From assembly GCA_949287065.1 (NCBI GenBank), contig CASEEV010000012.1, positions 62,001 to 126,000 of the forward strand: DNA of 64,000 nt, written 5' to 3'. Below, in pieces: positions 1 through 64,000 of this stretch; position 1 is the stretch's first letter; the number at the start of each line of letters is the position of its first letter. The notes below the pieces were generated by a model that searched no databases, had not been told where the DNA came from, and worked only from the letters and a program-made list of their open reading frames with translations. Position numbers and translations under genes: made by a program. This DNA is from an uncultured Collinsella sp. GTDB taxonomy: Bacteria > Actinomycetota > Coriobacteriia > Coriobacteriales > Coriobacteriaceae.

Positions 1-2499
1 GGCGTCGGAGGCCTCCTCGATGCGGTGTTCGTCCAGCGAGGAGAGAAACCCATCGATCGCAACGGAGACGGGGTTCGACTTGGCGAACTGGAAGTCTCCA
101 AAGAGCGCGTCAAATACGGGCATCGTGATCATGTGCTGGGCGATCATCTCGACGGCGTCCGCCTCGGTGATGCCCGGGTTGAGTGAGTCGCGCAGCCCCT
201 TGAGAAATACCCGGAACTCAGACCCGACCCTCTCGTCGCTATCGATCAGAGCAGTGATGCGCTCGATGTGACGCTCCGCTATGCGCGCGACATCGGCGGC
301 CCACGTATCCCAATAGATGCGCGTGCCGCACTTCTTGACGAGCGTGGTGTGGATGGCCTTCTCCCAGCGCTCCACCGGGAAGAGCGAGAGGCGCATCTGG
401 ACACCTTGGGCGATCTCCGCCGCGGTCTCCTCCTCGAGCTCCTTCTTGGACTTGAGGCTGTCGTTCCAGCCTTTATGCTGGTCTTTGTTCGGGTCGTCGG
501 GCCTCTTGCTGGCCTTCTGCTCAAGGGCGAGCGCGTTGACGCGGGCCTCGATGCGCTCGTCGTGGCTGCGAAGCGCCTGCAGGATGCTCCAGACGTTCGC
601 GAACACCTTTGAGTCGTCGAGCGCCTGCTCGGGCGTCATGCCCGAGGGCACGAAGATGGGCAGGATGATGTAGCCGAACTGCTTGCCGGCGGCCCTGCGC
701 ATGACGCGGCCGACCGCCTGCACCACGTCGACCGTGGAGTTCTTGGCGTTGAAGAAGATGACTGCGTCGAGCGTCGGCACGTCGATGCCCTCTGCGAGGC
801 AGCGGGCGTTCGTGAGGATGCGGCACTCGTCCTCGGCCACCTCCCCGCCGAGCCAGGCGAGCTTCTCGTTGCGGTCGGCAGAGTTCATCGCGCCGTCCAC
901 GTGGTCGAGCCGGCACCTCAGGTCGAAGTCGTCCCCGCCGTTCTCCTTGTACTTCTCGACGACGCGCGTGAACGCCTCGCAGATGGTCTTCGAGGCGTTG
1001 ATGGTCGAGCAGAAGCCGACGGCGCGGTGGAGGGGCTGGATCTCGTACGCGGGCTCGGCGTTCATGTCGTCCACCACGAGCATGTCGCCGATGCCGAGCA
1101 CGTCGACCGGGGCGTTCTCGCCGTGCTCGGCGAGGCCCTTCCAGCAGCCGATGATCTTGCCGATGTCGTCCGCGTCGAGCGAGCGGGCGTCGACGCCCTC
1201 GTCGTCGGTCGCGGGGAGTTTCTCGCGCAGCGCGTCCTCCTCGACGGTGAGCACGACGACCTTGTAGTCGGTCAGAAGCTTCCGCTCCACCGCCTCGCCA
1301 AACTTAATTTGGTAGGCGACGGGGCCGTAGATCGACTCGTCGTCCATCGAGGCGATGGTGTAATCCTCCTCGGCGCCCCTTCTCTTGGCGGTCTCGCCGT
1401 AGATGCGCGGGGTCGCCGTCATGTAGAGGCGCTTCCTGCCGCGCACGTTCTCGTCGTAGTGCACCTTCATGAAAGAGGACGCCTCCGCCTTCGGAACGCC
1501 GGGGAGAGCGCTTCCCGTAGTGCGGTGCGCCTCGTCGCACACGATGAGGTCGAAGTCGGGCAGGCCCATGGCCTGCGCAGCATGGATCACGTCGATGGAC
1601 TGATACGTGGAGAAGACGACCACCAGGCCATCGTTGCCGCGGCACGCCTCGTACGCCGCGATGAGGCGGTCAGGCCTCGTTGTCGCCGGGTACTCAAAAC
1701 TCGCAAGCGTCATGGGCACCGCGTCCTCTCTGCGCGATGCCTTAGAGTCGGAGCAAACAACAAGGGGCGCGAGGGGGACCTTGGACTGGGAGAGCCACTC
1801 GCGCATCGACTGGCCCACCAGCGATATCGAGGGAGCGCAGAACAGAACGAGACCCCTGCCCTGCAGATACTCCTCTGCCAGCCGCAGGGACATGAGCGTC
1901 TTGCCTGTGCCGCAAGCCATGACCGCCTTGCAGCGGTCGTGCCCCTCGAAAGCCTCCTCAATCCCGTCCATGGCCGCGCGCTGGTGAGGCAAAGGATCGT
2001 ACACCTCTCGGGCAGATGCGCCCGATCCGTCGACGAACGGCGTCCAGTCGAGTTTTGACACGTACATCTTGGCGGTATCGATGACCATGGTGCCAGTGTT
2101 GTCAACCTGTTGCCGAAGGTTCCTGGCGATCCCTTTGGCGGTGGTCATGATCATGTAGCGGCCGACGGTTTTATCACCGAGCGCCCGGGCAAAAAACGAG
2201 TCGCACACTTTTTTAGGAAGCAGCTTGCGTGCGTCGTAGCATTTGCACTGGATGGCCCACCAGGAGCCATCCTCCACGTCATGGGCCACCAAGTCGATTC
2301 CGGTGTCCTGGGTGTCGTGAACAGGGCAATCTTCCCACCCGAGGGCTTCTTCGAGCGTTCCGACGCGTTCGAAGCGCTGCGCCCAGAAAGGGTCGTTTCT
2401 CAGATACCAAACGCAAGCCGCCTCGTACTTGGCGCCCTTCTCCTTCTCGGAAATGGAAGCATTGACGATAGGGTCGAGCACGTCGTAAACAGACTTCAT
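1..2499 (-). CDS. Type ISP restriction-modification enzyme, N-terminal part (truncated by window edge)
   Basis: The frame stays open from ATG 2499 to the window edge (833 codons, no stop), so only the N-terminal part is visible. Domains in order: an Mrr-like PD-(D/E)xK nuclease at about residues 55-120 (GID at 68-70, then QCK at 84-86), a RecA-like helicase with Walker A MACGTGKT (194-201), DEAH (322-325), MTATPR and the motif VI sequence VGRVMR, then a helical coupler ending near NPGITEADAVEMIAQH. This order matches single-chain type ISP enzymes such as LlaGI, in which a methyltransferase and target-recognition domain follow; here they would lie beyond position 1. GGGAG sits just before the ATG. 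An upstream in-frame ATG at 2538 lacks a good site. The enzyme would cut unmethylated foreign DNA after ATP-driven translocation. A non-ISP helicase-nuclease is possible, but the coupler argues against it. Confidence 0.85.
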   Translation of the reverse strand, partial: MKSVYDVLDPIVNASISEKEKGAKYEAACVWYLRNDPFWAQRFERVGTLEEALGWEDCPVHDTQDTGIDLVAHDVEDGSWWAIQCKCYDARKLLPKKVCDSFFARALGDKTVGRYMIMTTAKGIARNLRQQVDNTGTMVIDTAKMYVSKLDWTPFVDGSGASAREVYDPLPHQRAAMDGIEEAFEGHDRCKAVMACGTGKTLMSLRLAEEYLQGRGLVLFCAPSISLVGQSMREWLSQSKVPLAPLVVCSDSKASRREDAVPMTLASFEYPATTRPDRLIAAYEACRGNDGLVVVFSTYQSIDVIHAAQAMGLPDFDLIVCDEAHRTTGSALPGVPKAEASSFMKVHYDENVRGRKRLYMTATPRIYGETAKRRGAEEDYTIASMDDESIYGPVAYQIKFGEAVERKLLTDYKVVVLTVEEDALREKLPATDDEGVDARSLDADDIGKIIGCWKGLAEHGENAPVDVLGIGDMLVVDDMNAEPAYEIQPLHRAVGFCSTINASKTICEAFTRVVEKYKENGGDDFDLRCRLDHVDGAMNSADRNEKLAWLGGEVAEDECRILTNARCLAEGIDVPTLDAVIFFNAKNSTVDVVQAVGRVMRRAAGKQFGYIILPIFVPSGMTPEQALDDSKVFANVWSILQALRSHDERIEARVNALALEQKASKRPDDPNKDQHKGWNDSLKSKKELEEETAAEIAQGVQMRLSLFPVERWEKAIHTTLVKKCGTRIYWDTWAADVARIAERHIERITALIDSDERVGSEFRVFLKGLRDSLNPGITEADAVEMIAQHMITMPVFDALFGDFQFAKSNPVSVAIDGFLSSLDEHRIEEASDA

Positions 2500-2627
2500 A
2501 TGGGCTCCCGAACGTGGCGGCGGATCATTGGTGTTCATTCTATCAGCAAGGCTTAGGGCAACGTGCCCGGCAATATACGGCCCCACCACTTAGAGGGAAC
2601 GTCACCGCAGTTCGCACTCCCCCCACC

Positions 2628-3224
2628 TTATGCATCAACCCACCTGACGTCGTAATCTTCGCCCACAAGCTCCCCAACGTTTTTGACGTAAGATTCGAGC
2701 ATCTCTTTGGCGCGCTGACGTGCCTGAAACTTCAGGTTGTCGTCTTTCTCCGCCTCTTCCCGCATGCCCTCCTGGGCCTCGCCGAGCGCCTCAGTTTTCT
2801 CTTCGGTCTTAAGCGGCGTAAACAGCCCCGTCTCTACAACCGGGTCACTTATCGTTGCCTCATCTAAATTGACGGAAAGAATCTCTGCTTGGGGAAGGGA
2901 TATAGTAACCACGTTCTGAGCATCGGGCTGCGAAACTTCCACCCTGGATGCGTCAATTCCCACCTCTACAATGCCGCTGTATTCAAACCACATCTTTTTA
3001 TAGCCGATGTTGCCGATCCCAAATAGCACGTCACTGTCTTGGCTCATCTGGGCAACGTTGTGGTAATACACCTCAAGCGTCGAAAGCTCGCAAACGTAGC
3101 TTGCGTTCGAGAAGTCCGCCTCCTCACCCCGTTCATCTGCACCGTTGCCAATGCATCCGGCACACTGAAGCGACAAGATCATAAGGAGTACGCAAAGCGC
3201 GCTGCGGAACACCTTCCTACTCAT
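2628..3224 (-). CDS. DUF4230-like lipoprotein, 198 aa
   Basis: The protein starts with a short basic stretch and a hydrophobic signal ending in a lipobox-like CAGC, so it is probably a membrane-anchored lipoprotein. The body alternates short beta-like segments (for example VEVGIDASRVEVSQPDAQ and VVTISLPQAEIL) in the pattern of DUF4230, a family of unknown function. A charged Glu/Lys-rich segment near residues 140-165 may be helical. ATG 3224 was chosen over the longer frame because AAGGAGGGCGCTG lies directly in front and it overlaps the end of the upstream gene by 8 bp, indicating translational coupling. It pairs with the next gene, which looks like a paralogue. Base composition is less GC-rich than the core genes, which suggests acquisition. 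Confidence 0.72.
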   Translation of the reverse strand: MSRKVFRSALCVLLMILSLQCAGCIGNGADERGEEADFSNASYVCELSTLEVYYHNVAQMSQDSDVLFGIGNIGYKKMWFEYSGIVEVGIDASRVEVSQPDAQNVVTISLPQAEILSVNLDEATISDPVVETGLFTPLKTEEKTEALGEAQEGMREEAEKDDNLKFQARQRAKEMLESYVKNVGELVGEDYDVRWVDA

Positions 3225-4008
3225 CAGCGCCCTCCTTCTCTGCGATATTACCGGAGCCCATCTCCGACTCTTTCGCCCCATCTACGCCCTTGCCTTTGCC
3301 TTCGTCGTCCCACGTTAGTTCATAGCCATACTTGCTGATGATCGGAAGGGTTAGCGCCTTTATCGCTGACCTCAGGTTCGCCTCAGCAGTTTGATAAAAT
3401 CCCCCACTTGACTCGACCTCGGAAAGAGCATCCTGACTTGCAACGGAAATGATCGCGGGGAGCTCCATATCTGGATCACTCGGCATGTAATCGAACGAAG
3501 ATACATCGAGCTCGGGATCATCGATTGTGATGTCCGGGAGAACGGGCGTTACGGTCATGGCATCATTGTCGATATCAAACGAAACCTCCTCCATATCTAT
3601 GCCCGCTCGCACCGTAGCGTCGTATTTGATTCTCTGAGTAATTTCTCCCTCGTCGTTAGCGATCTCAGCAATCCCGTTGTAAACGTATTCGGCAGTAGAA
3701 AGCTTGCTTACGTTCACTATTTTCTCTAGCTCGGCGGAAGAAAGGTACTTGGTCTCTTCTTCGGAGGTGCCTAGGGGATTAAACACCACAAAGCACAGAA
3801 CAAGGACGATGACGAGGCCTATGGAAACGCCGAAGATCGCCTTTGGCGTGAGAAGGGACTTGAGCACCTTACCACGCTCTTTACGGCGCCGAATCTTCTC
3901 TTTAAGGCGGAGGGTCCTTTCCTTTTGTTTTTCTAGACGAAGCTTGGCATCGTCAGCAGATTCTTCGGCAGCAGATCCGCCCCGTTCAACCATATCGCTC
4001 GCCCCCAT
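3217..4008 (-). CDS. DUF4230 membrane protein, about 263 aa
   Basis: The N-terminal 60 residues are highly charged and probably helical (Lys/Arg/Glu-rich). One transmembrane segment follows (about 70-90, GVSIGLVIVLVLCFVVFN), then an extracytoplasmic DUF4230-like domain with repeated beta motifs such as IKYDATVRAGIDMEEVSFDI. The family's function is unknown. The start is uncertain: a TTG at 4023, ATG 4008 and ATG 3993 are in frame; 3993 has a G-rich stretch (GGGGGCGAG) in front and 4008 has only AACGAG. It overlaps the downstream lipoprotein gene, so the two are probably an operon whose products act together at the envelope. The tail is Gly/Glu-rich and probably disordered. Confidence 0.72.
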   Translation of the reverse strand: MGASDMVERGGSAAEESADDAKLRLEKQKERTLRLKEKIRRRKERGKVLKSLLTPKAIFGVSIGLVIVLVLCFVVFNPLGTSEEETKYLSSAELEKIVNVSKLSTAEYVYNGIAEIANDEGEITQRIKYDATVRAGIDMEEVSFDIDNDAMTVTPVLPDITIDDPELDVSSFDYMPSDPDMELPAIISVASQDALSEVESSGGFYQTAEANLRSAIKALTLPIISKYGYELTWDDEGKGKGVDGAKESEMGSGNIAEKEGADE

Positions 4009-4353
4009 CAGCTCGTTCTGCAACCGCTACACACTCTCATCGGATATGAAGCGTCGATCCTCAGTACAAACACCGGCAAATTGGAAAGACGCGAACCTCT
4101 CCGGAAGAGGAAAACTTGCTCAGACAAAAGCATTGAATACAACGTACGCATGAACACATCGTAACATTGAGGCGAGCGCAACGTCTCACGCTTGGCTGCC
4201 GCTGAACGCGTGCGCCTTCACGCAACGCCCGTAAAGGAGTACTCAGGGTCATCCGCAGCTGCATTGCTTGGGAAAAGAGCAGGATCCCTTCATCGTCATT
4301 TTTTCCTTTTACCGCCATTGGCGGTAAAATAATGGCGGTAAAAAGGAGGTTGG
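4009..4353. other. Intergenic region between divergent DUF4230 and fic genes
   Basis: No credible coding sequence was found. The right end carries the triple TTTTACCGCC operator-promoter of fic (4307-4343). The rest has no clear repeat, and one short open frame crossing it has neither a ribosome binding site nor protein-like composition. Confidence 0.6.
4307..4343 (+). promoter_or_regulatory. Palindromic operator/promoter in front of fic
   Basis: TTTTACCGCC and GGCGGTAAAA form a perfect 10-bp inverted repeat with a 3-bp centre (4307-4329). A third half-site GGCGGTAAAA follows at 4334-4343, running into the AAGGAGG ribosome site. A TAAAAT at 4325-4330 could be the -10 box. The position over promoter and ribosome site suggests repression, possibly by the winged-helix C-terminus of Fic itself (inference). 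Confidence 0.7.
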
Positions 4354-5310
4354 ATGAGTTACGAGCCGCCATTTGAGAGAACACCAGAGATTGACGATCT
4401 CTGCATGGAGATAGCTGAACTCGTAGGCATGTTGCATCCTGCCTCGGACCTTAGCTCAAGCCCGGTCCTTCATCGTGAGCTGCGTATCCGCACCATCCGC
4501 TCGTCGCTCATGATCGAGGGCAACACCCTCTCGGAAGAGGCCGTGACCGCCATCATGGACGGCAAGCGAGTTCTCGGCCCCGCTAAGGATATTCTCGAAG
4601 TCGAGAACGCCAAGCGGGCGTACGACCTGCTTGATTCCCTTGATCCGCATAGCCTTGAGGACCTCTTGCAAGCGCATCGCGTGCTGATGGACAAGCTGGT
4701 TGAGCACGCCGGGTGCTTCCGCACCAAAAACGTCGGGGTCTTTGACGGAGACACGCTCATCCATGCCGGCACGCCGGCGAGCTACGTCCCGCAGGTGATG
4801 TCCGACCTCTTTGAGTGGCTGGGTGCGACCGACCTGCATCCGCTCCTTGCCTCGTGCATCTTCCATTACGAATTTGAGTTCATCCATCCCTTTGCAGACG
4901 GCAACGGGAGGACGGGCAGGCTCTGGCACACGCTCCTGCTCTCGCGATGGAGGCCTGTCCTTGCGTGGCTCCCCATCGAAAGCGTTATCCGCGAACGTCA
5001 GCAGGGGTACTACCGAGCGCTCGCCGAGTCCAACGCCGCTGGCTCCTCCGAGCGCTTCGTCACGTTCATGCTGCAGGTCATCCGCGACGCACTGCTTCCC
5101 TTTGCCCGGCAAGACGCCCCGAAGGAAAACCGTGAACATCGGGCGCTTGCGTTTTTCTTGGATCATCCCAAGGGAACGATAGCGGAGCTCGCCGTCTTTC
5201 TCGGCTGCTCCAAACGTTCGGCAGAGCGCGTCGCAGCGAATCTTCGCAACGCCGGCAAGCTCCGTCGAGACGGCGCAGCCCGTGGCGGCACATGGGTGGT
5301 CGAAGCGTAG
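4354..5310 (+). CDS. Fic family protein with C-terminal winged helix
   Basis: Fic enzymes transfer AMP or another nucleotide from a nucleotide donor to a protein hydroxyl. The complete catalytic signature HPFADGNGRTGR is at residues 178-189. An N-terminal SSLMIEGN (50-57) fits the (S/T)xxxE(G/N) inhibitory helix, so the enzyme is probably auto-inhibited. A Fic_N-like region precedes the catalytic domain, and residues about 260-318 (AELAVFLGCSKRSAERVAANLRNAG) look like a winged helix-turn-helix, which would let the protein bind its own operator at 4307-4343. AAAAAGGAGG precedes ATG 4354. No toxin/antitoxin partner is adjacent. It converges on the ATPase gene at 5467-6870, and a matching operator copy lies beyond that gene at 7014-7050. 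Confidence 0.9.
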   Translation: MSYEPPFERTPEIDDLCMEIAELVGMLHPASDLSSSPVLHRELRIRTIRSSLMIEGNTLSEEAVTAIMDGKRVLGPAKDILEVENAKRAYDLLDSLDPHSLEDLLQAHRVLMDKLVEHAGCFRTKNVGVFDGDTLIHAGTPASYVPQVMSDLFEWLGATDLHPLLASCIFHYEFEFIHPFADGNGRTGRLWHTLLLSRWRPVLAWLPIESVIRERQQGYYRALAESNAAGSSERFVTFMLQVIRDALLPFARQDAPKENREHRALAFFLDHPKGTIAELAVFLGCSKRSAERVAANLRNAGKLRRDGAARGGTWVVEA

Positions 5311-5466
5311 TCAGGCCATGCTCCTCTGGAGCCCTTCTGCCTTTTGCAAATCCTCCCAGGAAATGCCCAAGTGCCCGCATCTCTCCGCAATGTCAACGGT
5401 TGCCGTAAATTGGATCCTCTCTCCCTTGTCTATAGCGCGGCTGCCAATCTCCAGCTGTCCGAATAT
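5311..5466 (-). pseudogene. In-frame open stretch after the ATPase stop codon (51 codons)
   Basis: Directly after the TAG of the ATPase gene the same frame stays open for 51 codons and ends with TGA at 5311-5313, abutting the fic stop codon. The translation (including TATVDIAERCGHLGISWEDL) has protein-like composition. It has no start codon with a ribosome site of its own. It may be the remnant tail of a longer ATPase or of a lost downstream gene, or a chance open frame. I do not recognise it. Confidence 0.25.
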
Positions 5467-6870
5467 CTACTCGCTATCATCCACCAGCAGAACGTCGTGA
5501 CGGGCGTCTGCGATCGCGCGCAATTCGTCGGTAAAGCCACTCACGCTGAAGAGGACGAAGGTGTCGCTCCGCTCTCCCTTTTTCCACGGGATACGCGCCG
5601 ACTTGCCCTCGAGCGCCCGCAGTACGTTTGCCCCAACGGGATCCTTCCAGAATTTGCATTCACCCCAGGCAGTGCTGCGTTCGCTCTCGTTTATGCCAGC
5701 AACATCGATCTCGTCGTTTCCCGACCACCAGCGTCCGATACGGTCGGGAATAAACTCCAGCAACCCTTCATCAGCCATATCCCACAGGCGTTCACGGCAT
5801 ACGTCCTCGTAAACGTATGCCACGTGCGCGTCGATAAAGTGGGCACGTATGCGTTTCTCGACCGCTGCCGTTCGGCCCGTTTCCAGATAGCTCAAATTGG
5901 GCAGCACGAACTTGAACCAGAACCGAAGAAAATTGTCCTTTACCCCGTAGAGAGCCTTCTTGCTCTTATCAGGGTTGCTCTCGGTAACGGGCACTTGGCG
6001 TTCGAGAACGTCTAGATCGACGAGAGTCTTGAGGTACTTGCTGAGGCTCGTCTGTTTCAGTCCGAACGCACGCGAGATCTCGTTCGGACGGTGGGCGCCG
6101 CCAGCAATGGAGCGTATCAGCGCAAAGTAGGTACCCACGTCGGGAACCTCGCGCTGGAGCAGGAAGTTTGGCTCGTCATAAAGAAAGCCGCTGCGGTCGA
6201 GGACGTTTGCCGCAATGGCCGAGTACACGTCCTTCTCGTCCTCAAAAAGCTCGATGTACTTGGGCACCCCTCCGGTCACCGCATAACGCTCCACGAGCTC
6301 GCGTGTTGAGCGCCCCGGGAAGAACTCCTTGTAGTAAGCATAGGGAATCTGGCCCATCCTGATCTGCGCTGTGCGACGCCCGTAAAGCGGGCTTTCTTCT
6401 GAGAGCACCTGGTCCTTCATGAGCGAGATGAGCGAGCCACAGAGGATGAGCATGACATTGGCATCCTTGAGCATCGTGTCCCAGACGCGTTGAAAGATCG
6501 ACGGATAGGCGGGATTTGCTCTGCCGAGATACTGAAACTCGTCGATGACGATGACAGCGCGATCGTCTGCTGCGCCGCACGCGCGTGCGATTTCGCGGAA
6601 GATGTCCTCCCAGCGCGAGATGCGTGCGGCGCGGAGCAGGTCGCTCTCGAGAAAATCAGCCGCAACAGACTGAAAGCCCTCAAGGTTCTGGAGCTCCGGC
6701 TCCTCTGTCGCCAGGTAGTAGAGAGCACGTTTGTCGCGGATGAACCGGGAGATAAGCTCGGTCTTGCCCACACGGCGACGACCGTACACAACAACGAAAG
6801 ATGCGTCCGTGCGAGTGTATTCGCGTTCAAGTGCTCGCAATTCCGCTTCACGGTCTACGAAGTTGCGCAT
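5467..6870 (-). CDS. AAA-family ATPase with C-terminal DUF234 (PD-(D/E)xK-like) domain
   Basis: This 467-aa protein has Walker A GRRRVGKTEL (30-39), Walker B AVIVIDEFQYL (about 104-114) and a sensor-like LILCGSLISLM. A winged-helix segment follows (ISRAFGLKQTSLSKYLKTL), then a C-terminal DUF234 module with NDEIDVAGIN and WGECKFW, the layout of a PD-(D/E)xK nuclease fold. Such ATP_bind_2/DUF234 proteins are widespread in prokaryotes and poorly understood, often sitting in defence or mobile regions. ATG 6870 has GAGGGAGGAG in front. A 49-bp AT-rich palindrome lies 16-64 bp upstream and probably controls expression. It is convergent with fic. Target and biological role are unknown. Confidence 0.85.
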   Translation of the reverse strand: MRNFVDREAELRALEREYTRTDASFVVVYGRRRVGKTELISRFIRDKRALYYLATEEPELQNLEGFQSVAADFLESDLLRAARISRWEDIFREIARACGAADDRAVIVIDEFQYLGRANPAYPSIFQRVWDTMLKDANVMLILCGSLISLMKDQVLSEESPLYGRRTAQIRMGQIPYAYYKEFFPGRSTRELVERYAVTGGVPKYIELFEDEKDVYSAIAANVLDRSGFLYDEPNFLLQREVPDVGTYFALIRSIAGGAHRPNEISRAFGLKQTSLSKYLKTLVDLDVLERQVPVTESNPDKSKKALYGVKDNFLRFWFKFVLPNLSYLETGRTAAVEKRIRAHFIDAHVAYVYEDVCRERLWDMADEGLLEFIPDRIGRWWSGNDEIDVAGINESERSTAWGECKFWKDPVGANVLRALEGKSARIPWKKGERSDTFVLFSVSGFTDELRAIADARHDVLLVDDSE

Positions 6871-6885
6871 GGGACTCCTCCCTCA

Positions 6886-6934
6886 GGCAAAGATTATTCT
6901 AAATAGAATTATTCTAATTAGAATAATCTTTGCC
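6886..6934. promoter_or_regulatory. 49-bp AT-rich palindrome upstream of the ATPase gene
   Basis: Two 24-bp arms, GGCAAAGATTATTC... and ...GAATAATCTTTGCC, flank a single T with only one mismatch. The centre repeats TAGAAT and ATTCTA. It ends 16 bp before the ATPase start, immediately beyond the ribosome site, so it could be an operator for a dimeric repressor or fold as a 5' RNA hairpin. Its AT-richness contrasts sharply with its surroundings. Confidence 0.7.
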
Positions 6935-7013
6935 ATCAAGCTCGGGCGGCATCTATCTACGCAGGACGCCAGAGACTATCGACCTCAGCCCGCTATGCGT
7001 TGGCCGTGCTTCG

Positions 7014-7050
7014 TTTTACCGCCAGTGGCGGTAATAGTTTGGCGGTAAAA
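7014..7050. promoter_or_regulatory. Second copy of the fic-type triple operator
   Basis: TTTTACCGCC (7014-7023), a partly degraded GGCGGTAATA (7027-7036) and GGCGGTAAAA (7041-7050) repeat the fic operator with identical half-site spacing (13 and 14 bp). No rightward gene follows. It lies about 145-180 bp upstream of the ATPase start on the other strand, so it may control that gene in trans from Fic, or mark a lost fic-like gene. Confidence 0.6.
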
Positions 7051-7069
7051 CAGCGGGTGCGTCGCGCGC

Positions 7070-7402
7070 CTACGCTACTGCGCCGGGCACCTCGTCTGCC
7101 GCGCCCACCTCTTCCTCCGCCTGGTCGATCATCTGGTCGTAGCCCTCGAGGGCGGCGAAGGGCATGAAGAGGCGGCCGCGGTTGGGGTCGGGCGCGGACC
7201 GGCGCGGGCCGTTCTCGGTCAGGCGCTGCTCGATGTCGCGCAAGATGACGGCGCGGCGCTCGCACTCAAAGGCGTCCAGGTCGGGCCACATGTCCAAGCT
7301 GGGCAGTGCGGCCTCGCTTGCATCCGGCGCAGACCTGCGCGCTTCTCCCCCGCTTTTGGCCCAACCGGATTTATGCAACCGCTCGTCTTCCGTGCGCCCC
7401 AT
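7070..7402 (-). CDS. YolD-like small protein paired with Y-family polymerase, 110 aa
   Basis: The segment RGRLFMPFAALEGYDQMIDQ (about residues 72-91) resembles the PFAALTGYD core of YolD-like proteins, which are commonly encoded next to Y-family polymerases such as UvrX. It lies 141 bp downstream of the polymerase gene on the same strand, as expected for that pairing. GGGGAGGCAGGGCGT stands in front of ATG 7402. The remainder is charged and probably helical. The function of YolD-like proteins is not established. The family call rests on one motif and the context. Confidence 0.65.
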   Translation of the reverse strand: MGRTEDERLHKSGWAKSGGEARRSAPDASEAALPSLDMWPDLDAFECERRAVILRDIEQRLTENGPRRSAPDPNRGRLFMPFAALEGYDQMIDQAEEEVGAADEVPGAVA

Positions 7403-7543
7403 ACGCCCTGCCTCCCCTTCCCCGCATATCCCACGCAGCTGCCCCGCCAGCCCACGGAGCGGAGCGACGCGCCCTTCTCGCCCGTCTTTCTCGCCTGCCG
7501 CCCCCCACCGGTGCGCACTTCTCTCCCACGCGCTGCCGCGCCT

Positions 7544-8854
7544 TCACGCATGATGGCCGCCGATCTGCAGGTTGCGCTCGTAGGCGTTGGCACCGGGCTT
7601 GAGGCTCGTGCCGCGCAGAAGCGCATTGGCGCCAAAGCGCCGGCGCACGGCTACGGCGGTGCGGGCGAGCCGACCCTCGCGCGCCTCGGCCGCGGGGTCG
7701 TCGAAGAGCGTGAGCGCGGCCATGCGCTCGGGCACCACACCCATGAGGGCTATGTTGACGCGACGGATCTTTGCCGTGCGCTGCACCGTGGCGTCGAAGA
7801 TGCTTAAGAGCGCCGCGGCGATGCGGCGCTCCGATGCCGTGACGCGTCCGAGCGCGCGCTGGCCGCCGGCGTGCATGGCAGGCGCCGCGCCCGTGCCGTC
7901 CCAGCCGCGCAGCATGGTGCCCGAGTAGCCCACGTAGAGCCCCACGGTGCTGCACGCGAGCAGCTTGCCCGCAAGGTCCATGCAGCTGCCGAAGATCATC
8001 TCGCGCGCAACGGTGCGGGCCTCGTCAAAGCCGTAGTCGCGCATGAGCACCTGGCCGTTGCTGAGCGAATGCGCGCGCGGCACGTAAGCGCGGCAGTCGG
8101 CGATGGTAGCCGGCTCCAGACCCCAGGCGTGGTCGAGCAGCACCTCGCCGTTTTTGCCGAAGATGCTCCTGATAGCCTCGGGGCGCTCGGCGCAGATGCC
8201 CGCCAGGTCGTAGATGCCGCGGCGCGCAAGCCGGCCGGCGATGCCGTGGCCGATGCCCCAGATGTCGGTTATGGGGTGGTGAAACCAGATCTCGCGTCGA
8301 AACGACTCGTGGTCGAGCACGCCGATGCCGTCGTCGGCGTGCTTGGCGCACACGTCGAGCGCCACCTTGGCGAGAAACATGTTGGGACCGATGCCCGCCG
8401 TGGCCGCGATGCCCGTGCGGCTGCGCACGGCGGCGATGAGGCGCAGCGCGAAGGCGCGGGCGCCGGTGCCGTAAAGGCGCAGGTACGGTGTGGCATCGAC
8501 GAAGCATTCGTCGACCGAGTAGGGCCAGGCGTCCTCGGCGGCAACAAAGCGCAGGTAGATACGGTAAATCTCGGCCGAAACCTCCATGTAGCGCCGCATG
8601 CGCGGCATGGCGGTGATGTAGGGCATGCCAGGCGGGATGTCGCGCACGCGGCAGCGGTTCTTGACGCCCTTGGCCTTCATCGACGGCGTGATGGCCAGGC
8701 AAAGCGTGTTGGCGCTGCGCTCGGGGTCGGCCACCACGAGGTCGGTGGCAAACGGATCGAGCCCGCGGTCGGTGCACTCCACGCTGGCGTAGAAGCTCTT
8801 GAGGTCGATGCAGATATAGGTGCGGCTCTGTTCTTCTCGCTCGGCGTTGCGCAT
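7544..8854 (-). CDS. Y-family DNA polymerase (DinB/UmuC/UvrX-like)
   Basis: The 436-aa protein is a translesion polymerase. The first catalytic aspartate is in YICIDLKSFYASVE (D17) and the second pair in SVDECFVD (D115-E116). The helix-hairpin-helix region around DIWGIGHGIAGRLARRGIYDL and a little-finger domain with GTSLKPGANAYERN follow. ATG 8854 was preferred over the longer frame because GGAAGGGGCCGCC precedes it. A LexA-type half-conserved box (GAAC-AGAT-GTTT on the coding strand, 8868-8879) overlaps the region just upstream of the start, and a perfect one lies at 8973-8984, so SOS induction is expected. It resembles plasmid and Gram-positive UvrX-type enzymes more than housekeeping DinB. 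Confidence 0.9.
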   Translation of the reverse strand: MRNAEREEQSRTYICIDLKSFYASVECTDRGLDPFATDLVVADPERSANTLCLAITPSMKAKGVKNRCRVRDIPPGMPYITAMPRMRRYMEVSAEIYRIYLRFVAAEDAWPYSVDECFVDATPYLRLYGTGARAFALRLIAAVRSRTGIAATAGIGPNMFLAKVALDVCAKHADDGIGVLDHESFRREIWFHHPITDIWGIGHGIAGRLARRGIYDLAGICAERPEAIRSIFGKNGEVLLDHAWGLEPATIADCRAYVPRAHSLSNGQVLMRDYGFDEARTVAREMIFGSCMDLAGKLLACSTVGLYVGYSGTMLRGWDGTGAAPAMHAGGQRALGRVTASERRIAAALLSIFDATVQRTAKIRRVNIALMGVVPERMAALTLFDDPAAEAREGRLARTAVAVRRRFGANALLRGTSLKPGANAYERNLQIGGHHA

Positions 8855-8867
8855 GGCGGCCCCTTCC

Positions 8868-8879
8868 AAACATCTGTTC
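8868..8879. promoter_or_regulatory. Degenerate LexA (SOS) box
   Basis: On the minus strand this reads GAAC-AGAT-GTTT, one mismatch from the Gram-positive/actinobacterial GAAC-N4-GTTC consensus. It lies 14 bp before the polymerase start codon, a position where bound LexA would block transcription or initiation. Confidence 0.55.
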
Positions 8880-8972
8880 ACCCCTGGATGGTAGGAGCCG
8901 GCGCGGACACCAAAAACCGGTCGGAGATGCGCCGCGCACGTCAAATTCACGTTGTGTTCGATAGCCAAAAGA

Positions 8973-8984
8973 GAACTTCTGTTC
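8973..8984. promoter_or_regulatory. LexA (SOS) box between polymerase and divergent small gene
   Basis: GAAC-TTCT-GTTC is a perfect GAAC-N4-GTTC dyad. It sits 13 bp before the start of the rightward 117-aa gene and 118 bp before the leftward polymerase, so it could place both under DNA-damage control. Confidence 0.7.
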
Positions 8985-8996
8985 GATAATGGAAGC

Positions 8997-9350
8997 ATGG
9001 AGTACGTGACCACGACATCGGGTGAACGGCGCCGTGTGCACCGTGAGTATGTGGACGTTTACGCCCGCTTTGGGCGCGACGGCGCCATAGAGCCTGTCTG
9101 CGTGATGTGGAAGGACGGGCGGAGCTTTAAGGTGGACGAGGTCATGGAGGCCGGCTGCTTTGGAGCGCTGGTGCGCGGACGCCAGACGGCACGCTACCGT
9201 GTGCGCTTTGGCCGGCACGAGACCGACCTGTACCTCGAGCGCCGCGAGCCCGTACCTGCCATGGGCGAGGGCGAGCGCCTGCTCTGGTGGGTCAACGCCT
9301 TTGACACCACCAAGCCGGGCAAGACAGAGCAAGGCCAGCGCGCAAGCTGA
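8997..9350 (+). CDS. Hypothetical protein, 117 aa, divergent from Y-family polymerase
   Basis: I do not recognise a named family. The protein has a compact beta-rich pattern (REYVDVYARF, EPVCVMWKDGRSFKVDEV, ARYRVRFGRHETDLYLE) and a Trp pair near the end. ATG 8997 follows GGAAGC and was chosen over an in-frame ATG at 8952, which lies inside the regulatory region and has no ribosome site. The SOS box at 8973-8984 is immediately upstream, so it may be DNA-damage inducible with the polymerase. No signal peptide or membrane segment is seen, so the product should be cytoplasmic. Confidence 0.7.
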   Translation: MEYVTTTSGERRRVHREYVDVYARFGRDGAIEPVCVMWKDGRSFKVDEVMEAGCFGALVRGRQTARYRVRFGRHETDLYLERREPVPAMGEGERLLWWVNAFDTTKPGKTEQGQRAS

Positions 9351-9373
9351 GCCGAATCGACAAGTACAAGACC

Positions 9374-9937
9374 CTAGGTCATGTAGTCTGACATGCGGAC
9401 GGCGCCAGCGGCCTGGGCGGCACGGACAGCGGGCTCGGTAGCGTCGGTGATGCCGCCGAGGGCGAGCACGGGCACCCGAGCTGCCGCAATGACCTGCTCA
9501 AGAAACGCCGTGCCGCGCCCGGGGAGCGGCTTGCACGACGGAGCGAAGACAGGACTTGCGATGAGGTAGTCGGCGCCGAGCCGCTCGGCCCGGGCGACCT
9601 CGGCCACCCCGTGCACATTGGTTCCGACGAGGGCAAAGCCCTCCGGTCGGCCCGCACGGTCGAGCTCGGGCAGCGGCAGGTGCAGGTACGGCGCACCGAC
9701 CGCGCGAGCGGCCGCAACATGGCCGTGAGCAACAAAGACAACGCCGGCGCGCTCGCATGCGGCCATGACCTCGCGGGCAAGCGAGGCGTACGCAGCGTCG
9801 CCCAAGTCCTTCTCGCGCATGATGAGCACGTCTACGCGACCCGCAAGCCGCGCCACCTGGCACGGCAGCGGGCGCGTGCAGTTGCGCCGATCCGTCATGG
9901 CAACGCGCAGAAAGCCTCTCTCAAACAGCGAATGCAC
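9374..9937 (-). CDS. TenI/ThiE-like thiamine phosphate synthase family protein
   Basis: The 187-aa protein has the TIM-barrel landmarks of the ThiE/TenI family: LIMREKDL, the LHLPLPEL strand, GTNVHGVAEVARAERLGADYLIASPVF and VLALGGIT. The window has a second, better ThiE at 16115, and this copy lacks the clear pyrophosphate-binding residues, so it is more likely a TenI-type thiazole tautomerase, which aromatises the thiazole made by ThiG/ThiH. The start is GTG 9937, seven bases after AGGAGG. It lies downstream of thiH but behind a strong terminator, so it probably has its own promoter in the 296-bp gap (9938-10233). No riboswitch was recognised in that gap. Confidence 0.75.
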   Translation of the reverse strand: MHSLFERGFLRVAMTDRRNCTRPLPCQVARLAGRVDVLIMREKDLGDAAYASLAREVMAACERAGVVFVAHGHVAAARAVGAPYLHLPLPELDRAGRPEGFALVGTNVHGVAEVARAERLGADYLIASPVFAPSCKPLPGRGTAFLEQVIAAARVPVLALGGITDATEPAVRAAQAAGAVRMSDYMT

Positions 9938-10168
9938 AGCCGCTCCTCCTCAAAGATTGCCGGCGTGAGCGAGTCGGAAACCGCAAAAAGCGTTCCGAGG
10001 GCCCCAAGTGTTCAAAAAAACAAATAATAAGTCGTTCTGAGGCGCAGAAAACAAGGAGCTCGCATATATCCATATGCGCTTCCTGGGCATTCGCGCATCA
10101 GGCCATACGCTTTGCAGCGTCAGGCAACGCAAACGACTGAAAATGTGCAAATTTGAACAGTTTGACCG

Positions 10169-10218
10169 AAAAAGGGCGGCGCCGCCTGCCCGCGGAGCCC
10201 CAGCGGGCGGGCGGCGCC
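10169..10218 (-). terminator. Rho-independent terminator after thiH
   Basis: On the minus strand GGCGCCGCCCGCCCGC pairs with GCAGGCGGCGCC and is followed by CCTTTTT. It ends the thiS-F-G-H transcript before the TenI-like gene. Confidence 0.8.
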
Positions 10219-10233
10219 GATCCTGAAGCTCCC

Positions 10234-11520
10234 CTACACCAGCACGTGGTCGTTCATGACCGGCTCGAGCCCCATGTTGCGCATGGCCTGGCACATCTGC
10301 GCGAGGGTGCGACTGTCGTCGATCTCAAACTGGTCGTCGCCCTCCTCTGCTTGGTGCGTGTGCTCGCCGATGCCCGTCGACACGCCGGCCGACACCTTGG
10401 TAGCGGTGATCGTGGCAACGTGATCGCGGAAGCGAGCCGACTCGCGCGACGACACCGTAATGCCGGCAAACGGCATGAAGATGCGGTACGCGCAGATGAC
10501 CTGCAGAAGCTGCGCCTCGGTCACGTGCGGACCGTTGGGCGTAACAGCGCCGGCCGCAGGGCGCAGGCGCGGGCACGAGAACGAAATCTCGGCATGCGGA
10601 TAGGCTCGGCTCACGTAGTAGGCGTGCAGCGCGCAGGCAAGCGCATCGTGACGGAACTCCGAAAGCCCGAGCAGCGGCGCGAAGGCAACACCGCGCATGC
10701 CGCCTTTGAGCGCGCGCTCCTGGGCCTCAAAGCGGTACGGCATAATGCGCTTGCGGCCGCACACATGAAGCTTGGCGTAGCGCGACGGATCATAGGTCTC
10801 CTGAAATACGGTGACAAAGTCGGCACCGGCCTCGCGCAGACGCGCGTAATCGGCCACGTTGGCCGGGTAGACCTCGATGCCGACGTTCTTGAACCGCTCG
10901 GCCGCAAGCTCGCAGGCGCGCGCGATGTAGTCCACATCCGACGTAACGGGGTCCTCGCCGGTGAGAAGCAGGATCTCCTCCTGGCCCGTGGCTGCGATGG
11001 CGTCGAGCTCGGCGATGGTCTGCTCTTCGTTCAAACGGGCGCGATGAATGCCGCTCTCGCAGTTAAAACCGCAGTACACGCACCGGTTCTCGCAGTAGTT
11101 CGCCAGGTAGAGCGGCGTGAAGAACTGGATGTTGGTGCCGAACCACCGCACGCGCTCGGCCCGCGCCCGCTCGGCCATCTCCTCGAGGAACGGAGCCGCC
11201 GCAGGAGCAACGAGCACGCCGAAGTCGGCAGGCTCCACCACGTCGGCATCGAGCACGCGACGCACGTCGGCGGCAGTCACGGCATCGGGGTCGTATGCCT
11301 CCACAGTGTCGAGCACGCGGTCGAACATGCCGTTGTCGAGAACGTCCATGTCGGGCAGGAAGGTCATGGGATCCAGGCCAAAGTCGGTGTGGATGGCCTG
11401 GTTCATGGCCTCCTCGTCCATGGAGAGGATGCGCCGGCAGCGCCTGCCCACCGGAACGGCCTCAAACTCCGCGGCCTGCGCGGGCGCGGCGGCCACGACC
11501 TTCTCGCCTGCGGCGCTCAT
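10234..11520 (-). CDS. thiH: 2-iminoacetate synthase ThiH
   Basis: ThiH is a radical SAM enzyme that splits tyrosine to dehydroglycine and p-cresol, supplying the glycine-derived part of the thiazole in anaerobes. The radical SAM cluster motif is [11 protein letters not shown] (Cx3CxxC) at about residues 133-143. The C-terminal biotin/thiamine-synthesis-associated domain includes [19 protein letters not shown]. Start ATG 11520 overlaps the thiG stop as ATGA, with GAGGAGGAGG just upstream inside thiG, so the two genes are translationally coupled. Length 428 aa is slightly longer than usual because of an N-terminal extension. Its presence in place of the oxygen-dependent ThiO supports an anaerobic host. 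Confidence 0.95.
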
Positions 11521-12335
11521 CGGGCCTCCTCCTCCAAAAAGCCGGTGAGCGGGCTCGAAGCCTCGCCCATGCCGTCGAGCACGCGACCAGGGCCCGCGAG
11601 GAACCCGGCACGGCCGGCGCGCACCGCGTCGCCAAACGCCCGCGCCATGAGCGGGATATTGCCGGCGGTGGCCACGGCGGTGTTGGCCATAACGGCGGCG
11701 GCACCCATCTCCATGGCCTCGCACGCCTGCGACGGACGGCCGATGCCCGCGTCGACGATCACGGGCAGGTCGATCTCCTCGATGAGGATGCGGATAAAGT
11801 CGCGCGTCACCAAACCGCGGTTGGAGCCGATGGGCGCGCCGAGCGGCATGACGGCCGCCGCGCCCGCGCTCACGAGGTCGCGCGCCACGTTGAGGTCGGG
11901 GTACATGTAGGGCAGCACCGTAAAGCCCTCGCTCGCGAGCATGTCGGTGGCGCGAACGGTCTCGGCGTTGTCGGGCAGAAGGTAGCGGGCGTCGCGGATA
12001 ACCTCGACCTTGACGAAGTCGCCGCAGCCGAGCTCGCGCGCCAGACGCGCGATGCGCACCGCCTCCTCGGCCGTGCGTGCGCCCGACGTGTTGGGCAAAA
12101 GCGTCACGCCCTCGGGGATGGAGTCGAGGATGCTGTCCTCTTGGTTGGTGTTGGCGCGGCGCACGGCGAGCGTAACGATCTGCGCACCCGCGTCCTCAAC
12201 CGCCGCCTTGACCACGTCGAGTCTGAACTTACCCGACCCCAGGATAAAACGCGAGCTGAACTCCTTGCCTCCGAGGGTCCAGGTATCGGCAGCGAGCGCG
12301 GCGTCCGCGCTCGTCTGGGCTTTGATGTCTGCCAT
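11517..12335 (-). CDS. thiG: Thiazole synthase ThiG
   Basis: ThiG is a TIM-barrel enzyme that builds the thiazole phosphate ring from 1-deoxyxylulose 5-phosphate, dehydroglycine and ThiS thiocarboxylate. Family landmarks visible are [68 protein letters not shown] and [27 protein letters not shown]. Length 272 aa is typical. ATG 12335 is preceded by GAAGGGATGTGCT; the in-frame upstream extension is not protein-like. It sits between thiF (111 bp upstream) and thiH (ATGA overlap) and is essential for the pathway. Confidence 0.96.
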
Positions 12336-12446
12336 AGCACATCCCTTCTCTGTACCGGCGGCTGCAACTGGCAGCGCCGGATCGCAGTGCGGGCGCACGG
12401 CCCGCCTCGTACGGGGCTGCGACGTGAGCCCCGCCTTGTCTTTCGC

Positions 12447-13145
12447 TCACGTCTCGGCAACCGAACCAGCAGCTGCGTCCTCGAGCCCCAACACGATGCG
12501 CAGGGCGAGAAGCGCCTGCTGAGCGGCGCAAAGCGCTACGCGCGGCGCGAAGAGCACCTCGCCGGCGCCGACGTCGGAGACCCCGTCGCCGCAGAGGTAG
12601 AAGCGCCTGCCCACCCGCCGCGTAACGATCGTGGCCGCCGGGCCCAGCCCCGCCATGCCGTTGCCCGAGACAAGCACCGGCCCGCCGGCAACCGTGAGCA
12701 GCTGCTCGGCGAGAAGCGCCTTGGCCTCGGGGTCGTCGAAGGCCTCGCAGACCACGTCGCAGTCGCCGAAGAGCTCGCGCGCGTTGACCGCCGTCACGCG
12801 GGCGCAGTGCGCTTGCACGCGCGTACCCGAGCCGATGGCTTCGAGCTGGTCTGCAAGCGCCTCGACCTTGGGGCGTCCCAGGTCGCGCCGGAAGTAGTGC
12901 TGGCGGTTGAGGTTGCTCTCATCCACCACGTCAAAGTCGGCGATCACGAGCTCGCCCACCCCGCTGCGCGCAAGCATCACGGCAATGTTGGAGCCGAGAC
13001 CGCCCGCGCCCGCCACGCCGATGCGCGCCGCGCGCAGGCGCCCCCGCGCCTCGCGGCCGATGCGCTGCTCAAGAGCGTCCGAATGATCGGGCAGCTCCTC
13101 GTGCGCGGACCGCGTCGGCTCCGGAGCGTTCTTCTCCCCCGCCAT
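12447..13145 (-). CDS. thiF: ThiS adenylyltransferase ThiF
   Basis: ThiF adenylates the C-terminal Gly-Gly of ThiS so that sulfur can be loaded. The nucleotide-binding GAGGLGSN motif (about 44-51) and the E1-like IADFDVVDESNLNRQHYF are clear, followed by EAFDDPEAK. At 232 aa it is the short form common in clostridia and actinobacteria, and no CxxC zinc pairs are visible. ATG 13145 overlaps the thiS stop codon as ATGA, so the pair is translationally coupled. Confidence 0.93.
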   Translation of the reverse strand: MAGEKNAPEPTRSAHEELPDHSDALEQRIGREARGRLRAARIGVAGAGGLGSNIAVMLARSGVGELVIADFDVVDESNLNRQHYFRRDLGRPKVEALADQLEAIGSGTRVQAHCARVTAVNARELFGDCDVVCEAFDDPEAKALLAEQLLTVAGGPVLVSGNGMAGLGPAATIVTRRVGRRFYLCGDGVSDVGAGEVLFAPRVALCAAQQALLALRIVLGLEDAAAGSVAET

Positions 13146-13342
13146 CAGCCGCCCCCTACAAACCGCACGACCTCGAGCGCGTCGTCGGCGGCAAGCCGGT
13201 AGGCGTCGTACTCGGCGCGAGGCAGTATCTCGCCGTTGAGCTCGCACGCCACGCGGGTGCGGTCATAGCCCATGCCCTCGAGCAGTTCGGCCACGGTCTG
13301 GCCGTCGGCTTCGGGCGCGGGTTTCCCGTTGATCTGCGCCAT
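13145..13342 (-). CDS. thiS: Sulfur carrier protein ThiS
   Basis: A 65-aa ubiquitin-like protein ending in VGGG, with the Gly-Gly end that is adenylated and thiocarboxylated. The motif TVAELLEGMGYDRTRVACELNGEILPR is typical of ThiS (VAELL, ACELNGEI). ATG 13342 has GGGAGG seven bases upstream. It is the first gene of the thiS-F-G-H operon and its leader carries the hairpin at 13362-13421, suggesting transcription attenuation. Confidence 0.93.
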   Translation of the reverse strand: MAQINGKPAPEADGQTVAELLEGMGYDRTRVACELNGEILPRAEYDAYRLAADDALEVVRFVGGG

Positions 13343-13361
13343 GTTTCCTCCCATCGGTAAC

Positions 13362-13421
13362 AAAAAAGCGCGCACGAAGGGTATAGATCGCACCCGAGGT
13401 GGTGCGCCCCTTCGTACGCGC
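13362..13421 (-). promoter_or_regulatory. Terminator-like hairpin in the thiS leader
   Basis: On the minus strand GCGCGUACGAAGGG pairs with CCCUUCGUGCGCGC (14 bp, one G-U), with a small CGCACC/GGUGCG hairpin in the apical part, and six U follow directly. It ends 19 bases before the thiS start codon, so it would terminate transcription unless an alternative fold forms. A bioinformatically described thiS RNA motif exists upstream of thiS in actinobacteria; I cannot confirm that this is it. No TPP riboswitch core was found on this side. Confidence 0.65.
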
Positions 13422-13532
13422 TGCGTACTCTGCTGTTTAGGGTAGCCCCGCCTCGCCGCCCGGTCAAGAACGAATTCCATCCCAAAGCCCGCGCTTCTCG
13501 GCAGCCAGCCGTGCTTCTCGGGCCGGGCCTCA

Positions 13533-13658
13533 TGCCAAATAACGCTGCTAACAGCGCCTTTTGGCAGAGGATAAACACGACCTCTACCTGCGAGTATCCG
13601 CTATTGCCGCAGCTCAGGGCAGGTGGGCAAAAAACGCTGTTAACAGCGTGTTTTGGCA
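13533..13658. repeat. Paired GTTAAC-palindrome element, copy A
   Basis: Box 1 (13533-13566) and box 2 (13624-13658) each have the form GCCAAAA-ACGCTGTTAACAGCG-TTTTGGC with a few changes. Their centres (13547 and 13639) are 92 bp apart. TCTACCTG stands between them at 13583-13590. Copies B (35845) and C (51716) have the same architecture. It lies between the divergent thiS and thiC transcription units. Confidence 0.85.
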
Positions 13659-13714
13659 GGGACCCCGGAGCTGAGGCAGGCGGCAAACGGGACGGCGGCC
13701 GGGATCCCAAGCGC

Positions 13715-13720
13715 TATAAT
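13715..13720 (+). promoter_or_regulatory. Probable -10 box for thiC operon
   Basis: TATAAT lies about 50 bp upstream of the TPP riboswitch core. A convincing -35 was not recognised. Confidence 0.5.
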
Positions 13721-13772
13721 GGCAAACAGCGGTACCGCGCGGGCAGCACCCGCGCTTACCTGCACAATCGCA

Positions 13773-13870
13773 TATCACCGGGGAGCTTGCAGGACAGGAC
13801 GGCAGGCTGAGAGGGGGCGCGCCCGCCCCGACCCGCGGAACCTGATATGGGTAATGCCAACGAAGGGAGC
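13773..13870 (+). ncRNA. TPP riboswitch controlling thiC operon
   Basis: The conserved core pieces are present in order: ACCGGGGAGCUU, GGCUGAGAGGG, CCCGACCC, GGAACCUGAUAUGGGUAAU, GCCAACGAAGGGAG. These match the thi-box consensus. The final GAAGGGAG is also the thiC ribosome binding site, eight bases before ATG 13878, so TPP binding would probably sequester it and block translation. It regulates thiC-thiM-thiE-thiD. Confidence 0.95.
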
Positions 13871-13877
13871 CTTGCCA

Positions 13878-15257
13878 ATGAGCATGCAATCCAACAACAG
13901 CACCGCCGCCGAGCAGAACGCGCCCGTTTTGCGCCCCGACGGCACCCCGTGCGTCACGCAGATGGACTTTGCCCGCGCCGGCGTGATCACCCCCGCCATG
14001 AAGTCCGTAGCCGAGCGCGAGAACCGCGACCCCGAGTTCATCCGCGCGGGCGTGGCGGTCGGCCGCATTGCCATTCCGGCCAACATCCGTCACCTCGAGA
14101 TGGGCCTCGAGCCGCGCGGCGTGGGCGCGGGCCTCTCGACCAAGGTCAACGTGAACCTGGGCATCTCGGGCGACGTTGCCAACGCCGACGTTGAGTGGGA
14201 GAAGGTCCGCACGGCCGAGAAGTTCGGCGCCGACGCCATCATGGACCTCTCCAACTCCGGCAAGACGCGCTTCTTCCGCCAGGAGCTCGTGCAGAAGACC
14301 CCGCTCATGGTGGGCACCGTGCCCATGTACGACGCCATCGGCTACATGGAGAAGCCCCTCGTGAAGCTCACCGTGGACGACTTGCTCGAGGTCACGCGCG
14401 CGCACGCCGAGGACGGCGTGGACTTCCTCACCATTCACTGCGGCATCAACAAGTCGGTCATCAAGACCTTCAAGGAGACCGGCCGCCTCATGAACATCGT
14501 GAGCCGCGGCGGCTCGCTGCTCTTTGGCTGGATGGAGGTCACCGGCAACGAGAACCCCTTCTACGAGTACTACGACGAGATCCTGAAGATCTGCCACGAG
14601 TACGACGTGACCATCTCGCTGGGCGACTCCTGCCGCCCAGGCTGCCTCTACGACGCCAACGACGCCACCGAGACCGCCGAGATGATCGAGCTCGGCAAGC
14701 TCACCAAGCGCGCTTGGGACGCCGGCGTGCAGGTCATGATCGAGGGCCCGGGCCACATGCCCATCAACGAGATCGAGGCCAACGTGGCCATGGAGAAGAG
14801 CCTGTGCCACGGCGCGCCCTACTACGTACTCGGCCCCCTCGTGACCGACCTCGGCGTGGGATACGACCACATCACCGCGGCCATCGGCGGCGCCATCAGC
14901 GCGAGCGCAGGCGCCGACTTCCTCTGCTACGTGACGCCCGCCGAGCACCTGTGCCTGCCCAACGCCAAGGACGTGCTCGACGGCCTCATCGCCACCAAGA
15001 TCGCCGCGCATGCCGCCGACATCGCCAAGGGCGTGCCCGGCGCACAGGAGGCCGACAACCGCATGGGCGACGCGCGCCGCCGCCTCGCCTGGGATGAGAT
15101 GTGGCAGTACGCCCTCGACCCCGTGACCTCCAAGGCCCGCTACGAGGCCTCCCCAGCTGCCACCGAGGGCACCTGCACCATGTGCGGCAAGATGTGCGCC
15201 GTCCGCACGGTCAACAAGGTCTTCGAGGGCACCACGATCGACCTCGGCATGGAGTAA
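13878..15257 (+). CDS. thiC: Phosphomethylpyrimidine synthase ThiC
   Basis: ThiC is the unusual radical SAM enzyme that converts aminoimidazole ribotide to HMP phosphate. Visible landmarks are RDPEFIRAGVAVGRIAIPAN, GLSTKVNVNLG, HCGINKS, SRGGSLLFGWM, GDSCRPG, EGPGHMPINEIEANV, YDHITAAIGGA and the C-terminal iron-sulfur motif CTMCGKMC near residue 440, in the spacing used by clostridial-type ThiC. Length 459 aa fits that short form. Start ATG 13878 is set by the riboswitch-embedded GAAGGGAG. It is the first gene of the thiC-M-E-D operon. Confidence 0.97.
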   Translation: MSMQSNNSTAAEQNAPVLRPDGTPCVTQMDFARAGVITPAMKSVAERENRDPEFIRAGVAVGRIAIPANIRHLEMGLEPRGVGAGLSTKVNVNLGISGDVANADVEWEKVRTAEKFGADAIMDLSNSGKTRFFRQELVQKTPLMVGTVPMYDAIGYMEKPLVKLTVDDLLEVTRAHAEDGVDFLTIHCGINKSVIKTFKETGRLMNIVSRGGSLLFGWMEVTGNENPFYEYYDEILKICHEYDVTISLGDSCRPGCLYDANDATETAEMIELGKLTKRAWDAGVQVMIEGPGHMPINEIEANVAMEKSLCHGAPYYVLGPLVTDLGVGYDHITAAIGGAISASAGADFLCYVTPAEHLCLPNAKDVLDGLIATKIAAHAADIAKGVPGAQEADNRMGDARRRLAWDEMWQYALDPVTSKARYEASPAATEGTCTMCGKMCAVRTVNKVFEGTTIDLGME

Positions 15258-15279
15258 CGCAAGCGCGAAAGGACTTCCC

Positions 15280-16113
15280 ATGGACACCGCAATGCTCGGA
15301 CAGATGCTCGAGAACGTGCGCGCCACCACGCCGCTCGTGCACTGCATCACCAACTACGTCACGGTCAACGACTGCGCCAACGCGCTTCTCGCCTGCGGCG
15401 GCAGCCCCATCATGGCCGACGAGGAGGAGGACGCCGTGGCCATCACGGCCATCTGCGGCGGCCTCACCGTAAACATCGGCACCCTCAACAAGCGCACCGT
15501 GGCCACCATGCACGCCGCCGGCAAGCGCGCCGGCGAGCTCGGCCACCCCATCGTGCTCGACCCGGTGGGCGCCGGCGCCTCGCCGCTGCGCACCGAAACG
15601 GCGGGCTCGCTCGCCGACGAGCTGCCCGTTGCCGTGGTGCGCGGCAACATGAGCGAGATCAAGGCCATGGCGGGCGCCGCCGCCTCCACGCGCGGCGTCG
15701 ACGCAAACCCCGACGACGCGGTGACCGACGGGAACCTCGCCGCATCTGCCGCCTTTGCGCGCCAGGTGGCCGAGAAGCTCGGCTGCGTCGTAGCCATAAC
15801 GGGCGCCATCGACCTCGTGGCCGACAAGGACCGCGCCGTGGCCGTGCGCAACGGCGACGCCGTCATGGGCAAGATCACGGGTACCGGCTGCATGCTCAGC
15901 TGCGTGACGGGCGCCTACGTGACCGCCAACCCCGAGCACCCGCTCGAGGCCGCGGTCGCCGCCATCGCAGGCTGGGGTCTCGCGGGTGAGGTTGCCCGCG
16001 GCCGCATGGGCGAGCTCGACGGCAACGGCAGCTTCCGCACCTACCTGCTCGACGCCGCCTACAACCTCACCGCCGAGCAGCTTGCGGCAGGCGCGCGCGT
16101 GGAGGAGGTCTAG
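15280..16113 (+). CDS. thiM: Hydroxyethylthiazole kinase ThiM
   Basis: ThiM phosphorylates salvaged thiazole alcohol with ATP. Landmarks are PLVHCITNYVTVNDCANALLACGGSPIMADEEED, LDPVGAGAS, VVRGNMSEI and the C-terminal TGTGCMLS anion-hole motif (about residues 203-210). Length 277 aa is normal. GAAAGGACTTCCC precedes the ATG, 22 bp after thiC. It gives the cell a salvage route beside the de novo thiazole pathway encoded divergently. Confidence 0.96.
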   Translation: MDTAMLGQMLENVRATTPLVHCITNYVTVNDCANALLACGGSPIMADEEEDAVAITAICGGLTVNIGTLNKRTVATMHAAGKRAGELGHPIVLDPVGAGASPLRTETAGSLADELPVAVVRGNMSEIKAMAGAAASTRGVDANPDDAVTDGNLAASAAFARQVAEKLGCVVAITGAIDLVADKDRAVAVRNGDAVMGKITGTGCMLSCVTGAYVTANPEHPLEAAVAAIAGWGLAGEVARGRMGELDGNGSFRTYLLDAAYNLTAEQLAAGARVEEV

Positions 16114-16114
16114 C

Positions 16115-16807
16115 ATGGCCGCCGAGAGCCGCGCGCCGCGCGCCGTCCCCTGCCGGCGCGGGCGCTTCTCGCCCGACGACATCAGGCGCGCCATGCTCGT
16201 CTACGGCGTGAGCGACCGCGCTTGGCTTGCCGGCCGCAGTCTCAAAGACGTGGTGGCGGGCGCCCTTGCCGGCGGCGCCACCTGCATCCAGCTGCGCGAG
16301 AAGCACCTCACCACCGACGAGATCGTCGCCGAGGCGGCGGAGCTCATCCCGTTGTGCCGCGCTGCGGGCGTGCCCTTCCTCATCGACGACGACGTCGAGG
16401 CCGCCCTGCGCTCGGGCGCCGACGGCGTGCATGTGGGCCAGAGCGACACCGAGCTCGCCCAGGCGCGCCGGGCGCTCGGCGAGGACGCCATCATCGGCGT
16501 CTCGGCCCAGACCGTCGAGCAGGCGCAGGCCGCCGAGGCGGGCGGCGCCGACTACCTGGGCGTAGGCGCGGTCTTTGCCACCGCCACCAAGACCGACGCG
16601 ATCCTCACACCGCCGCCCGTGCTCAAGGAGATCTGCGCAAGCGTGCAGATTCCGGTCACGGCCATCGGCGGCCTCAACTACGACACCGTTGACGCCATCG
16701 CAGGATGCGGCGCAGACGGCGCCGCGGTGGTCTCGGCCATCTTCGCGGCAGCCGACCCCGAGGCCGCCACGCGCGCGCTCGTCACCAAGATGGAGGGCTT
16801 CATATGA
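16115..16807 (+). CDS. thiE: Thiamine phosphate synthase ThiE
   Basis: ThiE joins HMP pyrophosphate and thiazole phosphate to thiamine phosphate. The TIM-barrel landmarks are YGVSDRAWLAGRSL, GGATCIQLREKHLTT, FLIDDDVEAALRSGADGVHVGQSD, GVSAQTVEQAQAAEAGGADYLGVGAVFATATK and VTAIGGLNYD. The 230-aa protein has a basic N-terminal extension of about 25 residues. The ATG follows the thiM stop by one base, with GGAGGAGG at the thiM end as ribosome site, and the stop overlaps thiD. Confidence 0.95.
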   Translation: MAAESRAPRAVPCRRGRFSPDDIRRAMLVYGVSDRAWLAGRSLKDVVAGALAGGATCIQLREKHLTTDEIVAEAAELIPLCRAAGVPFLIDDDVEAALRSGADGVHVGQSDTELAQARRALGEDAIIGVSAQTVEQAQAAEAGGADYLGVGAVFATATKTDAILTPPPVLKEICASVQIPVTAIGGLNYDTVDAIAGCGADGAAVVSAIFAAADPEAATRALVTKMEGFI

Positions 16808-17613
16808 GCAAGACCTACCCCGTTGTTCTCTCCGTCGCCGGGTCCGACTCGAGCGGCGGCGCCGGCATCCAGGCCGACATCAAGACCGCGACCGCGCTCG
16901 GCGTCTACGCCGAGACCGCCATCACCGCGCTCACCGCGCAGAACACCCAGGGTGTCTCGGGCGTGGCGGTCACCGACCCGGCCTTCGTGACCGAGCAGAT
17001 CGACCGCTGCTTCGAGGACATCCCGCCCCAAGCGGTCAAGATCGGCATGGTTCCCACGCCCGAGGTGGCGCACGCCATTGCCGAGGCACTTCTCGCCCAC
17101 CACGCCGAGAACATCGTGCTCGACCCGGTCATGGTGGCCACGAGCGGCTCGGCGCTCTCGGACGACGACGCCATCGGCGTGCTCGCGCGCGAGCTCTTTG
17201 GCTCCGCCGCGGTCATCACCCCCAACATCCCCGAGACCGAGACGCTCACGGGACGCGAGATCGCCGACGCCGCGGCCATGGAAGACGCCGCGCGCGAGCT
17301 CGCCGAGCGCTACGGCTGCGGCGTGCTCGTGAAGGGCGGCCACCGCGTGGAGGACGCCAACGACGTGCTCGCCGCCTTCACCGCCGACAACGAAATCGAG
17401 ACGGTCTGGCTCGCCGGCCAGCGCGTGGCGACCGACAACACCCACGGCACGGGCTGCACGCTCTCGACCGCCATCGCCTGCGGGCTGGCGCGCGGGCTTG
17501 CACTCGAAGACGCCGTGCGCTGCGCCAAGGGCTACCTCACCGGCGCGCTCTCATCAGGACTCGCGCTCGGCCACGGCAACGGCCCCGTGGACCACATGTG
17601 GGAGCAGCGTTAG
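16804..17613 (+). CDS. thiD: HMP/HMP-phosphate kinase ThiD
   Basis: ThiD phosphorylates HMP and HMP phosphate to the pyrophosphate used by ThiE. Ribokinase-family landmarks are SVAGSDSSGGAGIQADIKT, TAQNTQGVSGV, IGMV, DPVMVATSGS, TPNIPETETLTG, VKGGH and the C-terminal THGTGCTLS. Length 269 aa is typical. The start overlaps the thiE stop (ATGA at 16804-16807), so it is translationally coupled. It is the last gene of the riboswitch operon; a GC-rich hairpin follows at 17666. Confidence 0.96.
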   Translation: MSKTYPVVLSVAGSDSSGGAGIQADIKTATALGVYAETAITALTAQNTQGVSGVAVTDPAFVTEQIDRCFEDIPPQAVKIGMVPTPEVAHAIAEALLAHHAENIVLDPVMVATSGSALSDDDAIGVLARELFGSAAVITPNIPETETLTGREIADAAAMEDAARELAERYGCGVLVKGGHRVEDANDVLAAFTADNEIETVWLAGQRVATDNTHGTGCTLSTAIACGLARGLALEDAVRCAKGYLTGALSSGLALGHGNGPVDHMWEQR

Positions 17614-17665
17614 GGCAACTCCCCTGGCAGGCGTCGCCTGCCCGCCGCCCCGACCCAAATGCAAA

Positions 17666-17698
17666 GCGGCCCCGTCGGAAAGGAACCGGCGGGGCCGC
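17666..17698 (+). terminator. Hairpin after thiD operon
   Basis: GCGGCCCCGTCGG pairs with CCGGCGGGGCCGC around a short loop. Only a weak T-run follows, so it may act as an mRNA end stabiliser as much as a terminator. Confidence 0.55.
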
Positions 17699-17852
17699 GG
17701 CGTTTCGGGAGCGCGCCGAGCGATAATACGCACTTCTCGACTCACATATTTCCGCAGCTCAATCGGCAGATTCTGTGTGGTATTCCCCCTGTCCATGGGC
17801 AGTGGTACCCTAGCCCCCGGTACTGTCCGGATCGACTTAGGAGGCCCTGCCC

Positions 17853-19241
17853 ATGGAGCGTCCCTGCGCATGGAAGAGCTACGACGACAACGCGCGCGCC
17901 GAGCTCGACCGTCTGTGCGAAAACTACCGTCAGTTCATCAGCGAGAACAAGACCGAGCGCGAGTGCGCCGCCGCCTCGGTTGCACTGGCCGAGCAGGCCG
18001 GCTACGTTGACCTCGCCACCTGCATCGCCGAGGGCCGCGCGCTCAAGGCCGGCGACAAGGTCTACGCCGTCTGCCACAACAAAACGGTCATGCTCGTCAA
18101 CCTCGGCACCGAGCCGCTCGCAGACGGCATGAACATCCTGGGCGCGCACATTGACTCCCCGCGCCTCGACCTCAAGCAGAACCCCCTCTACGAGGCCGGC
18201 GACATGGCCTACCTCGACACGCACTACTACGGCGGCATCAAAGGCTACCAGTGGGTCGCCACGCCGCTCGCCCTGCACGGCGTCGTCTGCAAGAAGGACG
18301 GCGCGACGGTCGAGGTGCGCGTGGGCGAGGACGCCTCCGACCCGGTGTTCTGCATCTCCGACCTTCTCGTGCACCTCGCGAGCGAGCAGATGAAGAAGCC
18401 CGCCTCCGAGGCCGTTGACCGCGAGAGCCTCGACGTCATCGTGGGCGGCCGCCCCGTGGTGATCGAGGGCGAGGACGCGCCCAAAGAGCCCGTCAAGGAG
18501 ATGCTGCTCCAGATCCTCTCCGAGAAGTACGGCATCGACGAGGAGGACTTCCTGTCGGCCGAGATCGAGGTCGTGCCGGCCGGCGCCGCGCGCGACATGG
18601 GCTTCGACCGCTCGATGATCCTGGGCTACGGCCAGGACGACCGCGTATGCGCCTACACCTCGCTTCTCGCGCAGCTCGAGGTGACCGACGTGAAGCGCAC
18701 GAGCGTGTGCCTGCTCGTCGACAAGGAGGAGATCGGCTCGGTGGGCGCCACGGGCATGGAGAGCCGCTTCTTTGAGAACACCGGTGCCGAGATCATGGAG
18801 CTCGCCGGCGAGGGCGGCACGCTGAGCCTGCGCCGCGCGCTCGCGAACTCGCGCATGCTCAGCTCCGACGTTTCGGCCGGCTTCGACCACGCCTACGCCG
18901 ACCGCTTTGAGAAGAAGAACGCCGCGTTCATGGGTCGCGGCCTCTGCTTCAACAAGTTCACCGGCCGCGGCGGCAAGGGCGGCTCCAACGACGCCGACGC
19001 CGAGTACGTTGCCTTCGTGCGCCGCGTGATGGACGACGCCGGCGTTGCGTTCCAGACCTGCGAGCTGGGCCGCGTCGACCGCGGCGGCGGCGGCACGATC
19101 GCCTATATCCTCGCCGAGTACGGCATGAACGTCATCGACTCCGGCGTGGCAGTTCTCTCCATGCACTCGCTGTGGGAGGCAACCAGCAAGGCCGACGTCT
19201 ACGAGGCATATAAGGGCTACAAGGCCTTCCTCAACGCCTAG
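17853..19241 (+). CDS. M18 family aminopeptidase
   Basis: A cytosolic dinuclear-zinc aminopeptidase that removes N-terminal residues from peptides. Metal-ligand landmarks are GAHIDSPRLDLK (about 96-107), DKEEIGSVGATGMES (about 290-304), DVSAGFDHAY and the C-terminal VAVLSMHSLWEATSKADV. Length 462 aa fits M18. TTAGGAGGCCCTGCCC precedes the ATG. It is transcribed alone, with the thiD hairpin upstream and a strong terminator at 19274-19312. Confidence 0.93.
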   Translation: MERPCAWKSYDDNARAELDRLCENYRQFISENKTERECAAASVALAEQAGYVDLATCIAEGRALKAGDKVYAVCHNKTVMLVNLGTEPLADGMNILGAHIDSPRLDLKQNPLYEAGDMAYLDTHYYGGIKGYQWVATPLALHGVVCKKDGATVEVRVGEDASDPVFCISDLLVHLASEQMKKPASEAVDRESLDVIVGGRPVVIEGEDAPKEPVKEMLLQILSEKYGIDEEDFLSAEIEVVPAGAARDMGFDRSMILGYGQDDRVCAYTSLLAQLEVTDVKRTSVCLLVDKEEIGSVGATGMESRFFENTGAEIMELAGEGGTLSLRRALANSRMLSSDVSAGFDHAYADRFEKKNAAFMGRGLCFNKFTGRGGKGGSNDADAEYVAFVRRVMDDAGVAFQTCELGRVDRGGGGTIAYILAEYGMNVIDSGVAVLSMHSLWEATSKADVYEAYKGYKAFLNA

Positions 19242-19273
19242 CGCAACCAGGCCAAGGCCACAACAACGCGCAA

Positions 19274-19312
19274 GCGGCTCTTCTCCACCCCGGAGAAGAG
19301 CCGCTTTTTTCT
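19274..19312 (+). terminator. Strong rho-independent terminator after M18 aminopeptidase
   Basis: GCGGCTCTTCTCC pairs with GGAGAAGAGCCGC around a CACCCC-type loop, followed by TTTTTT. It also lies downstream of the convergent PHP gene. Confidence 0.92.
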
Positions 19313-19342
19313 TGCCTGGGGCGGGGCTGCGAGAAGCGCCGC

Positions 19343-20182
19343 CTACACGATGGGCATCTGCTCCCACGAGCCGTCGGCGCGCGGGACGTCCACCGTGCGG
19401 TAACCGATGCGCGCCGCATGGTCGTAGGCCTGCGCGATGCCGTCGCAGATATCCTTCGGGTAGTGCCCGTCGGAGCCCACGCTTATGGGCACGCCCGCGC
19501 GGAAGAAGCGCTCGAGCAGGCCCTCGGCCGGGTAGTAGTCGCCCACGCCCTTGCGCCAGCCGGCGGTCGAGAGCTCCACGCGCTTGCCGCAGTCGTGCGC
19601 GCACGCGACCATCTCGTCCCAGAGCGGGGCGAGGTCGATCGTCGCCGCAAAACCGGCGTTCACAAAGCGCTGCGCCAGGTCAGGATGCGCCATGATGTCA
19701 AAGAGGTCGCACTGGCACGCCGCGAGCCAGGCGCGCTGGTAGCGGCGCCACACCTCGTCGGGTCCGAGCTCCTGCCAGATGCGCTGGTCGCTGGGATCGT
19801 CGATCCACGCGCCCTCCTTTTGACTGCCGATCCAGTGGACCGACCCCAGGCGCACCTGAGCGCCCGCGCTCCAGCGGCGGATGTTCTCCTCGCAGCCGTC
19901 GTACCAGTCGCACTCGAAGCCGTAGAGGTACTCGAGCTCGGGGTGCGCGGCCGCCGCGGCCTCAAACTCCGCGCGGTGGCGCGCCAGGTCCCCCTCCACC
20001 ACCTGCACGTCGCCCGAGGGGTTCATGACGTGCGGCAAGGTCAGGTGGTCGGTCGAGACCATCACGCGGCAGCCCGCCGCCACGGCGGCGCTGGCGTTCT
20101 CCTCGAAGGTGCCCACGCCGTCGGAGAAGAATGTGTGCGTGTGCGTGTCGACGATCGAGCGGGCGGGAAGCGGAGCGAGCAT
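19343..20182 (-). CDS. PHP-domain phosphatase (histidinol-phosphatase-like)
   Basis: The 279-aa protein has the four PHP metal motifs: VDTHTHTFFSDG near the N-terminus, STDHLTLPH, FDIMAHPDL and VGSDGHYP, the pattern of HisK-type phosphoesterases. No his gene is nearby. Instead it follows a second PHP gene and a PotABCD-type importer on the same strand, so its substrate is more likely an imported phosphoester than histidinol phosphate (inference). ATG 20182 was chosen because ACGAGGTTTGCC precedes it and the longer frame has no protein-like N-terminus. Confidence 0.82.
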   Translation of the reverse strand: MLAPLPARSIVDTHTHTFFSDGVGTFEENASAAVAAGCRVMVSTDHLTLPHVMNPSGDVQVVEGDLARHRAEFEAAAAAHPELEYLYGFECDWYDGCEENIRRWSAGAQVRLGSVHWIGSQKEGAWIDDPSDQRIWQELGPDEVWRRYQRAWLAACQCDLFDIMAHPDLAQRFVNAGFAATIDLAPLWDEMVACAHDCGKRVELSTAGWRKGVGDYYPAEGLLERFFRAGVPISVGSDGHYPKDICDGIAQAYDHAARIGYRTVDVPRADGSWEQMPIV

Positions 20183-20273
20183 GGCAAACCTCGTTTCAAA
20201 CGACAAAAGCAGCATCAGTATACGGGAAGCGCGGGCGGGCTTAAGCAGCCGGCGCAGCTGACGGGCGCCCCGA

Positions 20274-21251
20274 TCAGCGCAGCGCGTTGGTCCAGGCGGT
20301 TTTGCCTGCGGCGTCCGTGCATTCAAAGCGCACGTACGTCTCGTCGCCGCGAAGCGCAAACTCGGCGTGCGTCAGGTGCTCGCCCTCGGGCGCGATAACC
20401 GTGCGGTTGCCGCCGATGGGACCGCCCGCCACCTTGGTGATGCGCTCGCAGGGGCCGCACTCCACCCACGCGACGCCGCCCTCGATGCCGAAGCCGCGGA
20501 TCTCGGGGCCCGAGGAGGCGTAGTACGCCCCGTCGAGAAGCGCCCGCACGAGGGCGTTGCGCGTAAGCTCGGGCGCGCAGACCACGACCCATCCGCCGAA
20601 CACGTCGTCGAAGTCGGTCGTGTGGTGGTTGTCGTCGGCGGCAACGGCGCCCACGCGCGCGCCGCGGCGGAGCATGAGGTCCCAGTACACGGTGTCGGCG
20701 CCGTCGCCGCCCTCGTTGACCGTGTCGTAGTTGAAGACCTCGATGCCGAAGATGCCCGTGAGCCCCAGCACGTCCTCGGGCTCAACCCGGCTCCAGATGG
20801 GATGGTTGTAGGCCACGGCGCAGCCGCGCGCCGCGAGCTCGTCTGCAACCTGCTGCGCCACCGCACGGCCGTCCCAGGCGCCAAAGCGCTCTTGAGGCTC
20901 CAGCCGCTCCATATGCGCAAAGCGCTTCGGAGCCGCGGCGATCATCTCGTCGGTGCCGAGGATGCCGCAGAGGTGGTGGCAGCGCAGGCGCGCGCGGTGG
21001 TTCTCGTCGTCGTAGAGATACGCCGACGCCTCGATACCCGGCAGGATCACGAAGTCCTCGCCGTCGAACTCGCCCGAAAGATCGGTGAAGAGGTCGTGCT
21101 CCGAGAGGCACAGAAACTGGTACCCGTGCGCGCGGTAGTCGGCAACTGCCGCGGCGGGCGCGAGCCTGCCGTCGGAGTTGGTGGTGTGGCTGTGCAGGTT
21201 TCCCTTGTAGCGGTTGAGCCCCTGAGGCAGGCCAAGCTGGTCTTTGATCAT
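20274..21251 (-). CDS. PHP-domain metal-dependent phosphoesterase (CehA/McbA-like)
   Basis: Metal-binding motifs NLHSHTTNSDG (about 19-29), LSEHDLF, PGIEAS, AYNHPIW and AADDNHH define a PHP domain with the histidine-rich spacing of the CehA/McbA group. A C-terminal beta-sandwich-like part (about 225-325) follows. These enzymes hydrolyse small phosphoesters; the substrate cannot be read from sequence. It is downstream of the ABC importer genes, separated from them by a terminator-like hairpin at 21299-21340 that may let only part of the transcript through. The start is ATG 21251. Confidence 0.82.
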   Translation of the reverse strand: MIKDQLGLPQGLNRYKGNLHSHTTNSDGRLAPAAAVADYRAHGYQFLCLSEHDLFTDLSGEFDGEDFVILPGIEASAYLYDDENHRARLRCHHLCGILGTDEMIAAAPKRFAHMERLEPQERFGAWDGRAVAQQVADELAARGCAVAYNHPIWSRVEPEDVLGLTGIFGIEVFNYDTVNEGGDGADTVYWDLMLRRGARVGAVAADDNHHTTDFDDVFGGWVVVCAPELTRNALVRALLDGAYYASSGPEIRGFGIEGGVAWVECGPCERITKVAGGPIGGNRTVIAPEGEHLTHAEFALRGDETYVRFECTDAAGKTAWTNALR

Positions 21252-21298
21252 TGCGTCTCCGTCTCTGCCGGGCAACCACGGCCCGACCTTCTCGCGAC

Positions 21299-21340
21299 AA
21301 AAAGCCCGGCCCGAGCGCATGAGGGAGCGCAGGGCCGGGC
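21299..21340 (-). terminator. Terminator hairpin between ABC ATPase and PHP gene
   Basis: On the minus strand GCCCGGCCCTGCGC pairs with GCGCTCGGGCCGGGC and TTTTTG follows. It probably reduces expression of the two PHP genes relative to the transporter. Confidence 0.8.
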
Positions 21341-21366
21341 GCAGGAGGGGAAGCTGGCGTGCGCCC

Positions 21367-22401
<1,035 letters not shown>

Positions 22402-22414
22402 GGGTTTCGCTCCT

Positions 22415-23233
22415 TTAGGCTTTGCGTGCGGAGGACTGCTGCAGCTTGAGGACCGCGGCGGTCACGGCGCCCACGACGAGGAAGATGACGACGACGATGG
22501 CGCTCGAGAGACCGCTCGAACGGGCCATGTTGGCCTGCAGGAACACCTGGATGTTCTGGTAGTTGGTGCCGGCGATGTTGTTGGCAAGCACGAAGTCGCC
22601 GAAGACGATGCTCTCGGCGAGCAGGCTCGACACGAGGATGCCCGAGAGGATGTTGGGGAGCACCACCTGCACGTAGGCACGGAAGCGCCCGCAGCCGAGC
22701 ATCTCGGCCGCCTGGATGAGCATCTGCGCGTCGATGGCGTTGAGCGCGTTGCGGATGCCCTGGTAGATGTAGGGCAGCACGAGGATCGTGTACGCGCCGA
22801 AGAGCATCATCATGCGGTTGGAGAGCACGGTGCCCGTGCCGGTGTAGAGCGAGATGATGCCGATGGAGAGAATGACGCCCTGCAGGGCGTACGGGATCAT
22901 GCAGACGAACTGCATGAAGCGCCCGAGCCTGCGGTTGACGGCCACCACCACGTACATGGCGAGAAGCAACAGCGCGATGGTGATGACGACACTCACGAGG
23001 CAGAGCACGAGCGTGCGCCCGATGGAAGCCCAGAACGTCATGTTACCGAAGAGCTCGGCGTAGTTGCGCAGCGTAAAGCCCGAGGGCAGCACGTCGGTCC
23101 ACTCGATGAAGAGCGAGTAGATGAGCGTCGTGGCAAACGGGATCAGCAGGTACAGGGCCACCAGAGCCAAGAAAATCTTCGCGGCGAGCGGCGTCTTCTG
23201 TCCGGGCGCGGCCGCCTTGGTCTTTGCGCTCAT
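22415..23233 (-). CDS. ABC transporter permease (PotC-like)
   Basis: A 272-aa inner-membrane permease with about six hydrophobic segments and a binding-protein-dependent-transport EAA region (AAEMLGCGRFRAYVQVVLPNI). Its start at 23233 overlaps the preceding permease gene by 4 bp, so the two permeases are coupled. Together they form the transmembrane channel energised by the 21367-22401 ATPase. Confidence 0.9.
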   Translation of the reverse strand: MSAKTKAAAPGQKTPLAAKIFLALVALYLLIPFATTLIYSLFIEWTDVLPSGFTLRNYAELFGNMTFWASIGRTLVLCLVSVVITIALLLLAMYVVVAVNRRLGRFMQFVCMIPYALQGVILSIGIISLYTGTGTVLSNRMMMLFGAYTILVLPYIYQGIRNALNAIDAQMLIQAAEMLGCGRFRAYVQVVLPNILSGILVSSLLAESIVFGDFVLANNIAGTNYQNIQVFLQANMARSSGLSSAIVVVIFLVVGAVTAAVLKLQQSSARKA

Positions 23234-24213
23234 ACGATCTCACGACCCTTCGAGGCGCGCTTGGTGAAGTAGTTGTTGATGAGGGTGCACGCGACCATGA
23301 GGAGAATGAGAACCACGGCGAGCGCGCCGCCCGTGGCGTTGTCGATCTGCACGTCTCCCTTGAACTTGGACGTGATCTGAAGCGGCAGGAGCGCGTAGTT
23401 GTTCATGACCACGGCGTAGGCGGTGGCGTAGGCGGCCAGCGCGTTGGAGAAGAGCACTGAGAGGGTGCCCAGAATGGACGGCATGAGGTTGGGGATTACG
23501 ATCTTGAACCAGTAGTCGAACGTGGTTGCCTTGAGGATCGTTGCCGCCTCGCGCCACTCCTTCTTGATGCCCGAGAACGCCGGCAAGAGGAGCAGCGTGG
23601 CGAGCGGGATCTGGAAGTAGATGTAGAGCACGAGCAGGCCCTCGCCGGTGTAGAGGTCAAAGTCGGCGAGGAAGGGAATCCCCCACTGCTGGCCGAGCAG
23701 CGTGAGCACGCCCGAGTTGCCCATGAGGATCATGAAGGCAAACGCGAGCGGCACGCCCGAGAAGTTCGACATCATGTTGAGGACGAGCGTGAAGGCGTTG
23801 CGCACGCGCGGGCTCGACTCGTAGGCGAAGCGCGCGGCCAAAAACGCCACGACGATGCCCACGAGCGCCGACACCACGCTGATCCAGAGGCTGTTGACGA
23901 TGGACTGCTGGTAGAGCGGCGTGGTGAACACCTTGATGAAGTTCTCGAGACCAAAGGCCTCGCTCTCCTTGCCGATGAACGCGTTGCCCACGAGCTGAGC
24001 GAGCGGCAGCAGCTCGTAGCCGATCACAACGGCCAGAAACGGCAGGAACGGCAGGTAGCCGGTCCATCCGCGGCGCTTCTGGGGCCGCTTGGCCCTCTCG
24101 GCAGCAGCCGGCTCGGAGCCGGTCTGCGCGCCGGCAACCGGAGCAGCGGCCACGGCCCCCGCAGCGCTCGCGGAGCTCACGGCGGGCGCCTGTGTTTCAA
24201 CGGAAACGGCCAT
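23230..24213 (-). CDS. ABC transporter permease (PotB-like)
   Basis: The 327-aa permease has an unusual N-terminal extension of about 55 residues rich in Ala, Pro and Val before a basic stretch (RAKRPQKRRGW) and the first membrane segment. Six hydrophobic segments and an EAA-type loop (WREAATILKATTFDYWFKIVIPNL) are visible. ATG 24213 has GGAGGTATCT in front; the longer frame contains no better start. It overlaps the second permease by 4 bp. Confidence 0.9.
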   Translation of the reverse strand: MAVSVETQAPAVSSASAAGAVAAAPVAGAQTGSEPAAAERAKRPQKRRGWTGYLPFLPFLAVVIGYELLPLAQLVGNAFIGKESEAFGLENFIKVFTTPLYQQSIVNSLWISVVSALVGIVVAFLAARFAYESSPRVRNAFTLVLNMMSNFSGVPLAFAFMILMGNSGVLTLLGQQWGIPFLADFDLYTGEGLLVLYIYFQIPLATLLLLPAFSGIKKEWREAATILKATTFDYWFKIVIPNLMPSILGTLSVLFSNALAAYATAYAVVMNNYALLPLQITSKFKGDVQIDNATGGALAVVLILLMVACTLINNYFTKRASKGREIV

Positions 24214-24284
24214 AGATACCTCCTTCTTTGCATAACGGCCCGCTATGCGCAGAGGCCCCCGGAGGGGCCGAGCGCACGCGGACC

Positions 24285-24316
24285 ATGAACGCCCGGGCAC
24301 CACGCGGCGCCCGGGC
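24285..24316 (-). terminator. Intercistronic stem-loop after the binding-protein gene
   Basis: On the minus strand GCCCGGGCGCC pairs with GGTGCCCGGGC with no U-run. Such a hairpin behind a binding-protein gene commonly stabilises its upstream mRNA segment so that more binding protein than permease is made. Confidence 0.55.
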
Positions 24317-24328
24317 AACGGCTATCTG

Positions 24329-25495
24329 CTAGCCCAGGATCGGGATGATGTTCTCCTGGTACCAGGTAATGAGCTCGTTGGTGACGTCGGTCCACTTGTC
24401 GTAGTCGATCGACTGAACCTGGTCGCCGTACTGCTCGTCGGGCAGGCGCATGGCCTTGACGTCGTCGGGCAGCTCGACGCTCTCGCGGATGGGAGTCGCG
24501 TAACCGCGGGCGAGGTTGATCTGGCCCTCGTCGGAGAGGATGTACTCGCGCGCCAGGCAGGCGGCCGCCGGGTGCGGCGCGTTGGCGTTGATGATGGTGG
24601 CGTAGCCGGACTGCACCGAGCCGTCCTGCGGGATGTTGACCGTGAACTTGGCGTTGGGGTTGGCCTCGACGATCTGGGCGCGGTAGTTGAGCGAGTTGTA
24701 GTCCCAGTTGAGGCCGCAGACGACCTCGCCGTTCTCGAGACGGGCGATGCTCACGTCGCCCACGTCCAAACGGTCGTCCTCGGCGAGCTTCTGGATGAAG
24801 TCGTAGGCAGGCTGCATGTCGTCGAGGCTACCGCCGAGCGCGTAGGCAATGGCGAGCACCGCGTGCTGCGCGGAGGCCGCGGCGGTGATGTCGCCCACGG
24901 AGACCTTGTAGTCGCCGTCGAGCAGCTCCTCGAGGGTGGTCGGCGCCTCGGGGATCTCGTCGTCGTTGGTGATGATCGACATGGTGCCGTAGTAGCCCAC
25001 GACCCAGTCGCCGTCGTCGTCCTTGGCCCAGTCGGGGATCTCGTCCCAGTAGCTGGTCTTGTACTTGAGGGTCACGCCCTCCTCCTCGGCCGTGGGGCCC
25101 CACTGCTGGCCCACGTCGCCGATGTCCTTGGTGCCGTCGGTGCCCTCCTCCTTGAACATGGCGATCTCCTCGGCGGAGGACATGTCCTGGTCGGCGTGCT
25201 TAAGGCCGTACTCGGTGTTGAGGTCCTCCCAGGTCTGGACCCAGTTGGCCCACGTGTCGGGCATGCCGACGGAGTTGACCTCGCCCTCCTCCTTGGCCTG
25301 GGCGATGAGGTCCTCGAGCGACATGGCGTTGTAGTCGACGGCGTCGGCGCCGGCGGAGGCGCCGCCCTCGTCGCTGCAGCCCGTCAGCCCAAGGCCGGCG
25401 ATCGTGGCCATGCCAGCCATGCCGCCGAGCATGGCGAGAAGCGAGCGGCGGGTCATGGCGGGACCGGCAACAGAGCGCAGTTTGGTGTCCTTCAC
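24329..25495 (-). CDS. ABC transporter substrate-binding lipoprotein (PotD-like)
   Basis: The 388-aa protein begins with a twin-arginine-like TRRSLLAML signal and a lipobox LTGC (Cys about residue 40), so it is an exported, probably Tat-dependent lipoprotein. The mature part has the periplasmic-binding fold type II pattern (VNSVGMPDTWANWVQTW, VVGYYGTMSIITN, VCGLNWDYNSLNY, IINANAPHPAAACLAREYIL) of the PotD/thiamine/iron group. The start is GTG 25495 after GGGAGCTTCCT. It leads the operon, and its promoter lies in the 474-bp region shared with glnN. Confidence 0.88.
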   Translation of the reverse strand: MKDTKLRSVAGPAMTRRSLLAMLGGMAGMATIAGLGLTGCSDEGGASAGADAVDYNAMSLEDLIAQAKEEGEVNSVGMPDTWANWVQTWEDLNTEYGLKHADQDMSSAEEIAMFKEEGTDGTKDIGDVGQQWGPTAEEEGVTLKYKTSYWDEIPDWAKDDDGDWVVGYYGTMSIITNDDEIPEAPTTLEELLDGDYKVSVGDITAAASAQHAVLAIAYALGGSLDDMQPAYDFIQKLAEDDRLDVGDVSIARLENGEVVCGLNWDYNSLNYRAQIVEANPNAKFTVNIPQDGSVQSGYATIINANAPHPAAACLAREYILSDEGQINLARGYATPIRESVELPDDVKAMRLPDEQYGDQVQSIDYDKWTDVTNELITWYQENIIPILG

Positions 25496-25969
25496 AGGAA
25501 GCTCCCTTCAGATGTAGACGTCGTGCGCGCCGGGCAAAAAGCACCCTTGTCCGCAGGAGTTATAGAGCCTTTTACCTGGTGGTATTGCACGGCGGAGAGG
25601 CGCCGCGCACGCGCAGCAAGGACTATACGTCGGTGCCGGCGCCGTGCCCCGGAGCGCCCGCCGATCCTTACGCGCGCGTGACACGTGATGCGCGATTCTT
25701 TACGAGCGCTGCGCTGCCGCTTACACACCGTGGCGCCCGGCGTTACGCGCCGCTTACGTATAGGGACCGCCCGTACGTGCGCCGCTGTGCGCCCTTTTGG
25801 CGGCACGCCCGTGTTTATCTGCTGCTAATACCGGTGCGCCTGCGCGCGGGTGCCGGCGCGTTGCGCTACTATAAAGCGCGTGAAAAACGTCGCTCGCACA
25901 GGCTGCGGACTCCGCACGTTTTGCCTGGGCCCGCGGCTGGCTGTGCCCGCATTTGTCGAGAGGATCGCA
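25496..25969. promoter_or_regulatory. Divergent promoter region of ABC importer and glnN, with GlnR-like boxes
   Basis: This region has no credible gene. CTTAC (25667), GTGAC (25678), TTTAC (25699), CTTAC (25720), GTTAC (25742) and CTTAC (25753) lie in one orientation at steps of 11, 21, 21, 22 and 11 bp, so on one face of the helix. Actinobacterial GlnR binds GTnAC/GAAAC half-sites at 11-bp steps upstream of nitrogen genes, which fits a glutamine synthetase promoter. An ACTATAAAG at about 25868 may hold the glnN -10. Confidence 0.5.
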
Positions 25970-28078
25970 ATGCCGAAGAAGGTATCGTCCGCTTCGTACG
26001 GCTGCCTCGTGTTCAACGACGCCGTCATGCAGGAGCGTCTGCCCAAGCCGACCTACAAGGAGCTCTCGCGCGTCATCCACGACAACGTCCCGCTCGACAT
26101 CGACGTTGCCAACGAAGTCGCCCACGCCATGAAGGAATGGGCGGTCGAGAACGGCGCCACCCACTACACCCACTGGTTCCAGCCGCTCAACGGCATCACC
26201 TCCGAGAAGCACGACGCCTTCCTCACGCCCAAGAGCGACGGCACGGCGCTGCTGACCTTCTCGGGCAAGGAGCTCGTTATGGGCGAGCCCGACGCCTCGA
26301 GCTTCCCCAACGGCGGCCTGCGCGCCACCTTCGAGGCCCGCGGCTACACCGCCTGGGACCCCACCTCTCCGGCCTTCATCAAGGACGAGGTCCTCTGCAT
26401 CCCCACGGCGTTCTGCTCGTTTACCGGCGAGGCGCTCGACAAGAAGACGCCGCTGCTGCGCTCCATCGTTGCTGTGGGCGAGGCCGCCAAGCGCCTGCTC
26501 GCGCTCTTTGGCCAGGAGCCGCACATGGTCATTCCCACCGTCGGCCCCGAGCAGGAGTACTTCCTCATCAAGGAGGAGGACTACGCCGCGCGCCCCGACC
26601 TTATCCACTGCGGCCGCACGCTCTTTGGCTGCGAGCCGGTCAAGGGCCAGGAGCTCGAGGAGCACTACTTCGGCGCCATCCGCCCCACGGTCAACGAGTT
26701 CATGAAGGAGCTCGACGACGAGCTCTGGAAGCTCGGCGTGCCGGCCAAGACCAAGCACAACGAGGTCGCCCCCTGCCAGCACGAGCTCGCGCCCATCTTC
26801 GAGAAGGCCAACGTGGCCATCGACCACAACCTGCTCACCATGGAGCTCATGAAGCTCATCGCGAGCCACCATGGTCTGGTCTGCCTGCAGCACGAGAAGC
26901 CCTTCGAGTACATCAACGGCTCGGGCAAGCACGACAACTGGTCACTTGCCGCCGACGGCGAGAACCTCCTCGACCCCGGCGACACGCCCGAGAAGAACCT
27001 GCGCTTCCTCGTGGTGCTCACCTGCGTGATCGCCGCCGTTGACCGCCACCAGGACATCCTGCGCGCCGTCACGGCAAGCGCCGGCAACGACCACCGCCTG
27101 GGCGGCCACGAGGCGCCGCCGGCTATCATCTCGATCTTCTTGGGCGACGACCTCGGCGGTATCGTCGACGCCATCATCAACGACAAGCCGTTCCGCAGCC
27201 ACAAGCGCGAGACCATGGACCTGGGCGTGCCGGCCCTGCCCGACTTCCTCAAAGACACCACCGACCGCAACCGCACCTCGCCGTTTGCCTTTACGGGCAA
27301 CAAGTTCGAGTTCCGCATGTGCGGCTCCAACCAGAACCTCTCCGACGCCAACAAGGTGCTCGACACCATCGTGGCCGAGATGTTCGACGAGTGCTGCGCG
27401 GCGCTGCGCGACGTGGCGCTTGAAGGCGACGAGCACGCCTTCAAGAAGGCGGCCATGGCATGGATCAAGCAGACGCTCACCGAGCACCAGCGCATCATCT
27501 TCAACGGCGATGGCTACGCCTTTGAATGGGAGGCCGAGGCCGAACGCCGCGGCTTGGTGAACTGCAAGAACACCCCCGAAGCCGTGACCCGCGCCTACGA
27601 GAACCAGGCCAACGTCGACGTGTTCGCGCGCTACGGCGTGCTTTCGCCCACCGAGTGGGCCAGCCGCTACGAGGTCAAGCTCGAGCAGTACGCCAAGCTC
27701 ATCAACATCGAGGCCAACACCATGGTCTACATGGCGCGCCATATGTACCTGCCCGCGCTCATGCGCTACTCGCGCGACATCATGCGCACGGCGCTCAACA
27801 GCAAGGAGCTTTTGGGCGAGGCGTCGCCCGCCGAGATCGCGCTCGCCAAGACCATCAACGAGGGCATCAGCGCCATCGCCGCGGCAACCGACAAGCTCGA
27901 GACGCTCAACGCCCGCGCGCGCAAAGTAGCCAACATGAAGCAGCGCAGCACCATGTGCGCCGAGGAGGTTATCCCGGCTATGGACGAGCTGCGCAGCCAC
28001 GTTGACGCCATGGAGCAGATCTGCGGTCACGAGTACTGGCCCGTGCCCAGCTACAACAAGATGCTCTATTACGTGTAG
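25970..28078 (+). CDS. glnN: Glutamine synthetase type III
   Basis: GSIII makes glutamine from glutamate, ammonia and ATP and is much longer than GSI. The 702-aa protein has the GSIII landmarks [74 protein letters not shown] and [17 protein letters not shown], with catalytic Glu and His residues retained. ATG 25970 follows GAGAGGATCGC; the longer frame is not conserved-looking. A terminator follows at 28108. The direct TTAC repeats upstream suggest nitrogen control. Confidence 0.95.
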
Positions 28079-28433
28079 CAATTTATACGGCAACCACGTG
28101 CCTTTATGCGGCCCGGTGCGCTCTTGCGCCCGGGCCGTTTGCTGTTCTCAGGTGAACACGTCGGGTTTTGCGCTCGCACTGCTACGGGTTGCCTGCGCCG
28201 ACGCCGCAGCAGAGGGCGCGGCTGAGCCGCACTTCCAACAGGGCGCACAAAGGAGACGCTTCTCGGCTTCGGATCGCAACAGGGCATACTACGTGCTCGT
28301 TCTGGGGTCTCATAGCGTACATTTGGTATACCTTGTGTATGCCCTGCCACCCTCCGGCCGAGAAGGACGGCGTCTGTGCTCGTCGCGTGCTCCGGGTGCC
28401 TCGGCACCACCCCTCTGCCCGAAAGGCAAAACC
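28079..28433. other. Intergenic region between glnN and yaaA-like gene
   Basis: It starts with the glnN terminator (28108-28140). The rest contains no convincing gene; short frames lack ribosome sites. A perfect GGTATACC palindrome inside TTTGGTATACC lies at about 28322-28332 and may belong to the yaaA promoter. Confidence 0.5.
28108..28140 (+). terminator. Terminator after glnN
   Basis: GCGGCCCGG pairs with CCGGGCCG around GTGCGCTCTTGCGC-like loop sequence, followed by TTTGCTG. Confidence 0.7.
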
Positions 28434-29261
28434 ATGCTGCAAGTCATCGTCTCCCCCGCCAAGAAGATGGTCGCCAACCGCGATGCGTTTGAGCCGCACG
28501 GCGTGCCGCCGCTTGCCCACAAGACGGCTGCGCTTCTCGACCGCCTGCACGGCATGAGCCGCAGCGAGCTCAAGGCGCTCTGGAAAACGAGCGACAAGCT
28601 CACCGACGCTGCATGCGCCCAGCTCAGCGCGCTCGAGGCGATCCCGCTGCGCGCGGCCGATCTCGGCCACCCGCGCTTTGCCGCCGCAACGGGACCGGCG
28701 ATCTTGTCGTACGTGGGCATTCAGTACCAGAGCATGGCGCCCGCCGTTATGGACGAGCGCGCGCTGGACTGGCTGCAAACGCACCTGTGGATCCTCTCGG
28801 GCTTCTACGGATGCGTGCGACCGTTTGACGCCGTGGCGCCCTACCGGCTTGAGATGGGCGCGCGCCTTGCCATGCCGGCCGACGAGGGCAGCGGGCGCCA
28901 GGCGAGTGGCGACCTCTATGGGTACTGGGGCGCCGATCTTGCGCGCGCCGTATGCACCGGCGAGGAGACGTGCGCGGTCAACCTGGCAAGCGTTGAGTAC
29001 GCCAAGGCCGTGCTCCCCCACCTGCCCGCGAACGCTCATGCCGTTACCTGCGTCTTTGGCGAAGAGCTGAAGCAAGGCAAGCCGGTGCAGCGCGCCACGG
29101 CGTCCAAGATCGCACGCGGTTCGATGGTGCGCTGGATGGCAGAGGGCAGCGTTGAGGACCCCGAGCAGCTCTGCCGCTTCGACATCGGCTACCGCCATGC
29201 GCCCGAGCTGGACCGCTTGGATGCGCGCGGCAACCGCACGCTCGTGTTTCTCAAAAGCTGA
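28434..29261 (+). CDS. yaaA: YaaA family peroxide-stress protein
   Basis: YaaA proteins limit intracellular iron and damage during peroxide stress; the mechanism is not fully known. The 275-aa protein starts MLQVIVSPAKKM and contains LSYVGIQYQSMAPAVMDERALDWLQTHLWILSGFYGCVRPFDAVAPYRLEMG and the C-terminal KIARGSMVRWMAE, all typical of the family (formerly DUF328). GAAAGGCAAAACC precedes the ATG. It is a single-gene unit. Confidence 0.92.
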   Translation: MLQVIVSPAKKMVANRDAFEPHGVPPLAHKTAALLDRLHGMSRSELKALWKTSDKLTDAACAQLSALEAIPLRAADLGHPRFAAATGPAILSYVGIQYQSMAPAVMDERALDWLQTHLWILSGFYGCVRPFDAVAPYRLEMGARLAMPADEGSGRQASGDLYGYWGADLARAVCTGEETCAVNLASVEYAKAVLPHLPANAHAVTCVFGEELKQGKPVQRATASKIARGSMVRWMAEGSVEDPEQLCRFDIGYRHAPELDRLDARGNRTLVFLKS

Positions 29262-29412
29262 CGCCGTCTGCCGTTGCCGCGCGAGCCGTGCCCTGACACC
29301 CCCGCCACCGGCGCCGCCACCGACCGGCGGCCGACAGCGCACGAGCTGCACTGCGAGCCGCAGGCCGCAAGCCCTATACTGAGTGCAAGGCAGCCTAACG
29401 AGAGGGGACCCT

Positions 29413-30051
29413 ATGCACGAGGCACGCAAGGCGGCGTTTGCCAAGACCGTCGAGACCATCATCAAGAACCTGAAGAAGCGCAACATCGAGGGCTACTACT
29501 GCGCGAGCAGCGCCGATGCCGTGGAGCTCGTGCGCGAGCTCGTGCCCGAGGGATCCTCGATCACCTGGGGCGGCTCGGAGTCGTTTGCCGAGACCGGCGT
29601 GAAGGACATGCTTCTCGCTGGCAACTACCGCATCATCGACCGCTCCCGTGCGACCACGCCCGAGGAGCAGCGCGAGATCTGGCGCGAGCGCGTGTGCGCC
29701 GACTATCACTTCATGAGCGCCAACGCCATCACCACCGGCGGCGAGATCGTGAACATCGACGGCAACGCCGACCGCCTGTCGCTTCTGCTCCACGGCCCGG
29801 AGCACGTGATCATGCTCGTCGGCGCCAACAAGGTCGTCTCCGACGTGGAGTCGGGCGTCAAGCGCACGCGCACGTACGCCTGCCCGCCCAACGCCGCGCG
29901 CCTGCACACCGAGACTCCCTGCGAGCTCACCGGCGTTTGCGCGGAGTGCCACGCGCCTAAGTGCATGTGCTGCCAGGTCGTGGTCACGCGCCACAGCCGC
30001 CACACCGGCCGCATCAAGGTCGTGCTTATCGGCGAGGACCTCGGGTTCTAG
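29413..30051 (+). CDS. LUD-domain (LutC/YkgG-like) protein
   Basis: The 212-aa protein has the LUD-domain pattern (AVELVRELVPEGSSITWGGSESFAETGV, ADYHFMSANAITTGGEIVNIDGNADRLS, VIMLVGANKVV) found in lactate-utilisation proteins, and ends with a cysteine-rich segment CAECHAPKCMCC that may bind a metal or cluster. No lutA or lutB neighbours are present, so a role in lactate oxidation is not shown; stand-alone LUD proteins of this type are common in anaerobes. ATG 29413 follows GAGAGGGGACCCT. Confidence 0.87.
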   Translation: MHEARKAAFAKTVETIIKNLKKRNIEGYYCASSADAVELVRELVPEGSSITWGGSESFAETGVKDMLLAGNYRIIDRSRATTPEEQREIWRERVCADYHFMSANAITTGGEIVNIDGNADRLSLLLHGPEHVIMLVGANKVVSDVESGVKRTRTYACPPNAARLHTETPCELTGVCAECHAPKCMCCQVVVTRHSRHTGRIKVVLIGEDLGF

Positions 30052-30113
30052 GGGCGCTTGCCGGCGTTCTGCCCCCGCACGGCACCACGCCACCATACCG
30101 CCCCAGACGAGAA

Positions 30114-30145
30114 GCGCCTCCGGCATCGAAACCGGAGGCGCTTTG
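30114..30145. terminator. Bidirectional terminator between LUD gene and nfo
   Basis: GCGCCTCCGG and CCGGAGGCGC form a perfect 10-bp stem with a CATCGAAA loop, followed by TTTGC on the plus strand. It serves two convergent genes. Confidence 0.82.
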
Positions 30146-30155
30146 CATAGCACGA

Positions 30156-31028
30156 CTACCCGCGGTTGGCTAGCTCGCGGAGAAGGGCGATCTCGCGAGC
30201 ATAGCCTTCAAGCTCGTTGGGCGTCTCGAGAATAAACGGCAGGTCACGCAGAACGGGGTGGCGCACGATGCGCGCAAACGCCTCGATCCCGCCGCCGAGC
30301 TCCTCGCTGCCGAGGTACCCCGCGCCGATGACCTCGTGGCGGTCTTTGCGCGCGCCGCAAGGGTTCTTGGAGTCGTTGAGGTGCACGGCACGCAGGCGCG
30401 TGAGCCCCACCGCGCGGTCGAAGGCCTCGAGCACGCCGTCGAGGTCGTGCACGATGTCGTAGCCCGCATCGTGCACATGACAGGTGTCGAGGCACACGCC
30501 GAGCTTGTCGGCGAGTTCGGGCGCGCGTTCGCCAACCGCGCAGATGATGGCGGCGAGCTCCTCAAACGCACCGCCGACCTCGGTGCCCTTGCCTGCCATG
30601 GTCTCGAGAAGCACCGTGGTGCTCTGCTCGGGCCGCATGACCCGGCAGAGCGTATCGGCGATGAGCTCGATGCCGCGCGCGGCACCCTGCCCCACATGAC
30701 AGCCGGGATGGAAGTTGTAGTAGTTGCCTGGCAGATGCTCGAGGCGCTCCAGGTCCTCGCGCATGCCCTCGAGCACGAACGCGCGGGCACGCTCCTTTTC
30801 CGAGCACGGGTTGTAGGTGTACGGCGCATGCGCCACGAGCTTGCCGAAGCCGTGCTCTGCCATGATCTGCTTAAGGCCCGCAAGGTCGCGCTCGTCCAAG
30901 GCGCGCGCCTTGCCGCCGCGCGGGTTGCGCGTGAAGAACGCGAAGGTGCTCGCCCCGATCGAGACCGCCGTGCGCCCCATGGCCGCGTAGCCCTTCGCCG
31001 TCGAAAGATGACATCCGATCGTCAGCAT
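30156..31028 (-). CDS. nfo: Endonuclease IV (Nfo)
   Basis: Nfo cleaves the DNA backbone 5' of abasic sites with three zinc ions. The 290-aa TIM-barrel has GCHLSTAKGYAAM, FFTRNPRGGKAR, VAHAPYTYNPCS, NFHPGCHVGQG, LETMAGKGTEVGG, LDTCHVHDAGYD, VHLNDSKNPCGARKDRHEVIGAG and LETPNE, all in family order. ATG 31028 follows GGGAGGATTTCGTG. The much longer in-frame extension upstream is not protein-like and overlaps the TetR gene. tetR ends 29 bp upstream, so the two may be cotranscribed. Confidence 0.95.
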   Translation of the reverse strand: MLTIGCHLSTAKGYAAMGRTAVSIGASTFAFFTRNPRGGKARALDERDLAGLKQIMAEHGFGKLVAHAPYTYNPCSEKERARAFVLEGMREDLERLEHLPGNYYNFHPGCHVGQGAARGIELIADTLCRVMRPEQSTTVLLETMAGKGTEVGGAFEELAAIICAVGERAPELADKLGVCLDTCHVHDAGYDIVHDLDGVLEAFDRAVGLTRLRAVHLNDSKNPCGARKDRHEVIGAGYLGSEELGGGIEAFARIVRHPVLRDLPFILETPNELEGYAREIALLRELANRG

Positions 31029-31057
31029 CACGAAATCCTCCCTGCTTGTGCGCCACG

Positions 31058-31744
31058 TTAGCAACGGGAGCCAGCGCTCGCTGCTGTCCGCTCCGCGTCG
31101 CTCGCCGCGTCTACGTTGAGGCCCTTCTCGACGGCAACGCGCTCCATAAGCGCTCCGACAGCGCGAACGGCGTCGGCGATGGCGGTCACCACCGCCTGCT
31201 GCTCGTCGCGCGCCAGCTGGGGCGCGCGCCGCGCGGCGATCACGTCTCCGCCCGACGGATCGGCGGCTCCGCGCCCGGACCCCGCGCAGCGACGGTACGC
31301 GAAGAACCCGCCTTGCACCTGAAACGTTACGAGCGCGCTTAACCGCGGGTCGTTGCACGCCTCGGGCAGGATCTCCTCGAGACGCGCGCGCACCGCCTCC
31401 TCGATGCCCTGCGAGAGCACCGCCGCCTGCTCGCCCCTGAACAGCACGTCGATCAGCTCGCGGTGCTTCTCGAACGACGAGAACAGCTGCCACGAGGCGC
31501 GGTCGGGGGCGGTCAGCAGCGCCGCCGGCTCCTCGATGCCCGCCACGATCATCTCGATCGCCTCGCACTGAAGCGCCTCGGAGAGATCGTAGATGCTGCG
31601 GTAGTGAAGGTAGAAGGTCGCCTTGCCCACCTGGGCGCGGTCGGCGAGCTCGCGCACCGTGATGCGGCCGGCGCCCTTCTCGGCGCGCAGGTCGAGGTAC
31701 GCGCGGCGAATGCTGGCGCGCGTCTTCTTTTCTCTGAGGTCCAC
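31058..31744 (-). CDS. TetR family transcriptional regulator
   Basis: The 228-aa protein has an N-terminal TetR helix-turn-helix (TRASIRRAYLDLRAEKGAGRITVRELADRAQVGKATFYLHYRSIYDL, about 9-54) and a helical ligand domain. The start is GTG 31744 with AAAGGAGCGCC directly upstream; longer in-frame starts lie over the operator region. A CTGGACA-N12-TGTCCAG inverted repeat 85-110 bp upstream and a further CTGGACA at 31926 suggest that it represses itself and perhaps the divergent glgB. Ligand unknown. Confidence 0.88.
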   Translation of the reverse strand: MDLREKKTRASIRRAYLDLRAEKGAGRITVRELADRAQVGKATFYLHYRSIYDLSEALQCEAIEMIVAGIEEPAALLTAPDRASWQLFSSFEKHRELIDVLFRGEQAAVLSQGIEEAVRARLEEILPEACNDPRLSALVTFQVQGGFFAYRRCAGSGRGAADPSGGDVIAARRAPQLARDEQQAVVTAIADAVRAVGALMERVAVEKGLNVDAASDAERTAASAGSRC

Positions 31745-31828
31745 GGCGCTCCTTTGGTCAACGACGAGCAGATAAGGCCAGGTCCGGCCACAGGTCAGGC
31801 CGCTTTGGATCCTTGAAGGACCCCTACG

Positions 31829-31854
31829 CTGGACATTTAGCACGTTTTGTCCAG
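31829..31854. promoter_or_regulatory. Inverted repeat, likely TetR operator
   Basis: CTGGACA and TGTCCAG are separated by 12 bp. The site lies between the divergent tetR and glgB genes. Confidence 0.65.
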
Positions 31855-31925
31855 TACCAGACATGCCGTTCAAGATGTCGCTGGGAAGTCGGCATCAAGC
31901 TTGCTATCCTCATAGTAGTCCATTA

Positions 31926-31933
31926 CTGGACAG
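31926..31933. promoter_or_regulatory. Additional CTGGACAG half-site
   Basis: The sequence repeats the half-site of the inverted repeat at 31829-31854 in the direction of glgB. A second binding position for the same regulator is an inference from one half-site. Confidence 0.4.
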
Positions 31934-32060
31934 TTATCTATAAGCTTGAGAGACCAACACGGCCGTCCGCCGATCTTCTCCTTCGGTCGCACCGGACGGC
32001 CGTGCGCGCCTCAAGCACGTGCCGCCGCGCTGCGGCACCGGGTTCAAAGGGGCAAGCGCC

Positions 32061-34043
32061 ATGGAAATGCAGGAGTTCTACCGCGGCCTGAGCTTTGACG
32101 CGCACAAGTACTTCGGTGCGCACCTTAAGGCGGCGGAGCACGGGCCGTCGCTGGAAACCTCGAGCACGGACCCCGGCAACCCGGCCTCAGCGCTCCCCCG
32201 CCCCGCGACGTTCAGAGTGTTTGCCCCGGCAGCGGCCGGCGTGGTGCTGCTCCTCGGCAGCTGCGCCGAACCCGCGGACACGCCACCGCGCGAAATCCCG
32301 CTCGATCGCGCCTACGACGGCAACGTCTTTGAGGTGCGCGTGCCCGACGTGCGCCCGGGCGACCCGTACGAGTACCGCACCTACCGGCGCGACGGAAGCT
32401 ACCAGGACCACTGCGACCCCTTCGGCTTTGGCATGGATCTGCGTCCCGGCCATCGCTCCATCGTGCGCGACCTCGGCGCCTACCGTTTTAGCGACGACGC
32501 CTGGATGCAGAGCCGCAGCGCCTGCCTCGACCGCCCCCTCAACATCTACGAGCTGCACGCCGGCTCCTGGCGCAAGCCCAAGGACGAGAACGGCGAGGAG
32601 CAACCCGACCTGTGGTACCGCTACGACGAGCTCGCCGAGCCGCTCATCGCCTACCTCAAAGAGGGCGGCTACACCCATGTGGAGTTTCTGCCGCTGACCG
32701 AGTACCCCGCCGACGAGAGCTGGGGGTACCAGCCCGTGGGGTTCTTCTCGCCCACGAGTCGTTTTGGCACGGCCGACCAGCTCATGGCTCTTATCGACCG
32801 CCTGCACCAGGCGGGCATCGGCGCCATTTTGGACTTTGTGCCCGTGCACTTTGCCCGCGACGCTTGGGGGCTCGCCAACTTTGACGGCACGGCGCTCTTT
32901 GAGTACCCCAACCAAGACGTGGGCGTGAGCGAATGGGGCAGCTGCAACTTCATGCATTCGCGCGGCGAGGTGCGCAGCCTTCTGCAGTCGGCGGCGCAGC
33001 ACTGGCTCGGCGCCTTCCACTTCGACGGGCTCAGGCTCGACGCCATCAGCCGCATCATCTACTGGCAGGGCGACGAGCGGCGCGGCGTCAACGGCAACGC
33101 GGTCGACTTTATCCGCACCTTGAACGCCGGGCTGCACGCGCGCAACGCCGGGTGCCTGCTCGCGGCCGAGGACTCCACCAACTTCCCCGGGGTCACGCAC
33201 CCCGCATCCGAGGGCGGCCTCGGGTTCGACTACAAGTGGGACATGGGCTGGATGCACGACACGCTGTCGGTGTTTCAGATGCCGCCCGCCGAGCGGCGCG
33301 AGAAGTACCATAAGCTCACGTTCTCGATGATGTACTACGGCGGCGAACGCTACCTGCTGCCGTTCTCGCACGACGAGGTGGTGCACGGCAAGGCTACGAT
33401 CCTGCAGAAGATGAACGGCGCGTACGAGGGCAAGTTTGCCCAAGGGCGCGCGCTTTACCTGTACATGGCCGCGCACCCCGGCAAGATGCTCAACTTCATG
33501 GGCAGCGAGTTCGGGCAGCTGCGCGAATGGGACGAGAAGCGCGAGCAGGACTGGCTCTTGCTCAGCTACCCTGTGCACGACGCGTTCAGGCGCTTTACCT
33601 GGGAGCTCAACAAGCTCTACCTCGAGCATCCCGCGCTCTGGGAGCGCGACTACGGTGACGATGGATTCGCTTGGCTCGACTGCCACCAAGAGGCGCGGGT
33701 CATCTACGCCTTCGTGCGCCGTGGAGGCGGCGAGCACCTGGCCTGCGTGCTCAACCTGAGCGACGAGGAGCAGGACTATGCGGTGCCGCTTGACGGCTCG
33801 GCTATGACGGGAGAGGCGTCGGAGTCGGACGGCAGGCCCGCAGACGCCGACCTGCCCACGGCAGATGGCGCCCGCCCGGCAGAGACGGTTGCGAGCGAGC
33901 CGGAACCTGCGGATACGCTGCTCTACACCGATTGGCAGCGCTTTGCCGGCGCCACGCCCGACGATGAGAACCCCTGCACGGTTGCCGACGGCATCCTGCG
34001 CTGCCGCCTCGCCCCCAACTCAGGCGTGCTTGTGCTGGTGTAG
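32061..34043 (+). CDS. glgB: 1,4-alpha-glucan branching enzyme GlgB
   Basis: GlgB adds alpha-1,6 branches to glycogen. The 660-aa protein has an N-terminal CBM48-like domain (TFRVFAPAAAGVVLLLG), then GH13 with the nucleophile region HFDGLRLDAIS, the acid LLAAEDST, and LPFSHDEVVHGK, MGSEFGQLREW. A C-terminal all-beta domain is interrupted by an acidic, low-complexity insert (about residues 576-617) rich in Ala, Glu, Asp and Pro that is unlike the family. ATG 32061 follows AAAGGGGCAAGCGCC. No other glg gene is adjacent. Expression may be controlled by the divergent TetR. Confidence 0.94.
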   Translation: MEMQEFYRGLSFDAHKYFGAHLKAAEHGPSLETSSTDPGNPASALPRPATFRVFAPAAAGVVLLLGSCAEPADTPPREIPLDRAYDGNVFEVRVPDVRPGDPYEYRTYRRDGSYQDHCDPFGFGMDLRPGHRSIVRDLGAYRFSDDAWMQSRSACLDRPLNIYELHAGSWRKPKDENGEEQPDLWYRYDELAEPLIAYLKEGGYTHVEFLPLTEYPADESWGYQPVGFFSPTSRFGTADQLMALIDRLHQAGIGAILDFVPVHFARDAWGLANFDGTALFEYPNQDVGVSEWGSCNFMHSRGEVRSLLQSAAQHWLGAFHFDGLRLDAISRIIYWQGDERRGVNGNAVDFIRTLNAGLHARNAGCLLAAEDSTNFPGVTHPASEGGLGFDYKWDMGWMHDTLSVFQMPPAERREKYHKLTFSMMYYGGERYLLPFSHDEVVHGKATILQKMNGAYEGKFAQGRALYLYMAAHPGKMLNFMGSEFGQLREWDEKREQDWLLLSYPVHDAFRRFTWELNKLYLEHPALWERDYGDDGFAWLDCHQEARVIYAFVRRGGGEHLACVLNLSDEEQDYAVPLDGSAMTGEASESDGRPADADLPTADGARPAETVASEPEPADTLLYTDWQRFAGATPDDENPCTVADGILRCRLAPNSGVLVLV

Positions 34044-34163
34044 GTCACGTTGCGACACGCTCTCCAACACGGGGGCATGTCGATCGACCGTTCCATTACG
34101 CCACGTCTTTAGTCTATATGTGGTTTAATGGGCAACAAGACAGACACTCGCAGGGAGGCAGCT

Positions 34164-35783
34164 ATGACCCGCACCGCATCCGAACGAACGGCACCCCACG
34201 TCCTTGTTGTCGGCGGGGGCATCGGCGGCACCATGGCAGCGCTCGCTGCCGCCCGTGCGGGAGCGCGCGTCTCCCTTGCCTGCGCCGGGGCGCTCTTCTC
34301 GGGGTCGAGCTTTTACCGGGGCACCTGGGGGCTCGGACTCGTAGGGCCCGAGGACAAGGCAGACGAGGAAGAGCTGACCCGAACGATTCTGGACCTCGGG
34401 GGCGGCGCCGCGGACCCAGCGCTCGTACGCAGCTTCGTTGCCGGCATCCGTCCCGCCATCGACTACCTCGAAGGCCTCGGGGTCAAGCTGCAGCACCCCG
34501 CGCGTGCCGGCGAGCGCGAGTTCATCCCCTGCTTTGACCATAAGCACCGCCTCTGGCGCGGCATCACGCGCACGACCTACGAAGAGGTCGTGGGCGCCGC
34601 GCTTGCCGAGGCGGGCGTGGGCGTGCTCCCCCACCGCGAGCTCATGGACCTTGTTGAGCGGGACGGTCGCGTTACGGGAGCGGTGCTTTACGACCGCAAG
34701 CGCAAGGACTTTGAAGAGGTGCGGGCGAGGGCGGTCGTGCTCGCCACGGGAGGTTACGGAGACCTCTTTGAGCGACGCCTCACCGCTGCCGACGTCATAG
34801 GCTCCGCCCAAGCCATCGCCGCCGAGCATGGATGCGAGCTCGTGAACCTCGAGTTCATGCAGATCATGCCCGCCTTCGTCAAGCCGCGCAGCGCCTACGG
34901 CGTCGTGTTCAACGAGAAGGTCTGGCGCTACACCGACCTCATCGCCGACGATGGATCTGACGCCCTCGAGCCGTGGGTACGTGACGAGGGCATGACGGCG
35001 CAGGAGGTTCTCGAGCTCCGCAGCGGGCACGGGCCGTTTTCGGCACGCACCGCCTCGCGGGCGGTCGACCGCGCGATCGATGCGGCGGGACCCGAGGGCG
35101 TGCGCATCAGGTACCGGAGCCTGACCGGCGCACAGGAGAACGGCGCAGATGACGCAGGCGCCCCGCGCGAGCTGCCCGAGTTTGTGCGCACGTACTTCTC
35201 GTGGCTCGAGAACGACCGTGGCGTGCGCCCGGACGACGAGCTGCGCATCGCGGAGTTTGCGCACGCGGCCAACGGCGGCATACGCATAAACGAGCACGGC
35301 GCCACCGGTCTTGCGGGGCTCTACGCCTGCGGCGAGTGCACCGGCGGCATGCACGGAGCCGACCGACTCGGCGGCCTGGCGAGCGCCAACGCCCTCGTGT
35401 TTGGCCTGCGCGCCGGATGTGCCGCGGCGCTTCTCGCCTCAGAAAACAGCGAGGCAGACGGAGCAGGCTCAGACAACGTTTGCGCACGGCATTTCTCAGA
35501 CGCCCGTGGATCGACGGACGCGGCAGGCGTTGTGCGCGAGCTCCAGGAAATTATGTCAGCGCACTGCATGGTCTGCCGCAGCGAGAAGGGCCTGGCAGAG
35601 GCCGAAGCGCGCATCGATGAGCTTGCCGAACGCCTGCGCACGTCGTCGCAACGCGGCGCGGCGCCTGCCGCCGTTGCCGCCACGCGCCGCGCCCAGCTGC
35701 AGCTCTCGCTTGCCCGCGCCATCGTAGCCGCCGAGCGAGCCCGCACGCAAAGCTGCGGCTCTCATTATCGGATAGACGCCTAA
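34164..35783 (+). CDS. FAD-dependent NadB/fumarate-reductase-type oxidoreductase
   Basis: The 539-aa protein starts with a Rossmann FAD motif VVGGGIGGTMAALAAARAG, contains ATGGYGDLF, MQIMPAFVKP, GGIRINEHGATGLAGLYACGECTGGMHGADRLGG and ends in a helical domain with RARTQSCGSHYRID, the pattern of L-aspartate oxidase and fumarate reductase flavoproteins. No nadA or nadC is adjacent, so I do not assign NadB. ATG 34164 follows AGGGAGGCAGCT; the longer frame from 34128 has no ribosome site. No FMN-binding domain or signal peptide is present, so it is cytoplasmic. Confidence 0.85.
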   Translation: MTRTASERTAPHVLVVGGGIGGTMAALAAARAGARVSLACAGALFSGSSFYRGTWGLGLVGPEDKADEEELTRTILDLGGGAADPALVRSFVAGIRPAIDYLEGLGVKLQHPARAGEREFIPCFDHKHRLWRGITRTTYEEVVGAALAEAGVGVLPHRELMDLVERDGRVTGAVLYDRKRKDFEEVRARAVVLATGGYGDLFERRLTAADVIGSAQAIAAEHGCELVNLEFMQIMPAFVKPRSAYGVVFNEKVWRYTDLIADDGSDALEPWVRDEGMTAQEVLELRSGHGPFSARTASRAVDRAIDAAGPEGVRIRYRSLTGAQENGADDAGAPRELPEFVRTYFSWLENDRGVRPDDELRIAEFAHAANGGIRINEHGATGLAGLYACGECTGGMHGADRLGGLASANALVFGLRAGCAAALLASENSEADGAGSDNVCARHFSDARGSTDAAGVVRELQEIMSAHCMVCRSEKGLAEAEARIDELAERLRTSSQRGAAPAAVAATRRAQLQLSLARAIVAAERARTQSCGSHYRIDA

Positions 35784-35844
35784 GCGGCGCCGCACACCCC
35801 CGGCCCCGCCCCTGCCGGCTCCCTCCCTTGTCGCCTCCCCTGTC

Positions 35845-35973
35845 AGCCAAAATACGCTGTTATCGGCGTTTTTTGGCTGACCATCTCTACCTGAGCTTTT
35901 GATGCGTTTCCACAGCTTAAGAGCCCTATTCACGCTATGCCAAAAGGCGCTGTTAACGGCGTTTTTTGACAGG
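35845..35973. repeat. Paired GTTAAC-palindrome element, copy B
   Basis: Box 1 (35845-35882, centre GTTATC at 35861) and box 2 (35939-35973, centre GTTAAC at 35954) are 93 bp apart centre to centre. TCTACCTG is at 35888-35895. Each box forms a stem ending in TTTTTTGGC or TTTTTTGAC. It separates the flavoprotein gene from the serpin gene. Confidence 0.85.
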
Positions 35974-36038
35974 TGCTTGAGAAGAGACGCCGTGCCTTGC
36001 TACCATGAGGCCATTGCACCTACTCGAGGAGGCTCCCC

Positions 36039-37625
36039 ATGAAACGCAGCCCCGCCTGCTCGTTTATCCGTCACGCGCATTTGCGCCGCCCCGCTGTGTC
36101 CGTCATGCGACCGTGGACTCGCGCCGGCTTGGCTGGCGCCCTTGCCGCCGCCCTTGCCCTCGGCGGATGCGCTTTGCCCGCACGCGAAGGCTCCAGCCCC
36201 GGGTCCGACACAGGATCCGCCCCCGCCGGCTCAGCCCCTATCGAAGCCGCCGAGCCGGCATACGTTTACACCGCGCAGGACCTCACCGCCGGCATCGAGA
36301 CCGATGAGTCGACCTACGATGTCAAGGCCATCGACACGCACGCGCAGGACGCCGCCGATTTCTCGCTCCGGCTCTTCCAAGCCGAGCTCGGCCACGCGGG
36401 CAAAGCCGACACCAACACCCTGGTCTCACCGCTCTCGGTCTCGCGCGCGCTGGCGTTGCTCGCAAACGGCGCCGAGAACAGCACGCTCGCACAGCTCGAG
36501 GGCGCGCTCGGCATGAGCCGCGATGAGCTCAACGCGTTTCTCCCCGCCTATGAGCGGGCGCTTTCGCTCGAGCCCAACGCCCTCACCGGCTCCGACGACA
36601 CCTGGATCGACAGCCCGCTCGCCGCCGAACGGCCCCAGAAGGACAAGGGCAGCGACGCCGCCGAAGAGGGTTCCGGCACCTCGGACACCGAAGAGGCCCA
36701 GGCAAACAGCATGAGCGCCCAAGGCAAGGAGCTGCCGTTCACGCTGGCCGAGTCGCTTTGGATCAACAGCGCCTACCTCGACGAGATCAGCCCGAGCTTC
36801 CTCAAAACCAATGCCAGCACCTACGACGCGCAGGTGTTCAGCGCGCCCTTCGACGCCACGACCACCAAGGACGTCAACGCCTGGGTAAGCGACAAGACCG
36901 ACGGCATGATACGTAAGCTTCTCGCAAAGGACCCGAGCGCCAAAACGCGAATGTATCTTGTGAGCGCGCTTGCCTTTGACGCACATTGGCAGACGCCCTA
37001 CGACGAGGAGAACATCGACGAGGGCGCAACCTTTACCTCCGCAAGCGGCGACGAGCAGCCCGTGCGGCTCATGCGCTCGACCGAGCACATCTACCTTGAG
37101 GACGACGGCGCCACGGGCTTTGTCAAATCCTACGAGGACGGCCTCTTCTCGTTTGTGGCTCTGCTCCCCGAGGAAGGCACCTCGGTGCGCGACTACGCGG
37201 CGAGCCTCACCGGCGAGTACGTGAGCGAGCTGCTCGAAAACGCTACGTATTGCGACGTGAAGGCCGGCCTCCCGTCGTTTACGCTCGACTACACGGCGCA
37301 CGCCAAGGAGGCCCTGCAGGACCTCGGGGTAACCGACGCCTTTGACGCCAAGACGGCCGACCTTACCGGCATCGCCGAGAAGGGCGGGCTCTTTGTGAGC
37401 GACGTCACGCACAAGACCCACATCACCGTGGACGAGAAGGGCACCGAGGCTGCCGCAGCCACGGGAATCGGCGTGAGCGAAGCCTCGGCAAACGCGGAGG
37501 AAGAGGAGCCCAAAGAGGTCGTTCTCGACCGGCCGTTTGTGTACCTGATCGTCGACAACCAGAACAACCTGCCCATCTTCATCGGCACGATGGAGACCAT
37601 GGAAGGGCAGGTAGCCGAGAAGTAA
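36039..37625 (+). CDS. Serpin-family protease inhibitor lipoprotein
   Basis: Serpins trap serine or cysteine proteases through a flexible reactive loop. The 528-aa protein has a long signal with lipobox LGGC (Cys 44), so it is anchored outside the membrane. Serpin landmarks are NTLVSPLSVSRALALLANGA, VSALAFDAHWQTPYDEENI, VDEKGTEAAAATGIG (hinge near 464-478, small residues as in inhibitory serpins) and RPFVYLIVDNQNNLPIFIG at the C-terminus. An acidic low-complexity insert is seen at about 185-235. The loop between hinge and RPF is long and Glu-rich, so the target-specifying residue is unclear. GAGGAGGCTCCCC precedes the ATG. It could inhibit host or bacterial gut proteases (inference). Confidence 0.92.
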   Translation: MKRSPACSFIRHAHLRRPAVSVMRPWTRAGLAGALAAALALGGCALPAREGSSPGSDTGSAPAGSAPIEAAEPAYVYTAQDLTAGIETDESTYDVKAIDTHAQDAADFSLRLFQAELGHAGKADTNTLVSPLSVSRALALLANGAENSTLAQLEGALGMSRDELNAFLPAYERALSLEPNALTGSDDTWIDSPLAAERPQKDKGSDAAEEGSGTSDTEEAQANSMSAQGKELPFTLAESLWINSAYLDEISPSFLKTNASTYDAQVFSAPFDATTTKDVNAWVSDKTDGMIRKLLAKDPSAKTRMYLVSALAFDAHWQTPYDEENIDEGATFTSASGDEQPVRLMRSTEHIYLEDDGATGFVKSYEDGLFSFVALLPEEGTSVRDYAASLTGEYVSELLENATYCDVKAGLPSFTLDYTAHAKEALQDLGVTDAFDAKTADLTGIAEKGGLFVSDVTHKTHITVDEKGTEAAAATGIGVSEASANAEEEEPKEVVLDRPFVYLIVDNQNNLPIFIGTMETMEGQVAEK

Positions 37626-37718
37626 GACGAGCGACCGGGATGCGGACCCGGGAGCGAGCCCAGGATTGAATCTGGAAGCGAGCCTGAGACAATCCGCGGT
37701 AAAAGGGCGCCGCACAAA

Positions 37719-37886
37719 CGCCACGGTACCGACAATCTCCAGCGACCGACGCCACGGTACCGACACTCTCCAGCGACCGACGCCACGGTACCGACACTTC
37801 GAGCCCCTTTTTTGTCGGAATCGTGGCGTGGATGGAACTGCCTCCCATTTCTTGAACATGAAAACGGACGTCCAAGAAATGGGAGG
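37719..37886. repeat. Tandem 31-bp repeat plus two hairpins
   Basis: Two full copies and one partial copy of a 31-bp unit (CGCCACGGTACCGACA plus TCTCCAGCGACCGA) start at 37719, 37750 and 37781. The third is matched by an inverted TGTCGG-AAT-CGTGGCG at 37813-37828 around a T-rich loop. Then CCTCCCATTTCTTG (37841-37854) and CAAGAAATGGGAGG (37873-37886) form a perfect 14-bp stem with an 18-nt loop. No gene is visible in this 334-bp gap between convergent serpin and aldo-keto reductase genes. Confidence 0.75.
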
Positions 37887-37934
37887 TTCTCATAAGTCTA
37901 TAAACCTGCAATGCGCCTGCGTCTCGAGCACCCG

Positions 37935-37958
37935 TTAAGCGGGGCGCGATACCCCGCT
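37935..37958 (-). terminator. Hairpin after aldo-keto reductase gene
   Basis: On the minus strand GCGGGG and CCCCGC pair around TATCGCG-like loop sequence, followed only by TTAACGGG, so termination strength is doubtful. Confidence 0.4.
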
Positions 37959-37959
37959 C

Positions 37960-39096
37960 CTACCCGGCGAGCTTCTCGGCAAAGTCAGCGAGCGCGCCGG
38001 GAATGTCGATGCCCTGCGGGCACACGGCGGCGCAGGAGCCGCAACCGACGCAGGCGCTCGGCTGCTTGTCCTCGGGGAAGGTCGAGAGCACCATCGGCGC
38101 GATAAAGTCGCCCTTTCCCGTGAGCAGGTACTGGTTGTACAGCTCCAGAAGGCGCGGAATGTCGAGGCCCTGCGGGCAATGCGGCGTGCAGTAGTGGCAG
38201 GCCGTGCACGGCACCGTCTGCTTGCCGAGCATGTCGGACGCCACGCCGAGAAGCGCGCCCATCTCCTCGTTGCCGAGCGGCTTGTCCTCCTCGAACGTGG
38301 CGATGTTCTCCTTGAGCTGGTCGAAGTTCGACATGCCGGAGAGCGTCACGCACACCTCGGGCAACGTCTGCAAGAAGCGGAACGCCCACTCTGCCATGCT
38401 CGCCTCGGGACGCAGGGCGCGCAGGCGCTCCTCGTGAGCTGCGTCAAGGGTTGCGAGCTTGCCGCCGCGCACCGGCTCCATAACCCACACGGGCAGGTGG
38501 TACTCGTTCAAGAGCTCGATCTTGCCCTTGGCGTTCTGGAACTCCCAATCGAGCCAGTTGAGCTGGATCTGGCAGAACTCCATATGCTCGCCGTACTTCT
38601 CGAGAAAACGCCGCATAACCGGAATATCGCCGTGGGCGGAGAAGCCCAGATGGCGGATCTTGCCGGCGGCCTTTTGCTCGAGCAGGTAGGCCATGATGCC
38701 GTGGCGCTCGTCGAGGTAGTCGTCGATGTTTTTCTCGCACACGTTGTGGATGAGGTAGAAGTCGAAGTACTCGACCTGGAGCTTCTCGAGCTGCTTGTTG
38801 AAGATCTCGACGACCTTGTCCATGTTGGCGAGGTCGTAGCCCGGGAACTTGGTCGCCAGGTAGAAGCTCTCGCGCGGGTAGTCCTTGAGAACCTCGCCCA
38901 TCACGGTCTCGGACGTGCCGCCGTGGTAGCCCCAGGCGGTGTCGTAGTAGTTGACGCCCTTCTCCATGGCATAGGCCACCATGTCGCGCGTGGCCTGCTC
39001 GTCGATCTTGGCGTCGTCGCCGTCTACGAGCGGCAGGCGCATGCAGCCCATGCCCAGCGCCGAAAGCCTCAGTCCTTTGAAATCCTTGTAGAGCAT
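37960..39096 (-). CDS. Aldo-keto reductase with C-terminal ferredoxin domain
   Basis: The 378-aa protein has an AKR TIM-barrel (GMGCMRLPL, YYDTAWGYHGGTSETVMGEVL, FYLATKFPGY, YFDFYLIHNV, HLGFSAHG) followed by two iron-sulfur motifs, CTACHYCTPHCP (about 298-309) and CVGCGSCAAVCP (about 352-363). This fusion is frequent in anaerobes and couples NAD(P)H-linked carbonyl chemistry to an electron-transfer domain; the substrate is unknown. GAGAGGGGACGT precedes ATG 39096. Confidence 0.92.
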   Translation of the reverse strand: MLYKDFKGLRLSALGMGCMRLPLVDGDDAKIDEQATRDMVAYAMEKGVNYYDTAWGYHGGTSETVMGEVLKDYPRESFYLATKFPGYDLANMDKVVEIFNKQLEKLQVEYFDFYLIHNVCEKNIDDYLDERHGIMAYLLEQKAAGKIRHLGFSAHGDIPVMRRFLEKYGEHMEFCQIQLNWLDWEFQNAKGKIELLNEYHLPVWVMEPVRGGKLATLDAAHEERLRALRPEASMAEWAFRFLQTLPEVCVTLSGMSNFDQLKENIATFEEDKPLGNEEMGALLGVASDMLGKQTVPCTACHYCTPHCPQGLDIPRLLELYNQYLLTGKGDFIAPMVLSTFPEDKQPSACVGCGSCAAVCPQGIDIPGALADFAEKLAG

Positions 39097-39242
39097 ACGT
39101 CCCCTCTCTCAACCGCGCCGGCACGGTACGCGCAAGACGCGCGGCGCAGAGCCTCGAAGGCAACAGCCGAAACGTCCCGCCCGTAGCGCGAGCGCTCTTT
39201 TCGATAATTATAAATGCCGCCTGGGCCGTGCGGGCACGCGTG

Positions 39243-40487
39243 CTAACCCAGCACGCCAACGATCACCACGACGAGAGCCACGGCCACGATCACGGCAACG
39301 AGCGCCATGCCCAAACGGGCGCGCTGGGCGCGCGTGCGATCGCGCACGCCTTGCTCTTCTTCGGCCAGGCGGTCGACCTTGCCCTGCAGGTCCCGGCGCG
39401 CTGCCTTGTCGGCCGCGATCTGCTCCACGAGCTGACCGGCGACCTCGGGATGGGCGTGAATGTCCTCGGTCTCGTCGAGCGCCTTTTGCGCATCGTCGGC
39501 GCGCTGGTTGGCTTCCTTCTCGTCGCGCTCGCGGTCGCGTTGGTCGCGCTTCTTGGCGGCAATGTCCTCCTCCACCGAGCGCTGACGCCGATCGGCCACT
39601 TTGCGGGCGGCGTCGAGCGAGGCGCGCGCCTGCTCGCTCGCGATCTCGACGTCGCGATAGGCAGCCTCGGCCTCCTCGACCGGCTTGCGCGCCTCGGCAA
39701 CCCGCTCCTCGGCGGCGGCGATGGTCTTCTCCGACATTTCGGTGGCACGGGGCAGGTCGGTCGTCGCCTTGTTGAGCGCGGCGGCGGCGTCGGATATTTT
39801 GAGCTGAATCTCCTCGCCCTTCACGCTGTAAGCGGCGGAATTAGCCGAGGGGTTGCGCTGGATCTCGGCGTACTCGGCCTTGAGGCGCTGCAGGTCGGCC
39901 GAGGCAGTCTCGAGCGTTTTCTTGGCGGCGGTAACCGTGCGCTCGCGCTGGGCGCGGGCGGCGTCGAGCTGGAGCTGGACCTCCTCCAAGCGCGTGCGTG
40001 TGATGTCGAGGGCCTCGGCGGCGCTCTTCTCGCGCGCGCGGGCCTCGTCGCAAGCCTCTTTCAGGCGCTTCTCGGTCTCGGCGTCCTCGTCGATCATGGT
40101 CTTGAGCTTTTGCTCCAGACCGGCGAGCTCGTCGGCGAGCATCTCGGAAGCCACGCGAGCGGCCGAGGCGTCCTTCTGCGCCGCGTCACGGGCAGAAGCG
40201 TACTCGGCCACGAGCTTGTCGTAGTTCTTCTCCACATCGCGGCGACGCTCGAGATCCCGCTCGGCGACGGCGATCCGCTCGTCCAGGGCGTCGAGTTTGT
40301 CGCGCGCCTCAACATGGGCCCGGTGCGCGGCGTTGACCTCGCGCACCGCAGAGACACCGTGCTTGAAGACCGAGCCGACGGCGTTGGCGACATCGGCCAT
40401 TTCCGACATAGACGGCGGAGTCGGCGCCTTGCTGTCGTGCGCCCTGATCTCCTTGTCGGCAGTTGTCCGCTTGTCGTTGCTCTCCAT
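39243..40487 (-). CDS. Tail-anchored coiled-coil protein, 414 aa
   Basis: Almost the whole protein (about 60-380) is heptad-rich coiled coil of Ala, Glu, Lys, Arg and Leu. A single C-terminal membrane segment (MALVAVIVAVALVVVIVGVLG) ends the chain, with no signal peptide, so it is probably anchored in the cytoplasmic membrane with the coiled coil in the cytoplasm. ATG 40487 follows AAGGAGTGGCTG and was preferred to a 90-residue longer frame that lacks a ribosome site and lies over the box element at 40717-40842. I do not recognise a named family; a structural or envelope-organising role is only a guess. Confidence 0.8.
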   Translation of the reverse strand: MESNDKRTTADKEIRAHDSKAPTPPSMSEMADVANAVGSVFKHGVSAVREVNAAHRAHVEARDKLDALDERIAVAERDLERRRDVEKNYDKLVAEYASARDAAQKDASAARVASEMLADELAGLEQKLKTMIDEDAETEKRLKEACDEARAREKSAAEALDITRTRLEEVQLQLDAARAQRERTVTAAKKTLETASADLQRLKAEYAEIQRNPSANSAAYSVKGEEIQLKISDAAAALNKATTDLPRATEMSEKTIAAAEERVAEARKPVEEAEAAYRDVEIASEQARASLDAARKVADRRQRSVEEDIAAKKRDQRDRERDEKEANQRADDAQKALDETEDIHAHPEVAGQLVEQIAADKAARRDLQGKVDRLAEEEQGVRDRTRAQRARLGMALVAVIVAVALVVVIVGVLG

Positions 40488-40716
40488 CAGCCACTCCTTC
40501 GCAAAGGCTGAGTCATCGGTTGAGGCCGTTTCCCTATCGTACGACAACAGCGCCCGCCGCGTGTGGGGTCTCTGTGAGCCATCGGTAATTTGACATGAAT
40601 GTAACCTCTCGCATGGCACATGGGCACGAGGTTGTCCCGAGCACGTGCCGCTGCCGGTCGCGACACCCGCCGCGCGCCAGAGCACGTCCCAAGCCTCCGA
40701 GCCGCCCGCACCCGCC

Positions 40717-40842
40717 AAGATTACGCACTTCTCCGCATGCGCAGCCAGATTACGCATCGCAACGGAGCTATCAGCCGTTTGGCCCCTATAGTTCCGGCGA
40801 TCTGCGTAATCTCAGGGTTTATCAGGCCGTTTGCGTAATCTT
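40717..40842. repeat. Four-box AGATTACGCA element
   Basis: AAGATTACGCA (40717-40727) and AGATTACGCA (40747-40756) face TGCGTAATCT (40803-40812) and TGCGTAATCTT (40832-40842). The forward pair is 30 bp apart and the reverse pair 29 bp, so the 126-bp element is a nested inverted repeat. It occupies the 415-bp gene-free region 40488-40902, whose remaining sequence holds nothing else I recognise. Confidence 0.75.
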
Positions 40843-40902
40843 TGCAGCCCGCTTCCCGCAAGCCGGCCTCTGTGCCGATCCGCCGCAGCCGAAGAGGCGC
40901 GA

Positions 40903-41799
40903 TCAGGCAAACTCGCTCGTGGCGAGAACCACGGCCTCCTCCACGCTGTCGGTGATCTGCATAAGGGACGGGTCGAGCTCGGAGATGTTGCCCGACTCCT
41001 TGACGGTGCCGTTGATCCAGTCAAAGAGGCCACCCCAGTACTCGGTGCCCACGAGCGCCACGGGCACGCGCGTCACCTTGTGCGTCTGCACAAGCGTGAG
41101 AAGCTCGAACAGCTCGTCCAGGGTGCCGAAGCCGCCGGGAAAAACGATGGCGCCGCTCGAGTACTTCACGAACATGGTCTTGCGCACGAAGAAGTACCGG
41201 AACGTCATGCCGAGGTTTACCCACTCGTTCATGCGCTGCTCGTGCGGCAGCTCGATGCCGAGCCCCACCGACACGCCGCCTTGCTCGCAGGCGCCGCGGT
41301 TGGCAGCCTCCATGATGCCGGGGCCGCCGCCCGTGATAACCGCGAGCCCCTGCTCGGCGAGAAGCGCGCCCGCTTGGCGCGCCGCCGCGTACATCGGATC
41401 GCCCGGCTCCGTGCGCGCCGACCCGAACACCGAGACGGCGGGCCCGAGCTCGGCGAGGGCGCCGAAGCCGTCGACGAACTCGGCCTGGATGCGCAGCACA
41501 CGCCAGGGGTCCATGTGAAGCCAGTCGGTAGGGCCCTCGGGCGCGAGCAGGTTGGCGTACGTGTTGTCGGTCGGGATCATGCGTCCGCGCATGAGCACCG
41601 GGCCGCGGTGATAGGTGTGCTTCGCCTCGCGCATGTCGGGGGCAGGAGCGTGCACGCGGGCGTCGCTGTTCTCAAGCGCGGCCCCGCTCTCAGGCGCGGC
41701 GCTGTCGTGCGCGCCGCTCTTCTCGCTCGCCTCTCTCTTCTCGCCCATAAAGCTTTTCTCGTCTACACCGCTCTTCTCATCCGGCAGTTTTGCGTCCAT
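40903..41799 (-). CDS. LOG family (TIGR00730) Rossmann-fold protein
   Basis: LOG-type enzymes hydrolyse nucleoside 5'-monophosphates to base and ribose phosphate. The signatures GGGPGIMEAANRGA and FPGGFGTLDELFE are both intact, and VSVFGSAR marks the nucleotide fold. The 298-aa protein has an N-terminal charged extension of about 60 residues (DEKS and SEKS repeats) before MIPTDNTYANLL. GAAGGGATCTTTCT precedes ATG 41799. The physiological substrate in bacteria without cytokinins is uncertain. Confidence 0.9.
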   Translation of the reverse strand: MDAKLPDEKSGVDEKSFMGEKREASEKSGAHDSAAPESGAALENSDARVHAPAPDMREAKHTYHRGPVLMRGRMIPTDNTYANLLAPEGPTDWLHMDPWRVLRIQAEFVDGFGALAELGPAVSVFGSARTEPGDPMYAAARQAGALLAEQGLAVITGGGPGIMEAANRGACEQGGVSVGLGIELPHEQRMNEWVNLGMTFRYFFVRKTMFVKYSSGAIVFPGGFGTLDELFELLTLVQTHKVTRVPVALVGTEYWGGLFDWINGTVKESGNISELDPSLMQITDSVEEAVVLATSEFA

Positions 41800-41987
41800 A
41801 GAAAGATCCCTTCGCCAGCGGCCACCCATGCGGTCGCACTTGACAGCAAGCAGCAAGCTCAGATACCACCATGGTACCCGCGGCGCCCCTTCCCCTACCG
41901 CCGCCTCACGTCAGGAGTGCGTTAGCACGGCGCATGGGCATGCCGGCAGCCGCCATTATCGCCGGGACGCTCGGCGCAGCCGCCAAA

Positions 41988-42091
41988 GTTCTACGCAAAC
42001 GCGAACGCTTGACGCATCCGCGAACGCTTACGGGCTAAAATCGGCCTCTATGCGTTCGCACTTGCGTCAAGCGTTCGTAGATGCGTAGAAC
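41988..42091. repeat. 104-bp hairpin repeat, copy 1
   Basis: The element begins GTTCTACGCA and ends TGCGTAGAAC. Inside, CGAACGCTTGACGCA and GCGAACGC pair with GCGTTCGC and TGCGTCAAGCGTTCG around a 24-nt loop, giving one long hairpin with small symmetric bulges. Copy 2 at 43052-43155 differs at one base. It lies in the 330-bp gap before the XRE gene, where I see no gene. Confidence 0.88.
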
Positions 42092-42129
42092 TCGCGGGCG
42101 AATCCGTGGGGTGCGGCAGGCGTGGCGCT

Positions 42130-42861
42130 CTAGCGTTTCTCGTTGACCAGCCCCTCTTGACGGCGTCGCTGAGCATACAACTCCCAAAGCGCCGCAGCAG
42201 CAGCAATTATTACTGCGATAAGCACATACTCCGCCGGCTCATCGAGCTCTCCGGAAATCGCCCAGGCAGCAAGACACGTGAACCCCATCGTCAGAAGCTG
42301 CGCAGCGCCCCAGTGACGAACGGCAAGACGCCCCAAACGGGCAAGCGGAACCCCTACCAGATCCCCGTCTTTACGGAGAACCTTCTCGTCAAAATAAGTC
42401 TCGAGAAAACTTGCCAGAGCGATCGAATCGCGGATGTTGTGACGCTTCTGCACCCGCTGCGCCACCGATGCGAAGGCCAGAGACGCTCCGACAAGCGAAA
42501 ACGTAATCGCTGTTATGACCGTTGAACTTTCCAGGGAGTCCCCCATGCGCGCGAGAATAAAGAAATACGCGACGGTCTCGAAAACGAAGCTGAGAATCGT
42601 ATAGAGGCCCAGATCCGCTAAATCGGCATCCGCTTGTTCGACGATGAGGGGCGCAGACTCGCCGAGAAGCTCGGAGATCGTGACGTCAAGAGCCTCAGCA
42701 ACAAGCGGCAGGCTCTCAACATCGGGCAGCGTGCGGGCGCATTCCCAGTTGCTTACCGTTTGCCTCGACACGTAGCAGAGCTTCGCCAGATCGCTTTGCG
42801 ACAGGCCCGCGCGCAGCCGCAGCTCGCGTATGCGCGCACCAAGCAGCATAACCTTCGCCAT
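42130..42861 (-). CDS. XRE-family HTH protein with membrane domain
   Basis: The 243-aa protein has an N-terminal XRE helix-turn-helix (ARIRELRLRAGLSQSDLAKLCYVSRQTVSNWECARTLPDVESLPLVAEALDVTISELLG, about 7-65) and then about four hydrophobic segments, so it is a membrane-bound putative regulator. The signal it senses is unknown. GGGGAGGCGAGGGTGCC precedes ATG 42861; ATG at the fifth codon is an alternative. Base composition is a little lower in GC than the neighbours. It is flanked in direct orientation by two near-identical 104-bp hairpin repeats. Confidence 0.87.
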   Translation of the reverse strand: MAKVMLLGARIRELRLRAGLSQSDLAKLCYVSRQTVSNWECARTLPDVESLPLVAEALDVTISELLGESAPLIVEQADADLADLGLYTILSFVFETVAYFFILARMGDSLESSTVITAITFSLVGASLAFASVAQRVQKRHNIRDSIALASFLETYFDEKVLRKDGDLVGVPLARLGRLAVRHWGAAQLLTMGFTCLAAWAISGELDEPAEYVLIAVIIAAAAALWELYAQRRRQEGLVNEKR

Positions 42862-43051
42862 GGCACCCTCGCCTCCCCGAAGCACCGGCTCCCGGCAGCC
42901 TCTCTGCTTCTAGGCTACCCCGGACGAGGCGCAGCCGCACCGTCGATTTTGTCCCGTGCATCGTTTACCCAGCTCAGAGTGCTTGTCAAAGTGCTTTGAC
43001 ATACGCGCTCCGCCAGCTGCCTGGGCCGGAGCATCCCGAGCCGCCGCCCGT

Positions 43052-43155
43052 GTTCTACGCAAACGCGAACGCTTGACGCATCCGCGAACGCTTACGGGCT
43101 AAAATCGGCCTCTATGCGTTCGCACTTGCGTCAAGCGTTCGTAGATGCGCAGAAC
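43052..43155. repeat. 104-bp hairpin repeat, copy 2
   Basis: This copy is identical to 41988-42091 except for T to C near the right end (TGCGCAGAAC). Similarity stops at the terminal GTTC and GAAC, apart from a shared TCGC just outside the right end. The gap 42862-43290 contains this element and the tgt terminator and no gene. Confidence 0.88.
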
Positions 43156-43245
43156 TCGCAGGGCACGGGTCGCGCAAGGACAGAGGGCGCGACAGGTGCG
43201 GCGAACACGGTCGGCGGGCTCGTGCGCGGCAGACGAGAACGTCGC

Positions 43246-43278
43246 ATATAAGGGGCGTCGCACGGCCGCGACGCCCCC
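43246..43278 (-). terminator. Terminator after tgt
   Basis: On the minus strand GGGGGCGTCGCG pairs with TGCGACGCCCC, followed by TTATAT. Confidence 0.7.
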
Positions 43279-43290
43279 ATCCAGATGAGC

Positions 43291-44430
43291 TTAATAGTCC
43301 TGCGCGGCGGGGCTTGCCATCCACGCGTCGACGAAGTCGGCGTAGGTGCCGTCGATGATGGCGGCGCGCGCTTGCTTCATGAGGTCCAGCAGATAGTAGA
43401 TGTTGTGCATCGAAAGCAGGATGCCGCCGAGCATCTCCTTGGTCGTGACCATATGGCGAATGTGCGCGCGCATATAGCCGCCCGTGCACACCGGGCAGGT
43501 GCACTTGGGATCGATCGGACGGTCGTCGCGCGCGAACTTGGCGTTGCGGAAGTTCAGGCGCCCCTCGCTCGAGAACGCCGTGCCCATGCGCCCCGTGCGC
43601 GTGGGCAGCACACAGTCGAACATGTCGATACCGCATGCCACGCCGCGCACGAGCGTGGTGGGGTTGCCCACGCCCATGAGGTAGCGCGGCTTGCTCCGCG
43701 GCATGTATTCGGACGCCAGCGGCGCGAGCGTCTCGAACATGGTCTCGTGGCTCTCGCCCACCGAGTAGCCGCCGATACCGTACCCCGGAAAGTCGCCGCA
43801 CTCCTCGAGGTGCTTGAGCGAGCGCAAACGCAGGTCGAGGTGCATGCCGCCCTGCACGATGCCAAAGAGCGCCTGGTCGGGGCGGGTATGCGCTTTGTAG
43901 CAGCGCTCCGCCCACATGCTCGACAGCTCCACCGCACGCTCCACGTACGCGCGCGTGGCCGGGTAGCCGGGGCACTGGTCGAGCTGCATGCAAATATCGG
44001 AGCCCAGCTTCTGAGCGATGGCCATGTTGTCCTCGGGCGTCCAGAACACGTGGGAGCCGTCGTAGTCGGTGGCAATAAAGCGCACGCCGTCGTCGGTGAG
44101 CTTGACCGCATCGTTGTGGCTGAACACCTGGAACCCGCCGGAGTCAGTCAGGATCGGCCCGTGCCAGTTCATGAAGCGGTGCAGGCCGCCCATCTCGTCG
44201 ATAAGGTCGGCGCCCGGACGCATGGCCAGGTGATACGTGTTGGAAAGCACGATCTGCGCGCCCAGGTCGCGGACCGTCTCCCACGGAACGCCCTTGACCG
44301 TGGCGCGCGTGCCCACCGGCATAAAGATGGGCGTCTCGATGTCGCCGTGCGGCGTATGCAGCACGCCGGCACGCGCGTGCGTCTTGGGGTCCTCCGCCAC
44401 GATATCGTAGGTGAAGAGCTTCTGGTCCAT
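43291..44430 (-). CDS. tgt: tRNA-guanine transglycosylase Tgt
   Basis: Tgt exchanges guanine-34 of GUN-anticodon tRNAs for preQ1 in queuosine synthesis. Landmarks are MPVGTRATVKGV, LSNTYHLAMRPG, TDSGGFQVFS with the catalytic Asp region, FGIVQGGMHLDLR, GYGIGGYSVGE, YLMGVG, CVLPTRTGRMG and the zinc site CTCPVC...H. Length 379 aa is typical. ATG 44430 follows GAGAAACGGACTGCCC; an ATG six codons upstream is possible. No queA or tadA neighbour is visible. Confidence 0.95.
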   Translation of the reverse strand: MDQKLFTYDIVAEDPKTHARAGVLHTPHGDIETPIFMPVGTRATVKGVPWETVRDLGAQIVLSNTYHLAMRPGADLIDEMGGLHRFMNWHGPILTDSGGFQVFSHNDAVKLTDDGVRFIATDYDGSHVFWTPEDNMAIAQKLGSDICMQLDQCPGYPATRAYVERAVELSSMWAERCYKAHTRPDQALFGIVQGGMHLDLRLRSLKHLEECGDFPGYGIGGYSVGESHETMFETLAPLASEYMPRSKPRYLMGVGNPTTLVRGVACGIDMFDCVLPTRTGRMGTAFSSEGRLNFRNAKFARDDRPIDPKCTCPVCTGGYMRAHIRHMVTTKEMLGGILLSMHNIYYLLDLMKQARAAIIDGTYADFVDAWMASPAAQDY

Positions 44431-44639
44431 GGGCAGTCCGTTTCTCAAGTAAGCGCCGGGCGAGAAGAGCAGCAGGGCAGCCCATCCCGCAGGTCAACAA
44501 AGCCGCAAGCAAACCGGACCGCGCACGAGGCGCCCGGCACATATGCGGCACGCAGGTCGTTTCGGCTTACCAGTATAGCGGCAACCGCCCCGTCCTCAGA
44601 TACCACATGAGCGCAGGCACCTCTTCCCACGTGCAGCCC

Positions 44640-45842
44640 TTACCTGATGTAGGTCCTTCTCGGGAAGCTGAGTTCGGAGAAGAGGTGCTCGGTGAGTTCC
44701 ATGAAGTAGCCGTCGGACATGCTGGCTATGTAGTCGACCACGGTTTGGTCGGGGTCGCTCTGCCAGTCATAGTCCTTGCCGTAGTACGACAGCGCGCGGC
44801 GCACGCGCTTGATGTGGTGACGGAAGATGTAGCTCGTCTCGTCGCCGGCGAGAAGGTCGGCGAGCAGCCGCTCGTACATGCGGCTAAACGCCGGCACGAT
44901 CGCCTCGGCGCACTCCCCCTCCACCGACGGCGCGCGGTAGATCTTCTCGTAGTTCTCGCGCTTGGCACGTCGCAGCTCGGCAAAGAGCTCCTCGCTCATC
45001 TCGATGCGGTCCTTGCCGTAGCTGTGCTCGATGATGTCGACCGAGGCGTGCGAGAGAATCCAGGCGTTGTAGGCGCCACCGAGCCCGTCGTCGAACTCGG
45101 AGCCGTCCATGAGCCCCGCCTCGATGGCGTCTTGGCGGTCGCGCCCCACATAGGCGATGATGTCGGAGATGCGCACCACGCAACCCTCGAGCGTACTCGG
45201 CCGCAGATGTTTGATGGCCGCCCCGCCGCGCACGTAGCAGTCCTCAACCGTAGCGTCGAACTCGTCAAAACCCGCGAGGTCCGAGAGCTCGAAGACCCGC
45301 TGCTCGTACTCGCCGTTGTGGCAGAGCACGCCGTCGAGCACCTGCAGGCTCATGTTGCGGCCGTTGAGCTTCTCGAGCACGCGCACCGAGTGCACGTTGT
45401 GGTTGAAGTGCCGCCCCGTGCGCTCGTGGTAGACCTTGTGCAGGCAGCGCTCGCCGGCATGGCCAAACGGCGTGTGTCCGAGGTCGTGGCCGAGCGCTAT
45501 GGCCTCGATAAGGTCGCCGTTGAGGCCGAGGGCAAAGCCGATGTCGCGCGCCACGCGGCTCACGAGCTGAACGTGCAGGCCGCGGCGCGAGAGATCGTCG
45601 TTGCTGCGGAACGAGAACACCTGCGTCTTGCCGTTGTAGCGGCTGTACGCGGGAGTGTGGATGATCTTCTCGGTATCGCGCACAAAGGCGGGGCGCCACA
45701 CGCTCGCAGCGTCGGAAGGGCGATCCTCGCGGCGCACGACCGCGGTGTCGCGGCAGCGGTACGGGCTCTTCCAGCCCTGGGCGCGGTCGCGCTCCATGCG
45801 CGCGGTGAGCTCGGGCGACAGGTTGTTGGGCAGATCGACCAT
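44640..45842 (-). CDS. dgt: dGTPase-like HD-domain triphosphohydrolase
   Basis: The 400-aa HD phosphohydrolase removes triphosphate from dGTP or other dNTPs. Metal-binding motifs are HTPAYSRYNGKTQVF, LGHDLGHTPFGHAGE (HD pair about 125-126), and ISDIIAYVGRDRQDA. GGGAGGTAGC precedes ATG 45842. It belongs to the short dGTPase group found in actinobacteria; substrate specificity cannot be assigned from sequence. Confidence 0.9.
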   Translation of the reverse strand: MVDLPNNLSPELTARMERDRAQGWKSPYRCRDTAVVRREDRPSDAASVWRPAFVRDTEKIIHTPAYSRYNGKTQVFSFRSNDDLSRRGLHVQLVSRVARDIGFALGLNGDLIEAIALGHDLGHTPFGHAGERCLHKVYHERTGRHFNHNVHSVRVLEKLNGRNMSLQVLDGVLCHNGEYEQRVFELSDLAGFDEFDATVEDCYVRGGAAIKHLRPSTLEGCVVRISDIIAYVGRDRQDAIEAGLMDGSEFDDGLGGAYNAWILSHASVDIIEHSYGKDRIEMSEELFAELRRAKRENYEKIYRAPSVEGECAEAIVPAFSRMYERLLADLLAGDETSYIFRHHIKRVRRALSYYGKDYDWQSDPDQTVVDYIASMSDGYFMELTEHLFSELSFPRRTYIR

Positions 45843-45965
45843 GCTACCTCCCTTAGGTACGCAACGCCCTGGCCCCCGCAACGGTGCGGCGCGTGCGAGA
45901 AGCACCGAAGAACGCGCGCCCCGGCATCCGGGTGCCGCTGACGCCGGGCCTGGCGGTCTCCCCCA

Positions 45966-46433
45966 TCATGCCACAGCGGCGAGACTCGACCCGCTCGCAA
46001 TCTGAGCGGCAACAACGAGCGCGAGCGCAAACGCCACGAACGGTATGGCGGGCAGCACGCTCTGCCTCTTCATCAAGCCCCACAGGGCGAGAAGCGCGCA
46101 GCCGCCCGCAAAGGCCACCGGCACCGAGAAGGGAAAGGCCAGCGAGACGGCGCCGACAAACTTGACGTCGCCCATGCCGAGGCCCGAGCTGCCGGTGAGG
46201 CGCCTGAAGACAAGCTCGCTCGCAAACAGAGCCGCGGCAACCGCGACTGCCCAGAGGAGACGCTGGCCGAGCGCCGCGCCCGCGAGCGCCGCCGCCACGA
46301 GGGAGACAAGCGCCAGCGCCCCGGCGAGCGCATTGGGAAAGATGCGCTCGCGCAGGTCGAACACGCAGCCTGCCGCCACGATGCCCCAAACGACCGCAAA
46401 GGCAACGTCATGCAGGCCAAGCGGCGCGAGCAT
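45966..46433 (-). CDS. A24-type prepilin peptidase domain protein
   Basis: The 155-aa membrane protein has about five to six hydrophobic segments and both catalytic aspartates of the A24 family: CVFDLRERIFPN (D26) and GLGMGDVKFVGA (GxGD, about 86-89). It lacks the N-terminal methylase domain of bifunctional enzymes. GGGAGGGCTGAGACG precedes the ATG, four bases after the upstream gene, so the two genes are cotranscribed. No pilin or Tad locus is in the window, so it acts on substrates encoded elsewhere. Confidence 0.85.
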   Translation of the reverse strand: MLAPLGLHDVAFAVVWGIVAAGCVFDLRERIFPNALAGALALVSLVAAALAGAALGQRLLWAVAVAAALFASELVFRRLTGSSGLGMGDVKFVGAVSLAFPFSVPVAFAGGCALLALWGLMKRQSVLPAIPFVAFALALVVAAQIASGSSLAAVA

Positions 46434-46437
46434 CGTC

Positions 46438-47907
46438 TCAGCCCTCCCTCACCACGAGGCAGGGCATCATGAGCCGCCCCGCAAACTCGCCGATGGTGGC
46501 GCCGAGGCCGCAGCGCGTGAAGACGCCGCCAAAGGTTCCGTTGAAGAGGAAGAGTCCCTCCATGTTGGCGTAGGCGCCCCACGCGTCGGCGCCGGCGGCA
46601 GGATCGCCGGGGATGTTCTCGGTCTGGTACTGCGGGGCGTACGCCTGCACGATGCCGCCCGTGGCGCGCATCTCGTCCAGCACGCGCGTCCATTCCTGCT
46701 CCGTGCAGTCGGCGCCGGCCACCACGCCCACCGAGTTGTAGCCCTCGCGCGGCTTGGCGATCCAGCGGTCCTTCTCGGCAAAGCGCGCAAGATCGGCATC
46801 GGGCTCCATGAGGTAGGTCGCAGGGACGTGCCGTTTGACGTAGGCCACCTCCTCAGGCGTGAGGAAGGTCTCGGCCACCGGGTCGTGCAGAATGGCAAAA
46901 ACCGTCTTGGTAGCGCAGGGCCAGGTGCGGAAGCTGCCGATAACGGGCACCCGCCCTTCCTGCGCCGCACGCATAAACGCGTCGGCGCCCGGGCAGGGCT
47001 TCTCGAGCATCTCGCTGATGACCACGCGGCGCCATACGCAGTCGATGGGCCCCTGCGCGTCGGCGAGCACGCCGGCCTCGTAGGTCAGGTCGCGGATGTC
47101 GGTGAAGCGCATCGCGATGCCGCGCTCGGCCATGAGCTCGATGAACTCGTCGATCTCGTCGCCCGAGATGCTCTCAGCGTAATCGACCACGGCGATGACG
47201 GGGCTCTCCACGGCCCCCGGCATCTCGGCGTAGCAGCCGAGAAGCGCATCGGCGCACGCGCCCATCACGTCAAAGACCTCGAGCTCAGAGGCGGGCGCAA
47301 AGGTGCGCGCCGTCTCGGTCATGGCTGCGGCGCGCGAAATCTCGGCCGTGTTGAGCATGCCCGCAGATCCGTCGGTGTTGAGCTCGCAGAACATGAAGTC
47401 GCCCGTCTCCTCGTTGAGGAAGATGTCAACGCGGGCAATAGGGATCTGCACCTCGTACGGGATGGGCACGAGCGTGGCGCGCTCCACGTCCTCGTCAAAG
47501 CCAAAACGCGCGCGCAGGCCGGGGTCCGCCACGTAGCGCGCCGTGAGCTTCTCCATGATGGTGCCCATGGTCTCGGCGATCCACGCTAAGTAGCCCGCGT
47601 CGCGGTGCGAGAAGACCTTGGGCACGAAAGCCCACGGCATGACGTCACCGTGATAGAGCGACCGCGACCCGGCAAGGTAGGCGTGCGCCCGCTCGCGCGA
47701 GGCGAGGTCGCCGCCGAGCGCCCGGGCGCGGTCGGCGTACGCGTGCTCCAAGCGCACGGCGTCGAGCGGGAGCGCGGCGGGCTCGTCCACGCGCGCAAGC
47801 ACGGCACAGGGCACGTGCCGGACGCCGGCGCGAGCATCTTTTTGGGACGGAGAAACGGAGGAGGCGGCAAACGGAACGGCTGCCGCCGAGGATGCGTCAG
47901 AGGTCAT
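46438..47907 (-). CDS. Glutathionylspermidine-synthase-like ATP-grasp protein
   Basis: The 489-aa protein has the pre-ATP-grasp and ATP-grasp pattern of the GSP synthase family: FMFCELNTDGSAGMLNTAEI, DRWIAKPREGYNSVGVVAG and a C-terminal VFTRCGLGATIGEF. These enzymes form amide bonds between a carboxylate and an amine with ATP, but no amidase domain is fused and the real substrate is unknown. ATG 47907 follows GCGAGGCGCTC; the longer frame is not protein-like. The prepilin peptidase gene follows with a 4-bp gap. Confidence 0.8.
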   Translation of the reverse strand: MTSDASSAAAVPFAASSVSPSQKDARAGVRHVPCAVLARVDEPAALPLDAVRLEHAYADRARALGGDLASRERAHAYLAGSRSLYHGDVMPWAFVPKVFSHRDAGYLAWIAETMGTIMEKLTARYVADPGLRARFGFDEDVERATLVPIPYEVQIPIARVDIFLNEETGDFMFCELNTDGSAGMLNTAEISRAAAMTETARTFAPASELEVFDVMGACADALLGCYAEMPGAVESPVIAVVDYAESISGDEIDEFIELMAERGIAMRFTDIRDLTYEAGVLADAQGPIDCVWRRVVISEMLEKPCPGADAFMRAAQEGRVPVIGSFRTWPCATKTVFAILHDPVAETFLTPEEVAYVKRHVPATYLMEPDADLARFAEKDRWIAKPREGYNSVGVVAGADCTEQEWTRVLDEMRATGGIVQAYAPQYQTENIPGDPAAGADAWGAYANMEGLFLFNGTFGGVFTRCGLGATIGEFAGRLMMPCLVVREG

Positions 47908-48067
47908 GAGCGCCTCGCAATCGGTAGATGGGCGTAGCGTTCTCTTTGTTATACCCCGAAAGCGGGCGCGCCGCCGCAGCCGGGCAAGATGCCCGGCAAG
48001 CCGTGTCCGCAACGCGTTCGCACCGCGCGCCGGCACGGGCGGCGTGCGGGAAGCGCCTTGCTCCGCT

Positions 48068-48073
48068 TATAAT
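48068..48073 (+). promoter_or_regulatory. Probable -10 box for the small membrane protein gene
   Basis: TATAAT lies 27 bp before the start codon at 48101. A matching -35 was not recognised. Confidence 0.45.
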
Positions 48074-48100
48074 GGATGCAGCCAACCTCGAGAGGGACCC

Positions 48101-48394
48101 ATGACCGAGCAGCACATCATTCCCGCCGTGCCTGAGCCGCCCGTGATCGAAAGCGCCAGCGCCTCGACCGCCTGCCAAACAAACTCGTCTAAGACGGCCT
48201 ACATCATAACCGCGGCCGTGCTCATCGTCGTAACCCTCGTCTTTGCGGGGCTCGCGGCGCTCGTGCTCGTGGGCATCGAAACCTACTACACCGTCGAGAA
48301 CGGCACCGAGCACCTCGAAGAAGAGGCGTATCCCGACTACACCCCAGAAGACGACCTCTTCTTCTATGACGGCCTGGGCACGATAAGCGCCTAG
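48101..48394 (+). CDS. Small single-pass membrane protein, 97 aa
   Basis: I do not recognise a family. A Ser/Thr/Pro-rich N-terminus of about 33 residues is followed by one membrane segment (AYIITAAVLIVVTLVFAGLA, about 34-56) and an acidic tail rich in Glu, Asp and Tyr. GAGAGGGACCC precedes the ATG and a TATAAT lies upstream, so it is probably expressed alone. The acidic tail suggests an extracytoplasmic or ion-binding role, but this is a guess. Confidence 0.7.
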   Translation: MTEQHIIPAVPEPPVIESASASTACQTNSSKTAYIITAAVLIVVTLVFAGLAALVLVGIETYYTVENGTEHLEEEAYPDYTPEDDLFFYDGLGTISA

Positions 48395-48465
48395 ACCAGC
48401 AGGGCGGGGTGTCAAGGGCGCTTCTCGCCCGGCGCCTGTGCCGACCGTGCCCCAAGCTCGATGCT

Positions 48466-49041
48466 CTAACCCAGAAGCGCCTTGAGCCCGATGAGAACGA
48501 GAACGACGCCGCCGGCAACCTGCGCGTGGGCTCCGAACCGCTCGCCCAGGCGCTTGCCGAGCTGCAGCACAAACAGGCAGCAGGCAAACGTCGTGATGCC
48601 GATCATGCCGCCGTAGAGCGCGATATTGGCCCCCGACGCGGCGAGCGACACGCCCACTACAAACGCGTCGATCGACGTTGCCACGCTTTCCATGGCAAGC
48701 TCGCCCCAGGTAAGGCGCGTCGGCGCGCATGCCTCGGGCTCGCGCAGCTCGCGCACGGCCTCGACGAGCATCTTGCCGCCCACGAAGGCGAGAATCGCAA
48801 ACGAGACGATGCCGGCGTAGGCCTCGATGAGCGGGGCGACGAGCATGCCGCCTAAGAAGCCCGCGATGGGCATGCCCATCTGAAACAGTGCGAAGAGCAC
48901 CGGCATGGCGTACTTCTTGGAGCGCGGCATGTCGGGCTCGCACAGCGTGTTAGAAAGCGTGACCGCCATAGCGTCCATGGCGAGCGCGACGCCGAGCGCA
49001 ACGCTCTGCGCGACATCGGCGAAAGAAACAGCAAGGCTCAT
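48466..49041 (-). CDS. mntP: Manganese efflux pump MntP
   Basis: The 191-aa protein has six membrane segments. The conserved AMDAMAV (about 22-28) and SIDAFVVGVS (about 124-133) Asp motifs of the MntP family are present, as are GGKMLVEA and the N-terminal CxxP-type segment CEPDMPRSKKYAMPVLFALFQMGMP. GGGAGGGTGTT precedes ATG 49041. It exports excess Mn2+. The 71-bp leader is too short for a yybP-ykoY riboswitch. Confidence 0.92.
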   Translation of the reverse strand: MSLAVSFADVAQSVALGVALAMDAMAVTLSNTLCEPDMPRSKKYAMPVLFALFQMGMPIAGFLGGMLVAPLIEAYAGIVSFAILAFVGGKMLVEAVRELREPEACAPTRLTWGELAMESVATSIDAFVVGVSLAASGANIALYGGMIGITTFACCLFVLQLGKRLGERFGAHAQVAGGVVLVLIGLKALLG

Positions 49042-49112
49042 AACACCCTCCCGTGCAGGACCTCTGCGAAACGTGTCATACGGCAAGGCGGCGGCGCACC
49101 ACCAGCCGCGTC

Positions 49113-50123
49113 TCATGGCTCAGGAGGGTTGCAGAAGAGCCTGAGGGCCTGGTCGAGGCTGTCGACAATGGCAAGCGGGTCGTCAACACCTGCGAAGAGG
49201 CGCACATAGCGGCCGTCGTCGCCGAGAAGCGCGCTCATGCGCGTAGCGCGCCCGCCCGCCGGGGCATCCCGATGAGCGCACGAACAGCGCTCGAGAAACG
49301 CCCGCGCCGTGTCGGAAACCGACAGCTCAAAGTCAACCGCGGGACCGCAGCCGTGCCTCAGCACGTTGGCGGCCACGGCATGGTCGGGGTGGCTCTTGAG
49401 GCCGGGATACGCCACGCGAGCGACCGACGGATGACAGAAAAGGTATTCGGCAAGAGCGCGGGCGTGGTCCATATGGGCCTGCATGCGCCCGGGCAGCGAG
49501 TCGAGCCCCGCCGCCAGCGCCTCGAGGTCGCCCTTGTTAAGAAGATCCGATCGCGCACCCCGCAGCAGCTCGTACGCCTCGTCAGCCAGAGGGTCCGGCA
49601 GGCGCTTGCGGCTCCCGTGCGACCGCGCGACCGCAACCGCGACGACCTTCTCGGCTATGGCGCCCGCCCCTACCCGGTCAAGCGCCTCGAAGGCAACGTG
49701 GGCGCCGAGCTCGAGCGGAGCGCACCCCACGTGCGACGGCACGGTGTTGTCGACGAGAAGCAGCGCGCCGGCTGCGCGCGCCGCGGCGCTCAGCGCCCGC
49801 AGGTCGGGTACGCGCAACCCTACGCCGCCGATGCTGTTTACCAGCCAGAACGTGCGCCCGGTAGAGGGCACGCCGCCATCGGCCTCAGGGCGCGTTGCAG
49901 CCGCAAACGCCTCCGGGCTCGGGTCGGCAACAAAAAAGAGAGACTCCCGGGGGAATCTCTCCAAAAACGCCTGCGCAAAGTCGTCGGCATAGACCACGAG
50001 TCGGTCGCTGGGACCCACGAGGCCCAGCACAGCCAGGGCGTCGGGCACATGGCGTGCCCTGATAAAGATCGCGCAACGCGCCGAGCATGCGGCGGCATAC
50101 CGCGCCTCGAGCTCCTTCTGCAC
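49113..50123 (-). CDS. Cys/Met-metabolism PLP-fold protein lacking the PLP lysine
   Basis: The fold of trans-sulfuration enzymes is recognisable from LLLVDNTVPSHVGCAPLELGAHV and the C-terminal HPSVARVAYPGLKSHPDH and VRLFAGVDDPLAIVDSLDQAL. Aligned by hand, the Schiff-base lysine of the usual SATKYxxGHSD motif is replaced: EALDRVGAG places Arg150 at that position. The N-terminus is shorter than in cystathionine enzymes (336 aa in total). It may be a catalytically dead relative or perform another PLP-independent role. The start is GTG 50123 after GGGGAGGGATCGCG. Confidence 0.75.
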   Translation of the reverse strand: MQKELEARYAAACSARCAIFIRARHVPDALAVLGLVGPSDRLVVYADDFAQAFLERFPRESLFFVADPSPEAFAAATRPEADGGVPSTGRTFWLVNSIGGVGLRVPDLRALSAAARAAGALLLVDNTVPSHVGCAPLELGAHVAFEALDRVGAGAIAEKVVAVAVARSHGSRKRLPDPLADEAYELLRGARSDLLNKGDLEALAAGLDSLPGRMQAHMDHARALAEYLFCHPSVARVAYPGLKSHPDHAVAANVLRHGCGPAVDFELSVSDTARAFLERCSCAHRDAPAGGRATRMSALLGDDGRYVRLFAGVDDPLAIVDSLDQALRLFCNPPEP

Positions 50124-50250
50124 CGCGATCCCTCCCCTGTCAGACGCTCCGGCAATAAGGACGTTTGAGTTTGCCCATTATAGCAGCTCGGGATGCGGCA
50201 GTCCGCGCGGCGCTCTTCTCGCAATCACAGGGCTCGTGGCACAGGCCCGC

Positions 50251-51630
50251 CTACGCCAGGTCCTCTCCGTTGGACTCGAAGGCGCGCTTGAACCACGCGA
50301 AGCTCTTCTTGGGCGTGCGCGCAAGATGACCCTCGCCCTCGGCGGCGTAGTCAACGTACACCGCGCCGTAGCGCTTTTCGATATCGCCGCTCGAAGACGG
50401 GATGTCGATAAGGCCCCAACCGAGGTAGCCGATCACCCGGGCGCCGTCCTTCTCGACCGCGTCCCTCATGGCCTTGATGTGGTCGCGGTGGTAGCTGATG
50501 CGGTACTCGTCGTCGATCATCGAACCGTCGGCGGGCAGCTCCTCGCGCCAGCCGATGCCGTTCTCAAGCGAGAAGACCGGCAGGCCCGTGCGCTCGTAGA
50601 TCTCGGAGAGCGTGCGGCGATACCCGAGCGGGTCGATCTCCCAGCCCCACTCGTTGGCCTCGACCAGCGGGTTCTTTACATGGCCCGCATCGCCCAGCAC
50701 ACAGGCGGGCGTGTCGGCAGAAACGCCGTCGGCCGAGAAGCACTGCGAGCGATAGTAGCTCAGGGAGGCGAAGTCGTTCTTCATGCGCGCGATGTCGGCG
50801 AGCTCGTCGGCGGTCATGTCGAGCTCGATGCCGCGGCTGCGCAGGTAGGCCGTGTAGTACGCCGGGTACCGCCCGGTGGCGCACACGTCGAGCACGAGCC
50901 AGTCGCAGAAGCGCTCGGCCTGGGTGGCGAGCAGCACGTCGGCGGGCGCAGGGGTTGCCGGGTAGATGGGCGTGAAGGCGCACATGCCGCCGATCTTGCA
51001 GTCGGGGTAGTTCTCGTGCAGGTAGTTGCACACGCGGGCATGGGCGACCATCACGTTGTGACCGAGCTGCAGTACCTTGGCCTCGCTGGCGGGGTCGGCC
51101 GGGTTCTCGGGGATCGGCGCGCCCGAGATGTCAAAGCCCATGGGCAGGCCGTGCAGGTTCTGCTCGTTAAAGGTGAGCCACCACTTGACCTTGGGCGCCA
51201 GGCGGTCGATCACGACCTTGGCGTACTCCACAAAGGCGTCGACCACGTGCTTGGAGGCAAAGCCGCCGAACTTCTCGGCCAGCGCAAGCGGCATGTCGAA
51301 GTGATACAGGCACACCATGGGCGCGATGCCGTTGGCGATGAGATCGTCGGCGAGCGCCTCGTAGTAGGCCAGGCCCTCCTCGTTGACCGCGCCCTCGCCC
51401 GCAGGGATAACGCGCGACCACGAGGTCTGAAAACGGTAGCAGTTCATGCCCATCTCGGCCATGAGCTCGTTGTCCTCGCGGAAACGATGGTAGCCGTCCA
51501 CGGCCTCCTCCCACGCGCCCTGCTTGTGCTCGTACACGCTCGGCCCCTTGCCGCCCTGGTGCTGGGCGCCGTCGTACTGCATGCTCGAAACCGAGTTGCC
51601 CCACAAAAACCCTTTCGGAAGCACTGACAC
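50251..51630 (-). CDS. GH1 6-phospho-beta-glucosidase
   Basis: The 459-aa retaining glycosidase has the acid/base in WLTFNEQN and the nucleophile in VFSLENGIG. The phosphate-recognition triad pattern SSSGDIEKRYGAVYVD near the C-terminus indicates 6-phospho-beta-glucosides, that is, sugars imported by a PTS. The start was set at GTG 51630, directly after GGAGAGGCTC, giving the standard VLPKGFLWGNS beginning; a longer ATG frame would add 22 unlikely residues. It ends SNGEDLA, like the two other GH1 genes. No PTS gene is adjacent. Confidence 0.92.
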   Translation of the reverse strand: MSVLPKGFLWGNSVSSMQYDGAQHQGGKGPSVYEHKQGAWEEAVDGYHRFREDNELMAEMGMNCYRFQTSWSRVIPAGEGAVNEEGLAYYEALADDLIANGIAPMVCLYHFDMPLALAEKFGGFASKHVVDAFVEYAKVVIDRLAPKVKWWLTFNEQNLHGLPMGFDISGAPIPENPADPASEAKVLQLGHNVMVAHARVCNYLHENYPDCKIGGMCAFTPIYPATPAPADVLLATQAERFCDWLVLDVCATGRYPAYYTAYLRSRGIELDMTADELADIARMKNDFASLSYYRSQCFSADGVSADTPACVLGDAGHVKNPLVEANEWGWEIDPLGYRRTLSEIYERTGLPVFSLENGIGWREELPADGSMIDDEYRISYHRDHIKAMRDAVEKDGARVIGYLGWGLIDIPSSSGDIEKRYGAVYVDYAAEGEGHLARTPKKSFAWFKRAFESNGEDLA

Positions 51631-51715
51631 GAGCCTCTCCTCTCGTCGGAATGTGTTGTTCTCGTCCACTGTCCACAAGGATACCCAACTGTGCACCCGT
51701 CACACGATCGCCCCC

Positions 51716-51846
51716 CAGCCAAAAAACGCTGTTAACGGCGGATTTTGGCATGGGGATCAAAAAGGTGTCTACCTGCAGGTTTGTATTGTTTTACCTGGTA
51801 GATAGGGGTGGACAAAAAGCGCTGTTAACAGCGTTGTTTGGCAGGG
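51716..51846. repeat. Paired GTTAAC-palindrome element, copy C
   Basis: Box 1 (51716-51751, GTTAAC at 51731) and box 2 (51809-51846, GTTAAC at 51824) are 93 bp apart centre to centre. TCTACCTG is at 51768-51775. It lies in the 315-bp gap between a GH1 gene and thrS, which otherwise contains no gene. Confidence 0.85.
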
Positions 51847-51945
51847 TCAGCCGGAACAAAAAAACGGACGCCCCAAGGAGAGGCGTCCGTTGATCCAGTC
51901 TATGGAGAAGCACGGGCCATAATGGCCGAGAAGCACGGGGCGACC

Positions 51946-53709
51946 TTAGCCGCGGCGCTCCTTGATCTCGGCGGTGATGTCGGCGATGAACTCGTCGAGG
52001 TCGCGCGTCACCGTCTCGTTGGAGCGGTCGCGGACCGACACGTTGCCGGCCTCGACCTCCTTCTCGCCGATGATGAACATGTATGGCGGACGGTCGATGT
52101 TGCGAGCCTCGCGAATCTTGTAGCCGATCTTCTCGTCGCGCTCGTCGAGGACGGCGCGGATGCCGGCGGCCTCCAGGCGCTCGGTAACGCTGCGCGCGTA
52201 GTCGCGGCTCTTCTCCGAGACGGGCAGAACCTTGACCTGGCAGGGCGCAAGCCAGGTGGGGAACTTGCCGGCAAAGTGCTCGATCAGGATGCCGATGAAG
52301 CGCTCGATGGAGCCAAAGCACACGCGGTGCAGCATGATCGGACGCTTCTTGGAGCCGTCGGCGTCCGTGTACTCGAGGTCAAAGTTGAGCGGCATCTGGA
52401 AGTCGAGCTGCACGGTGCCGCACTGCCAGGTGCGACCGAGCGAGTCCTCCAGGTGGAAGTCGATCTTGGGACCGTAGAAGGCGCCGTCGCCCTCGTTGAT
52501 GACGTAGTCCTTGCCCAGACGGTCGAGCGCCTCGCGCAGGCCGGCCTCGGCGGCGGCCCAATCCTCGTCGGAGCCCATGGAGTCCTCGGGGCGGGTGGAG
52601 AGCTCGAGGTGGTAGGTGAAGCCGAACTTCTCGTACACGGAGTCGATGAGGTTCACCACGCCCACGATCTCGTCGGTGAGCTGGTCCGGGCGCACGAAGA
52701 GATGGGCGTCGTCCTGGTTGAAGCAGCGCACGCGGAAGAGGCCGTGGAGAGCGCCGCGCAGCTCGTGGCGGTGCACCAGGCCGATCTCGCCGGCGCGGAT
52801 GGGCAGCTCGCGGTAGCTGTGCGGACGGTTCTTGTACACGAGCACGCCGCCCGGGCAGTTCATGGGCTTGATGCAATACTCCTCGTCGTCGATCACGGTG
52901 GAGTACATGTTGTCCTTGTAGTGGTCCCAGTGGCCGGAGGTCTTCCAGAGCTGCTTGTTCATGATGAGCGGCGTGGAGATCTCGACGTAGCCGGCGGCAT
53001 GGTGAATCTCGCGCCAGTAGTCGAGAAGCTCGTTCTTCAGGATCATGCCGTTGGGCAGGAAGAACGGGAAGCCCGGGGCCTCGTCGCGCATCATGAACAG
53101 GTCCATCTCGCGGCCGATCTTGCGGTGGTCGCGCTTTTTGGCCTCCTCGAGCATGCGCAGGTGCTCGTCGAGCTCGGCCTTCGTGGCGAACGCGGTGCCG
53201 TTGACGCGGACGAGCATCTTGTTGTTCTTGTCAGCCTTCCAGTAGGCGCCGGAGACGCCCGTGAGCTTGAAGGCCTTGAGGGCCGTGGTGTAGGTGATGT
53301 GCGGGCCCACGCACATGTCGATGTACTCGCCCTGCTGGAAGAACGTGATGCGCGCGTCGGGGTCAAGGTCGCCGATGTGCTCGACCTTGTACTTCTCGCC
53401 GCGCTCCTCCATGAGGGCGATGGCCTCCTCGCGGGGCAGCTCGAAGACAGTGAACTTGAGGTTCTCCTTCACGATCTTCTTCATCTCGGCCTCGATGGCG
53501 GGCAGGTCGTCCTCGGAGAGCGTCTTATCACCCAGGTCGACGTCGTAGTAGAAGCCGTTGTCGGTGGCGGGACCGTAGGCAAAGTCGGCCTCGGGATACA
53601 GGCGCTTGATGGCCTGGGCCATGATGTGCGCGGCGGAATGGCGAACGACGTGGGTCACCTCGTCAGCCGGAAGATCGGCAACATGGCCGTCGTTGTACAG
53701 TGCCTTCAT
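51946..53709 (-). CDS. thrS: Threonyl-tRNA synthetase ThrS
   Basis: ThrRS charges tRNA-Thr. The 587-aa protein has the editing-domain motif HVVRHSAAHIMAQAI, class II motif 2 RHELRGALHGLFRVRCFNQDDAHLF and motif 3 HRVCFGSIERFIGILIEHF, and the zinc ligands NCPGG and HR. It lacks the N-terminal TGS domain found in longer forms. ATG 53709 follows GAGGAAGAGGTTCCCC. The 5' leader contains a short peptide gene and mutually exclusive stems (53745-53873) that suggest attenuation. Confidence 0.95.
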   Translation of the reverse strand: MKALYNDGHVADLPADEVTHVVRHSAAHIMAQAIKRLYPEADFAYGPATDNGFYYDVDLGDKTLSEDDLPAIEAEMKKIVKENLKFTVFELPREEAIALMEERGEKYKVEHIGDLDPDARITFFQQGEYIDMCVGPHITYTTALKAFKLTGVSGAYWKADKNNKMLVRVNGTAFATKAELDEHLRMLEEAKKRDHRKIGREMDLFMMRDEAPGFPFFLPNGMILKNELLDYWREIHHAAGYVEISTPLIMNKQLWKTSGHWDHYKDNMYSTVIDDEEYCIKPMNCPGGVLVYKNRPHSYRELPIRAGEIGLVHRHELRGALHGLFRVRCFNQDDAHLFVRPDQLTDEIVGVVNLIDSVYEKFGFTYHLELSTRPEDSMGSDEDWAAAEAGLREALDRLGKDYVINEGDGAFYGPKIDFHLEDSLGRTWQCGTVQLDFQMPLNFDLEYTDADGSKKRPIMLHRVCFGSIERFIGILIEHFAGKFPTWLAPCQVKVLPVSEKSRDYARSVTERLEAAGIRAVLDERDEKIGYKIREARNIDRPPYMFIIGEKEVEAGNVSVRDRSNETVTRDLDEFIADITAEIKERRG

Positions 53710-53744
53710 GGGGAACCTCTTCCTCTAGGTGGGGGAATCGCAAG

Positions 53745-53797
53745 AAAAAAGCCCGTGCGCCCAAGGCGACGAGCGATACATGGCGCCTGTCTCGGGC
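53745..53797 (-). terminator. Leader terminator upstream of thrS
   Basis: On the minus strand GCCCG-AGACAG-GCGCC pairs with GGCGC-A-CGGGC, followed by UUUUUU. It lies between the leader peptide and thrS, so it must be bypassed for expression. Confidence 0.7.
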
Positions 53798-53828
53798 CCG
53801 TTGCGGACCATGACGATAGGACAGACGC

Positions 53829-53873
53829 CTAAAGAGTCTGCGTTCGAGCGATGTGCGCAACCAAACGCCGCAT
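53829..53873 (-). CDS. Putative 14-aa leader peptide of thrS
   Basis: ATG 53873 opens a 14-codon frame, MRRLVAHIARTQTL, ending in TAG. Two threonine codons (ACG and ACT) are at positions 11 and 13, just before the stop. GAAGGG stands 11 bases upstream. The stop codon runs into GGCGUCUGUC, which pairs fully (one G-U) with GACAGGCGCC, the 5' side of the thrS terminator. This is the layout of ribosome-mediated attenuation. Translation itself is unproven. Confidence 0.45.
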   Translation of the reverse strand: MRRLVAHIARTQTL

Positions 53874-54004
53874 GTTCTGTGAATCCCTTCCGTAAGCAGG
53901 TAGGTTAGTTTTACCACGCAACAGCGCGGCGGTCTAGCGCAGGCGCGAGCCGAGCGCCCGCCCACACCCCAGATTCATAGCAGCGACGCGCGACGGAAAC
54001 AAAC

Positions 54005-54032
54005 GAGCCCTCCGCCGACAGGCGAAGGGCTC
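54005..54032 (-). terminator. Terminator after zinc-ribbon membrane protein gene
   Basis: On the minus strand GAGCCCTTCGCC pairs with GGCGGAGGGCTC around TGTC, followed by GTTTGTTT. Confidence 0.7.
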
Positions 54033-54080
54033 TTACAAGGCACGTTGGGACGCCGGTGCAACAGGCGGCGAGACGCGCGG

Positions 54081-54512
54081 CTACTGGATATGGGTGCGGC
54101 AGTACGGGCAAACCTTCCAATTGGCGTCGAGCGGACGGTGGCAGCTCGGGCAGACGTTGCGAACCTGCGTGTTGCAGACCGGGCAGACCACGAAGTCCTT
54201 CTCGATCGTGGTACCGCAGTTGGGGCAAGAGCCGTACTCGTTGAGCTGGTGCTCGCGCAGCGCCATGTCGAGCATCTGCTCCTCGCGGTCGGCAAGGTAG
54301 GACGTGGGGCGGAGCACCACGTACACGAGAAGGCCGACGAACGGGATGAGCGAGACGATACCCCAGATCCAGAACGGATCGGCGCCGCGGCGCTTGGCGT
54401 CGATGAAGGTGTAGATCACCGACAGAATGTAGAGCGCGACGATAAAGCCGACAAAAACATAGATGACGGCCATGAGCTCCGGGGACATGAGCTCTTGCAT
54501 AAGGGAAGCCAT
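54081..54512 (-). CDS. Membrane protein with double zinc ribbon, 143 aa
   Basis: Two membrane segments (about 14-33 and 50-66) resembling phospholipase-D-nuclease N-terminal (PLDc_N-like) hairpins are followed by a cytoplasmic tail with paired cysteines: CPNCGTT, CPVCNTQ, CPSCHRP and CPYCRTH, two zinc ribbons in a row. No catalytic domain is present. Such proteins are common in Coriobacteriia-like genomes but have no assigned function. AAGGTGCGTTT precedes ATG 54512. Confidence 0.8.
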   Translation of the reverse strand: MASLMQELMSPELMAVIYVFVGFIVALYILSVIYTFIDAKRRGADPFWIWGIVSLIPFVGLLVYVVLRPTSYLADREEQMLDMALREHQLNEYGSCPNCGTTIEKDFVVCPVCNTQVRNVCPSCHRPLDANWKVCPYCRTHIQ

Positions 54513-54657
54513 AAACGCACCTTCCAGACACTATTCAGCAAATTATCAGCAGCAACCGACCCCTGCATTTTATACGCCTTTTGAGAACGCGTCCACCGAA
54601 CACCGATTTGCCACAATGGATAGGAGAAGCAAAAAGGAGCCCTCCCCTGCCGGGTAC

Positions 54658-54870
54658 CGGGCCTTTCGCAGTGGGGCAGATCGGCGCGAAAGAGGAGCAC
54701 CCGACCAGATGCCACTGCACCCTCCTGCCAAGCGCCCGGGTTTCTGCAGTGCCCCAGATCGGCTTGAACGAGGAGGGCCCGACCCGATGTCGGGGCTTTC
54801 AGGGTGCCCCAGGTTGGCCCGAAAGAGGAGGGCATAGACCTTCACGGTCATGCCCGACGAATGAGGGCCA
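54658..54870. repeat. Degenerate tandem repeat between two gene clusters
   Basis: Three units share the core CAGATCGGC(GC/TT)GAA(A/C)GAGGAG, starting at about 54676, 54755 and 54810 (the last as CAGGTTGGCCCGAAAGAGGAG). A GGGC-rich fourth fragment lies at about 54864. Spacing is about 79 and 55 bp. The 391-bp gap 54513-54903 contains no credible gene; its open frames simply translate the repeat. Confidence 0.6.
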
Positions 54871-54903
54871 AGATGGGGTGCCCTGGAAGGCCCCGCAGGT
54901 CCG

Positions 54904-58105
<3,202 letters not shown>

Positions 58106-58152
58106 CTACATCGTTACTTTTGCCCACGGAACGGGCACTGTTCGTCCGAAGT

Positions 58153-58203
58153 TTTTCCGCATCGGCGAAAGGTCTTTTCCGCTTCGAGCGAGCATGCGGA
58201 AAA
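58153..58203. promoter_or_regulatory. Inverted repeat in the GH1-rpiR divergent promoter
   Basis: TTTTCCGCAT (58153-58162) and ATGCGGAAAA (58194-58203) form a perfect 10-bp inverted repeat 31 bp apart, with a further TTTTCCGC at 58174-58181. The site is a candidate operator for the RpiR protein. Confidence 0.55.
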
Positions 58204-58233
58204 GGCTGGAAGCCGCACCCGCGGCGGTGCGCC

Positions 58234-58239
58234 TATAAT
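58234..58239 (+). promoter_or_regulatory. Probable -10 box of rpiR-like gene
   Basis: TATAAT lies 88 bp before the RpiR start and just downstream of the inverted repeat at 58153-58203. Confidence 0.5.
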
Positions 58240-58326
58240 CGTGGCAAGCTCATGCACGCCCCGCGCAGCACGCCCTTGCACGCTGCCGCGGAGCGCTCCG
58301 AACGAACCCTCGCACGGGAGGACGCC

Positions 58327-59202
58327 ATGACGCGCGACCTACAGGCAGCCATACGACACGCCGACCTCACCCCGGCCGAGCAGCAGATCGCCACGTTTGT
58401 GACGACCGCCGGCGAACGCACCGGCGCCTACTCCATCAAAGAGCTCGCGCTCGCTACCCACACCTCCATCGCCACGATCCACCGCTTCTGCAAGAAGCTC
58501 GGCCTCGAAGGCTTCAAAGAGCTCAAGGTCGAGGTCGCGCGCGCCGCGGCCCTGCGCACCCGCGCCTACGGCGAGGTCGACATCAATTTCCCCTTCGACG
58601 AGCAGAGCAGCGCCGACGACGTTGCCCACAGCCTCGAATCGCTCTACGCCGAAGCGGTCACCGACACGCGCCGCCTGCTCGACGACGAGAACCTTGCGCG
58701 CGCGGCGGAGCTCATCTCCGCGAGTGACTCGGTCGACATCTACACGCACTCGCACAACCTCTATGCCGCGGGCATGTTCCGCGACCGGCTGCTCTCGATC
58801 GGCAAGGCCGCTCACTGCCCCGAAGACGGCGAACAGCAGATGCGTGTGGCGCTTGCCTCGGATCCCCGCAAGGTTGCGGTGCTCATCTCGTACTCGGGGC
58901 AGGCGCTCTACTACCCCGAGCTTCTTGCCTTGCTCGAGCGCAAAGAAGTGCCGGTGATCCTCGTGAGCACAGCCGCCGGCTGCAAGCTGCACCCGCGTCT
59001 CAGCTGCTACCTCACGGTAAGCGACTGCGAACATCCGCAGATACGCATCACGCAGTTTGCGTCGCACATCGCGGTGCAGTTTGCCTTGGACGTGCTTTTT
59101 GGCGCGGTCTTTGCCCACGACTTCAAAGGCAACATGGCCTGGCTGAGAACCTCGCTGCCCTACGTTGACACGCGCCCCCTGAACGAGGGCAACGTGCGCT
59201 GA
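58327..59202 (+). CDS. RpiR family transcriptional regulator
   Basis: The 291-aa protein has an N-terminal RpiR helix-turn-helix (LTPAEQQIATFV, IKELALATHTSIATIHRFCKKLGLEGFKELKVEV, about 13-72) and a C-terminal SIS sugar-phosphate-binding domain (VDIYTHSHNLYAAGMFRDRLLSIG, VAVLISYSGQALYYPELLALLERKEVPVILVS). It is divergent from the GH1 genes, so it probably senses a phosphorylated sugar and controls them. GGGAGGACGCC precedes ATG 58327; the longer frame upstream crosses the promoter. Confidence 0.92.
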   Translation: MTRDLQAAIRHADLTPAEQQIATFVTTAGERTGAYSIKELALATHTSIATIHRFCKKLGLEGFKELKVEVARAAALRTRAYGEVDINFPFDEQSSADDVAHSLESLYAEAVTDTRRLLDDENLARAAELISASDSVDIYTHSHNLYAAGMFRDRLLSIGKAAHCPEDGEQQMRVALASDPRKVAVLISYSGQALYYPELLALLERKEVPVILVSTAAGCKLHPRLSCYLTVSDCEHPQIRITQFASHIAVQFALDVLFGAVFAHDFKGNMAWLRTSLPYVDTRPLNEGNVR

Positions 59203-59273
59203 ACGGGCGGCGCCTCGCCCCCCGGAGCCGGGTTTCGGCAAGCCCGAGCGCGAAATCGAGCTCCCGCAGCAAA

Positions 59274-59414
59274 GTAAAAGTCAGATGATTGCGTTTTAGA
59301 GGCGTGGCGTCAGGTATGCCGCCGTACGCGCCGCACAAAACCCCAGCTCGCCGGCGCCCGTGTGAAGGCGATACTTCGCACGGGAGGCTTAAAACGCAAT
59401 CATCTGAGTTTTAC
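59274..59414. repeat. 141-bp element with 25-bp terminal inverted repeats
   Basis: The left end GTAAAA-GT-CAGATGATTGCGTTTTA (59274-59298) is mirrored by TAAAACGCAATCATCTG-AG-TTTTAC (59390-59414), 24 of 25 bp matching. An inner CCCGTG...CACGGG hairpin containing GAAG/CTTC is near 59358-59383. No coding frame is convincing. It resembles a MITE-type element and fills the gap between the convergent RpiR and sucrase genes. Confidence 0.82.
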
Positions 59415-59427
59415 GTGCCGAGCCACG

Positions 59428-59469
59428 CAAAAAACGGCGCCGCACCCCGTCTCCGGAGGGCGGCGCCGC
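59428..59469 (-). terminator. Terminator after GH32 gene
   Basis: On the minus strand GGCGCCGCCC pairs with GGTGCGGCGCC, followed by GTTTTTTG. Confidence 0.85.
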
Positions 59470-59488
59470 AAAGCACATCGGCAATAAC

Positions 59489-61051
59489 CTACGCTTCGAG
59501 CTCCCAGAAGCGGATCTCGGCGCCGGGAGCGTCGACGTCGACCGACGGCGACGCCGGGTAGTACCGCGTGGAGAAGCATACCTCGCCGCCGTTTGCAAAA
59601 ACCTCCACCGTTGAGCAGTCGGCAACCACGCGCACGCACTTAAGCTCTGCAACCGGCGCCCGGCGCACGCCGCGCCCGCCGCCCACCGCGACACGACCGG
59701 CATCATTGAAGCTCATCGAGAACACGCCCGCGCCCGCGTCGTAGGCAAGCTCGAGCTCGCCGGCGATCGTTGCGCAAAACGAGCCGAGCGGCGCACCCTC
59801 GTCGCTCGGGGAGACCTCGAGATCGAAGCAACGGGCGCACTCCCCCGCCACGGCAAAGCTCTCGGCGCCGGCGTACGCGGTGCCGCGCAGGCTAGCAAGC
59901 TCGCGCACGGGCGGCGTTGCGATGCGCCCGTCGCTGCAGAGCACCACCTCACGCGGCAGCGTCATGCAGTGCTGCCAGCCGCGCTCCACCGTGGCATCGT
60001 TACCGTACGCGGGCTCGTCGGGCATGCCCATCCACGCAATGACGATGCGGCGGCCGTCCTCGGCGCGGAAGCTCTGCGGCGCGTAGTAGTCAAAACCCCA
60101 GTCCCAGAGCGCAAACGCCGCCGGATCGATCGCGCACGACGCGTCCCACACGTCCGCCGTGTCCGTAAAGTAGCCGGACTGGTACTGGTTGAGCTCGTCG
60201 TACGGGGCGCCCGTAAGCCCCTGAGGCGAAAGCGAGAGCACCGTCACGGCATCCCCTCCCTGCGCGGGCTCCAGAACAAAGCAGTCTGGGCACTCCCACA
60301 TATAGCCAAAGCGCTCCGCCGTGCTCAGACGACGCACCAGGCGCCAGTTGCGCTTGTCGGCGGACGAGAAGAGCAGGATCTCGCCCGTATCGCCGCCGTT
60401 GTCCTGAGTCTCGGGCAGGCTTCCCCGCCGGCGCGCTCCCTGGACCATAAGGTACGGGCCGACTCCGACGGCGGCAGCGCGCACGGCGGCAGCGCCGGAG
60501 AGCTTCCAAACCTTGGGATCGCGCACATGACAGGTGCAGTCTGCAGGGTAGTCGGCGCCCGTCATAACCAGGCGCTTCTCGGCGATCCAGGAGCCTGTCG
60601 GGTCGGTCGCGCGCGCGTAAACGGTGTTGCCCTCGCGGCCCGAGGTCACGTAGTCAAAATCGTCGCCGTCCTCGCGCTTGACGTTGCCGGTATAGAAGAA
60701 CTCGAGAGCCCCGTCGTCCACAAGCGCCGAACCCGAATAGGCGCCCGTGACCTCAAAGGGGTGGTCGGGCACGAGCGCCGGCCCCTCGTCGTAGTCCCAG
60801 GCGAGAAGGTCGCGGCTGCGCGCATGCCCCCAGAGCTTGAGGCCGCCATCGGCGCCGAAGGGCGCGTACTGGAAGTACGCGTGAAAGACGCCGTCTTTCT
60901 CGCACAGGCCGTTGGGGTCGTTGAGCCATCCAGTGGGCGGCTGCACATGAAAACGCAGGCGGTACGGATCGGGGTCTGCCGCGCGCTCGGCCTTTGCCCG
61001 CTCCTCGACCATCTTCGTGAGCTTGACAAGGTCCTTGGCAGTAGCGTTCAT
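59489..61051 (-). CDS. GH32 sucrose-6-phosphate hydrolase-like enzyme
   Basis: The 520-aa beta-fructosidase has the three GH32 catalytic signatures: WLNDPNG (nucleophile Asp, about 42-48), RDPK (transition-state Asp, about residue 176) and WECPD (acid/base Glu). A C-terminal beta-sandwich (about 380-520) follows. It probably splits sucrose 6-phosphate or a related fructoside. ATG 61051 follows GGAAAGGACTGTC; the longer frame is Arg/Ala-rich and unlikely. Two LacI-type operators lie about 190-220 bp upstream, and the LacI gene is upstream on the same strand. Confidence 0.93.
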   Translation of the reverse strand: MNATAKDLVKLTKMVEERAKAERAADPDPYRLRFHVQPPTGWLNDPNGLCEKDGVFHAYFQYAPFGADGGLKLWGHARSRDLLAWDYDEGPALVPDHPFEVTGAYSGSALVDDGALEFFYTGNVKREDGDDFDYVTSGREGNTVYARATDPTGSWIAEKRLVMTGADYPADCTCHVRDPKVWKLSGAAAVRAAAVGVGPYLMVQGARRRGSLPETQDNGGDTGEILLFSSADKRNWRLVRRLSTAERFGYMWECPDCFVLEPAQGGDAVTVLSLSPQGLTGAPYDELNQYQSGYFTDTADVWDASCAIDPAAFALWDWGFDYYAPQSFRAEDGRRIVIAWMGMPDEPAYGNDATVERGWQHCMTLPREVVLCSDGRIATPPVRELASLRGTAYAGAESFAVAGECARCFDLEVSPSDEGAPLGSFCATIAGELELAYDAGAGVFSMSFNDAGRVAVGGGRGVRRAPVAELKCVRVVADCSTVEVFANGGEVCFSTRYYPASPSVDVDAPGAEIRFWELEA

Positions 61052-61239
61052 GACAGTCCTTTCCTGGGTGGCAAAACGACGGGCAGCATGGCCGCGCGCA
61101 GCGCCTGCAAGCCATGACGCACGGGCGGCGGGCAGTCGGGTCTCGAAGCTCGCGCCTGCGCCTCTCTCGGTTGTGGGAAAGGTGGTGGCAGGCAAGAGAG
61201 ACGCAGGCGCGAGCCCCAGACAACAGTCGAAACATAATG

Positions 61240-61253
61240 TGAAACCGCTTACA
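61240..61253. promoter_or_regulatory. LacI-type operator 1
   Basis: TGAAACCGCTTACA is a 14-bp LacI/cre-type site with a CG-centred dyad. It lies upstream of the GH32 gene in the 391-bp gene-free region 61052-61442. Confidence 0.75.
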
Positions 61254-61255
61254 TA

Positions 61256-61269
61256 TGTAATCGTTTACA
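61256..61269. promoter_or_regulatory. LacI-type operator 2
   Basis: TGTAATCGTTTACA starts 16 bp after the first operator. The pair sits in the promoter region of the GH32 gene and is the likely target of the LacI protein encoded at 61443-62438. Confidence 0.78.
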
Positions 61270-61442
61270 TGTTGTCGCGAAGCACCGCGCCTGTCAAGCC
61301 TTTATGAACTGCGATCAGTAAATGTACGAGAACTGCCGAGCAACGCATTTGTCAAACCGGTCTCGCAAAACGCGGTATGCGCCCAAATCGGCACGGGACA
61401 GGCCTCGTCCTTCAGCATGCACACCGCGCAAGGACCTGCGCC

Positions 61443-62438
61443 CTACGCCCCGCCAAGCTCGTAGCCGAGCTTGATGCGCGACGGGGCGGCCGTTTTGCCC
61501 GCAACAACATCCAACAGAAGCTCAGCCGCCTTGATGCCGCTCGTAAGGTAGCCAAAATGCACGGTCGGCACACCTCCGGTGACCGCGCGGAGAAGCTCGT
61601 TGTCGCCAAAGCCGCTCACGAGCGGCGGGTCGAAGGGCACTTCCGCAACCTGAGCCTCCGCCGCGAGCTCGTTGATCGCCTCGATGGCGCCGGCGGCAAT
61701 GGTGTCGGTCGCGCAGGCGATGATGCGGATCTCGGGGCAGCGTGCGATAAGGGCGCGCGCGCCGCGCCGCCCCGCTCCCACTGAAAACGCCCCCCGCTCC
61801 ACAAGGTCGCGTTTCAGCGTGCGCCCCGCAGCGGCAAGACCCGCGGCCACGCCGTCTTCGCGCGCCGCGCCCGCCGAGGCGTCGTCGCGGGTAACGCCCA
61901 CGTACCCAATGTCGGCGCCTTCGGGCAACAAGCCCGCCAGCAGCCGCCCCATGGCGCAACCCGCGCCGTAGTCGTCATGGTAGACGCAGCTCGTCTCCTC
62001 AACCTGCTGGCCCACGACCACGCAGGGCACCTTGGTCTCGCTCAAGAACACATGATGCTTCGGCGTCATAACCGTGCCGGCGAGAATGATCCCGTCAACC
62101 GGGTAGTTTGCGAACAGCTCGAGATACTCGAGCTCTTTGACCGGGCTGTTGTCGGTGTCGGCAAGCAGCATCTGGTAGCCGCGCGCGCCGAGCACCTGGC
62201 TCACGCCGGCTACCACGCGCGCGATCGACTCGGAGCTGATCTTGGGCACGACGACCCCCACGAGCCTGCCCTGCTTGGTGCGCAGGGCGCGCGCTTGGGC
62301 GGACGGCACGTACCCGGTCTTCTCGATAACCTCGCGGATGCGCCTGCGCTTCTCCTCGCTCACGTAGCCGCCGTTGAGGTAGCGCGACACGGCGGCGCTC
62401 GAAACGCCCGCGATCTGCGCGATTTCTTTAATGGTCAT
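61443..62438 (-). CDS. LacI family transcriptional regulator
   Basis: The 331-aa repressor starts MTIKEIAQIAGVSSAAVSRYLNGGYVSEEKRRRIREVIEKTGYVPS, a LacI helix-turn-helix and hinge (about 1-55), followed by a periplasmic-binding-protein-like ligand domain (VGVVVPKISSESIARVVAGV, IILAG, VVVGQQV, YVGVTRDDASAGAAREDGVAAGL). GAGGGGGCACGGC precedes ATG 62438. It lies upstream of the GH32 gene and probably represses it through the operators at 61240-61269, with a fructoside or sugar phosphate as inducer. Confidence 0.93.
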   Translation of the reverse strand: MTIKEIAQIAGVSSAAVSRYLNGGYVSEEKRRRIREVIEKTGYVPSAQARALRTKQGRLVGVVVPKISSESIARVVAGVSQVLGARGYQMLLADTDNSPVKELEYLELFANYPVDGIILAGTVMTPKHHVFLSETKVPCVVVGQQVEETSCVYHDDYGAGCAMGRLLAGLLPEGADIGYVGVTRDDASAGAAREDGVAAGLAAAGRTLKRDLVERGAFSVGAGRRGARALIARCPEIRIIACATDTIAAGAIEAINELAAEAQVAEVPFDPPLVSGFGDNELLRAVTGGVPTVHFGYLTSGIKAAELLLDVVAGKTAAPSRIKLGYELGGA

Positions 62439-62842
62439 GCCGTGCCCCCTCTTTGCGCCGAACGGTGGATCAGCCCTCCGCGAATACCGCAGCGCCAACG
62501 CACCCGCCTGGGCAAAGCGCCTGCCTGTCTGCCCTTGGCGCTTTCGCTACCCGCATTGTACCCGAGCGCGCCCGATGAGGAGCACCTTCCACGGGGACGA
62601 CCTTCACGAGACCGAGGCGATCCCGAGCCCACGCCCACAGAAGGCCAACGCAAGCAGGTCACAGCATTCCCCGCTCCGCGAGACACGGGCGCGGGGCGAA
62701 CAAGTTATGAGGTTTTCGTGCCACAGAACCCCTATCTTGTGTGGGATTCCTGGCATTTCGGTTGAACATAAACCTTCAAGTTGAACCTGAAGCTTTAATT
62801 CGTATACTGATGGAGAATTACAGTCATCGATTGGATGGTGTC
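62439..62842. other. Gap before the secreted wall protein
   Basis: I see no gene in this stretch. The right end carries the 62781-62808 promoter; TTGAACATAAACCTTCAAG and TTGAACCTGAAG just upstream repeat a TTGAAC half-motif. Confidence 0.55.
62781..62808 (+). promoter_or_regulatory. Promoter of secreted wall-protein gene
   Basis: TTGAAC (-35, 62781-62786), a 16-bp spacer and TATACT (-10, 62803-62808) fit a housekeeping promoter. Transcription would begin near 62815. Confidence 0.7.
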
Positions 62843-64000
62843 ATGCTCGTTCCCCAGTCGCGCGCTTCTCGCGTGCCCTTCAAGGCGATCGCCCGCATTG
62901 CCTGCACCGCCGGCCTTAGCGCCGCGCTGGTCTGCGGCAGCGTTGCCACGGTTTTCCCCGCCTCGGCGTTCGCCGCCACGGAAGCCTCGGAGTCCAATCT
63001 CGCGAAGGCCAAGGAGCAGGTCGAGGACGCGAGCAAGACGTTCGAGGATTCCATGAGCAAAGTCGACGAGCTCAACGACAAGATCGACGACACCTCGAAC
63101 GAGATCCTGCGCATTGAGGAGGAGGTCCTTCCCGAGCAGCGCTCCCGCGCCGCCGAGGCCGCCAGCGACCTCTACAAGATGCAGTGCGACTCCCCCAACA
63201 TCATCTCGATGCTCATGAACTCCACCTCGCTCGAGGACTTCCTGACGTCGACCAAGTACCTCTCCCTCATCCAGGACAAGCACACCGACGAGCTCAACGA
63301 GCTCAAGGCCGTCGAGGATGACCTGAGCGCCAAGATGGACGATCTCCACACCGCCCTCGACGACGCCGACGCCGAGAAGGACAAGGCCTCCGCCGCCCTC
63401 GAGAAGGCGCAGACCGCCGCCGATGCAGCCCAGAGCCAGGTCGACAGCGAGAACGCCGCCGAGGCCAAGGCCATTGCCGAGGCAGCCGCCGCCCTCCAGG
63501 CGCAGAGCGACGCCGCCAAGGAGGCCGAGCAGGCTTCCAGCACCTCCGCCGAAGACGAGCGCCCCGGCCTGACCGCCTCCAAGGCCGAGTCGACCGAGAC
63601 GAGCACCTCCGCCCAGAAACCGAGCTCCGACAAGACCAGCAACGAGCAGACGCAGCAGAAGCCTGCTCAAAACGATGAGCCCGAGCAGCAGCAACCCTCG
63701 CAGCCGAGCGACACGAGCTCCAACGACTCGAGCGACTCAAGCTCTTCCAGCGGCTGGATGACCGGCGTTGCCTCCTACTACGGCATCGGCGACGGCTTCA
63801 TGGGCGGCATGACCGCGAGCGGCGACATCGTGACCGAGTCCTCCATGGGCGTGGCCATGCTCAACGTCCCGCTCGGCACCAAAGTCGAGATCAGCTACGG
63901 CGGCGCCACGGTTGTGGCAGTGGTCAACGACCGCGGCCCCTACGTGCACGGCCGCATCATGGACCTGCAGCCTGCCGTTGCGCGCTCCCTCCCCGGCTTC
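62843..64000 (+). CDS. Secreted coiled-coil protein with RlpA-like double-psi barrel (cut at right edge)
   Basis: The frame is open from ATG 62843 through 386 codons to the window end. It starts with a signal peptide ending near PASAFA, then a CwlO/RipC-type coiled coil (about 50-235; for example KAKEQVEDASKTFEDSMSKVDELN and LMNSTSLEDFLTSTKYLSLIQDK), a Ser/Gln/Pro/Thr-rich linker (about 236-305), and a double-psi beta-barrel with GVASYYGIGDGFMGG, NVPLGTKVEISYGG and VVNDRGPYVHGRIMDL, the catalytic-Asp region of RlpA-like lytic transglycosylases and 3D domains. It is probably a cell-wall hydrolase or division factor. ATG 62810 lies on the promoter and would not be transcribed. Confidence 0.85.
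   Translation, partial: MLVPQSRASRVPFKAIARIACTAGLSAALVCGSVATVFPASAFAATEASESNLAKAKEQVEDASKTFEDSMSKVDELNDKIDDTSNEILRIEEEVLPEQRSRAAEAASDLYKMQCDSPNIISMLMNSTSLEDFLTSTKYLSLIQDKHTDELNELKAVEDDLSAKMDDLHTALDDADAEKDKASAALEKAQTAADAAQSQVDSENAAEAKAIAEAAAALQAQSDAAKEAEQASSTSAEDERPGLTASKAESTETSTSAQKPSSDKTSNEQTQQKPAQNDEPEQQQPSQPSDTSSNDSSDSSSSSGWMTGVASYYGIGDGFMGGMTASGDIVTESSMGVAMLNVPLGTKVEISYGGATVVAVVNDRGPYVHGRIMDLQPAVARSLPGF

Follow-up and report, generated by a model that had tools for sequence, protein, structure and literature searches.

A probable threonine-codon leader-peptide regulator in front of thrS in coriobacteria

Results

A threonine-coding ORF and a hairpin precede thrS

We find that thrS, the gene for threonine–tRNA ligase, is very probably under the control of a threonine-specific leader-peptide regulator in a coriobacterium and its relatives, in which a short ORF with Thr codons is followed at a fixed distance by a hairpin that we call P2. 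Ribosome-mediated control of this kind had been proposed from the DNA of this organism alone (the original prediction), and the comparison of relatives lends it strong support, since the start codon and Thr codons of the ORF are conserved and P2 covaries. The window, that is, the whole stretch of 64,000 nucleotides that was analysed, carries on its minus strand, in this order, a promoter-like motif, a 14-codon ORF, P2, a terminator with a U6 run, and thrS. The features are as follows.

53908..53916, minus strand: extended -10-like motif TGGTAAAAC, probable promoter of the leader transcript (motif count in 87 leaders)
53885..53891, minus strand: Shine-Dalgarno-like GGAAGGG of the leader ORF (position read from the sequence; ribosome-binding site and in-frame start found in relatives)
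53829..53873, minus strand: leader ORF of 14 codons, MRRLVAHIARTQTL, stop UAG (start, frame, and Thr codons kept in relatives)
53841..53843, minus strand: Thr codon ACG, 14 nt before P2 (Thr in 80/87 leaders)
53835..53837, minus strand: Thr codon ACT, 8 nt before P2 (Thr in 87/87 leaders)
53782..53829, minus strand: hairpin P2, arms 53820-53829 and 53782-53791 (covariation; folded in the window)
53745..53774, minus strand: intrinsic terminator GCUCGUCGCC-UUG-GGCGCACGGGC then U6, stem 53774-53751, U6 53750-53745 (predicted fold)
53716..53726, minus strand: Shine-Dalgarno region of thrS (read from the sequence)
51946..53709, minus strand: thrS, threonine–tRNA ligase (TIGR00418, 691 bits against a cut-off of 384)

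Because the closest thrS genes are from Olsenella, Thermophilibacter, Collinsella, and related MAGs, the host is placed among the coriobacteria of the Actinomycetota, and the earlier reference to the Firmicutes does not apply. The gene itself, which runs from 53709 on the minus strand, has GAGGAAGAGG in front of its start, and upstream of the leader lies a zinc-ribbon gene with its own terminator at 54005-54032. Three similar large genes, apparent paralogues, flank thrS on the minus strand (50251-51696, 54904-56475, and 56612-58090) and, judged by eye, resemble family 1 (6-phospho-)beta-glucosidases. The window also holds a TPP riboswitch at 13769-13885 on the plus strand (59.4 bits, above the Rfam gathering score).

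The leader ORF is probably read for its threonine codons

The predicted 14-codon frame, with ACG and ACT threonine codons and ending at TAG, is present on the minus strand (53873-53829) and reads ATG CGG CGT TTG GTT GCG CAC ATC GCT CGA ACG CAG ACT CTT TAG. We compared 87 distinct leaders. At -8, counted in nt from the first base of P2, every one of them has a Thr codon (84 ACT, 2 ACA, 1 ACC), and at -14 a Thr codon is found in 80 (ACG 42, ACT 26, ACC 7, ACA 5). Since all four synonymous codons occur at this second position, selection keeps the amino acid there and not the base sequence. ACT, so frequent at -8 (84/87), is yet a minor Thr codon in the genes of the window (19 of 161), and -14 accepts any Thr codon.

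The reading frame stands out from the two others. Thr accounts for 18.8% of the 8 codons preceding the invariant Thr in frame, as against 3.7% and 6.3% out of frame, and an in-frame start with a ribosome-binding site is found in 79/87 leaders, as against 2 and 1; 43 of these 79 starts lie exactly 12 codons ahead of the invariant Thr. The remaining positions vary freely, with 11 synonymous and 40 non-synonymous codon changes in 15 independent close pairs, as one would predict for a peptide whose importance ends once it has been translated. The ORF usually ends in Thr-X-Thr-Ile-stop, Leu replacing Ile in the window, and 57/87 leaders, the window's included, have only two Thr codons. Thr-rich examples are MRPVKGVLAACGTLTLTQTI-stop (L166), ...ATRVTTTVTI-stop (L161), and ...IPTITTTTI-stop (L168). 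Further upstream, the promoter-like motif TGGTA[ACG][ACG][ACG][CT] occurs 73-132 nt ahead of P2 in 50/87 leaders, compared with 0/87 downstream control segments. By these comparative measures, the leader ORF is real and its properties match those of an amino-acid leader peptide.

P2 covaries and keeps a fixed distance from the invariant Thr codon

The original prediction had the segment fused to the stop codon pairing fully, apart from one G-U. Such a stem does exist: P2 starts with the G of the UAG stop, and its 10 bp, one of them U-G, join GGCGUCUGUC (53829-53820) to GACAGGCGCC (53791-53782). When 86 matches are aligned, 13/16 P2 pairs show changes on both sides, for a total of 92 cells, a value matched by 0/500 shuffles, although the count is biased towards the model because this alignment was fitted to a covariance model; P2 covariation of the same sign is seen in a free MAFFT alignment of 28 leaders. 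The apical loop of P2 is variable and not conserved, and the leader as a whole folds better than its shuffles (z -2.3). The lowest three pairs of P2, GGC/GCC, are invariant across 85 distinct sequences, whether or not a terminator is present, and the pairs above them covary.

The position of the stop codon is less strictly kept. Where the stop has shifted one codon on (L178, ACT TAA TC GGCGC), P2 still lies just as far from the Thr codon, and where it has been lost, in the Lancefieldella-type leaders L152 and L153 (ACT ATC GAG GCG) and L158 (ACT ATT AAG GCG), the 5-nt gap between Thr codon and P2 stays. This spacing survives both the shift and the loss of the stop, so that the fixed unit is the Thr codon plus P2 and not the stop codon. 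In these same three leaders, where UAG is lost, the ORF continues into or through P2, with Thr-Glu-Thr-Ile retained.

The terminator is separate from P2 and often missing

A U6-tailed terminator is present in the window, as predicted, but two details of the prediction had to be revised. The segment GACAGGCGCC, taken for the 5' arm of the terminator, is instead the 3' arm of P2; the true arm is GCUCGUCGCC (53774-53765), 7 nt further on, which pairs with GGCGCACGGGC. Moreover, the two folds, said to exclude each other, do not, since the minimum-energy fold holds both P2 and the terminator on separate bases. Across the relatives, a U-tailed terminator lies 2-8 nt past P2 in 57/87 distinct leaders and is missing in 30/87. 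From the U6 run to the thrS start there are 35 nt in the window, with nothing promoter-like between; this leaves no room for a second promoter, and thrS expression from the leader promoter therefore needs readthrough of the terminator.

We searched the leaders for covarying 5-bp pairings among the ORF, P2, and terminator arms and found none beyond P2 itself. A stem P1 (CAGAC/GUCUG) competes with P2, whose 5' arm it overlaps; all 5 of its pairs are possible in 48/87 leaders, and it shows no covariation. P1 was rejected as a conserved competing stem on these two grounds. GGCG/CGCC triples that seemed, on hand reading, to link P2 with the terminator were also dropped as not conserved (e.g., L001, L005, and L160). 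A partition-function calculation with the ribosome-covered part masked did not discriminate, since its control, the E. coli trp leader, behaves the same way, with the terminator formed in every state.

The element is confined to two families

From the alignment of 28 leaders, we built a covariance model, R1, which matches 85 of 398 genomes of the class at E<1e-3, usually once per genome and only in two families. These should be Coriobacteriaceae and Atopobiaceae, going by the genera of the closest thrS genes. Every fetched leader with a credible R1 match precedes thrS, and a phylum-wide R1 search gave no thrS-linked match outside the two families. The lone outside match (G598), about 0.7 Mb from its thrS, and the weak matches L196-L199 were discarded because they do not stand in front of thrS. 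No paralogous element was found elsewhere in the genomes, and no comparable leader ORF upstream of the other synthetase-family matches in the window's own genome, whose starts were picked mechanically and are in some cases wrong.

Aligned across relatives, a check suggested along with the original prediction, the leaders keep start codon, Thr codons, and P2 stem, with compensatory changes. The opposite pattern, a terminator kept where start, Thr codons, or stem are lost, was named there as telling against the model. It does occur, in L091, L093, and L095, as a local loss within one genus. In these three, a GCTCG...CGGGCGTTTTT terminator is retained before thrS, and the leader ORF and P2 are gone.

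Within Coriobacteriaceae, most Collinsella-type genomes are without the element. Four Collinsella-type leaders (L016, L018, L110, and L113) have no ORF or P2, and show a terminator and then a TATAAT-like promoter before thrS; thrS regulation has so been lost or rebuilt in them. In some relatives, such as L009 and L087, the leader directly adjoins the upstream gene.

No T-box or other known RNA class is recognized at thrS

The thrS leader has no Rfam match at gathering scores and none of note in a lax search. The remark that no T-box core is visible was right for thrS, where RF00230 gives no match. T-box-like elements stand before ileS (L212, upstream of 1356, G000:C86:8853-9023) and pheS (L211, G000:C48:6848-7095, minus strand). 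In the window's own genome, these score 52 and 37 bits, respectively, below the curated cut-off of 93, and T-box-like matches were found in 58 of the 60 relatives searched.

Discussion

Proposed mechanism

The ORF, the fixed Thr codons, P2, the terminator, and the linkage to thrS are direct observations, on which the following scheme can be built. When charged Thr-tRNA is scarce, a ribosome would stall with a Thr codon in its A site, and the main stall site would be the invariant codon 8 nt before P2. The spacing suggests that P2 would then lie at the mRNA entry of the ribosome. The mRNA entry is where frameshift-stimulating hairpins sit relative to the ribosome. In the window, with no room for a second promoter before thrS, stalling would have to raise terminator readthrough and hence thrS expression. 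Because no base belongs to both P2 and the terminator, the best candidate for a link between them is steric occlusion: the stalled ribosome, with P2 docked, would physically block folding of the nearby terminator, and in species that lack one a Rho or RNase site may be shielded in its place. We therefore put forward, tentatively and at somewhat less than even confidence, an attenuator without an antiterminator, in which a ribosome held at a fixed-distance hairpin occludes the next hairpin or a Rho/RNase site. In this occlusion scheme, P2 would, with the same reserve, be a relay that brings the ribosome beside the terminator and not one of two alternative folds.

Alternative explanations

A classical trp-type attenuator, in which the position of the ribosome picks between exclusive hairpins (P1 versus P2, or P2 versus the terminator), would account for the trp-leader-like position of the stop codon at the base of P2, for the overlap of P1 with the 5' arm of P2 (all 5 pairs possible in 48/87 leaders), and for an intrinsic terminator between ORF and thrS in the window and in 57/87 leaders. 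We consider it unlikely, given that P1 does not covary and is broken in many leaders that retain P2, that P2 and the terminator have separate arms and form side by side in one fold, and that neither ORF nor P2 has a covarying pairing with either terminator arm; in L160, moreover, a compensated change at the base of P2 has no matching change in the terminator. The textbook exclusive-fold version lacks support in the sequences compared here. Still less probable is control of thrS translation, by reinitiation or masking of its ribosome-binding site, mainly in species without a terminator. The 30/87 leaders of that kind speak for it, as does a distance from P2 to the thrS start that goes down to 39-40 nt in the nearest cases; however, access to the thrS ribosome-binding site is predicted to be equal with P2 formed or masked, and the window does have a terminator.

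The three other readings that we weighed are very improbable. Arrest of the nascent peptide at Gln-Thr-Ile-stop, which would sense a ligand instead of tRNA charging, draws on QTI-stop being the commonest ending (Ile 69/87, Gln 62/87), but Ile gives way to Met, Phe, Leu, Arg, Lys, or Thr and Gln to Glu, Val, Pro, or Thr, whereas Thr is never replaced, and the upstream residues are unconstrained; we hold it to be very unlikely. That the terminator merely ends the upstream gene, with thrS not regulated there, would suit Collinsella L016 and L018, where a terminator and then a TATAAT-like promoter precede thrS with neither ORF nor P2, and also L009 and L087, whose leaders come directly after the upstream gene. 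In the window, however, the zinc-ribbon gene has its own terminator (54005-54032), a promoter-like motif comes next, and just 35 nt lie between the U6 run and the start of thrS, which makes this reading slightly harder still to credit. The strongly conserved hairpin before thrS could finally be a non-coding RNA bound by ThrRS or tRNA, akin to the E. coli thrS operator or a divergent T-box, the ORF being incidental. Yet there is no Rfam match, the apical loop of P2 is free to vary, and the evidence from the reading frame is decisive; an E. coli-type ThrRS operator, with a tRNA-Thr anticodon-like loop overlapping the thrS ribosome-binding site, was looked for and not found in these leaders, where the loop is unconserved and P2 at least 39 nt away. 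The chance of this last reading is accordingly minimal.

Relation to known systems

The original prediction regarded ribosome-mediated attenuation of thrS as uncommon, and it is not unprecedented. In Streptomyces lividans TK24, a thrL peptide, MKRVRPFLETTPGFVPAR-stop, annotated from RNA-seq, lies before thrS, with one hairpin and no U-rich stretch (PMC8079986). It resembles the present leader in several ways: it is a short actinobacterial ORF upstream of thrS, contains two Thr codons, precedes a hairpin (PMC8079986), and has no U-rich terminator, as in 30/87 leaders here; it differs in that its Thr codons lie well before the end of the peptide and in being leaderless. No sequence relation to the present leader was seen, R1 having given no thrS-linked match outside the two families in the genomes searched, and in an actinobacterial genus with genomes of 8-10 Mb the thrS leaders of three genomes showed no thrL-like ORF. 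Leader peptides and attenuators of Actinobacteria were described by Seliverstov et al. in 2005 for trp, leuS, trpS, ilvB, and cys; several of these cases lacked a complete attenuator, and threonine was not among them (PMC1262725). Our search of the literature, with most subscription papers outside it, turned up no earlier report of the present element.

With classical attenuators (E. coli trp, thr, his, and pheST; Streptomyces trpS and leuS, PMC1262725), the element shares the order of cognate-codon ORF, hairpin, terminator, and gene. Unlike in those systems, the arms of P2 and the terminator do not overlap, the terminator is often missing, and there are usually two control codons, one of them at an invariant distance from the hairpin. 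Another likeness is to uORFC-8-2, before cysS in Rhodobacterales (PMC8632094), an ORF with two conserved cognate codons in front of an aminoacyl-tRNA synthetase gene, which has two stems, the second a terminator, and for which no covarying third stem is described (PMC8632094). Its Cys codons, however, are adjacent and inside the first stem, whereas the Thr codons here are outside P2, the nearer one at a fixed 8 nt. As with the T-box riboswitch (RF00230), an aminoacyl-tRNA synthetase gene would be controlled by tRNA charging, but thrS has no T-box match and sensing would be by translation of codons.

Significance

The element described here would give an essential gene an RNA-based control, and it is conserved across two Actinomycetota families from the gut and the mouth. 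Bacteria that have T-box-like elements at ileS and pheS would thus rely on the reading of codons at thrS. An invariant codon, a covarying hairpin, and a terminator that may be present or not do not fit the textbook two-fold switch, and the element may therefore be a clean system in which to ask if termination can be governed by a stalled ribosome when the RNA has no second fold to adopt.
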